A stretch of 35,107 bases of DNA. It comes from a virus. Below, in pieces: positions 1 through 35,107 of this stretch. The DNA is taken from positions 1 through 35,107 of IMG/VR virus record IMGVR_UViG_3300047371_000482; one strand, given 5' to 3'. Numbering within the stretch: the stretch's first letter is position 1; the number at the start of each line of letters is the position of its first letter. The position numbers and the translations under genes are program-made. A model generated the notes under the pieces. That model did not search any database, was not told the DNA's origin, and saw nothing but the letters and a program-made list of their open reading frames with translations.

Positions 1-1744
1 TTAATCGGTCAGCAAGATTGGGGTCAATTGACTCGGCAAACAACTTCATTAGTTCACCAAAGTTAGCCTGGCCCTGTCTGTCGTACTGACTGAATACTTC
101 ACCTAGTGCTTTCAATTTATCCAGGGATTTATCCTGGTCCAGGGAGTCTGCATTAAAGGTTAATTCAAAGTCAAACTGCTCACTGGTTTCCTCGAATGTT
201 GCCTGCAGGTCCTGTTCATTACCTGTGGCCCTGACCCATTGCTCAGGACCCCCGTAAGTGCGTTGTAAGTGCCATAATTGTTTTAGCACTGGTCTCCAGT
301 TAGCTAACCACATACTGACCATTTCTTGACGGATCAAATTTGCTTCAACCTGGTCTTCATTGCTTGTTGGTCTGCCTGCAATTTTGTTGGCAATCATGCG
401 TAATTCATTTTCCACTTCTGTAGAAGCAGGTGAATACGCAGGTATATCCATAAACTGAATTTCACCTGGTCTGCGAACAGGAACAAAACTACCAGGGCCT
501 ATCCGTTCAGGTTTTCTTCCAACCAAGTGGGTAAGGGGTGGAATTGTGGAAAGTGATGCTCTATCAATTCGTGAATCAATCTCAACCTTAATAGCCTGCT
601 CGTATGGATGCAGTATTTCACATAGTCCCCTGGAATCCAGGATACGATGGTTTATTGTTTCTCGGCAGAAACTGGTAAACGGGTATTTACCCTGGGAATA
701 AGCAGACAATTCGTGCTTTGCATATCCTTCAATATCTTCTGAGAAAATAGTGTGGCTTATCAATGGCACCCCGTCTTCGTCCAATTCCCTTCTGTAGCAA
801 CTGACTAACCTGATTAGTCCTTCGTAATGTTCAATGTCATCGTGGTTCCTGTGAACAGGAAAGTCAGTAAAGTCCCCTGATGCATTTTGGGAAGCCCCGT
901 TTTTAATCAGTTCTTCCACAAAATCAGAGTCAAAACCCTGGGTAAAAATCATTTCTTTCAGGGACTCAGGACTATGGTGATGAACACAATAAATTGCCCT
1001 GGCATTCTGAATATCAGAAAGCACATTGGAGTCAAAAATTATATCCCTGCCAATCTCGTAACTTTTTATACTGGGCCTATTCTCAACCAGTCTTTCCTTG
1101 GGCACTTCTGCCTGACCCTGCTTTTGCAGGGCCTTAATCATTTTATTGATTCTGCTCTTTTTTAATGACGGAAATGCCTCAGATAATAACTGGTTGGCAC
1201 TCTTATCCTTTGCCATTATTGCTTCGGCCAACTCAGGTGCCTGTTGAGCAATTTCTTCCAGGGAAATTACATCGTAATACCTGTCAATTTTACGGCACCA
1301 ATAAGTGCCTAAAATTCCATTACCATACATTTGGACATTGTTTGCCAGGATCCCAACCTCACGATTAAACTCTGTCATTTCTGACATAGTCCATTTCATA
1401 AACTTTCCTACCAGGGCAGAAACTCTGGAGTCGGTTGCTTCCGTTGGAACGGCACGAAGGTTACCCCCTGATACTGCCCGTTTCATCATGGCAACATCTG
1501 CACCCACAATTTGGTCAATTAAGCCAACTGCCTGGTCACTGGCCCCTGGCCAGGGGAATGCAGTGGGACCTTCTTTTCTGTTTGTCCTGTAATTCCTACC
1601 TGCCCAGGCACCAAAACGGGAATCCCTTGCAGTATCAGATTTGTCCTTATAGTAGGATAAATTATTCCTGCATCGTTCCAGGTCACCCTGGAGAAAATTT
1701 ATGTCAGGTTCATCCGTGAAAAGTTGTTCATTGGGTTCTTCCAT
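1..1744 (-). CDS. Portal protein, P22-like (C-terminus cut off by window edge)
   Basis: This frame stays open from an ATG at 1744 to the left edge, giving about 581 residues without a stop. The N-terminal part has the motif PWPGASD (about residues 64-70), typical of P22-type portals, where this segment precedes the helices that build the dodecameric ring. The protein would form the head vertex through which DNA enters and leaves, and it would dock TerL. The start overlaps the end of the sigma-region-4-like gene by 17 bases, so it is probably translated by coupling from the packaging operon. Gene order TerL, small genes, portal is normal for tailed phages. The family call rests on this motif, on length and on position. 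A structural search would settle the subfamily. Confidence 0.85.
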   Translation of the reverse strand, partial: MEEPNEQLFTDEPDINFLQGDLERCRNNLSYYKDKSDTARDSRFGAWAGRNYRTNRKEGPTAFPWPGASDQAVGLIDQIVGADVAMMKRAVSGGNLRAVPTEATDSRVSALVGKFMKWTMSEMTEFNREVGILANNVQMYGNGILGTYWCRKIDRYYDVISLEEIAQQAPELAEAIMAKDKSANQLLSEAFPSLKKSRINKMIKALQKQGQAEVPKERLVENRPSIKSYEIGRDIIFDSNVLSDIQNARAIYCVHHHSPESLKEMIFTQGFDSDFVEELIKNGASQNASGDFTDFPVHRNHDDIEHYEGLIRLVSCYRRELDEDGVPLISHTIFSEDIEGYAKHELSAYSQGKYPFTSFCRETINHRILDSRGLCEILHPYEQAIKVEIDSRIDRASLSTIPPLTHLVGRKPERIGPGSFVPVRRPGEIQFMDIPAYSPASTEVENELRMIANKIAGRPTSNEDQVEANLIRQEMVSMWLANWRPVLKQLWHLQRTYGGPEQWVRATGNEQDLQATFEETSEQFDFELTFNADSLDQDKSLDKLKALGEVFSQYDRQGQANFGELMKLFAESIDPNLADRL

Positions 1745-1991
1745 CCAAACCCAAGTATAAGTTAAATTCCCCAACTTTAGACTTAAACTTAGCCAGGGCA
1801 GATTGCTCGGCCCGTTGGATGACCATTTTATCAGTGCCACAAAAATCTGCTATTTCTTCCAGGGTCATTTTTGGGTAGTCTTCACCAGGTTCTGTAAGGG
1901 ATGCATTCCTGACTACCAGGTAATTTAGCAGGGTATCTATTCGCTTGGCCCTGGATGCTTTTGACTCAAAGCACTCTTGCTGTTTCTTCAT
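1728..1991 (-). CDS. Orphan sigma-70 region-4-like mini-protein
   Basis: 87 residues. The C-terminal half reads LEEIADFCGTDKMVIQRAEQ followed by a basic SALAKFK tail, which matches the helix-turn-helix of sigma-70 region 4 (compare the classic pattern RERVRQIExxALxKLR). No region 2 or region 3 is present, so it cannot be a complete sigma factor. It lies between the HTH gene and the portal; its start overlaps the preceding gene and its end overlaps the portal start. A second protein with the same IADFC core is encoded at 11450-11680. It may be a promoter-binding or RNA-polymerase-binding regulator of late genes, or simply a small DNA-binding protein of the packaging module. The fold call is fairly firm and the role is inferred. 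Confidence 0.6.
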   Translation of the reverse strand: MKKQQECFESKASRAKRIDTLLNYLVVRNASLTEPGEDYPKMTLEEIADFCGTDKMVIQRAEQSALAKFKSKVGEFNLYLGLDGRTQ

Positions 1992-2268
1992 CCACCAGTT
2001 CCAGGGTAACTTCTTGGTTTAATTTATAACGATACCCTGGTTTCTTAACTGCAATACGAGTAATACCATCGTATTCTACCTGGATTAACCTAGCATTCAC
2101 AAGCAACCTGGTCACTTTGGCATTTTGATAACGAGGGTAATTATTAGACGGACCTTTGAGCCTGCGTTTTATCGTGCTGACACTGATACCCAGTTTCTTA
2201 CTTATTTTAGCGTAGGACAGGCCCTCATTACGATAAACCTGTAATTCTTCTTTAGTCGCTTTATGCAT
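1966..2268 (-). CDS. Small helix-turn-helix DNA-binding protein
   Basis: 100 residues. The N-terminus (about residues 5-38) has an evident HTH: a helix of the type EELQVYRNEGLSYAKISKKL, then GISVSTIKRRLKG, similar to resolvase/homeodomain-like HTHs found in transposase and small-terminase N-termini. The rest (about 45-100) looks like a small beta-rich domain. It sits directly downstream of TerL and the nuclease and overlaps both neighbours by a few bases. A role as small terminase subunit or late regulator is possible by position but is not shown. The 168-residue HTH protein at 5355-5861 is a competing candidate for the small terminase. Confidence 0.6.
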   Translation of the reverse strand: MHKATKEELQVYRNEGLSYAKISKKLGISVSTIKRRLKGPSNNYPRYQNAKVTRLLVNARLIQVEYDGITRIAVKKPGYRYKLNQEVTLELVDEETARVL

Positions 2269-2773
2269 ATTGCTTCTTGGTTAATGTTTTAATGTTAGCC
2301 TTTTTAACCAGGTAAAACGGGGTAAAACCTGAGTGAGAGACATATCCTTTTTCCTGTAAGTGCTTCAAAGTGGTGTAGCCGTGAATAACTGCTTCCTGGT
2401 CCTGGATCTGTTTTCCCAGGTTGACCAGGGGAGTGCTGACAAAAGCATAGTAGTCAGGTTGGTTTCGCAGGGTTGTCGCTTTAACATTGATTGCAAACGA
2501 GTCCTTATCACTCGTTTTCACATCAAATGTTTTCCCGTTATTTAATCGAAAGTCATACCATTTTGAACTGGTTCCCGTGTGGGTCCTGGTTTCCCAGGTA
2601 AAGTCAGGGTAAAAGTTAAAAAACTTGGCAAATGCTAATTCTCCAATGCACCCCTGCAAACTGCTCTGTATGGTAATACTCGGTTTTTTACTAATCCGAT
2701 TATTGGAAGCACGGAGGGTACTTATGATAATCAGGTGTTCAATCTCGTTCGCATCAATGGTTATCTTGTGCAT
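2261..2773 (-). CDS. PD-(D/E)XK-fold nuclease of the packaging module
   Basis: 170 residues. A PD-(D/E)XK active-site pattern can be read: Glu45 in GELAFAKFF, Asp74 in WYDFRLNNG, and the D-x-K pair Asp84-Val-Lys86 in TFDVKTS, preceded and followed by predicted strands. This fold is shared by restriction enzymes, resolvases and homing-type nucleases. The gene is sandwiched between TerL and the HTH gene: its start codon overlaps the TerL stop and its end overlaps the next start. This suggests a DNA-processing job in packaging or head maturation, or cutting of host DNA. The substrate cannot be told from sequence. Confidence 0.65.
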   Translation of the reverse strand: MHKITIDANEIEHLIIISTLRASNNRISKKPSITIQSSLQGCIGELAFAKFFNFYPDFTWETRTHTGTSSKWYDFRLNNGKTFDVKTSDKDSFAINVKATTLRNQPDYYAFVSTPLVNLGKQIQDQEAVIHGYTTLKHLQEKGYVSHSGFTPFYLVKKANIKTLTKKQYA

Positions 2774-4491
2774 CAGTATCCCCCTGGTTCAGTAATCCGT
2801 AATTCAGAGTCTTCCAGGTAAGAATAATTACCTATTGCAACATATCGAAGGCAGTCAGGTGGATCCTTACAGACCCCTTTCATCCCGTCATCAACTTTGT
2901 AGTTCATGCAACAGAACAGGGTGTTTCCAACCTGGTCAGAAAAAAACAACCTGGGCTTATTATTCAGGTCAATTGGTTTGCTTTTGTCATAGGACAAAAG
3001 GGAATTAATTGCCTGCAACCCGTCTTCAATCGGTAACCCTTCGGCAGGGTAAACATTTATATTGTGGTCCTGTAAGTCACTAATGATATTACTGGTCCCC
3101 TCGCTTTTAGCGTAGGTAGCACTACCCATCCTGGGGTCAATGATTATATCCACATCATCCGTGCAACCCAGTATTTCATCATCCGATATGCCCTTGAGCA
3201 TATCTCTGATAATCTTGGCATAATCTTCTATCCCGTTGCCATTGGGCTTAGAAGCATCCCCTGGAACACCCTTCTCACCCCTGTCAAGATCTGCCCATTC
3301 TCCAACATCTACACCAGGCCATTCCTTTATTACCCAGTGGACCCCAAAAACATCGATGGCAACTAGGAGCATAAACCAGGACTTGCTACCTGCTGGGTCA
3401 ATACTAAGAACATACTGGCAGGGATTATTCTTCTTATCCTTTATGCAGGGTATATCTTGGTGCCTTTTTACTACCTTATCGTCCAGGTTGACGAAAGTGG
3501 TGTTACTCGGTTTGGTTGGTAATCCGTAGGCCCTGGTTAAAATTTCATCCCGTCTTGCCCCTTCCAACTGCATTTTCATGGCAGGCCAACCCCCGTAAGG
3601 GTTGTCTGCCGTATGAAAATATAATATCTTGGCATTCTGTCGTACAGGTTGTTGTACAATAGGGACCCGTTCACCAGGTAATAACCCTGCTTCCTTATCT
3701 TCCAGGGTAACTGCACCTGACAAAAAAGTGTTCACCACATTGGTCCACCCTGAAATTGTCGTAAAAGTACTGATCACCCTGGCAGGGATCCCCGTTTTAG
3801 GATCTGCCCTGGATAAACACCTATACCTAGCAGTGTTTAAGAAATTTTGAGGAACTTCTTCGTCAAACCATACCCCAATATTATGAGTACCAGGCTTAAC
3901 CTCCTCTTTGCACCCCACTTCACCCCCTTCAATAGTCTCAATATTTTGTGACCAGTTACGGAATACGCAGGTGCTTCTATTAGGTAAGATGAAACTACTG
4001 GAGGTATACCCGTTTTTCTGCGAATAGGAGACATAATGAACCCTGCTTCTGCCCAGGTTCTTAAACTCAGCAGGTAGGTACTTATGCACCACTGCCTGTT
4101 GATTCGCTATGCTATTCTGACTGGTAGCAGTAAAGCACCATATAACACTGCCAGGGTTTGCTACCAGGGACTGCACTACCCTCTTCGCAATTACCTCGGT
4201 TTTCCCCGAACGATTGCCTCCAAGCAGTAACAATTCTGCCTTTTCCTCCAGTATAGCATCCACCTTTTTCCAGTGTGGCAATTCTGTGCCATACCTAAAA
4301 GGGTCTTCCCGTTCCCTATCAATAGCACCTTCTCTCCTCTCCCAATATTCCAATAACCTTTCAGCACCCATTTGGATCTGTTCCTCCTGGGATGGAATTT
4401 TTAATATTGGATGTGGGGTCCAGTCTAGTGCCATGTAGCATATTCTAACAAGGTTCCAACCCAACGCATAGGGTTGTCCAGTATTGTCCAT
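2773..4491 (-). CDS. terL: Terminase large subunit (packaging ATPase/nuclease)
   Basis: 572 residues. The ATPase half has a Walker A loop GGNRSGKT (91-98) and a Walker B GVWFDEE (206-212). The C-terminal RNase H-like nuclease half has its first acidic residue in YVLSIDPAGS (Asp365) and a second in DIIIDPRMG (Asp452). Together these drive DNA into the procapsid and cut the concatemer. The ATG at 4491 gives the longest frame. An internal ATG at 4434 (MALDWTPHP) is an equally good start, because neither has a clear Shine-Dalgarno and the first 19 residues look unlike a terminase N-terminus. It is the first gene of the leftward packaging operon, downstream of the divergent control region 4492-4893. 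Confidence 0.93.
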   Translation of the reverse strand: MDNTGQPYALGWNLVRICYMALDWTPHPILKIPSQEEQIQMGAERLLEYWERREGAIDREREDPFRYGTELPHWKKVDAILEEKAELLLLGGNRSGKTEVIAKRVVQSLVANPGSVIWCFTATSQNSIANQQAVVHKYLPAEFKNLGRSRVHYVSYSQKNGYTSSSFILPNRSTCVFRNWSQNIETIEGGEVGCKEEVKPGTHNIGVWFDEEVPQNFLNTARYRCLSRADPKTGIPARVISTFTTISGWTNVVNTFLSGAVTLEDKEAGLLPGERVPIVQQPVRQNAKILYFHTADNPYGGWPAMKMQLEGARRDEILTRAYGLPTKPSNTTFVNLDDKVVKRHQDIPCIKDKKNNPCQYVLSIDPAGSKSWFMLLVAIDVFGVHWVIKEWPGVDVGEWADLDRGEKGVPGDASKPNGNGIEDYAKIIRDMLKGISDDEILGCTDDVDIIIDPRMGSATYAKSEGTSNIISDLQDHNINVYPAEGLPIEDGLQAINSLLSYDKSKPIDLNNKPRLFFSDQVGNTLFCCMNYKVDDGMKGVCKDPPDCLRYVAIGNYSYLEDSELRITEPGGY

Positions 4492-4697
4492 ATGTCGATA
4501 AAAGCAGGTTTTTTACACATGAGGTTTTTAACCTGTACACCCCATGTACACTAGGGAATGCATGGTACGCTAAGGGAATGCCCTTAATATCCTCTTGACC
4601 TTCCCCCCCTGGCTAATTGGGAAAATTTTTTCATTTGGGGGAATCGGTCTTGGAATCGTAACCCGTTGACAATCAACACCCCCCCCTCCCCTCCATC

Positions 4698-4714
4698 CTG
4701 ACAGAAACTGACAG
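4698..4714. repeat. Paired CTGACAG operator-like repeats
   Basis: Two exact CTGACAG copies lie ten bases apart, one helical turn, with a third at 4796-4802. The same heptamer and its reverse complement recur in the control region near the integration operon (15073-15123) and at 15302-15319. Helical phasing suggests binding of one regulator on one DNA face. The regulator is unknown; the ribbon-helix-helix proteins encoded nearby are candidates. Confidence 0.45.
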
Positions 4715-4833
4715 ACAATAATTAATTAAACACCTAAATGCATGGTAATAAACAACCTACAATTCTGTAGCACTAGATATAATATGCAGTTAATTCTGAC
4801 AGGGGGGGGTGTTTTCCCTGGCACCCTAGACTT

Positions 4834-4849
4834 TTGAAAAACTTTTCAA
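4834..4849. repeat. Perfect palindrome TTGAAAA-AC-TTTTCAA
   Basis: Seven-base perfect arms with a two-base spacer, lying 45 bases upstream of the first early start codon. Size and symmetry suit an operator for a dimeric repressor. It is too A/T-rich and lacks a U-tract for a terminator. Confidence 0.45.
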
Positions 4850-4870
4850 TATCCTTGCACCAATAAAAAT

Positions 4871-4892
4871 CAACCAACCAACCCAACCAACC
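4871..4892 (+). repeat. AACC tandem repeat in the leader of the first early gene
   Basis: The leader immediately before the ATG at 4894 is a run of AACC units with one extra C. It replaces any Shine-Dalgarno. The sequence ACCAACCAACCC occurs again just before the start codon of the giant virion gene (23685, minus strand), where it also encodes the end of the preceding protein. Confidence 0.5.
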
Positions 4893-4893
4893 T

Positions 4894-5043
4894 ATGAAAA
4901 AGAAACCAGGATTATATGCCAACATTCATGCCAAGCGTAAACGGATAGCATCAGGGTCAGGAGAAACCATGAAGAAACCAGGCTCCAAAGGGGCACCAAC
5001 TGCCAAAGCATTTAAGAAGAGTGCTAAGACTGCTAAGAAATGA
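4894..5043 (+). CDS. Small basic protein, conserved-looking phage micro-gene
   Basis: 49 residues beginning MKKKPGLYANIHAKRKRIAS and ending in a lysine/alanine-rich tail (AKAFKKSAKTAKK). It is strongly basic, about one third Lys/Arg, without membrane segments. I recognise this layout (PGLYANIHAKRKRI, then GSGE, then KPGSKGAPT) as like a short uncharacterised protein common in marine phages, from memory only. The ATG follows an AACC-repeat leader. Its stop overlaps the next start (ATGA), so the two genes are translationally coupled. It was too short for routine ORF listing. It may be a nucleic-acid-binding or virion-associated peptide; the function is unknown. Confidence 0.75.
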   Translation: MKKKPGLYANIHAKRKRIASGSGETMKKPGSKGAPTAKAFKKSAKTAKK

Positions 5044-5321
5044 TAGCACCACTGAAACCAACCAACACTGAATTACCTGACCTGGTCCTGGAACACCCTG
5101 GGATCCATGTTCTAACAGAAGAGTACCATGACTGCATCTGTGGTATCGATTCTAATTGCGAACGGGTCATCTATGACCTGGAGAAAATGCTTGAGGTAAT
5201 TATGGCAGGGGATGAAACCCTAAGCAGGGACGATGCTTATGAGCATTTTACATTCAATATCAAGAATTGTATGCCTGAAGCAGTTAGCCCTGTCTATATA
5301 TTCCCAGTAACCTCTGAGTAA
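5040..5321 (+). CDS. Hypothetical acidic protein
   Basis: 93 residues. The start overlaps the stop of the 49-residue gene by four bases (ATGA), the usual coupling in this phage. Composition is acidic, with several cysteines (CICGI, SNCERV, KNCMPE) but no spacing that makes a convincing zinc site. No membrane segment or known motif was recognised. Its context is a three-gene rightward cluster between terL and the structured region 5862-6184. Confidence 0.6.
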   Translation: MIAPLKPTNTELPDLVLEHPGIHVLTEEYHDCICGIDSNCERVIYDLEKMLEVIMAGDETLSRDDAYEHFTFNIKNCMPEAVSPVYIFPVTSE

Positions 5322-5354
5322 TATACTATTACTAACCATAAAATACCTGATATT

Positions 5355-5861
5355 ATGCCAACCAAGAAAAGAAGAAAAGCAATAGTCCCTGACAACCTGC
5401 CTGCCCTGACAACCCCTGAAGAAGTTTGCCCTTCCTTATTCACAGGAAACAAACTGGCAGAAAAGGATCCTGAGAGGTATGCCAAGGTTGTCCAGGAATT
5501 ATCAGAAGGTAAAGCATTGACCAGGATAGCAAAGGATAACAAGTGTGCCCCTGAAACCATTACTGCTATTGCAAAGAGGGAAACTAAAACCATCGATAAG
5601 GTGCAGTCCCTGACAATGGGCCTGACTAGTTATGCTAGTCAAGCCTGCCTGATGAAAATAATAGACAAGTTGGAAAAGGATGAAATTCCTGCAGGGGTAT
5701 TACCTATAGCATTTGGAATACTTAGGGATAAGGAAAAGTCAGACTTAGGCCAGGCAACCAGTATTGTTGAGCATAAAAAGGTTGTATCTTTGGATGAAGT
5801 GCAGAAGGAATTAGATGCAATGAAGGCAACCCCTGTTATCGATGTTACCCCTGACCCTTAG
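5355..5861 (+). CDS. HTH protein, possible small terminase subunit
   Basis: 168 residues. A basic N-terminus (PTKKRRKA) is followed at about 55-77 by an HTH-like segment, KALTRIAKDNKCAPETITAI, whose pattern fits small-terminase or homeodomain-like recognition helices. Next comes a helical segment (about 85-130) containing IPAGVLPIAFGILRDKE, a type of sequence I associate with phage HTH proteins near packaging genes. The end is acidic (DVTPDP). It is the last gene before a block of hairpins starting on the base after its stop codon. Small terminase subunits bind DNA and feed TerL, and terL lies about 0.9 kb away on the other strand. The assignment is by resemblance and position only. Confidence 0.5.
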   Translation: MPTKKRRKAIVPDNLPALTTPEEVCPSLFTGNKLAEKDPERYAKVVQELSEGKALTRIAKDNKCAPETITAIAKRETKTIDKVQSLTMGLTSYASQACLMKIIDKLEKDEIPAGVLPIAFGILRDKEKSDLGQATSIVEHKKVVSLDEVQKELDAMKATPVIDVTPDP

Positions 5862-5885
5862 AATATTAGAACATAATCTAATATT
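5862..5885 (+). repeat. 9-bp hairpin directly after a stop codon
   Basis: AATATTAGA-ACATAA-TCTAATATT, perfect arms, begins on the base after the TAG of the 168-residue gene. It is A/T-rich and has no clear U-tract, so it may protect or process the mRNA end rather than terminate strongly. Confidence 0.55.
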
Positions 5886-5962
5886 ATCAAAAGCATTTTA
5901 GATAACCCTGATGCGTAGCATATGCCTTTGTGCCTTGGATGCTTCTATCCCTGTTTAAGTTT

Positions 5963-6003
5963 ATGGTCTTTTTTAGGCCCCTAATGGGCCATTAAAAGAC
6001 CAT
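5963..6003. repeat. Long imperfect palindrome, about 18-bp arms
   Basis: The left arm ATGGTCTTTTTTAGGCCC and the right arm GGGCCATTAAAAGACCAT pair at 16 of 18 positions around a five-base loop. It would fold as a stable RNA hairpin on either strand and could serve as a terminator, processing site or protein-binding cruciform in the candidate origin. Confidence 0.6.
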
Positions 6004-6029
6004 CCCTGATAATATATGTAATCCCTGTT

Positions 6030-6066
6030 TACCAGGGAATCATAACATACCTGAAGTTCCCTGGTA
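6030..6066. repeat. 10-bp inverted repeat TACCAGGGAA / TTCCCTGGTA
   Basis: Perfect arms separated by 17 bases. The right arm lies within the first copy of the 19-base direct repeat (6045-6063), so repeat and palindrome are interleaved. Confidence 0.55.
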
Positions 6067-6109
6067 TACCTGCATTCAAACTTACCTGATGTTCCCTGTA
6101 TATATAAGG

Positions 6110-6127
6110 TTATCCCTGTTATCCCTG
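6110..6127. repeat. Tandem TTATCCCTG iteron-like pair
   Basis: Two exact adjacent 9-base units, followed by TATATATATTAAT. With the flanking CCCTGTATATATA copies this resembles an iteron array beside an easily melted segment. Confidence 0.45.
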
Positions 6128-6144
6128 TATATATATTAATACAT

Positions 6145-6182
6145 TACTCTCTGCTACGGGCTTGGTGCCCTAGCAGAGAGTA
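6145..6182. terminator. Bidirectional terminator between convergent genes
   Basis: The arms TACTCTCTGCTA(C)GGGC and GCCCTAGCAGAGAGTA form a roughly 16-bp stem with a single bulge and a TTGGT loop. It is followed on the plus strand by TTTTATAAAG and lies three bases from the stop of the leftward gene at 6185. The position between the rightward cluster ending at 5861 and the leftward regulator fits a shared terminator. Confidence 0.7.
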
Positions 6183-6184
6183 TT

Positions 6185-6451
6185 TTATAAAGAGTTATGC
6201 TCTTCAGCAATTGTGTCAAGAAGGAAATTAGAACGGGCAGAAATAACCTGTCTGAGTTTACCTGAATACTCAGGTCCTATAACTGCATGAAGGTCAGGTA
6301 ATGTTTCACCCATGTCGAAACAGGTATCAACGCACCATCTGACTACTTTTGACAGGTCAATATCCATACTTTCCTGTAGTTTATTTATTTTAGTTAATTG
6401 TTCAGGGGTTAGAACAACAGATATTCGTTTATCTGCAGAGTCTGTTTTCAT
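6185..6451 (-). CDS. Ribbon-helix-helix regulator, candidate lysogeny repressor
   Basis: 88 residues. An N-terminal RHH pattern is visible: the strand KRISVVLT, then helices PEQLTKINKLQ and LSKVVRWCVD, as in CopG/Arc-like repressors that bind DNA as dimers through the paired strand. The C-terminal half is not recognised. It is read away from the early operon and faces the RHH gene at 6659 across a 207-bp control region. It is the only leftward gene in the early block and ends in a strong terminator, an arrangement seen for prophage repressors. Its start (TTAAATATG) lacks a Shine-Dalgarno. No CI-like repressor is present in the window, which adds weight to this candidate. Confidence 0.65.
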   Translation of the reverse strand: MKTDSADKRISVVLTPEQLTKINKLQESMDIDLSKVVRWCVDTCFDMGETLPDLHAVIGPEYSGKLRQVISARSNFLLDTIAEEHNSL

Positions 6452-6658
6452 ATTTAATTATCGTTTTAGCACGGGACTGAAGTTTGGGCAGGGTTTTACC
6501 CTGTGCTTCTTTGTAGTATCCTGTCAATTATAAAATGCATAATTAATCAAAGTGCATCACTTGTATTCAATTTTCATATCTGATCATATTTTTGTTGAAT
6601 TGATAAAAATAAAAGTGCTTAATGATTATCTTAACCCCGTTAAATAAATCAAAAAACT
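6452..6658. promoter_or_regulatory. Divergent promoter/operator region of the RHH switch
   Basis: A/T-rich spacer between oppositely read RHH genes. It contains AAGTG-CAT-CACTT (6550-6562), a perfect 5-bp inverted repeat with a three-base spacer, and a wider ATTCAA...TTGAAT pair (6565-6600) enclosing a central TGATCA palindrome. Both are reasonable operators for dimeric RHH proteins. No promoter with both consensus boxes can be assigned confidently on either strand. Confidence 0.55.
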
Positions 6659-6841
6659 ATGAAGATTGGTATTCCCAAAGTTAAACAAAACAAACGAGAA
6701 GTTGTCTCCGTACATCTTCCACAAGGTTATAAACGAAAATTACAAAAGCTTGCATTTGACCAGGACAGGTCACTTTCGTCCCTGCTCAAAAGGCATATAG
6801 ATAAACTTATAAAGGAAAATGAAAATGCTAAAGGAAAGTAA
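6659..6841 (+). CDS. Ribbon-helix-helix DNA-binding protein
   Basis: 60 residues. Pattern: basic N-terminus, strand VVSVHLP, helix QGYKRKLQKLAFDQDRS, then LSSLLKRHIDKLIKEN, typical of short RHH (Arc/MetJ-like) proteins. It opens the rightward early operon and faces the leftward RHH gene, so it may act as a Cro-like early repressor or autoregulator (inference). The start codon is preceded by AAAAAACTATG, a leader shared with the genes starting at 14695 and 15022 and lacking any Shine-Dalgarno. Its 3' end overlaps the next small gene. Confidence 0.65.
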   Translation: MKIGIPKVKQNKREVVSVHLPQGYKRKLQKLAFDQDRSLSSLLKRHIDKLIKENENAKGK

Positions 6842-6938
6842 TATTTTATACTACATAGGGTTTGGTCTATCCATTTTGGTATGGGCATACATAGTCTTTG
6901 CCTTTGCCCTGGCAATATTTGGAGGTTCATCCCTATGA
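6819..6938 (+). CDS. 39-residue single-pass membrane micro-protein
   Basis: Begins MKMLKESNILYYIGFGLSIL and continues as a hydrophobic helix (about residues 10-36) rich in aromatic and branched residues, then ends GGSSL. The start lies inside the end of the RHH gene, and the stop overlaps the RuvC-like start (ATGA), so it is embedded in a coupled chain. It was too short for routine ORF listing. An early membrane peptide next to regulators could be a superinfection-exclusion or host-modifying factor, but nothing beyond the membrane helix can be shown. Confidence 0.6.
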   Translation: MKMLKESNILYYIGFGLSILVWAYIVFAFALAIFGGSSL

Positions 6939-7378
6939 TTACTATTGCAGTGGATCCTGGAATGTCAGGTGGATATGCAATATGTAGCAACAACAATGTC
7001 TGCGTAGCTGAAAACTTTACCACTATGGCAGACTTTCTAGATGAGATTAGGCCCTACCTTGCAAATGAGACTGAACCCGTGCAGATGGTCCTGGAAGATG
7101 TTCCACCATTTGTGGGCAAGAATATCCCCTCATCAGCAGGTTTTAAACTAGGTAAGAATTGTGGTCAATTTGAGGGCCTGGCAATGGGCTTGCAAATACC
7201 CTGTCACTTGGTTGCCCCAAAAGTATGGCAGAAGGGGTTACCTAAGTTACAGAAGAGTACAGGTCCTCAACGGAAGAGGATCCTGAAGGAACACGCACTG
7301 AGGTTGTATCCAAAATTAAAGGTTAACCTTAAAACTGCCGATGCAATCTTAATTGCTCACTGGTTTTTTAACAAATGA
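6935..7378 (+). CDS. RuvC-like Holliday-junction resolvase
   Basis: 147 residues from the ATG at 6935, chosen because it overlaps the preceding stop as ATGA and begins directly with the first core strand; the longer frame from 6881 adds 18 implausible residues. The RNase H-fold acidic residues are in order: Asp7 (ITIAVDPGMSGG), Glu54 (MVLEDVPP) and Asp136 (TADAILIAHW). It would cut branched DNA formed during phage replication and recombination, or trim DNA before packaging. It stands in the early operon near SSB-like and exonuclease genes. The stop overlaps the next start by four bases. Confidence 0.85.
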   Translation: MITIAVDPGMSGGYAICSNNNVCVAENFTTMADFLDEIRPYLANETEPVQMVLEDVPPFVGKNIPSSAGFKLGKNCGQFEGLAMGLQIPCHLVAPKVWQKGLPKLQKSTGPQRKRILKEHALRLYPKLKVNLKTADAILIAHWFFNK

Positions 7379-7572
7379 GTGAATCCAAAATTAAAAAGGA
7401 ATTTAGCAATCTCATTACAAAACGAGAAAAATCTAATCCCCGTACACCAGGGGCACAACTTAGTGTGTGCCTACCTGCTGAACTAAAAAAACAATTAATG
7501 GTCCAGGCATATGCTGAAGGCTCATCCATGACAAAATTCGTAATAAACATACTAAACCAAAAACTAAAATAA
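7375..7572 (+). CDS. Third ribbon-helix-helix-like protein
   Basis: 65 residues. After a basic N-terminus comes the strand QLSVCLP, the helix AELKKQLMVQAYAEG, and SSMTKFVINILNQKL, matching the strand-helix-helix layout of RHH proteins such as Arc and ParG-type regulators. The start overlaps the resolvase stop (ATGA). It may be an autoregulator or a DNA-binding partner of the replication genes that follow. Confidence 0.6.
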   Translation: MSESKIKKEFSNLITKREKSNPRTPGAQLSVCLPAELKKQLMVQAYAEGSSMTKFVINILNQKLK

Positions 7573-7575
7573 ATT

Positions 7576-8178
7576 ATGGCTAAGTTCAAAATAAAGGAAA
7601 AAACAGGGGGATCCAACAGGTCCTGGAACCTGTCAGATCAAAATGCAGAAGCAGGGACATTCCCTGGTATACTCCTGGACATACTTGATAACGATGAAGT
7701 GCTTGTAAAAGACTTTAATAACCCTGGCGAAATGCTTGAGAGGGATGTTACCAGGTTCTTATTTGCATATACTAATGACGAAGGTGATACCTGCCTTTCT
7801 ATGACGGGTGAAATGACCCAGTCCTCTGATGAAAGAAGCAACCTGGTAAAACTGCTCACTGCTATCAGGGGAAAATTACCTCCTATTACTGACCCTGATT
7901 ACGATTATTGTGATGAAATAGGAAAGAAAGTAATGGTCACCATTAACACCCGTACTTCCAAATTAGGGAAAGAATACGGATATGTGCAGTCTGTTGCAAA
8001 AATTAGTAAGAAACTTGAGGACGATGTTCCCTCAATTACTACTGCAGTCCCTGGAGACAGAAGGTCACCTATTCCTGACTGGATAAGCGAGGAAGAGGAA
8101 GAACCTGCTCCCAAGAAAAAGGTTAAGAAGAGTGCCCCTAAGAAGAGTCAGGACGATGATGAAGAGGATCCATTCTGA
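7576..8178 (+). CDS. Single-stranded-DNA-binding-like protein with acidic tip
   Basis: 200 residues. The body (about 10-140) looks like a beta-rich fold with IGKKVMVTINTRTSKLGKEY (about 115-134), resembling phage proteins of the ssDNA-binding/replication accessory type. A lysine-rich stretch (PAPKKKVKKSAPKK) then leads into an acidic end finishing DDDEEDPF. In bacterial SSB the tip DDDIPF recruits polymerase, helicase and nuclease partners, so this tail supports an SSB role (inference). Its neighbours are a resolvase, an exonuclease and a primase. The start follows AAATAAATTATG, with no Shine-Dalgarno. The stop overlaps the exonuclease start by one base. Confidence 0.6.
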   Translation: MAKFKIKEKTGGSNRSWNLSDQNAEAGTFPGILLDILDNDEVLVKDFNNPGEMLERDVTRFLFAYTNDEGDTCLSMTGEMTQSSDERSNLVKLLTAIRGKLPPITDPDYDYCDEIGKKVMVTINTRTSKLGKEYGYVQSVAKISKKLEDDVPSITTAVPGDRRSPIPDWISEEEEEPAPKKKVKKSAPKKSQDDDEEDPF

Positions 8179-8933
8179 TGCCTCATTGTTATGATAAGGA
8201 GGGTAACCCTCATTTTGATCTAACCCCTGCTAAAGCCAAAAAGGCAGGACTCTATTTTTCTGTAACTGAAATTCAGAAAATAGAGTCTGCCCCAGGGCTT
8301 GAAATGTGGAAGCAAAATTCCATGATAGCAGAAGCATTTAATAACCCTGCTAAAATGGATGAGCCTTTAAAGGACTTTCAACGCAGGGTCAAAAATGCAA
8401 TCTACGGGGATGACTCTGCTAGTAATCTAGGGACCAGGATCCATGATGGAATTGAATCGGTATTGCTAGGTGAAAAAACCATCAAGCAAATACATATTGA
8501 CCTGGTTCCATTTGTAACCCCTGCCGTTAATTATTTTAACGAAAAAGGGTTTAAATTAGAGGAATGTGAAAAGGTTGTGGTCAACCAGGAAGAGGGGTAT
8601 GCAGGCACGGCAGATATTATCGCTTATACCAAAGGGGGCCAACCTTTCATATTGGACTGGAAAAGCACCAAGAAAATCCCGTCAACACCCTACCCTGGTC
8701 AACCTGAGCAGATCAGTGCCTATGCCTGTGCCCAGTGGGGGCAACAGGCACTAAATAACCATGAAGTGTGGGGTGCAAATGCTTACATAAGCACCACTGA
8801 GTTTGACGATGAAGGAATGGCAAAGTTCAGGGTTCATTCGTACAAACCTAGCAAACTGGAAGAGTGCTTTGAAACATTCAAGATAGTTAATGCTCTGTGG
8901 AGAATTAGGAATAAGTATGACCCTCGATCTTGA
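8178..8933 (+). CDS. PD-(D/E)XK exonuclease, RecB/Cas4-like
   Basis: 251 residues. The catalytic pattern of the RecB-type nuclease family is complete: His89 in GTRIHDGIES, Asp146 in YAGTADIIAY, Asp160-Trp-Lys162 in FILDWKST, and Gln178...Tyr182 in PEQISAYA. Such phage enzymes resect double-stranded ends to make single strands for recombination. Placement next to the SSB-like gene and the RuvC-like resolvase makes a recombination/replication set. No RecT/Beta-type annealing protein is recognised nearby. The SSB-like protein may fill that place, which is speculation. Confidence 0.82.
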   Translation: MPHCYDKEGNPHFDLTPAKAKKAGLYFSVTEIQKIESAPGLEMWKQNSMIAEAFNNPAKMDEPLKDFQRRVKNAIYGDDSASNLGTRIHDGIESVLLGEKTIKQIHIDLVPFVTPAVNYFNEKGFKLEECEKVVVNQEEGYAGTADIIAYTKGGQPFILDWKSTKKIPSTPYPGQPEQISAYACAQWGQQALNNHEVWGANAYISTTEFDDEGMAKFRVHSYKPSKLEECFETFKIVNALWRIRNKYDPRS

Positions 8934-8940
8934 GGAAACA

Positions 8941-9162
8941 ATGATTTTGGTCCAACTAGGGACCAGGTACAAAGTTCGCTACTGGAATGCCGTAATGGGT
9001 GAACAACCCGTAGGTCCAAGGTTAGCCAGGGGGGGCACTTTCCCTACCCTGGCAACCTGGGCCAAAACTAAAATGGAAGGAGAGGAATTATGTCAAAGGT
9101 GGAAAATGTGGTTGATGGCAAGACCGAAGAGGAAAATGCCGAAAAGGAAAGTATACTCATAG
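8941..9162 (+). CDS. Small basic hypothetical protein
   Basis: 73 residues from the ATG at 8941, preferred over the upstream ATG at 8917 because GAGGA lies five bases before it. Early part: MILVQLGTRYKVRYWNAVMG. Late part is basic (RPKRKMPKRKVYS). The last 73 bases overlap the next gene in another frame. The overlap is large for this genome, so the C-terminus may be constrained by the neighbour. No domain recognised. It fills an otherwise empty 156-base gap, which favours a real gene. Confidence 0.45.
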   Translation: MILVQLGTRYKVRYWNAVMGEQPVGPRLARGGTFPTLATWAKTKMEGEELCQRWKMWLMARPKRKMPKRKVYS

Positions 9163-9401
9163 AGTCTGCTAAATTCCGTGATGAATGCATGGTGCGTTTC
9201 ATGGAAAAGGCCAGGGTAAAATATGACAAGGGTCAGAAGGAACATGGGGGTTTATTACCCCTCGATGTAAGAATGAATGACCTGGAAGATGAGGTGATTG
9301 ACCAGTGGTTTTACCTGCAGGCAATTAAATCCAAGATAAACAATTTGTGCCCTGAAAAGGAGGTTGAATTTTATGGCAAGCGAAAGTCAGCAGACTCTTA
9401 A
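9090..9401 (+). CDS. MazG-like nucleotide pyrophosphohydrolase-like protein
   Basis: 103 residues. The helical stretch FMEKARVKYDKGQKEHGG, then MNDLEDEVIDQWFYLQAIK, resembles the E-x-x-D-containing helices of the all-alpha NTP pyrophosphohydrolase (MazG/dUTPase) group found in many phages, where they adjust nucleotide or alarmone pools. The first 25 residues are polar and poorly ordered. A strong Shine-Dalgarno (AAGGAGAGG) precedes the ATG, one of few in this genome. The call is by pattern only. Confidence 0.5.
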   Translation: MSKVENVVDGKTEEENAEKESILIESAKFRDECMVRFMEKARVKYDKGQKEHGGLLPLDVRMNDLEDEVIDQWFYLQAIKSKINNLCPEKEVEFYGKRKSADS

Positions 9402-9606
9402 ATTAGATACCCAGGCAACCCTGGAATTAGGTGGGCATTGTGAAATTGCTAAGTCTGAAAATCAGATAAAGTGTGAGCAATTGGCCGAAGCAATTTACAG
9501 ACTCCAGTCCTGGCATAGGGCCAGGATGGAATCTGACGGGTCTAAACGAATAGCCCTGGAAAAAACAATAGAAGAATTAAATGAAATTCTCAGACACTTC
9601 AGTTGA
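9373..9606 (+). CDS. Hypothetical helical protein
   Basis: 77 residues from the ATG at 9373, preferred to a TTG at 9364 because AAAAGGAGG ends nine bases before the ATG and directly abuts the TTG. The sequence is mostly helical, with a possible coiled-coil in the C-terminal half (SKRIALEKTIEELNEILRHF). It overlaps both neighbours. No family recognised. Confidence 0.55.
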   Translation: MASESQQTLKLDTQATLELGGHCEIAKSENQIKCEQLAEAIYRLQSWHRARMESDGSKRIALEKTIEELNEILRHFS

Positions 9607-10564
9607 AGAAGCAACCTGCTTGGCCCTGGCAAAACTTTGGGATGACCCAACGCAAAATAACTTCGACTGCCCCTGGGATTGGAAGGAACAACAATTAAAA
9701 GAAAGTGATATGGCTAAATTAAATAAAGGGTCCAGTCCCCATGACAAACTGGCAAAACTATTAGATAACATGGAACGGGAAGGTTTCGGTTATCATGTGT
9801 CGATAGTAAAAACGGCAGGCATTTTAAACTCCTGTAATGTGCCCCCTGAAAGGGCAATTGATATGATGCATAAAGCATCTGAGAAGGTTACCAGGAGGGA
9901 ACTAGAACCAGGGGAGATTGAACGGGCAGTGAATTACACCTACCAGTCTTCAGGGGAACCCTCCAGGTATGTAAAACCTAAGAGAAAAGTATCTGCTGAA
10001 TTAATAAATGAATTTGGATGCAGGGGTGACATTGATGACCTTCGTTCCCGTTCCGATTCAATTCCTGATCAGGATAGGATCCTGGCAGAACTTTATAAGT
10101 CCGATACTTTGTTACATTTATGCAGGGAAGTGTTCAATGGAAGAGATGTTAAGCCCAGGGCAGACTGGGTTAATGATGGATTAGACCCATACCAATATAT
10201 CTGTCCAAACCCCCTAAAGGGTTTGGACAGAGGAAGGTGCCTGGACAACATTTTATCCAGGAAGTTTGTGGTGTTTGAATCTGATCACCCCAACATTGCA
10301 GGCAACTGGGATATTCAGGCAGGGTTAATTGATCGGTTAGCCAAGGATATGCCTTTAAGAATGATTGTGTGGTCAGGGAACAAGTCCCTCCATGCCTGGT
10401 TCCAGGTGGAAGGACGGGAGGAAAGAAAGGTGTATAAATTCCTCAACCTGGCAACCATGTTGGGAGCAGACTCAGCATCATTAAGGCCCAGTCAATTGGT
10501 CCGTATGCCCTGGGGGAAAAGAACAGATAATAACAAAGTACAAAAGGTAATATATTATGGATGA
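9581..10564 (+). CDS. Archaeo-eukaryotic-type primase (PrimPol-like)
   Basis: 327 residues. The N-terminal part (about 45-130) is helical. The catalytic core (about 225-327) has FVVFESD (Glu233, Asp235) as the first metal motif, SGNKSLHAWF (265-274) as the family's nucleotide-binding motif, and LGADSASLRPSQLVRMPWGK (294-313), with Asp297 and the arginines of the third motif. This is typical of phage AEP primases that prime replication beside a RepA/DnaB-like helicase, as here. A perfect 12-bp hairpin lies inside the gene at 10201-10230, just before the core. The start is 26 bases inside the previous gene; a shorter start at residue 44 is possible. The end overlaps the helicase start. Confidence 0.85.
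   Translation: MKFSDTSVEEATCLALAKLWDDPTQNNFDCPWDWKEQQLKESDMAKLNKGSSPHDKLAKLLDNMEREGFGYHVSIVKTAGILNSCNVPPERAIDMMHKASEKVTRRELEPGEIERAVNYTYQSSGEPSRYVKPKRKVSAELINEFGCRGDIDDLRSRSDSIPDQDRILAELYKSDTLLHLCREVFNGRDVKPRADWVNDGLDPYQYICPNPLKGLDRGRCLDNILSRKFVVFESDHPNIAGNWDIQAGLIDRLAKDMPLRMIVWSGNKSLHAWFQVEGREERKVYKFLNLATMLGADSASLRPSQLVRMPWGKRTDNNKVQKVIYYG
10201..10230 (+). repeat. Perfect 12-bp hairpin inside the primase gene
   Basis: CTGTCCAAACCC and GGGTTTGGACAG flank a six-base loop CCTAAA. The arms encode residues around NPLKGLDRG, between the N-terminal region and the catalytic core. Such symmetry in coding sequence is unlikely by chance and could be a pausing, processing or single-strand initiation site. 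Confidence 0.75.
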
Positions 10565-11453
10565 CTCAATAAATTTCGTGAAGGACCTGGTGGAACAAAC
10601 TAAAGGCCAGGGACCCATTATTAATAGACAGGAAAAAACCTGGAAGGACCCTAACCTGGATCCATCAGAGACAGAAGGGTTACCCCCTATTGTTCCTGGT
10701 TCAGAATTTCCACCCCAATATGAATTGGTTAAACGGAAACCCCTGGTGGAAAATCTATTCAGGGTTGGTGATAATGTTCTGCTAACTGCCCCCAGTAAGA
10801 TGGGAAAAAGTTGGTTCTATTCTACCCTGGCAACATCCCTGGCATCAGGGGAAAAATTTTTGGGCCTGGAAGTTGCAAAGAGCAGGGTTCTCATGCTTGA
10901 CCTGGAACTTCACAAGGACGATGCACAAGACAGGTTGTGGAGCATTGCCCTGGCACAGGGTTTAAAGCAGGTGCCTGAAGACTTATACCTATGGTCCCTG
11001 CGTTCCTGTGTCTACGACATGGAAACACTGATAGAAGTGTTGCAGGCCAGGTTGGCAGACTTACCTCCAATGGATGCAATATTTATAGACCCAATCTATA
11101 TGTTAGAAGGGGGTGGAGAATTTGACGAAAACTCTAACTCTGCAGTCACTGCCATGCTTCGTGAACTGCAGGGGATAACTAAACAAACTGGATCTGCGTT
11201 ATTACTTTCCCATCATTACCGAAAGGGTAACATGGGACGGGAAAACCATATTGACAGGTCATCAGGGGCAGGTGCTTTTTCAAGGTTCCCTGACTCCCTG
11301 CTGACCCTGTCTCACCATAATGAACCTTACCATGCAATCATGGAGGTAACAGGCAGATCAATGCCCCAGGTGAAGGCCCGTTCAGTCAAAATGATTCCCC
11401 CGTTAATAACAGGCAGTCAATTGCCAGTGGAATTTAAACGATACACCACATGA
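10557..11453 (+). CDS. RepA-like replicative helicase (RecA-fold ATPase)
   Basis: 298 residues. Walker A is TAPSKMGKSWF (around 77-87), followed by RVLMLDLELHKDD with the catalytic-glutamate-type strand (about 110-122), Walker B DAIFIDPIY (about 173-181), and a sensor-like SALLLSHHYRKGN (213-225). The order matches hexameric RepA/DnaB-superfamily helicases of plasmids and phages. It follows the AEP primase with an eight-base overlap, giving a primase-helicase pair. With no phage DNA polymerase in sight, replication should use the host polymerase (inference). Confidence 0.83.
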   Translation: MDDSINFVKDLVEQTKGQGPIINRQEKTWKDPNLDPSETEGLPPIVPGSEFPPQYELVKRKPLVENLFRVGDNVLLTAPSKMGKSWFYSTLATSLASGEKFLGLEVAKSRVLMLDLELHKDDAQDRLWSIALAQGLKQVPEDLYLWSLRSCVYDMETLIEVLQARLADLPPMDAIFIDPIYMLEGGGEFDENSNSAVTAMLRELQGITKQTGSALLLSHHYRKGNMGRENHIDRSSGAGAFSRFPDSLLTLSHHNEPYHAIMEVTGRSMPQVKARSVKMIPPLITGSQLPVEFKRYTT

Positions 11454-11680
11454 AAAAGAAGCAAAACCACATGACCACTGGTTTAGACAGGCAACACCTG
11501 ACTAATATTAGACTCAGGGAAATGGTGATAAAGAAGCAACCTATGGAAACATATTCGTATCAGGCAATTGCAGACTTTTGCTCATTAACTAAAGAACGGG
11601 TCAGGCAGATTGAAAACCAGGCATTAAAAAAATTAAGACAACAGGAGAACACTCAGCTATGGAAGGAATTAAGTTATTAA
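11450..11680 (+). CDS. Second orphan sigma-70 region-4-like mini-protein
   Basis: 76 residues. SYQAIADFCSLTKERVRQIE followed by NQALKKLRQ is a very clear sigma-70 region-4 HTH, with the diagnostic RVRQIE. No region 2 is present. The core IADFC is shared with the mini-protein at 1728-1991, so the two are probably paralogues, one in the early and one in the late module. The start overlaps the helicase stop (ATGA). A plausible role is redirecting host RNA polymerase at phage promoters or blocking host sigma contact with -35 boxes. This is inferred. Confidence 0.7.
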   Translation: MKKKQNHMTTGLDRQHLTNIRLREMVIKKQPMETYSYQAIADFCSLTKERVRQIENQALKKLRQQENTQLWKELSY

Positions 11681-11844
11681 GTAGGGGGCAGGTTGCAGAC
11701 TTATTAGGAGTCTGCACCAGGACCCTCAGAAGATGGGAACAGGTTGGCAGATTACCCTGCGTAAAAATTGGCAGGTCAATTCGCTACAGGTCATTGGATG
11801 TTAAAAAACTAGTTAATGAAATGCATTATTTAAAAAGATTATGA
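11659..11844 (+). CDS. Excisionase-like HTH protein
   Basis: 61 residues. LSRGQVADLLGVCTRTLRRW, then EQVGRLPCVKIGRSIRYRSLD, is the MerR/excisionase-type winged HTH in which the wing carries the IRYR pattern. Such proteins bend DNA to favour excision by a tyrosine integrase, and an integrase is encoded 1.3 kb away on the other strand. It could instead be a general regulator. The start lies within the end of the sigma-like gene. Confidence 0.75.
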   Translation: MEGIKLLSRGQVADLLGVCTRTLRRWEQVGRLPCVKIGRSIRYRSLDVKKLVNEMHYLKRL

Positions 11845-12062
11845 CAATAGAAATTATAAAAGAAAAAACTACCCTGAAAGCACTGCAGAAAAAAGTAGGA
11901 GGGTATATTCAATTAGTCCCCTTAGCTAATGGTCAGCAACTTATCGTTGACGAGGATGCTCAGTTAAAAGGTAAAATGACAAATGCTGAAGCGAGTCGAG
12001 TAGCAGGTACCATTATTGCAGGCCCTGCCGTTATCCTTGAATCAATAGATTGCCTGGACTAA
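11841..12062 (+). CDS. DUF3846-like small phage protein
   Basis: 73 residues. The core KVGGYIQLVPLANGQQLIVD, then a short KGKMTNAEASRVAG segment and GPAVIL, resembles the DUF3846 phage family (GGxIExVxLxxGxxLVVDE pattern), whose role is unknown. It overlaps both neighbours by 1-4 bases. Confidence 0.55.
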   Translation: MTIEIIKEKTTLKALQKKVGGYIQLVPLANGQQLIVDEDAQLKGKMTNAEASRVAGTIIAGPAVILESIDCLD

Positions 12063-12268
12063 TGGAAACCTACTACGACTGCCTGGACAAGGCACATGAC
12101 TGCCCTATGGAACCTGAACCTGGATTAGATAAGGACCAGCAATGTGACAAGGATATTGAAACCCTTCAAAGCATCCTGGATGAAATGAAGGGCAGGTATG
12201 GTTGGAAGGAAACCAAGCAGACATTTGACAGGGTAATTGATTGCCTGGTTCACAATGGTTATGAGTGA
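12062..12268 (+). CDS. Hypothetical acidic protein
   Basis: 68 residues from the ATG at 12062, which shares one base with the preceding TAA (TAATG); a TTG at 12050 is less likely. Four cysteines occur early (YDCLDKAHDCP, QQCDKD) and one late, but no clear metal-site spacing. No family recognised. Confidence 0.5.
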   Translation: METYYDCLDKAHDCPMEPEPGLDKDQQCDKDIETLQSILDEMKGRYGWKETKQTFDRVIDCLVHNGYE

Positions 12269-12410
12269 GTTTTTAGGTTTTAAAAGTTATCCCCTGCCCT
12301 ACTTCTGTCCTCATTGTGAAGAAACATATGAGGAAGACGATAAGGTTTACCATGAGCATTGCGAAGAAGATGAGCAAAGTATTATTACAGAAGATAGAAA
12401 AACAAATTAA
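12261..12410 (+). CDS. 49-residue zinc-finger-like micro-protein
   Basis: The frame opens MSEFLGFKSYPLPYFCPHCE, followed by an acidic stretch and YHEHCEEDE. The Cys-x2-Cys pair and the later His-x-His-Cys cluster could bind one zinc ion. The start overlaps the previous stop by eight bases and the 3' part overlaps the next gene in another frame. It was too short for routine ORF listing. A nucleic-acid or protein-binding zinc micro-protein is possible; the evidence is the ligand pattern and coupling. Confidence 0.5.
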   Translation: MSEFLGFKSYPLPYFCPHCEETYEEDDKVYHEHCEEDEQSIITEDRKTN

Positions 12411-12822
12411 GGAAGACCCAATTCTTTTGGAGTTGTATGAATTGGAAAAAGAAAGAATGGGAATGTATTGGGATAAAAAAAACTTTCTTTCTTTTATACT
12501 TGGATCCTCTATATCCTCCTTAATGCATCATCCAATTTTAATGTATATGCACAGGAAACTTTTACCTAATTCTCAGCATATAGGTAACTTTGGTTTCCTG
12601 GTAGCAGTGAAAAATAAAAAGGGTAAATATGTTAGTAAAGAAATTGGTAAAACCGATAAGGAATTATTAAAAATCTGTAGAATATGGGGGAAAATTAGCA
12701 ATTACCCAAAAACTGAAAAGGAAATGCATGAGCGTAGAATTGAAGAGTCAAAAAGGAAAATTGCTGACCTTGAATGGGCAGACAAAAAAACCCTGATCAG
12801 GAAAGGGACTGACCAGGGCTAA
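12352..12822 (+). CDS. Hypothetical basic protein, atypical composition
   Basis: About 156 residues from the ATG at 12352 (MSIAKKMSKV); 12328 and 12370 are other possible starts and the choice is uncertain. It is lysine-rich and mostly helical, with a short hydrophobic stretch (FLSFILGSSISSLM). No family recognised. It has only two CCWGG words, unlike upstream genes, and is visibly more A/T-rich, suggesting later arrival. The last codons double as a terminator hairpin for the opposite strand (12784-12818). Confidence 0.55.
   Translation: MSIAKKMSKVLLQKIEKQIKEDPILLELYELEKERMGMYWDKKNFLSFILGSSISSLMHHPILMYMHRKLLPNSQHIGNFGFLVAVKNKKGKYVSKEIGKTDKELLKICRIWGKISNYPKTEKEMHERRIEESKRKIADLEWADKKTLIRKGTDQG
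12784..12818 (-). terminator. Rho-independent terminator of the integrase operon, inside an opposing gene
   Basis: On the minus strand CCCTGGTCAG and CTGATCAGGG pair as a 10-bp stem (one G-U wobble), closed by an eight-base loop and followed by seven T residues (12790-12784). It lies about 70 bases beyond the stop at 12886, within the last codons of the rightward gene ending at 12822. Confidence 0.7.
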
Positions 12823-12825
12823 AGA

Positions 12826-12847
12826 TTATAATATGGCTTTATTATAA
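12826..12847. repeat. A/T-rich hairpin between convergent genes
   Basis: TTATAATA-TGGCTT-TATTATAA, perfect 8-bp arms. It is weak because it is all A/T. It may assist termination of the early operon. Confidence 0.4.
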
Positions 12848-12885
12848 GCTGTTATTTTACCATGTTCTATTTGGTTCGCATAGGT

Positions 12886-13197
12886 TTAATGAAAATTACT
12901 AAATGGTTCACCCCCTGCATATGAAACCCATGCACTACGGGCATCAGTGTTAACCATATGCAGTATACCTTTTTTTGTATTGGGAAGATTTATTTCCTGA
13001 ATCATTGATTCATCAAACTTCAGTGGTTTATCAGGACAAGGGGAATCCCCATGTCTTTCTTTCCAATCTTCAATCATCCATTTGTTATTTTCTTTGATGA
13101 ATTTTGTAACAAGTTTTTTTGCATCAGTTTTACTGCCAGTAAAGTGGCACAATCTATCGTCACAATGTCCATATACTTTTACCAGGTATAATTTCAT
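12886..13197 (-). CDS. Hypothetical protein coupled to the integrase
   Basis: 103 residues from the ATG at 13197, which shares a base with the integrase stop (TAATG) and is preceded by AAAGGAAAG as Shine-Dalgarno; the longer frame from 13230 lies in the integrase C-terminus. Start MKLYLVKVYGHCDDRLCHFT, then a segment resembling phage proteins of the KxLxxKFIKEN type. It is compact and of mixed charge, with no membrane segment. Tight coupling implies co-expression with integration. It has lower C/G-word bias than the integrase. No family recognised. Confidence 0.6.
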   Translation of the reverse strand: MKLYLVKVYGHCDDRLCHFTGSKTDAKKLVTKFIKENNKWMIEDWKERHGDSPCPDKPLKFDESMIQEINLPNTKKGILHMVNTDARSAWVSYAGGEPFSNFH

Positions 13198-14507
13198 TAC
13201 TTTCCTTTCTTTGTGGGTTTGATAGACCAATACTCTTTCACCATATCGGATGGTGAAAGTTTCTTGGTCCCTTTGATTAGTGAGCGATAATGTTGGTCAA
13301 TAACTGCAGGTGAATTACCTGCCCAATTGGCAACCAGGTCCTTATTGTTGTCATTTGCTTCCAGGTAATAACTAATGGCAGTGTGCCGTAGCACATCTGA
13401 CACATACTTGGGCCTATCCTGATCATCGGATACTTTAGCTAACTCAGGATCCAGGTGCTTAAAATGCTGACCCCTGACCCTGTACCCTGCCCTTGCCCTG
13501 ACAAGGTCCTTAATACCTCTCCACTTAGCAAAGGATGATTCTATAACAGGCCCTGATTCCTTTGCAAAAGGTTTTACCCAGGCAACACAATTCTGTGGCA
13601 GTTTAATAACCCTCCTGGAAGTAACCTTGCCCACTGCATAACTAATTACCAGGGTGCTTTCCTTTTTTCTCCAGGTAAAGTCTTCCCACATGATTTGCTT
13701 CTTACCATCTTTGGGACGAATTTCATGGGGCCTTAAACCTGCGAACAGGGACAGAGCAAAGTAAGGTATTGCTTCAGCTTTGTCGGCAAGCCCTGATGCA
13801 ATTGTCATTATCTCCCTGACCTTGTCCAGGTCCAGTGCAACAATTTCACCCCTGTTAATACCAGGTGCCTTTACAGACTTGTCAACGGGTGACTTAGATA
13901 AAAACTTTCTACCCTCGCAGAAGTTAAAGAATGACTTGAGAGTGGTTAACTCATTCGTCCTAGTAGTAACTGATACTTCCCTGCCTGCAAAAGGACCATA
14001 GTCACCCTCCTGGTCACTAATCCATTGGCGAATATTTTCAGTGGTAATAGCATCCACACTTTTCTCAGGAAACCAATTAGCAAACCTGGTCAAGCGTTGC
14101 TCCATATTTTTTATATGCACTTCACTTCTTTTCAGGGTAACCATTTCCTGGATCCACTCCTCAGTTGCTTCAGGTATTGTCCTGACTGATTCTGCGTTAG
14201 TATATACTTTACTTGCCCAGGTAACAACTTGAGCCAGGGACCAGTCAGATGGAAAATTAGGATTAGACTCCATAATTTTCATGGCAGAATGTGCATCTGC
14301 TTCCTGGGCTTTAGTAAGCAGGGTTTCACGAATCTCACCCCCTGCAATGGCATTGCTAACCTTTGCAGTTAGTTTCTCAGATTCTAATTTTGCAGATTGT
14401 TCATCAGGGAATTGTTTCCGTACCCGTCCTAAAACGGGGACGGAACCCTGGATTGACCAATACCCTGCGATAACACGGGGTTGTAACTTTTGTTGCCAGG
14501 TAGTCAT
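13197..14507 (-). CDS. int: Tyrosine site-specific integrase
   Basis: 436 residues. Order: an N-terminal arm-binding-type region (1-about 110), a SAM-like core-binding domain (about 115-205, with RFANWF and ENIRQWISD), and the catalytic domain (about 225-430). The catalytic residues are visible: Arg259 in LFAGLRPHEIR, Arg374-His375 in DVLRHTAISYY, Trp395 in ANWAGNS (where many integrases have His), and the nucleophile Tyr407 in DQHYRSL. It integrates the phage, most likely at a tRNA-Thr gene, because a truncated tRNA lies 0.7 kb upstream. Start and stop both overlap neighbours as TAATG, so three genes are coupled. Confidence 0.92.
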   Translation of the reverse strand: MTTWQQKLQPRVIAGYWSIQGSVPVLGRVRKQFPDEQSAKLESEKLTAKVSNAIAGGEIRETLLTKAQEADAHSAMKIMESNPNFPSDWSLAQVVTWASKVYTNAESVRTIPEATEEWIQEMVTLKRSEVHIKNMEQRLTRFANWFPEKSVDAITTENIRQWISDQEGDYGPFAGREVSVTTRTNELTTLKSFFNFCEGRKFLSKSPVDKSVKAPGINRGEIVALDLDKVREIMTIASGLADKAEAIPYFALSLFAGLRPHEIRPKDGKKQIMWEDFTWRKKESTLVISYAVGKVTSRRVIKLPQNCVAWVKPFAKESGPVIESSFAKWRGIKDLVRARAGYRVRGQHFKHLDPELAKVSDDQDRPKYVSDVLRHTAISYYLEANDNNKDLVANWAGNSPAVIDQHYRSLIKGTKKLSPSDMVKEYWSIKPTKKGK

Positions 14508-14695
14508 TAGTTTTTTATTTTTTGAATATTTTCAATAAGTTGATCCTTATTTATTTTAGTGTTATCGTTTCCGATTTTTTTCATCTCTACTAAAAACTCA
14601 ATTGTTGCTTCCTGAATTAACTTTTCCAAGATATTACACCTCATTGATCCTGCATGGTTTCCAGTTGCTTTAGCTAGTTTTAATAATTTATTCAT
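14507..14695 (-). CDS. Hypothetical small helical protein
   Basis: 62 residues, basic and helical, start MNKLLKLAKATGNHAG. The stop overlaps the integrase ATG as TAATG, so it is the gene upstream of int in the same operon. The start is preceded by AAAAAAACTATG, the same Shine-Dalgarno-free leader as at 15022 and 6659. A ten-G run lies just upstream of its leader. It could be an integration accessory or regulator; no motif recognised. Confidence 0.6.
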   Translation of the reverse strand: MNKLLKLAKATGNHAGSMRCNILEKLIQEATIEFLVEMKKIGNDNTKINKDQLIENIQKIKN

Positions 14696-14708
14696 AGTTT
14701 TTTTAGTT

Positions 14709-14718
14709 GGGGGGGGGG
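14709..14718. repeat. G10 homopolymer in a 27-bp gene gap
   Basis: Ten consecutive G (C on the transcribed-sense minus strand) lie between the stop at 14723 and the start at 14695. Runs of this length are prone to slippage and could vary expression of the integrase operon. Confidence 0.6.
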
Positions 14719-14722
14719 TAGA

Positions 14723-15022
14723 TTATATGGAGTAAGGGGTGTGAATGTTTTTAAACATAGCCCGTGTGGATGGACCCTGGTGTTCAAATACATTTGGATT
14801 AGTTTCAACAAAGTTTAAGTAAGGTTGGTAACGATCAGTAGGGCCATTCATTGCAGTCAGGCAATCCAGGGTAATCTCACCCTTATAGGCAATGATATGA
14901 TCCTGAATGGATTCATTAATCCTGATGTTATTGCACCTGCTACTTAGTGTAGCCAGGGCAATCATGTCAGCATCGTTAGTAAGGGGGGAAGTTAAATCAA
15001 TAATTTTATTATTGTCGCTCAT
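14723..15022 (-). CDS. Hypothetical protein, first gene of integration operon
   Basis: 99 residues from the ATG at 15022 (MSDNNKIIDLTSPL), chosen over 15115 because it has the AAAAAAACTATG leader and the longer version runs through the repeated operator motifs. The sequence has no clear motif; it is moderately acidic with a few aromatic residues near the end. Its upstream DNA holds CTGACA repeats, so it is likely the first regulated gene of the int operon. Confidence 0.55.
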   Translation of the reverse strand: MSDNNKIIDLTSPLTNDADMIALATLSSRCNNIRINESIQDHIIAYKGEITLDCLTAMNGPTDRYQPYLNFVETNPNVFEHQGPSTRAMFKNIHTPYSI

Positions 15023-15178
15023 AGTTTTTTTGGTATCGTGGGTGAATATGTTATTAATAAAGCAAATCAAGTTGTCAGATAGATTGTCAGATAATACTGA
15101 CCATCTGTCAAGCAAACTGACAGACTTTTTTAAAAAAAGTTTTTCAGTTTTACCTAAGTGCTTGTTTTATAACTAGTT
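15023..15178 (-). promoter_or_regulatory. Control region of the integration operon
   Basis: A non-coding A/T-rich stretch with four TGTCAG/CTGACAG-type sites (see 15073-15123) and a palindrome ACTTTTTT-A-AAAAAAGT (15124-15140). TTGATT followed by A/T-rich sequence lies on the minus strand about 50 bases upstream of the ATG at 15022, but the -10 match is weak. Repeats next to this possible promoter suggest repression or activation of int. Confidence 0.5.
15073..15123. repeat. TGTCAG/CTGACAG operator-like array
   Basis: TGTCAG at 15073-15078 and 15085-15090 (12 bases apart), CTGTCA at 15105-15110, CTGACAG at 15117-15123 (again 12 apart, opposite orientation). The first two lie in longer direct repeats, TTGTCAGATA. 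The same word occurs three times in the 4492-4893 control region. Confidence 0.55.
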
Positions 15179-15222
15179 GCCACCTTAGCTCAGCTGGTAG
15201 AGCACCTCACTTGTAAACAAGT
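15179..15222 (+). other. Truncated tRNA-Thr(UGU) 5' half; candidate attP core
   Basis: The 5' half of a tRNA is intact: acceptor strand GCCACCT, D-stem GCTC/GAGC with AGCTGGTA loop, anticodon-stem 5' strand CCTCA, and loop CTTGTAA containing TGT (15212-15214). The 3' strand should be TGAGG but the sequence is ACAAG, and no T-arm or AGGTGGC acceptor complement follows. So identity to a tRNA gene ends at about 15217. The break coincides with a palindrome ACTTGT-AA-ACAAGT (15209-15222). Tyrosine integrases often use the anticodon-loop region as crossover site (known). Near int, this is the likely attP. Confidence 0.75.
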
Positions 15223-15248
15223 CTCAACCCCCTTTAAAATCAAGCTTC

Positions 15249-15286
15249 CTAGTGTTTATCAGGGTTTCAAGTGGACACTAGTGGAC
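15249..15286. repeat. Arm-type-like repeats beside attP
   Basis: An inverted pair CTAGTGT (15249-15255) and ACACTAG (15275-15281), and a direct pair AGTGGAC (15270-15276, 15280-15286) spaced ten bases. Short repeats flanking the core are typical of integrase arm sites or Xis sites; the assignment is inferred. Confidence 0.4.
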
Positions 15287-15301
15287 TATAGCAGAAGGGA
15301 T

Positions 15302-15319
15302 CTGTCAGTTTTCTGACAG
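15302..15319. repeat. CTGTCAG-TTTT-CTGACAG hairpin at end of late operon
   Basis: Perfect 7-bp arms built from the same heptamer as the operator-like sites. It overlaps the last codons and stop of the leftward gene at 15305. No U-tract follows on either strand, so protein binding is as likely as termination. Confidence 0.5.
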
Positions 15320-15544
15320 ACGCAAAGCACTGGTATCAGGAAAAAAATCACATTTACTTCTGATTGTTTCCAGGTTGTCATTTTCCTCCACATTATCCTC
15401 TTCAGTTAGCCTTACCAATTCTTCAACTTCTTCAACACTTGCCCTGGTTGGATCAAAGAAAAAAGTAAGGTCATTCCAGGGCCTTTCCTCGTAACCTGGT
15501 ATATCAATTGTTTCGTCTGTAAGGATTATTTTATGGAGTTTCAT
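15305..15544 (-). CDS. Small acidic protein, last gene of late operon
   Basis: 79 residues, strongly acidic (for example ASVEEVEELVRLTEEDNVEE). The start overlaps the stop of the giant virion gene (ATGA), so it is translated by coupling. The stop lies in a CTGTCAG hairpin close to attP. It could be a chaperone or regulator partner of the giant protein, suggested only by coupling. No family recognised. Confidence 0.6.
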   Translation of the reverse strand: MKLHKIILTDETIDIPGYEERPWNDLTFFFDPTRASVEEVEELVRLTEEDNVEENDNLETIRSKCDFFPDTSALRLSEN

Positions 15545-18500
15545 TTTAAGAATTGGGTAAGTTGTGGAACACCCCGTTTATGCCCTCTAAGCATAGCACC
15601 TTGTATATTAGATTCTGACTGATCATACAATGGTTTTTTACTACTTTCCTTTAGGAATTTATCAATGCCTTTAAACCTTTCAGTCCGTTGTTTTATGTCA
15701 GGGGTAACACTAAAGTCTTCAGGATCCTGTTTAGTAGTTCCATACTTCTTAATTGTTTCGCCCTTCAATTTAGCAACATCCTGTTTCCATAACTTAGCAT
15801 GAGTCTTTGCAAAGTCAGGTGCCATTTGCACTGCATTCTTAGGTTTATCAAACATGAAAAAATCTGCATCACCTGGACCAAGCATTAACCAATCGTAAGA
15901 CGGGTGTGCCCTGAATTTCTTGTTAGCAAGTAATTTCTTTCTAGCTAACTTTTCATTGTCAGTCATTCTAGCAAATTCTTTGGGGTCATCACCAAAATAA
16001 ACACCAAACACCCTCTTCTTATTATTTAGGTTATGCTTAGATAATTGAACAACCCCCACAACATCCCCTGCCTTAGCCCCATGATAATCCATTTCAGACT
16101 TTAGCAATTTTCTAATGTCAGGAATAAATGGCATCCTGGCAGAATTTTCATCCCTGGGTAAAAAGTAACTGGTTATTTCTGCCCTGGCTTTAAAAGATGC
16201 TTCTGTAAATGCTTTAGTAAAATCTCTTGCAAAGGATTTTACTTCCTTATCATTCCACCAGTCAGTTTTGCCATAATCTTTTTTTATGTTAGCAAGTATC
16301 TTATTTGCTTCGTCAACATTACCCCGTGTAAGTTTGGTCTTATACTGAGTCATGTCTTTCAGGAAGGCATTTTCCTGAGCATTAGGTTTACTTTTGGTAA
16401 ACCTCTTCCTCAGTATCCGTAAAATATTGGCAGTAACTTCCCGTTCCAGGACAGACATATTTTTCCTGTTATCCTGGAAAGACCCAAGCACCCTGGAAAA
16501 CATATCTTTATTTGAACGATGGGTTTCCTTTTCCATTATCTGAATCAGTGCATGACCATCATCAGTAAGTTTAACCCGTTCAATCATACCTTTAATTGTA
16601 GACCACTTTAGGTTTGCCCATTGGGGTCTAAAATCAACCCCGTCAATTGTGACAATTACATCATTGCTCTTCAGGAATGCGTGTAAGGGTCCACCCATGC
16701 GAACACCATCAGTATCATGCCTGTCTGCTTCAACCATTGTCACAAACTTATCCTGTAGCCCTGTAGCATCCTTGAACACTACATCAATAATGTTCTTATT
16801 CTTCTTATACTGCACACTCTTGTCCCCTGGCAGGTTGAGTAAGGGCATGAACCTAATGTCATCACTATCAGTAAACCTGTCCTTCAGGGGAACATCAGAT
16901 TCAATGCGTTTTATGTTTTCAGGGTTAGTGGTTGCCCTGGTAATTGATTCACTATCGGAATCCACAAACCTAAATATTTCATAACCCTCATTCATTAAGT
17001 CAGATAAAATATCTGTCTCAGGGTCATCAAATATGGCCCACCCGTCATCATCTTTATCATTCCATTTGTACGGGTTTTTCTTGTCAGTCCTAGCCTGTAT
17101 AAATTCTGCATGGCCATAGTCATCACGATCTTTACCAAACATATCAAAGTGAGGTTTCCACCCCCCTCGCTTATTGAACAAGTCAATTGCTTTTTTCCTA
17201 TGCTCAGGGTTTCCTTCAAAATCAAAAACCTTTTTATCCTTTAAAAAATATGCATGGTTCTCAAGGCCATCTCCTGCAAACTTATCTGAGAATGATTTAT
17301 TTTCTGAAAAATAAATCATGCCTGCCCGTGCATCATCCAGGTCAAAAGTGTTCCCCTCAATTGTTTGATCGGACTTTCTTAGATAACCCCCATGATAAAC
17401 AGGTGTGGTATTATAACCCTTCTTACGGGCCTGCTCAATAACTTCCCTGGGTATTGTCTTTTGTTTCCCGTTAACATCATAGTATTTGCCTTTAGGCAAT
17501 GCAGGCATAAACCTATCCCCCTGGTTAAGCATCCCTGCTTCCACTTCATTCAATTCATTTAGTTCCCTGATCATACCATTCCTTTTAGCCTGGTAAAGGG
17601 ACCCCCTGGTGCTTTCCACCTGGGGGTTACTATCGGATCCATATTCTAACAATTCCGTGCTTACCTGGGCAATCCTGTTACTAATCTCCTGGGCAGGTAC
17701 ACCCTTGTATTTAATCCGTCTTGCCATGCTATTGCTCTGTACCACTTCAGGAGGGGAACTAGGCCCTCTAGGGGCCTCATCCCCTAATGTAGGCATATAT
17801 AAAGTTTGTTCACCCAGGGCCTGCTTGGTTGGCAGTTCCATCATCCAGGCACCATTACTTTCACTAATATCTATATCATATGCATCAGAGGAAGAACTTC
17901 CCTCAAATGGTTTTTGCTCTATATCAACCTTAACCTTCTCAGGTTTACCAACCCCTAACTTCTTAGCTAACTTGGTTGCTACCTTTACAACTTCCTTATC
18001 ATAAAAGTTGGGTAGTGCAGGGTCTGACATATCCAAGTCTTTACCCTCGTATTTTATTGTTTTCCGAAAGTTCTCATGCTTGTGGTCCCAAGAAGGTTCT
18101 TCCAGTATTTTATCTGCCATTTGCTTCCCAATAACTTCGTCTAGGCCCTTGCCAACAAACCCTTCATGGTCTGCATTTATCACCCTACCCTTACTATCAA
18201 CCTGTAATTGTATGTCCCCCTGTTCCTTGGTGTTTAAAAATATTTCCCTTATGCCAATTATATTCCCTGGTTCCATTGTAATATCATCCAGGGTCCTGGT
18301 TAAACTATACCTGTCATTATGCACTTTTCCGTCTGCCCAGGCAATGTGAGTTTTACCATCATTGATAGCATCCATCATTGCTTTCTTGAGCAACAGAGCA
18401 GGCCAGTTCTTTTCAAATGCAACATCTGAAACAGGGGCAGGTTTAGGGTTATTCTCCAGGAATTTAGTCTTTTGTTCAGGAGTCATTTTCTCCCATTTCT

Positions 18501-21500
18501 TCCACCTTCTTAATGCCTGCAACCAGTCAGATTGCATTTCCTCCAGGAACCTTGTGTCCTTCCCGTCAATAGTCCTGTCTGTCCGTCTGATATGACCAAG
18601 GACCTTATCACTAGGCCAGTGTGCGTTTTTGAAGGTAATGGGCAAAGGGGTTGTTGTTACTTCACCTAATTCCTCAAAATTATTTACTTCTAAATAATTA
18701 GAATCTGAAACAACTTCTTCTATTATTTTGTATTTATCTTTAGGCCCCCTAAACCGATATGCTCTGTTACTATCATCATCACCATAATAATATTCTTCTA
18801 AATATTCTTGTTTGAAATAAATTGCATCGTCAGAACTTATAACTCTTTCCAAGTCATAATAAATATCACCATAAAAACTATTTGTAATCTGAATAGATGC
18901 ACCTACCTCCTGACTTGTAACTGGTTTTTCCTCAAACCTTCCACCCCCCTCAAATTCCACCAGGGTTTCATTGTAGTTGGTTCTTTCGCCAGGGGTGACC
19001 AGGGTGTTCCTGTTGTACTTGGTTCTGTTGCTCTGTTGAAATGTTACCTCAGTGTGCCCCATTTCCTTAAAGTCAATTAGGTCCTGGATAGTATTAACCC
19101 TGTTTTGAAATGCAACATCGTCAGCAACCAGTCTAAGGTTAGGGTTTTGCCTATTAAATTCGTTATCCCTTCTTAACAATTCACTTCTGAAATTTGAATC
19201 ATCACCCCGTTTGATTATTTCTTCAGATGAAGGATAATCTTTACCATATATGTTTAACAATTCATCAATTGGTAAAGTCTGTGCAGGGTCTGCCAGGTCA
19301 TACGAATCTAACTTTAAATGATTCTCAGCGACAAAGTCTTCAATGTCTGTCTTAGTGACTGACTTTTTTCCCTCAAGGAAACCAGTCAGTCCTATATCGT
19401 CAGCATATGCCTTTGCCCCTGCTACCTTACCAATAGCACTATTAAATTGCTCACCTGAAAACTTCTCCTGGGTAATACCAGGTAATACCTGGTCAACAAT
19501 GTTGTCCTTTAGCCCTAGGTTGGCAGGTAAGTATTTTCTAAACCTGGCATTCTTATACTCATCCCTGTTATGTGCCTTGTCCAGTGCATCCCGTAATTGA
19601 CTTTCAGTAAAACCAAATGCTTCATGGTTATTCATGGCAATATCACCATCCAAATATCTGTTGCCTGGGGATATTAAAACATCTGCTATTTTACTAATTC
19701 TGTCAGGATCCTTCGGACTAATACCAAAAGTTTTCCACCAGGACCTAACCTGTGTGGGTTCTATTGTTTCACTTTTTAGATTGTCTGTTTTTGTACCCTC
19801 AAAGTCCATTTCCAACTGGGGCATAAAGCGTTGGTCCTTAGTCGGCAATTGATTGTCTATAATTTTACGGATCCGTATATCCTGTCCACCTCCTGGAAAC
19901 TCAATTGTGCCAATTCTGTCAATCCGTCTAGAACGGATGACAGACATTTCCTCTGCTTTCTTTTTTCCTAACTTTGTAAGTACAGGGTTTCGCTCAACAG
20001 ACCCACTGCCAGTGTAACCCATAAAAGCATTTAACCAATCCCGTTGGGCCTCGCTTATCCCACTGCCATCATCTCCGTTCTTAATGCCCTTCCCTTGGTT
20101 GGAATGATAAGTATCGTACAACTTACTTATGTTCCTCCTGGTTTCAGCAATACTATTGCCCCCAAATGCCTGGGTAATTTCGGCCAACCTGTTCTTACCC
20201 TTCATTAATGAAGTAATATTTTTATCCAGTGCATCCAGGGAAATGGTCCTGACAAATATGTTCCCGTCCTTCGATACTGCCAACCCATACAGATACATAT
20301 TTCTGTACCCACCTCGCAGGGAACGATAAAACTTACCCCCGTGTTTCATGGCAGAATAATAAAACATAATTGCCTGGTTGCCATGTCCACCAACGGGAAC
20401 TTCACCATTGCTCATTCGTCTGCCAACATTACTTATTTGCCTAAGAAAATTAATCTGAGATGCATTGTATCCCTGTAGAGAATCAATCACTGCATCAGAA
20501 AGGAAAAACCCTTCCCCTGAGTCATTATCATTCATTACCACATGACCTGTTGGCAGATCATCCTGGTTTTTTATAGCATCAATAACATCATTTGCCATTT
20601 GCCCCTGAACCTTGTCCACCTGGCTTTTCGTCATTAACTTGGGTTTTCCACCCATGCCATAAACTATATTACCTTCTGCATCAGTTTGAAAAATTCCACC
20701 CGTGTTAAATATTTCCATTAACTCAGGGTTAGCAATTTGTTCAGCAGGGGTTATGATCAAATCATTATCTGCTTCCCCTGCCTGCTCGATAGGATATTTC
20801 TCTGCAATTTCTTCAGGTGATAATCTTTTACTATCTTTTTCGTAGTCCTTAATTATCCCGTTCAGTTCTTTACTTTCCTTCAACCCTGAGAATAGCTTGG
20901 TTCCTTCAACATCAGTAAATAAACCCATGTTCAACCCTGCCTTTTTAAGGAAAGGTTTACCACTCATTGCATGAAACAATGAACGCATTAATTTACCCTG
21001 GGTATCCTTTGGTTTTTGAGTGAGTATGTGGTCAGCAACATACTCAGCAAAAACTTCATCTGCTATCCATTCCCTATTTTTAGAATAAGCATCCCTGGTT
21101 GTTTCATCTATCCCACTGGCACCTTCTAATCGTTTAAGATATTGCTCCCGTAATTTAGAAAAGTGTTCACTGGTTCCGTATCGTTTTACACCATTGTAGT
21201 CTTCTATTAACCATCCATTTTCTCCTACCCCTGTGAATATACCTGGTTTGTTTTTCTCAACGGATCCAAACATTATTTCATGTATTAAAGGACTTAATCC
21301 GTGTGACTTTATATGGTGCCCTATCTCATGGGCCAGGACCTGAACTAATGGTTGGTCAGCATTTATATTAATCTCAATCTTACTCTGACCATCTGCCAGG
21401 GTATGCCTGCCATTCCATCCTGATTCATTTAATGGTTTATCAACAATTACATACTGAGCATCAGGGAAAGACATTTGTGCATTTGCTAACCCTGCCTGGT

Positions 21501-23685
21501 TTTCAAATGATAACCTGTCGTACAATTTGCCCTGGTCTTCTGATAAATTCTTTCTGTGGTTTGAAACATCACCCCGTTGTTTAACCCTGCCAATTGCAAC
21601 GGATCCATGTCTCATTAATTCTCCAGTTGCAACACCCAGGCCAATAAAGGGGAGAGATGCTCCTAAAGCACTCGCCCCTCCCTCTGCTCCATCCATTCCA
21701 TAACCAAATGCAACAGGGACTGCAGACCCTGTTGTTGCAGATAACCCTGTCCTGGCAACAAAGGACCCAACTTTATCAAGTCCCGTATCAACTGCAAAAC
21801 GGGCAACTGAGCGTTCAGCTTTACTGACACCCTGCTTGCCCATAAACTCACCAGTGTCACCCCGTTTAAATATATTACCCATAGCACCAAGGGTCTTCGA
21901 GTATGAAGCACCATCGGTTCTATCAATAATTATTTCACTAAACTTAGGGTTCTTTGAGTTAAGTTGCTGAAAGGTTTCAAATGTATTCTTACTGGCATTA
22001 TTTGCCACCCAATGTTCACCCAGGTGCCTCAATGTTGTTCCTGTTTTTTGGAGAATCTCAGGCCCTAAAAGAAGTGCGATACCTTGAAGTATATTAGAGG
22101 TGTTCACATCAAAGTTGTCACTACCTGCCACATAACCAACTGCACCTGTGGTACCAAGGCCCAATATACCATTAAGTATTTTATTTGCTTCAGCAGGGTC
22201 TGAAACTTTGCCAACCTTCATTATAGCATCAACCATTAGTTCCTTGGGTGCTTTCCTAACATATTCAAAGGTTCTGCCTAGCAGGTCCAGTGTTGCTCCC
22301 GTTCCCTTTGTGGCACTACCTATACCTGCTTGTAGGAATCCAGGTTGAGAATAGTCATTAGTTACTTCCAGGACTTTCTGCCCTGCCTGTTCAGCAACCT
22401 GTTTACTTTCTTCAAGTGCTTTTTTTATACCTTCAGTTTCTTTGGCAATAGCAGTTTTTTGTGACTGGGTTATACCCTCCACATTATTTAAACCCTCTAG
22501 TGTTCTTAACTTATCCTGGTTCTTTATTACTGCTTTGTTGGCAACTAGAAGTTCTTCCTGGAGAACTTCCATTTGCCCCTTCATCACAAACCTTTTTACC
22601 CCTGTTACCCCTGCCTGACTCAGTGCAGAGGTTCCCATTGTTAAAACCTCAACAGGAATGTCAGGAGCAAAAGAATAAACCATTGCCATGTTAGGGTCAG
22701 GTTTTATCAGTTCATTTGCCAGGGCAACCTCTGCCTGCTTATCACCTACCAACCTGGCAACATTGGAAGCACCATCTTCCATTGACTCACTAATGCGAAA
22801 ATTTTCTTTTATGTAATCAAGTTCAATATGCTTATCATTCTCAGTCATCCCCTTATCAAACTGAACACCTGACTCACCCTGGTTGGCCCATTTTGAAAAC
22901 ATATTAGAAAGCATAGAATATCCACCTGCCCACTCGTCTATACCTTTGTAAAAATTAACATCCTCCTGGATTCGGCCCAGTTCCCCTGCCCGTCTTAATA
23001 CTTCATTAAGCAGTTTCGGATCCGATTGGTCCAGGCCCTCCATCATCATCATTTGACCTGCGAAACCTTTTGCCCTTTTTGTGTTTATTCCGTCAGGGTT
23101 TTTTCTGTAAAAATCAAAAAACTTTAAAGCAGTTTTATCTATTTTTTGCCTGTCTGCTTTTGGTAGTGTACCAAATTCAAACTGACTCCCCTGCTTGGCA
23201 TAAACTAATTCATTTTTTCTGCCTGATGACGGGTTGGTAAAAAACTCAAATGTCTGTTCAAACATACCAAGTTCTTCATCTTCAGGCACATTCTTCCTTC
23301 CATTGGCAAAACCTGCTTTAGGCAGAGTTTGCCCCATTCTTGCCATTCCAATATCTTTTAGAATTTCATTGTAAGAAGAATTGGCAGAATTAATTTTAGC
23401 AATATCTACTCCACCCTTCACAACCCCTTTTGCCATGTCTTTAACCAGGTCAATAAGTTCCATGTCCCCTTCGTCTTCAAAGTAACCACTATCTAGTGCA
23501 TCAAGCACTAGTTTGTTGTTACTATTATCAGGGTTTTCTCTGTCCCATAACTTTATAAAGTTACTGGGTGGAACCTGTGTTTTAATAATGTCAAAAACAT
23601 CCCGTTTGGTTGGTTGGGCACCTGGTGAAACTTCAAACTCAAAGTCAACACCTAGAGCATCATTTTGAAACCTGTATGAGTCCAT
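15541..23685 (-). CDS. Giant multidomain virion-associated protein (polyvalent, probably ejected)
   Basis: 2714 residues. Regions in order: an unassigned N-terminus; a possible coiled-coil (about 368-440); Gly-rich hydrophobic segments (about 500-550 and 640-700); a zinc-protease motif LAHEIGHH (HExxH at 786-790) with acidic helices downstream (Glu872 region, ADEVFAEYVADH); a SVTKTDIEDFVAENH helper motif typical of large phage polyvalent proteins; a domain with HWPSDKVLGHIRRTDR and FLEEMQSDWLQ (about 1688-1830); an ADP-ribosyltransferase-like domain beginning VYHGG (2096) with MIYFSENKSF (about 2095-2270); and a C-terminal region with RHDTDGVRMGGPLHAF (about 2318). RFMP occurs at 1286, 2058 and 2278. 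An A/T-rich in-frame insert spans about 1596-1676. Such proteins are thought to enter the host with the DNA and modify it (family knowledge plus inference). Confidence 0.8.
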   Translation of the reverse strand: MDSYRFQNDALGVDFEFEVSPGAQPTKRDVFDIIKTQVPPSNFIKLWDRENPDNSNNKLVLDALDSGYFEDEGDMELIDLVKDMAKGVVKGGVDIAKINSANSSYNEILKDIGMARMGQTLPKAGFANGRKNVPEDEELGMFEQTFEFFTNPSSGRKNELVYAKQGSQFEFGTLPKADRQKIDKTALKFFDFYRKNPDGINTKRAKGFAGQMMMMEGLDQSDPKLLNEVLRRAGELGRIQEDVNFYKGIDEWAGGYSMLSNMFSKWANQGESGVQFDKGMTENDKHIELDYIKENFRISESMEDGASNVARLVGDKQAEVALANELIKPDPNMAMVYSFAPDIPVEVLTMGTSALSQAGVTGVKRFVMKGQMEVLQEELLVANKAVIKNQDKLRTLEGLNNVEGITQSQKTAIAKETEGIKKALEESKQVAEQAGQKVLEVTNDYSQPGFLQAGIGSATKGTGATLDLLGRTFEYVRKAPKELMVDAIMKVGKVSDPAEANKILNGILGLGTTGAVGYVAGSDNFDVNTSNILQGIALLLGPEILQKTGTTLRHLGEHWVANNASKNTFETFQQLNSKNPKFSEIIIDRTDGASYSKTLGAMGNIFKRGDTGEFMGKQGVSKAERSVARFAVDTGLDKVGSFVARTGLSATTGSAVPVAFGYGMDGAEGGASALGASLPFIGLGVATGELMRHGSVAIGRVKQRGDVSNHRKNLSEDQGKLYDRLSFENQAGLANAQMSFPDAQYVIVDKPLNESGWNGRHTLADGQSKIEININADQPLVQVLAHEIGHHIKSHGLSPLIHEIMFGSVEKNKPGIFTGVGENGWLIEDYNGVKRYGTSEHFSKLREQYLKRLEGASGIDETTRDAYSKNREWIADEVFAEYVADHILTQKPKDTQGKLMRSLFHAMSGKPFLKKAGLNMGLFTDVEGTKLFSGLKESKELNGIIKDYEKDSKRLSPEEIAEKYPIEQAGEADNDLIITPAEQIANPELMEIFNTGGIFQTDAEGNIVYGMGGKPKLMTKSQVDKVQGQMANDVIDAIKNQDDLPTGHVVMNDNDSGEGFFLSDAVIDSLQGYNASQINFLRQISNVGRRMSNGEVPVGGHGNQAIMFYYSAMKHGGKFYRSLRGGYRNMYLYGLAVSKDGNIFVRTISLDALDKNITSLMKGKNRLAEITQAFGGNSIAETRRNISKLYDTYHSNQGKGIKNGDDGSGISEAQRDWLNAFMGYTGSGSVERNPVLTKLGKKKAEEMSVIRSRRIDRIGTIEFPGGGQDIRIRKIIDNQLPTKDQRFMPQLEMDFEGTKTDNLKSETIEPTQVRSWWKTFGISPKDPDRISKIADVLISPGNRYLDGDIAMNNHEAFGFTESQLRDALDKAHNRDEYKNARFRKYLPANLGLKDNIVDQVLPGITQEKFSGEQFNSAIGKVAGAKAYADDIGLTGFLEGKKSVTKTDIEDFVAENHLKLDSYDLADPAQTLPIDELLNIYGKDYPSSEEIIKRGDDSNFRSELLRRDNEFNRQNPNLRLVADDVAFQNRVNTIQDLIDFKEMGHTEVTFQQSNRTKYNRNTLVTPGERTNYNETLVEFEGGGRFEEKPVTSQEVGASIQITNSFYGDIYYDLERVISSDDAIYFKQEYLEEYYYGDDDSNRAYRFRGPKDKYKIIEEVVSDSNYLEVNNFEELGEVTTTPLPITFKNAHWPSDKVLGHIRRTDRTIDGKDTRFLEEMQSDWLQALRRWKKWEKMTPEQKTKFLENNPKPAPVSDVAFEKNWPALLLKKAMMDAINDGKTHIAWADGKVHNDRYSLTRTLDDITMEPGNIIGIREIFLNTKEQGDIQLQVDSKGRVINADHEGFVGKGLDEVIGKQMADKILEEPSWDHKHENFRKTIKYEGKDLDMSDPALPNFYDKEVVKVATKLAKKLGVGKPEKVKVDIEQKPFEGSSSSDAYDIDISESNGAWMMELPTKQALGEQTLYMPTLGDEAPRGPSSPPEVVQSNSMARRIKYKGVPAQEISNRIAQVSTELLEYGSDSNPQVESTRGSLYQAKRNGMIRELNELNEVEAGMLNQGDRFMPALPKGKYYDVNGKQKTIPREVIEQARKKGYNTTPVYHGGYLRKSDQTIEGNTFDLDDARAGMIYFSENKSFSDKFAGDGLENHAYFLKDKKVFDFEGNPEHRKKAIDLFNKRGGWKPHFDMFGKDRDDYGHAEFIQARTDKKNPYKWNDKDDDGWAIFDDPETDILSDLMNEGYEIFRFVDSDSESITRATTNPENIKRIESDVPLKDRFTDSDDIRFMPLLNLPGDKSVQYKKNKNIIDVVFKDATGLQDKFVTMVEADRHDTDGVRMGGPLHAFLKSNDVIVTIDGVDFRPQWANLKWSTIKGMIERVKLTDDGHALIQIMEKETHRSNKDMFSRVLGSFQDNRKNMSVLEREVTANILRILRKRFTKSKPNAQENAFLKDMTQYKTKLTRGNVDEANKILANIKKDYGKTDWWNDKEVKSFARDFTKAFTEASFKARAEITSYFLPRDENSARMPFIPDIRKLLKSEMDYHGAKAGDVVGVVQLSKHNLNNKKRVFGVYFGDDPKEFARMTDNEKLARKKLLANKKFRAHPSYDWLMLGPGDADFFMFDKPKNAVQMAPDFAKTHAKLWKQDVAKLKGETIKKYGTTKQDPEDFSVTPDIKQRTERFKGIDKFLKESSKKPLYDQSESNIQGAMLRGHKRGVPQLTQFLK

Positions 23686-24929
23686 TACGGGTTGGTTGGT
23701 GTTAATCCTTTTATCTTAAATTGTAATCCCTGCCTTGTGCTTTGTTGCCCCGTGCCTTTATCAAAAGTGCTTTTATTAGGGTCATAATTAAATGTTCTCA
23801 GTTTTGATGGGTCTTCCTTGTAAACATTGAAATATTGGATCCTAAAGTTTTCCTTCTTAACAATTTCAAGAATTGCCTGGTTTAACTTTGCAATATTGCT
23901 AACACTTTTAAGCCTTGGGTCATAACTTCTTTCCATTAACTGCTTTGCTTCTTTTTCAGTAAATTGGGCACCCAGGGTATCCTTTAAGTTTAATGCTATG
24001 ATTCTATTTACTTCCTGTTGCAGTGCTACCCCGTCACCATTGTTTGTATATATACGAAATGCATCACCAAAAGCATTTATAATACCTCCAGTCTCGACTG
24101 ACCCGTTGCTTAATTGAGTAACAACATTCCTGAATACTTTTACCTTTTCTTCTGCCTTGGTGTACCCACCATCATTGACCCACTCGGCATAGTCCTTGGA
24201 TGCTTCGATTGCCAGTTGCTCACTTGCTTTATTGTTTATTTCTTCAGATGCTGACAATTTTGCAGGATCCCCTTTGCCCTGAAAACTTGCTACCATGTCA
24301 GGGGTCTGCCCTGCCCTGTAAGACTCTACTGCATCCTTGTTAATGTTTAGCCACTTCTGAGCATCCACATTGCCATTTTCTGCTTCAACAACCTTCTTAC
24401 CTACAAAATTGTGATATGCCTTGTTGTTATTCTCAGTACGAGTCTTTTGGTTAAATGACTCATTAAGTTTTGCCTGGTTTACCTGGAAATTACTAAGGAA
24501 TTGTCCCTGTGATACATTAGCATTTATCTTGCTTGCTTCAGCATTTGTACTGGCAGTGTTGGCATTTATTCTTTGTATGTCCTGTTGCCCTTGCTGATAA
24601 GCCTGTTGTGCTTTTAGTTGTGCTTCCTGGGACATAAACTTCTGAAGGTTTAGCAATTGATCCTGTTGGGCCTGTTGGTCTGCCTTGGACTGCATTGAGT
24701 TAGTTATAAAACCCTGTAGTTCCCCCCTGCTCATTGAATCAATTTCACCCTTCTGCAAACCCAGGCCCTGGGCAATCATGCCCATTCGTTTCTGATCTTC
24801 TGCCAGGGCTTTAGCCTGGTCCTGTCTGGCCCGTTCCTTGTCCTTTGTCCTTTCTGTAAATTCCCGTGCCTTCATGGCATCGGTAATTTGCATTGGGGCA
24901 CCTGCGAATTGCGTATTGAAAAAACTCAT
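23685..24929 (-). CDS. Internal virion-type protein, coiled-coil
   Basis: 414 residues. The first third is Gln/Ala/Lys-rich and strongly helical (many QQA, KAQQAYQQGQQD repeats), likely coiled-coil. A C-terminal part with AFGDAFRIYTNN and LGAQFTEKEAKQLMERSYDP is similar to proteins I associate with internal/ejection proteins of short-tailed phages. The stop overlaps the giant gene start (TAATG) and the start overlaps the upstream gene (ATGA). Position between two other large virion-like genes and the giant protein suggests they are ejected together as a DNA-transfer channel, as known for T7 gp14-16 and P22 gp7/16/20 (analogy only). Confidence 0.6.
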   Translation of the reverse strand: MSFFNTQFAGAPMQITDAMKAREFTERTKDKERARQDQAKALAEDQKRMGMIAQGLGLQKGEIDSMSRGELQGFITNSMQSKADQQAQQDQLLNLQKFMSQEAQLKAQQAYQQGQQDIQRINANTASTNAEASKINANVSQGQFLSNFQVNQAKLNESFNQKTRTENNNKAYHNFVGKKVVEAENGNVDAQKWLNINKDAVESYRAGQTPDMVASFQGKGDPAKLSASEEINNKASEQLAIEASKDYAEWVNDGGYTKAEEKVKVFRNVVTQLSNGSVETGGIINAFGDAFRIYTNNGDGVALQQEVNRIIALNLKDTLGAQFTEKEAKQLMERSYDPRLKSVSNIAKLNQAILEIVKKENFRIQYFNVYKEDPSKLRTFNYDPNKSTFDKGTGQQSTRQGLQFKIKGLTPTNP

Positions 24930-26446
24930 GTCTTTAAATTGTTTAAACTAGTATTTAAATTATTTAACCCTAACCCAAGATCAGTAATGTTTTGCCCCAT
25001 TCCAGGTTGTGTGGAATTAGCAATATCAATATTAGTATTTTGGGCACTAACTGAACCAAAATAACCTGATGTTGGATCATAATTTAAGCCTGTTGTTGGG
25101 TTAGTTATATAAGCATTATTTGCGTTCGTTGACGAATTTTTACCTGCTAATCCCAATGCATTTACAGGATCCACATTGCCCGTGTTAACAACACCTGAAA
25201 CGGCAGGGGCAAAAGCCCTGTCACCCTGTAAAATTGTGTAGAGTGAATTTTCATTTTCAAACTGCCTTTTGCGTTGAGCCTCCTCAGTATTCAGAATGCT
25301 TTTAGCCAACCCTCCAGTCCTTAAATAAGGTTGTGCCTGCAAAGATGGATCCACCCCTGTTAGAGCATTTGCAGTTATATCCCTCAGTGTACCCTGGCCA
25401 AGTTGTCCCCCCTGCTCTACCCGTTCCATTGCCTTTCTGCGAAGCAATTGTGATTCAGGCCCATTCATTAAACCCAGTGCATTGTTCACCACCTGATTTT
25501 GCTCCTGTGAGCGAAAATCAGTTGGTTTAAAACCATATCCACCCTGGCCTGTTGGTTTATAAAATTTACTAGCATCCTGGAAACCTTCAACAATGGTATT
25601 CCTGTCTATTTGACCAAACTCGCTTGCCCCTCTAGTAAGTTGGCCCATTCTGCTCATTCGAGCGTTTATCTCCTGGCTAATGGGAGAAACAGGGTTTGCC
25701 CTGGCATACTCGGTTAAGAACTGGTCCCTGTCTATTCCAGGGTTAGACTTTAAAAATTCCTGGTAGCTTGCTTCCAGTTGCTGACCATACTGGCCATTGA
25801 ACATATCACTTGAAAGTGAACCAAATTGATTATTGTAAGCAGACAGGTTCTCTAGGTCAGACAATTGTGCCTGGTCCCCAAAGTTGGCATTCATTATTTT
25901 CTGCCTGTTTTCCTCATTTGTTATTGCATTAACATTCTCAGTCAACTGATCAATGGCACTAACTTTTTCTATTTCATCCCCGTTAACTATCCCGTCAATG
26001 CTTTCTGCTAAACCTACCCCTTGCCCCAATGCGATTGTTAGCATTGCAAGGTTCTCCAGGGTTAAAATATCTTCATCCTCCTCGTCCTTTTCATCCTTGA
26101 GTGCCAATATTTTTCCACTATCAAGTGAGAATTGATTAAGTGTATTTATAGCTTGTAGGTTTCCATAATACTCAGGAGTACCTTCGGATGCACTTAACTG
26201 GGAAGTTAAAGTTGCTAGTTGTCGATCAGCAGAATCCTTCATTATCCTAACCTGCTCGTACCTTTTCTCCTTTTCAGTCTTTTCACTTTCCTTCTGAGCA
26301 ATTTGCTCTTCAGTTAACTCAACCTCAATTTCTTCGTCAGGTTCTATATCTTCTATAACTTCTTTAGGCTCCTGCGTTGTCGCTATGGTTGGAATTATAT
26401 TAGTGACTAAATTTGCGTTTGGTTTGTATGAATTGTATGTGGCCAT
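24926..26446 (-). CDS. Internal virion-type protein, hypothetical
   Basis: 506 residues. Start MATYNSYKPNANLVTNIIPT. An acidic segment (about 30-50, EDIEPDEEIEVELTEEQIAQ) leads into a charged helix (50-85). The rest is Gln/Asn/Gly-rich with helical segments and few cysteines, fitting a virion internal protein. The ATG is preceded by ACAATT (leader AACAATTATG), with no Shine-Dalgarno. The gene upstream is 12 bases away. No named family recognised. Confidence 0.55.
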   Translation of the reverse strand: MATYNSYKPNANLVTNIIPTIATTQEPKEVIEDIEPDEEIEVELTEEQIAQKESEKTEKEKRYEQVRIMKDSADRQLATLTSQLSASEGTPEYYGNLQAINTLNQFSLDSGKILALKDEKDEEDEDILTLENLAMLTIALGQGVGLAESIDGIVNGDEIEKVSAIDQLTENVNAITNEENRQKIMNANFGDQAQLSDLENLSAYNNQFGSLSSDMFNGQYGQQLEASYQEFLKSNPGIDRDQFLTEYARANPVSPISQEINARMSRMGQLTRGASEFGQIDRNTIVEGFQDASKFYKPTGQGGYGFKPTDFRSQEQNQVVNNALGLMNGPESQLLRRKAMERVEQGGQLGQGTLRDITANALTGVDPSLQAQPYLRTGGLAKSILNTEEAQRKRQFENENSLYTILQGDRAFAPAVSGVVNTGNVDPVNALGLAGKNSSTNANNAYITNPTTGLNYDPTSGYFGSVSAQNTNIDIANSTQPGMGQNITDLGLGLNNLNTSLNNLKT

Positions 26447-26458
26447 AATTGTTTTTTA

Positions 26459-28063
26459 TTAAGCGTTAAATGAGGGTGTACCCCCTGTGCCATAACTCGT
26501 GTTGCCTGGGTCAACATTGTTAAAATTGGTATTGAAATTAAAATTTATAGCATCACTAACCTGGCGATTTATATCATTTCTCCAAAAGTCATTTAAGCTA
26601 CTAGCATTCCACTCTCGCCCTGTTGCATATTGTGTGTTTGCTCCATTGAAGAGGAAGTAATCCCCAACTTTTTCTTCAGGGTTTTTCTTGCGAAAGTCAT
26701 ACCGAAAATTAGCATCGTACATAGCACCTTTCATTTGGTGATTATGAGAATCCCTCAGTTTATTCGCCTCGCTCAAATAACTATCTTTCAGTATTTGTTC
26801 CCTGGTTGGATCCAGGAACATTTTATCCCTTTCCAATTGGCCTGCCTTAGCATTTATACTATCCATGACTTGTCGGTCCTGGTCTGACAAATAAGTGTAG
26901 TCATTATTGTCACCCCCCAGTGCCTCGTCATAGTTTCTGATTAAACCAACTTCAGGATTAAAATCAAAACCTGTTGGAACATAGGTATAACCCATTCCAG
27001 TTTCTGAAACATTATTGGGGTCATCGACAAACCTATCACCCCTGGCTTTTTCGGCCAGGGCATTAGCATAGTCTGGATTTACTTGGCTCGCAAAAACTTC
27101 AAAGTCACCACCCAGTTCCATATCAGGGTAGGATGCACCTGGTGTTGGCACATTTATGTCACCCAAATTATCAGTTACAACAGATGCAGTTGCATCAATC
27201 GTAAGCATCAGGTTTTTCATTTCATCACTTATCCAGTCTTTGTTCATATCCTCTGCAGTAATGCGTTCCAAAGGTGAATTATCCTGGTATACATTATTAG
27301 CAGTTATATTCCCGAACTGGTCAAAGTTCTGCTTCAGTGGAGTAAGAGGGTTGTTCCAAATCATCGTGTCAGGTTTTTCCTCATTGGCTAAACCTGGCAG
27401 GTAGTTACCAAACAAAGTTCTGTCTACCCACTCCCCTGCTTCTTTTAAAACATTATATCCACTTTCAACTGCCGACACTGGTAGCATTGCAGTTGCATGA
27501 AGATACTGACCAGGGGTACTATTCATTATAGGCCGAAGGGTTGCATCATAAGCAGTGGTTAAGCCACTCCTTATTCCCTGGGCTATTGGTGTTTGGTTTA
27601 ACTCTTCTGCCCTGTCCCCTACCCATTCATTTACATTGCTGACCACTGGCAGGGTGCCGTAAGGATTCTCCTCATCTTGGGTTAATGAGTTTATTGCCTG
27701 AAGTGTTCCTGTGACAGGATTCAAATACGAAGCAATCTGGGCACCTGCATTCAAGGCATTCCCTGGTGAAAGTGTATTTGCAAAAGTTCCTGAACCCGTT
27801 GACGGGTCAATTAATCCCAGTCCTGACTTAACATTACTATACAGATTAGTGGCATTACCCAGTCGGTTGGTTGCGTTTGCTAGGTTATTAAATTGCTCGG
27901 CATAACCTAAGTTATTTTGAACAATTGGTGCAGTTGCAGTTAAGCCTAGTGCAGATAAAGTTGTTGCAGTCCCTAACCCTGCTTCAGCACCTGTATCCAG
28001 GTTACTGGGTGCCCTGCCTGACCCTGCAAGCATTGAAGCATATTGTTGTGCAGTGCTTGCCAT
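26459..28063 (-). CDS. Internal virion-type protein, Ala/Asn/Gly-rich
   Basis: 534 residues. The N-terminal third is Ala/Leu/Thr/Gly-rich and moderately hydrophobic (TATTLSALGLTATAPIVQNN, about 31-50), which could insert in membranes. The rest is Asn/Asp-rich. The C-terminus is Asn/Gly-rich (NFNNVDPGNTSYGTGGT). Overall it looks like a structural or ejection protein. The ATG shares one base with the preceding stop (TAATG). No close family was recognised. Confidence 0.5.
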   Translation of the reverse strand: MASTAQQYASMLAGSGRAPSNLDTGAEAGLGTATTLSALGLTATAPIVQNNLGYAEQFNNLANATNRLGNATNLYSNVKSGLGLIDPSTGSGTFANTLSPGNALNAGAQIASYLNPVTGTLQAINSLTQDEENPYGTLPVVSNVNEWVGDRAEELNQTPIAQGIRSGLTTAYDATLRPIMNSTPGQYLHATAMLPVSAVESGYNVLKEAGEWVDRTLFGNYLPGLANEEKPDTMIWNNPLTPLKQNFDQFGNITANNVYQDNSPLERITAEDMNKDWISDEMKNLMLTIDATASVVTDNLGDINVPTPGASYPDMELGGDFEVFASQVNPDYANALAEKARGDRFVDDPNNVSETGMGYTYVPTGFDFNPEVGLIRNYDEALGGDNNDYTYLSDQDRQVMDSINAKAGQLERDKMFLDPTREQILKDSYLSEANKLRDSHNHQMKGAMYDANFRYDFRKKNPEEKVGDYFLFNGANTQYATGREWNASSLNDFWRNDINRQVSDAINFNFNTNFNNVDPGNTSYGTGGTPSFNA

Positions 28064-29376
28064 TAAGCGTAGGTCCAGGTCCTAGTTTGAGGGTCAAATG
28101 TGCAGGTGAAAATTAGTCCATCCAGGTTCCGTCCTGTAATTTGATTCTGAGTCATTGCAGTGACGAAAATATTGTCATCGTAGTTACTCCCTAATCCTAC
28201 ACTTATTGAAGCAGTGTGGCCTGTTTTTGTTCCTACCCACTTCATTGGACCACCTATATATTGACCATAAGGGTGTTCTGCAGATGTATGCTGAATATCT
28301 GATGTTTCCCCATTAACCCCAATTGTTCCAGTGTTCCAGGTAGCAGTTAGTCCTTTATTAAATGCCGTTACATACTTCCAACCCTGCAACCATGCATTGT
28401 TTACCCATCTTGTCATTTTGTGGTAATTAGCCAGGGAATTTGCAGTGTCGTTCCAGGCAGTTGAATATGGTTCATTTGCCCAAATGCTATTTACCCCGTA
28501 AGTTAAATAATTCCATGCACTCGTCTTGCTATAGTCAAAGTACCAGGTGTTTATAACCCCGTTAGTGTAATAATAACTTGTACCATTGGAACCTAGTCCA
28601 TTGTAACCTTGAATTTCAATTAAGTTACCCACTACCCCAACCACATAACCTTTTCTGTAACCATAGTCTTCGGGGTAATTAGTGAAACCATTAGAGTCAG
28701 GTGCGTCCGTCCTGGTGGTGTTATCAATGTTAATTGTAACCAGTGACCCAATTGAAGAATCTACATTAAAGGGTGTTAAATTACCCTGTGGGGCAGTGGT
28801 TGAAAGTGTGCTTGTTCCTAGGTTAGCAGAATCAATGTTGGTCCCGTCTGTAAAATAAATCACACTGCCAACTATGCTTGAAACTACTCGATCATCTGAA
28901 CCGACATATAGTGTCTGGCCAACATAAAAAAGTGTTGAGTTTGTTGGTGCAGTTGAAATTGTGGTTGAACCTAAATTAGCATAATCCAAGGTAGTTTGGT
29001 CAGTAAATAATATGGTTGTATTATTACTAATAGACTGAACTTCCTTTGCAGTTACACCATCAATGTAAAGTGTTTGACCTACTGAATATGGAGTTTGATT
29101 AGGGTCTGACGGGTCAATAACACTTAAAGTGGAATCTGTTGTGGCTAAGACCACATCAGATCCACCTTCCACATAAGTGACTGAACCTGCTCCTGTGTCA
29201 TCCAGGGCAGTAATTGTTTTCTCTGCTCCACTGACCCAAACTTTTCCACCTACAGAATAAGCCTTGTCATCTACCTTCATCCAATTAGTGGTTCCATCCA
29301 CCACTAATTTATTAACTGGGAAGTTGTCCCAGGTAATAGTGCTTATTCCTTCTAAATTTACTGCCTGGGTACTCAT
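28063..29376 (-). CDS. Tail/fibre-associated protein with three internal repeats
   Basis: 437 residues. Three repeats of about 47 residues occupy about 40-86, 97-142 and 150-193. Their shared pattern is YSVGxxxxxxG, a central SI segment, then FTDxTxxDxANLGxxTxST. The remainder is Tyr/Trp/Asn/Gly-rich (for example SYYYTNGVINTWYFDYSKTS), as in phage beta-structured host-recognition proteins. The start overlaps the upstream gene. The repeats are probably stacked beta-domains of a fibre or a virion surface protein. Confidence 0.55.
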   Translation of the reverse strand: MSTQAVNLEGISTITWDNFPVNKLVVDGTTNWMKVDDKAYSVGGKVWVSGAEKTITALDDTGAGSVTYVEGGSDVVLATTDSTLSVIDPSDPNQTPYSVGQTLYIDGVTAKEVQSISNNTTILFTDQTTLDYANLGSTTISTAPTNSTLFYVGQTLYVGSDDRVVSSIVGSVIYFTDGTNIDSANLGTSTLSTTAPQGNLTPFNVDSSIGSLVTINIDNTTRTDAPDSNGFTNYPEDYGYRKGYVVGVVGNLIEIQGYNGLGSNGTSYYYTNGVINTWYFDYSKTSAWNYLTYGVNSIWANEPYSTAWNDTANSLANYHKMTRWVNNAWLQGWKYVTAFNKGLTATWNTGTIGVNGETSDIQHTSAEHPYGQYIGGPMKWVGTKTGHTASISVGLGSNYDDNIFVTAMTQNQITGRNLDGLIFTCTFDPQTRTWTYA

Positions 29377-30329
29377 GCTGAAGTAATTGTTAAGGTAGGA
29401 CCATTAGTTGAGAAATTTGCAGTACCCGTCCCATTGCTAGTCATCGTTAGGGTTGTACCACTCAGTGCAAAAGCAGATGGGCCTGTTGTTCCTCCCCCTC
29501 CACCTCCTCCTGAAGTAATTGAGGATCCATTTAAATTAATATTACCAAATACATTTAGGTCAATGGCCTGCCCTGATGAACCTAACTGAACTGCAGGGTT
29601 TCCTGAAGTGTTAGTGTTTTGTGCATCAGGGGTAATCCATAATTTTGATTCAGTCGGCATTGACTGGGTGTACCAAGTGCGAAGTGTACTATCACTTTTC
29701 TTTGCCGACAAAGTCAGTGAGGCACTATCGCTATTGTTTTTCCCTATACCCCTAATGCCTCCGTAAACATCGAGGGAAACCTGTGCAGTTGCATCAGGGG
29801 AATAAACCTTTAAGACCGATTGAGTTAAGTCCTTTGCCAGGGCAATTGAATTTGTAACACTGGCAGAACCTGCAGTACTTTCGGTAGGAAATAAAAAGTT
29901 CATTCCTGGGCCAACTAAGACTGAGTCACCTGTCAGGGCAAAATAATCACCACTACCATTGGAGTAACTAAATGACCCAAGGGTTTGCGAATAATTGCCC
30001 CCTGCTAAAGTTATATTGCCTGTTGCAGAATCAATAATGGTAGTGCCTGCCGTTAAACCAGTGGCAACAATACTGACAAAGTCGCTCTTTTTTATTCTTC
30101 TAAATGCAGAGTCCGTTGCTGACCAAACTAGCACATAATCATCATCAGATATATCTGCCGTTGCAATAACGGGAAAACCAAATATTGAGTCAGTTATGCT
30201 TGAACTTTTTAAGTGCGAGTGGTCAATTATTGACGAAGCAATTACTGCATTATTGACTAAGTCGTTTAAATCAGAGGCATTAACCTGCTGACCATTTACA
30301 AAAGTTGTTCCTGGAATTATATCACTCAT
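29373..30329 (-). CDS. Tail fibre protein
   Basis: 318 residues. The N-terminus contains PGTTFVNGQQVNASDLNDLV, a pattern common at the start of tail-fibre proteins of marine podoviruses (virion attachment), followed by Ser/Thr/Asn/Gly-rich beta-repeats. A seven-residue Gly run (SGGGGGGGTTG) precedes the last about 35 residues, likely a flexible hinge before a C-terminal domain. It begins two bases after the previous stop and shares bases with the next start. Fibre identity is inferred from composition and N-terminus. Confidence 0.65.
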   Translation of the reverse strand: MSDIIPGTTFVNGQQVNASDLNDLVNNAVIASSIIDHSHLKSSSITDSIFGFPVIATADISDDDYVLVWSATDSAFRRIKKSDFVSIVATGLTAGTTIIDSATGNITLAGGNYSQTLGSFSYSNGSGDYFALTGDSVLVGPGMNFLFPTESTAGSASVTNSIALAKDLTQSVLKVYSPDATAQVSLDVYGGIRGIGKNNSDSASLTLSAKKSDSTLRTWYTQSMPTESKLWITPDAQNTNTSGNPAVQLGSSGQAIDLNVFGNINLNGSSITSGGGGGGGTTGPSAFALSGTTLTMTSNGTGTANFSTNGPTLTITSA

Positions 30330-30331
30330 TT

Positions 30332-32128
30332 TTAACTAAATTTTGTTGTTTGCCTGGACCCAGGACTTGCCTCAACGAGGACCCGTTTTACTTCAATTCT
30401 ACCATTTGAATTGTTACTAATTTTAAACTTTATTGACTCTCCCCTAGAGGAGAGTCCAAAACGACTATTGAAGGATGCCTGGGCAATATTGCTTTCATTT
30501 ATATTGGTTGATATGGAGTCAGGGTTTTCTAAAGTTGCATCCACTTTGAAACTAGATGCATTCTCTAATGCTTTCCAGGAAACCTGGCCCCTCCTGTAAT
30601 GCTTCTGCTCAAAAGTTGAAGAACGATAGGCCCTGGTTTCAATAAATGATTCAATGTTTTCAGTGCCCCCTTTAAAAACATCAGTACCTGTCCCACTGGA
30701 CTCTAATTCTAAAAGTGTACTACTGGAATGAAAAGCTAACAACCTGGCTTTTGTCTTGTTTATAGTTAGCAACTTTTTCACTCCTGGGATAACTGAATCT
30801 ACACTTTCCCAGGTTGATAAAAGCGTGTTGTAAACCAAAATATCAGAACCATCATACAGGTAATATCTGCCCCTGTGAAAAGTTGCAGATGCAGTTGCCT
30901 GGTCAATTCCGTCAACCAGTGAGTCTATATCCCTGGACAAAGCAATATCAGTTACCCTAACTGCTTGGACGGGCAACCCTATTGCCCCTTGGCCCTGTGA
31001 ATTTAATGCTAAGGCATAAATTCCCTGGGGTGACAAGAATACAACATCACCTCCTATTATTTGAATTGTGTCCCTGGCAATGCAACCCAGTTGGTCAGTT
31101 ACCCTGGAGATTGAAAGAGTGCCCCCGTCAGTGGCACCTTTCATATCGTACACACCTGTCACCCCGTAAATTGAATGGTTTTTAAATACTAGTAAACTAT
31201 CATCGGATAATGGTTCCAGGGCAGTAATGTTTCCACTATCTTCTGAACCTATGACCAGTCTGTTAAAAACAGGAAAATCATGAGTAGATAAGGGTGAACT
31301 AATTGCTAGTTCATCCTTGCCTATTGGTACAACTAAACGGGACCCTGCCCATGTAGCAAAGTCAGCAGGGGGGCACTGGTCATCGAGTGACCATATCATT
31401 CCCCCTGAGCCTGTCCAACTACTTGTATTTGTTGGTTCTGTAGCACTGGCAGTTTTAAAAGTTATTGTCTTGTCTGCTATGCTAAGTACTTCCCAGGCAT
31501 GACCATTCCAGTTATTTATTATTCCAGGCCCATAGGCTAAACTGCTAATTACAAACTTCTCACCTTTAACTAAACTAGGTGAGTCCGTTACCACTAAAGT
31601 GTGTGTGCCTGTGCCTTTGGTAATTGAAACTAAATTATTTTCCTTCCAGTAACGGAATTTATTAGCACTTTTGTCTAACCTTAAAACAGAGTCTCCAAGC
31701 GTTGCTGAGTTTGCCTGGAACGGCAGGGTTGGTCCTTTACCCTGGAACAATAAAGTGTTTGTCCTGGTGTTAACTAATTTGGCATAACTTAAATTTAAAC
31801 CTGGGTAAGTAATAGTGCTAACCAGGGTGCTTTCATTGTAAATGTAGGCATTGTCATTTTCTGCTATTAGCACATGGTCATCTGCTCCACCCCCGTCAAC
31901 GGGTATGCAGTCCAAAAGCACTGCTCCACTGCCTAAAGTTCTGTCTGTGAATAAAGTTGAACCTTTTCGTGTACTGGCAATGCCCTGGTCAAACCTCATA
32001 TTCTTTGCTGAACTTACAAAACCATTTTCTAGTTGAGTTGGTTCAACCCTGGTATTCATCCCAATGAAACCTTCATCTCCGTCAACCAGTGGTTGATCGT
32101 CATAGGACCCGTAGGATGAATATCTCAT
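30332..32128 (-). CDS. Tail hub / tail tubular-B-like protein
   Basis: 598 residues. An N-terminal segment GFIGMNTRVEPTQLENGFVS and then MRFDQGIASTRKGST resembles the N-terminus of beta-propeller-like tail hub proteins in short-tailed phages, where a pattern of this type binds the next tail ring. The body is beta-rich (repeated strand-turn units such as WAGSRLVVPIGKDELAISS). T7 gp12 (tail tubular B) is a comparable protein; homology is suspected, not shown. The start overlaps the holin-like gene stop (ATGA). Confidence 0.55.
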   Translation of the reverse strand: MRYSSYGSYDDQPLVDGDEGFIGMNTRVEPTQLENGFVSSAKNMRFDQGIASTRKGSTLFTDRTLGSGAVLLDCIPVDGGGADDHVLIAENDNAYIYNESTLVSTITYPGLNLSYAKLVNTRTNTLLFQGKGPTLPFQANSATLGDSVLRLDKSANKFRYWKENNLVSITKGTGTHTLVVTDSPSLVKGEKFVISSLAYGPGIINNWNGHAWEVLSIADKTITFKTASATEPTNTSSWTGSGGMIWSLDDQCPPADFATWAGSRLVVPIGKDELAISSPLSTHDFPVFNRLVIGSEDSGNITALEPLSDDSLLVFKNHSIYGVTGVYDMKGATDGGTLSISRVTDQLGCIARDTIQIIGGDVVFLSPQGIYALALNSQGQGAIGLPVQAVRVTDIALSRDIDSLVDGIDQATASATFHRGRYYLYDGSDILVYNTLLSTWESVDSVIPGVKKLLTINKTKARLLAFHSSSTLLELESSGTGTDVFKGGTENIESFIETRAYRSSTFEQKHYRRGQVSWKALENASSFKVDATLENPDSISTNINESNIAQASFNSRFGLSSRGESIKFKISNNSNGRIEVKRVLVEASPGSRQTTKFS

Positions 32129-32274
32129 TTTTTATTTTTTGCTAATAGATAAATTTTATAGGACATATAAACGCAGGTCAGAACCCCTGCACAAATGCTT
32201 AGAACCTCATCAAAGTTGCCTAGTGTAATTGTTGCCAAGCAACCTGAAAAACCAAGTAAAGTTGTCTTATCCAT
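32125..32274 (-). CDS. Holin-like two-helix membrane protein
   Basis: 49 residues starting MDKTTLLGFSGCLATITLGN at the ATG 32274. There are two hydrophobic helices (about 4-19 and 23-44) and a Lys/Asn-rich end (KNKK), a topology typical of small holins that open the membrane at lysis. The ATG shares a base with the stop of the 37-residue gene upstream (TAATG). A longer 116-residue frame from 32475 is not favoured because it overlaps two genes. Confidence 0.6.
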   Translation of the reverse strand: MDKTTLLGFSGCLATITLGNFDEVLSICAGVLTCVYMSYKIYLLAKNKK

Positions 32275-32387
32275 TATATCATTTCCAAGAGGATTATTAG
32301 AACAATTATGACAACAAGTGCAGTGAACATTTTCTTTGTTTTTGAGAGCATTAAATACCACTTTTTTAATAAGTTTAAATTTTTCAT
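32274..32387 (-). CDS. 37-residue basic single-pass membrane peptide
   Basis: Sequence begins MKNLNLLKKWYLMLSKTKKM, followed by a pure hydrophobic helix of 17 residues to the end. The ATG overlaps the upstream stop as ATGA, and the stop overlaps the next start as TAATG, so both borders are coupled. It is absent from routine ORF listing because of its size. A lysis-regulator (antiholin/pinholin-like) role is plausible by location next to a holin-like gene. Confidence 0.6.
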   Translation of the reverse strand: MKNLNLLKKWYLMLSKTKKMFTALVVIIVLIILLEMI

Positions 32388-32833
32388 CGCTTGGGAGGTT
32401 TGACAGGAAAAGGTGCCTTGGTTTGGTGTTTTTCTGCTTCACTTTTTGCACATTGGGTTGCAGTTTTCCTGGCAACCCAAAGTGGAATGGTTAAGTATGC
32501 CAATAAGCATGAGCCTGCTATTTTTAGCATATTTAAAATAGTGTCCTTAAACTCATCGAACCCAGTTGCATGGTCAGACATTTGTGCCGAAACCAATGCC
32601 TGCACATCCCCGTGAGACAATGCCTCCAGGGTTTTCTGTGCCTTTTCATTCTGACTTACTTCCTTGTAAATCTGCCCTGCCCCTGCTCCCAAAGTTCCAC
32701 CTGCAATTGCTCCACCTGGTCCACCCAGGGAACCTATGCCTGCACCTATGCCCCCTCCTATTGTGGGGGCAAAGGTTTTAAGGCCCTGGCAACCTGTGCA
32801 AAAGATTAAAACTATTAGAAGGGTGTAGATCAT
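32384..32833 (-). CDS. Lipoprotein-like glycine-zipper membrane protein
   Basis: 149 residues. A short hydrophobic N-terminal signal ends in CTGC (Cys15), an atypical lipobox. A glycine-zipper region (about 26-53, GGGIGAGIGSLGGPGGAIAG) follows, then a helical part, and a second membrane helix (about 103-120). The glycine zipper is typical of membrane-spanning oligomers. It heads a membrane cassette (this gene, the 37-residue peptide, the 49-residue holin-like protein). Envelope disruption or host entry is likely; which one is unclear. Confidence 0.6.
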   Translation of the reverse strand: MIYTLLIVLIFCTGCQGLKTFAPTIGGGIGAGIGSLGGPGGAIAGGTLGAGAGQIYKEVSQNEKAQKTLEALSHGDVQALVSAQMSDHATGFDEFKDTILNMLKIAGSCLLAYLTIPLWVARKTATQCAKSEAEKHQTKAPFPVKPPKR

Positions 32834-33069
32834 TCGCCAGGTGGATTAGGGTTAGTCCACTCGTCCGTTGCTAGAATTGCGAGTATTTCAGAATGGGTGT
32901 ATTGCGTTTTGCCTTCCAAGAATGAAGGTGTTGTATCGCTATCGAACTTAACAAAAGTTTTAGAACCATCGAGTGAGAATCTAATTGTAGATTCACTCGT
33001 TTCATCGATTTGGCTAAAATCCACGGAGTCAACTTCGTTCGCATTAATAATTACATATTTTCTGCTCAT
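32830..33069 (-). CDS. Hypothetical small acidic protein
   Basis: 79 residues, start MSRKYVIINANEVDSVDFSQ. It is acidic with strand-rich predicted structure, a few Ser/Thr stretches and a C-terminus TNPNPPGE. The start follows AATAAATT, so no Shine-Dalgarno. The stop overlaps the lipoprotein-like start (ATGA). It resembles small accessory proteins encoded with fibre genes, but no family is recognised. Confidence 0.55.
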   Translation of the reverse strand: MSRKYVIINANEVDSVDFSQIDETSESTIRFSLDGSKTFVKFDSDTTPSFLEGKTQYTHSEILAILATDEWTNPNPPGE

Positions 33070-33075
33070 AATTTA

Positions 33076-33951
33076 TTAAGGTACATCGGTTACAAACCCG
33101 TTGGGTGATGCTATGTTATTAAGTGTGCCGTTCTTTCCTCCGTTTCCTTGATCTGTGATTGTAGCACCACTTCCACCATCGTTTTCACCCATTCTCCACC
33201 AATGTAGAGGACTTAAATTTAAACCATCAGTACCTAAATTATTAGGTACACCACTATTATAAATAGAAGCTATGTCTCCTCCCGCGGTATCTCCTGTAGA
33301 TAATCCACCTCCATCGCTCAATGTCGTTGTGAAAATAGAAAATTCATCTACTAGAGGTGATCCGTAGCCTGTAGCAAAGCCACGCCCAATATAAAATCTT
33401 ATTCCAGCTTGAAAATTAGTGGTGCTTGCTTCGTTCGTAACTATGCTTTTATAAACGCCATCAAGGTAAAGTTTACTCGTCGTCACACTCCCATCAAAAG
33501 TCACAACCACATGATGCCATTGGTTTAGTGTTGGACTGCCAACTATTGTGTGAGCACGATTGGCTATTCTAAAGTACGCATTCCCGTCTGACCAATGATA
33601 AGCACCTACTTTATTGTTAATATTACCCATTAAGACTGACAAACCTGAATTAACTTGCTTGTACCAAAAACTATACGAACAATTAGCTATTGAATTTATT
33701 GCTGTTAAATCACCACAATCGCAGTAATCATCCGTACCATCAAAGCTTACGCTGTATTGGTTGAATGGTGTAACACCAAACTTACTCAAAGTAGCATCGT
33801 TTGCACCTGCCGTTACTTCAGCAACATAAAAGAATCCTGTGTCTGTTGCGTGATATATCTCACCCTGGACACATTCCTTTTTGAACTTTGCTTTGTTCGC
33901 ATCAGTCCCTGTTTTAAAGGCTAACTGAAAGTCTTTTCTACCAAATTTCAT
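33076..33951 (-). CDS. LamG/lectin-like adhesin with a duplicated N-terminal module
   Basis: 291 residues. Residues 1-58 (RKDFQLAFKTGTDANKAKFK, ... ECVQGEIYHATDTGFFYVAE) repeat the neighbouring 68-residue gene. A laminin-G/concanavalin-like domain follows (about 65-225: YSVSFDGTDDYCDCG, NQWHHVVVTFDGS, SKLYLDGVYKS, FYIGRG, VDEFSIF), ending in LHWWRMGENDG and a Gly-rich tail. LamG domains bind carbohydrate and are common in phage receptor-binding proteins. The gene has almost no CCWGG words, unlike most of the window. The start overlaps the upstream stop (ATGA). Confidence 0.7.
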   Translation of the reverse strand: MKFGRKDFQLAFKTGTDANKAKFKKECVQGEIYHATDTGFFYVAEVTAGANDATLSKFGVTPFNQYSVSFDGTDDYCDCGDLTAINSIANCSYSFWYKQVNSGLSVLMGNINNKVGAYHWSDGNAYFRIANRAHTIVGSPTLNQWHHVVVTFDGSVTTSKLYLDGVYKSIVTNEASTTNFQAGIRFYIGRGFATGYGSPLVDEFSIFTTTLSDGGGLSTGDTAGGDIASIYNSGVPNNLGTDGLNLSPLHWWRMGENDGGSGATITDQGNGGKNGTLNNIASPNGFVTDVP

Positions 33952-34154
33952 ACACCCGTTGCAGAGGGAGTAAATTCAGCTAAAGTTGCATCAGAGGAAC
34001 CTGCAGTAACTTCTGCCAAGTAAAGTTTTTTAGTGTCAGTGGCAAAATAATATTCACCCTGGACACATTCTTTTTTAAACTTTGCCTTGTTTATATCAGT
34101 CCCTGTTTTGACCTTCAACTGAAAGTCTTTCCTGTGTAACTTTTGTTGTGCCAT
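33948..34154 (-). CDS. Stand-alone copy of the fibre N-terminal module
   Basis: 68 residues: RKDFQLKVKTGTDINKAKFK, then KECVQGEYYFATDTKKLYLAEVTAG with a short end. It aligns with the first about 60 residues of the LamG protein downstream (same FKKECVQGE core). It is probably an attachment/adaptor module or a decayed adhesin that lost its receptor-binding part. The stop overlaps the next gene's start. Confidence 0.65.
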   Translation of the reverse strand: MAQQKLHRKDFQLKVKTGTDINKAKFKKECVQGEYYFATDTKKLYLAEVTAGSSDATLAEFTPSATGV

Positions 34155-34156
34155 GA

Positions 34157-34996
34157 CTAGCTTGAGGTGCCTGCGTTAATGCAGGGGCTATTTGGACGAA
34201 GACGAAAGTCGTTGTTTGCAGAATCTACAAATTGAGGGTCCGTGTCGTAGAGGTTATTTGTTCCTCCTGAATCGTTGGCAGTGCCCATTTGGAAGAAAGA
34301 ACAATTTGTAGCAAACTGAGCAAAGTCCCCTGCATTATCCGTCTTTACATTAGCATCAGTGTCACATACAAAAATTGTGTTTTTTAACCAGTCGGCATTA
34401 GGAGTTGTACCCATCCAACCAATTTTTGTGGAGAGTGTGCCGTTTGTCCCAAAATTAAAGACGCAATTATTAAAAGTCCAATGGTCTTGAGAGCTAAAAA
34501 CTCTGTAGCCTGAAGTTTCAATTTTTGGATTAAAGGAAGAGTTGGTAACTTTTATAGAACTAGGATCAGATCCGTAAAAATACTCACTACCTGCACAATC
34601 TTTGAAGACACTCGAAATGTGTAAACAAGAGTCCATTGTGTTATCATTTGCACCTGTCCCGTGAGTATAAAACTGATTAATATCAGTAAATTTAAATTTA
34701 TTAACTTTAATTCCGTCAATGGAAGCTGAACCTATAGCTAACTGCCTACTTGTTCCCGTATCGCCCAAGATTGCCCCGTGTAAATTTAAAGACTCATAAG
34801 TTAAACCACTTGCCCCGTCAAAAGTTTCACCACCTCCAAACGGGTAAGAACCATCCAAAAAGTAAATCGTTCCGTTTGCCTCTGCTAAAGTTTCTGCCGT
34901 TCCAAGTCCTGAACCACTATTCCAGTTAACTGCGTTTGCCTGAGAGTCTCCACTTCCGTTACCTGCCCCACTTGGTGATATATATGCTATGCCCAT
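34157..34996 (-). CDS. Parallel beta-helix tail spike/adhesin
   Basis: 279 residues. Repeated short strands with Asn/Gly turns (for example SLNLHGAILGD, IDGIKVNKFKFTD, HWTFNNCVFNFG, WLKNTIFVCDTD) are the signature of a right-handed beta-helix. The end DTDPQFVDSANNDFRLRPNS followed by PCINAG is the familiar closing motif of pectate-lyase-like/beta-helix proteins. Such folds are used for host polysaccharide recognition or cleavage by tail spikes. A catalytic pair cannot be named. The start follows TTAAATT. No CCWGG in the gene. Confidence 0.7.
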   Translation of the reverse strand: MGIAYISPSGAGNGSGDSQANAVNWNSGSGLGTAETLAEANGTIYFLDGSYPFGGGETFDGASGLTYESLNLHGAILGDTGTSRQLAIGSASIDGIKVNKFKFTDINQFYTHGTGANDNTMDSCLHISSVFKDCAGSEYFYGSDPSSIKVTNSSFNPKIETSGYRVFSSQDHWTFNNCVFNFGTNGTLSTKIGWMGTTPNADWLKNTIFVCDTDANVKTDNAGDFAQFATNCSFFQMGTANDSGGTNNLYDTDPQFVDSANNDFRLRPNSPCINAGTSS

Positions 34997-35018
34997 AATT
35001 TAAGTTTCCTATTTTGTG

Positions 35019-35107
35019 TTAAACGATTGTTCCACCACTGATTAAAAGAGGTGCTGAAAATGCTCCTATGTCAGGGTTATTAAAACCCTGACGGAGTGGT
35101 AAACCAT
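35019..35107 (-). CDS. 3' end of a fibre-like gene (partial)
   Basis: Only the last 28 residues are in the window: GLPLRQGFNNPDIGAFSAPL followed by LISGGTIV and a stop at 35019. The start is beyond the right edge. Its sense is the same as the late operon. A perfect 9-bp hairpin GTCAGGGTT-ATTAA-AACCCTGAC (35070-35092) lies within the coding part. The 22 bases to the next ATG hold only an A/T-rich leader. Confidence 0.5.
   Translation of the reverse strand, partial: GLPLRQGFNNPDIGAFSAPLLISGGTIV

Follow-up and report, generated by a model that had tools for sequence, protein, structure and literature searches.

In classical integration at a tRNA gene, the element has an integrase, arm-type sites and a core that lies within the tRNA gene and carries its 3' half, and the host promoter is kept. 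Integration by way of the 5' half is known but rare. Among the islands in Islander, 159 of 3,919 have 5' tDNA fragments (PMC4383910); these islands use a tyrosine integrase, lie between the tDNA and its 5' fragment, and supply the 5' part of the rebuilt tRNA. Archaeal elements of the pTN3 type in tRNA-Leu are described as cutting the tRNA off from its promoter, an outcome said to be seldom met in bacteria (PMC5495485, PMC8371274), and Fionnbharth-like phages cut the host tRNA gene upon integration (PMC10865867). The locus considered here lies in the window, by which we mean the whole stretch of 35,107 bases that was analysed, a metagenomic virus record (IMGVR_UViG_3300047371_000482). It resembles the Islander 5'-fragment islands in its tyrosine integrase and, as its attP geometry predicts and integrated relatives show, would do so in the other two respects listed above, but differs from them in belonging to a phage set of marine Opitutales in which the half is swapped by isotype between closely related phages. 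With pTN3 it shares a core in the 5' half (41 bp in pTN3) and a rebuilt tRNA that would lose its original promoter, whereas in pTN3/SSV-type elements attP lies inside the integrase gene, which integration splits; the window core, beginning at 15179, is 672 bp outside an integrase gene (13197-14507) that would remain intact. From the Fionnbharth-like phages the window is set apart by its long 5' half and the lack of any encoded tRNA, and it departs from the classical type in carrying the opposite half, with the predicted loss of the host promoter to the rebuilt gene. Isotype-swapped modules, the group-wide use of this geometry in Opitutales phages, and an element flank homologous to that of the host (in genome G208, below) were not found in the literature searched. 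The relevant features of the window are as follows.

13197 to 14507, minus strand: tyrosine integrase of 436 amino acids, transcribed away from the core (PHROG phrog_1 integrase, E=1.2e-19)
15072 to 15124, no strand assigned: P-arm repeats, TTGTCAGATA twice plus TCTGTCA...TGACAGA, probable arm-type integrase sites
15125 to 15178, plus strand: prospective 5' flank of the rebuilt tRNA-Thr, A+T-rich, with TATAAC at 15168 to 15173 and no significant promoter
15179 to 15216, plus strand: very probable attP core, by sequence match the exact 5' half (nucleotides 1 to 38) of the host tRNA-Thr(UGU) gene
15209 to 15222, no strand assigned: palindrome ACTTGT-AA-ACAAGT, its left half tRNA and its right half phage
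15210 to 15216, plus strand: CTTGTAA, the 7-nucleotide anticodon loop and probable overlap region for strand exchange
15270 to 15287, no strand assigned: P'-arm direct repeats AGTGGACA/AGTGGACT (AGTGGAC repeats), seen in the sequence and kept in the close relative L079
15301 to 15320, no strand assigned: P'-arm inverted repeat TCTGTCAG-TTTT-CTGACAGA, a motif shared with the P arm

The 38-mer GCCACCTTAGCTCAGCTGGTAGAGCACCTCACTTGTAA occurs once in the window, on the plus strand, and comprises the acceptor 5' strand, the D arm, the 5' strand of the anticodon stem and the entire 7-nucleotide anticodon loop, which bears out the first-pass annotation on the tRNA parts present in the phage and on a 5' half of tRNA-Thr(UGU) at attP. 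An integrase gene and repeat arms adjoin it. None of 100 shuffles matched it, even with 3 mismatches allowed. The search for identity to bacterial tRNA-Thr(UGU) genes that the annotation had proposed, run as a scan of 84,980 species genomes (one genome per species), returned an exact match (38/38 nucleotides) in 3, all of them Opitutales/Opitutia; at these loci (L015-L017) nucleotides 1 to 38 of tRNA-Thr(UGU) are the window 38-mer, and the full tRNA is present in each of the three genomes. Identity between window and host breaks right after the loop CTTGTAA, where the window continues with ACAAG and the host with TGAGG; the right core arm of the window is thus unlike that of attB, which counts against the preferred explanation. 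No complete tRNA was detected by ARAGORN in the whole window, and a motif scan of the window for T-loops and D-stems gave no further convincing tRNA fragment; the 3' half that is the classical attP cargo is not there, the window having nucleotides 1 to 38 only.

The catalytic Arg, Arg and Tyr of the window integrase are aligned with those of other integrases. Its box II reads DVLRH; the His three residues before Arg (HxxR) is Asp in the aligned integrases and Asn in one. A run of about ten G lies at 14708-14718, between two small ORFs upstream of the integrase gene. The repeats flanking the core are largely conserved in L079; TTGGACACA repeats in G208 compare with the P'-arm direct repeats, and the counterpart of the arm inverted repeat in G245 is TGGAACA...TGTTCCA, in both arms. 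The pair TCTGTCA...TGACAGA, together with CTTTTTT, is also terminator-like on the plus strand. A palindrome at the end of the core had been pointed out together with a stop of tRNA identity inside the anticodon stem; the palindrome is present, but identity ends with the 7-nucleotide loop, ahead of the 3' stem strand. As a functional part the palindrome was rejected, since the tRNA dictates its left half and attPs do not conserve it: the counterpart in L079 is imperfect (CCTTTT-AA-AGAAGG), and other attPs, which lack it, have TGCGT, TGCGA, TAAGG, GGCGA or TGAGG after the loop. Elsewhere in the window, a single ORF of 2,714 amino acids (15541-23685) has a metalloprotease-like HEIGHH motif and is possibly a giant virion protein, and 50,697 phage records contain just a single match to the large terminase (2773-4491), in Phage C75C1 (31.6%), which leaves this phage group all but unrepresented there.

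Eight other viral contigs carry exactly the same tRNA-Thr(UGU) 5' half, each ending at CTTGTAA. Their integrases are only about 21-25% identical to that of the window, and therefore two distant integrase groups share the tRNA-Thr(UGU) site. A further locus, L050, has the sister-host allele of the half (GTTGGTAGAGCGCC) and keeps TGAGG after the loop. The mirror scan of viral contigs for the 3' half gave 16 contigs, all with full tRNAs, and no contig with the 3' half only. Identity between L079 and the window is 84-93% over the longest aligned stretches, and lower over others, and the two integrases are 68% identical; at the place of the window core L079 carries GGGTCGGTAGCTCAATCGGTAGAGCAGTGGCCTTTTAA, the 5' half of tRNA-Lys(UUU), of which most genomes of the family contain an exact 31-mer, and the phage sequence on both sides of the half is conserved. 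The close relationship of window and L079 suggests that the half can be exchanged as a module, in step with the tRNA gene that is targeted. The match to the tRNA stops at the anticodon loop, or no more than a few bases away, in the window, L079, the L012-type attPs, G208 and G245 alike. Scanning viral contigs for the pattern of the window integrase confirmed no relative, and no phage attP for tRNA-Thr(CGU) was found. In another relative of the window (L082:8744-10169), with an integrase 53% identical and inverted relative to that of the window, a full tRNA-Lys(CUU) takes the place of the attP.

These data very probably make 15179-15216 the attP core of a temperate phage of marine Opitutales that supplies the 5' half of the tRNA on integration. 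The integrase would recombine this core with the host tRNA-Thr(UGU) gene, strand exchange running most likely across the 7-bp anticodon loop, with presumptive exact cut sites. With the 5' half on attP, integration would strand the promoter and 5' half of the host at the far end, where phage DNA (15217 onwards) follows them. At the integrase-side end, a 5' half from the phage would complete the 3' half of the host gene to an intact tRNA, flanked on its 5' side by phage DNA. The window phage itself may be expected to follow the geometry of two integrated relatives, in G245 and G208, which provide both ends and whose integrases are only about 27-32% identical to that of the window over the aligned part.

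In G245, a genome of the same family, a prophage with genes related to those of the window splits tRNA-Phe, its ends sitting on separate contigs. C10 has a window-type integrase gene and, next to it, an intact tRNA-Phe with the 5' end pointing to that gene; C22 reads, in order, two host genes (by visual inspection FabF-like and nitroreductase-like), a host-type promoter, the tRNA-Phe 5' half, and phage genes homologous to window genes. A query made of the joined host flanks matches both contigs with a 39-nucleotide overlap from tRNA nucleotide 1, and matches G253 end to end, which marks the latter as the uninterrupted sister site and the overlap as a 39-nucleotide direct repeat in G245; homology between G245 and G249 likewise breaks off at tRNA nucleotide 39. 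The two G245 flanks compared with each other showed no homology above shuffles. The G208 element, about 7.96 kb long, is bounded on one side by a 5' half (GCCGAGA...) and on the other by a complete tRNA-Thr(CGU) (GCCGGGA...TCTCGGC). Here the 3' strand of the host, TCTCGGC, pairs fully with the stranded half at attL (GCCGAGA) and forms a G5-U68 wobble only with the rebuilt half at attR (GCCGGGA); therefore the rebuilt 5' half derives from the element and the crossover lay 3' of nucleotide 5, mapping to tRNA nucleotides 6-38. The uninterrupted site gave no contiguous match, only its right side being found, in G061. The anticipated rebuilding of a host tRNA with a phage-supplied 5' half is accordingly seen in these relatives, with a chimaeric acceptor stem in G208, and both elements are flanked by an intact tRNA and, upstream, by the displaced host 5' fragment; the window shows the attP geometry of the same arrangement. 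As for prophages with attL and attR, the two relatives have them, but no lysogen of the window phage was found by a search for duplicated halves in 373 genomes of the order, of which 16 match the half, with one copy in each. This absence, the split of the G245 prophage ends over two contigs and the low integrase identity of the two relatives weigh against the preferred explanation.

Across seven host loci with window-type integrases, the start of the integrase gene faces the 5' end of the tRNA; for the five beyond G245 and G208 the far ends were not found, and in the integrase tree, where one side of a branch consists of the window-type rows, the label 5' given to these five refers to orientation only. 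A search for a duplicated core in G269 (C21) found only the intact tRNA. The tandem or stray tRNA-Lys halves in G113, G300 and G201 were dropped as lysogens, as no integrase was recognised in the adjacent ORFs read. L133:6463-8782 comprises a tRNA-Lys(UUU) 5' half with a host-like promoter, a glutaminase-like gene and, 2.25 kb from the half, a full tRNA-Lys preceded by a promoter similar to that of the half; similar stray halves occur in G300 (L129), G201 (L134) and G193 (L136). In L135, near 16778-16808 (G241:C95) and located at a contig end, a tRNA-Lys(UUU) preceded by tRNA-Arg(UCU) has a 5' acceptor strand, CGAGATG, that is unpaired with its own 3' strand.

Given the same att site, there is a little less than an even chance that a dedicated phage promoter, either evolved or acquired together with the 5' half, allows the prophage to drive tRNA-Thr. 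The element flank in G208 points this way through its homology with the flank on the host side of attL, the host promoter region (score 43, against at most 32 in 500 shuffles), with the BLAST match running on into it, as does G245, whose single detected intact tRNA-Phe stands behind phage DNA; the assembly may be incomplete, and if it is complete, transcription from the prophage side must occur there. Further, L012-type phages have TTGCAT 41-52 nucleotides upstream, and 5 of 11 host tRNA-Thr genes have it at 44-46. The phage promoter suggested by the first-pass annotation is supported only in part, by G208 and G245, and is at odds with the lack of a sigma-70-like signal: on 75-nucleotide flanks, an approximate E. 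coli weight matrix from general knowledge, which may miss other promoter types but works on host flanks, gave a strong excess on 20 host-side flanks (1e-10) and none over shuffles on 15 element-side flanks (Fisher p=0.99). The window flank scanned at background, its best site falling below the mean of its shuffles, and phage and host tRNA-Thr(UGU) flanks were otherwise not alignable above shuffles. It is also plausible, at a probability appreciable but short of one half, that there is no dedicated promoter and that read-through or weak transcription serves the rebuilt gene, lysogeny lowering the supply of tRNA-Thr(UGU), as would fit an element side devoid of promoter signal near the tRNA start. 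However, this reading has to contend with an integrase gene that runs away from the tRNA, with the terminator-like hairpin just upstream in the window, and with the expectation that tRNA-Phe is essential, G245 keeping one intact copy as far as detected.

The half is very improbable as a stand-alone gene for a small RNA, a decoy or tRNA fragment, in place of an att core. It is exactly a tRNA 5' half, and tRNA 5' halves are a form known among regulatory tRNA fragments; however, it adjoins the integrase gene between arm repeats, its isotype differs between the window and L079, and integrated relatives have this structure at their ends, so that G245 and G208 contradict a small RNA gene. More improbable still is a chance match, host contamination or an assembly chimaera, which a metagenomic virus record might invite, but which is opposed by the result of the shuffles, the recurrence of the half in eight further viral contigs, and the conserved phage sequence on both of its sides in L079. 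The attP reading with a phage-supplied 5' half stands as preferred.

Other arrangements exist at Opitutales tRNA genes. G288 and G265 share one prophage, most of which is 99% identical between them, with an integrase 43-45% identical to that of L012 and of another group than that of the window. The 15-bp core ATCTCATTCGTAATG is all that it has in common with the host tRNA-Thr(CGU). The host gene stays split, and the prophage brings a tRNA-Thr(CGU) of its own, different in sequence and overlapping the 3' end of the integrase gene (L067:5500-6776, L074:12450-12600; L068, L075). From its sequence, this layout looks like the published tRNA-dependent lysogeny of the Fionnbharth-like phages (PMC10865867). 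At tRNA-Phe, L069 and L070 have the classical layout, with the element on the 3' side. This shows three layouts at host tRNA genes: the 5' half brought by the element, a whole replacement tRNA, and integration on the 3' side.

Most phages that target tRNA genes keep the host promoter; the window-type integrases seem to reverse this as a group, the host promoter being lost to the rebuilt tRNA, and who transcribes an essential tRNA in a lysogen thereby becomes a directly testable question. On present evidence it is unlikely that the Opitutales phages and elements of this clade make a habit of capturing or evolving a promoter along with the 5' half and so gaining control over transcription of a host tRNA that is essential and single-copy. 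Were it true, the translation capacity of the lysogen would be under prophage control.
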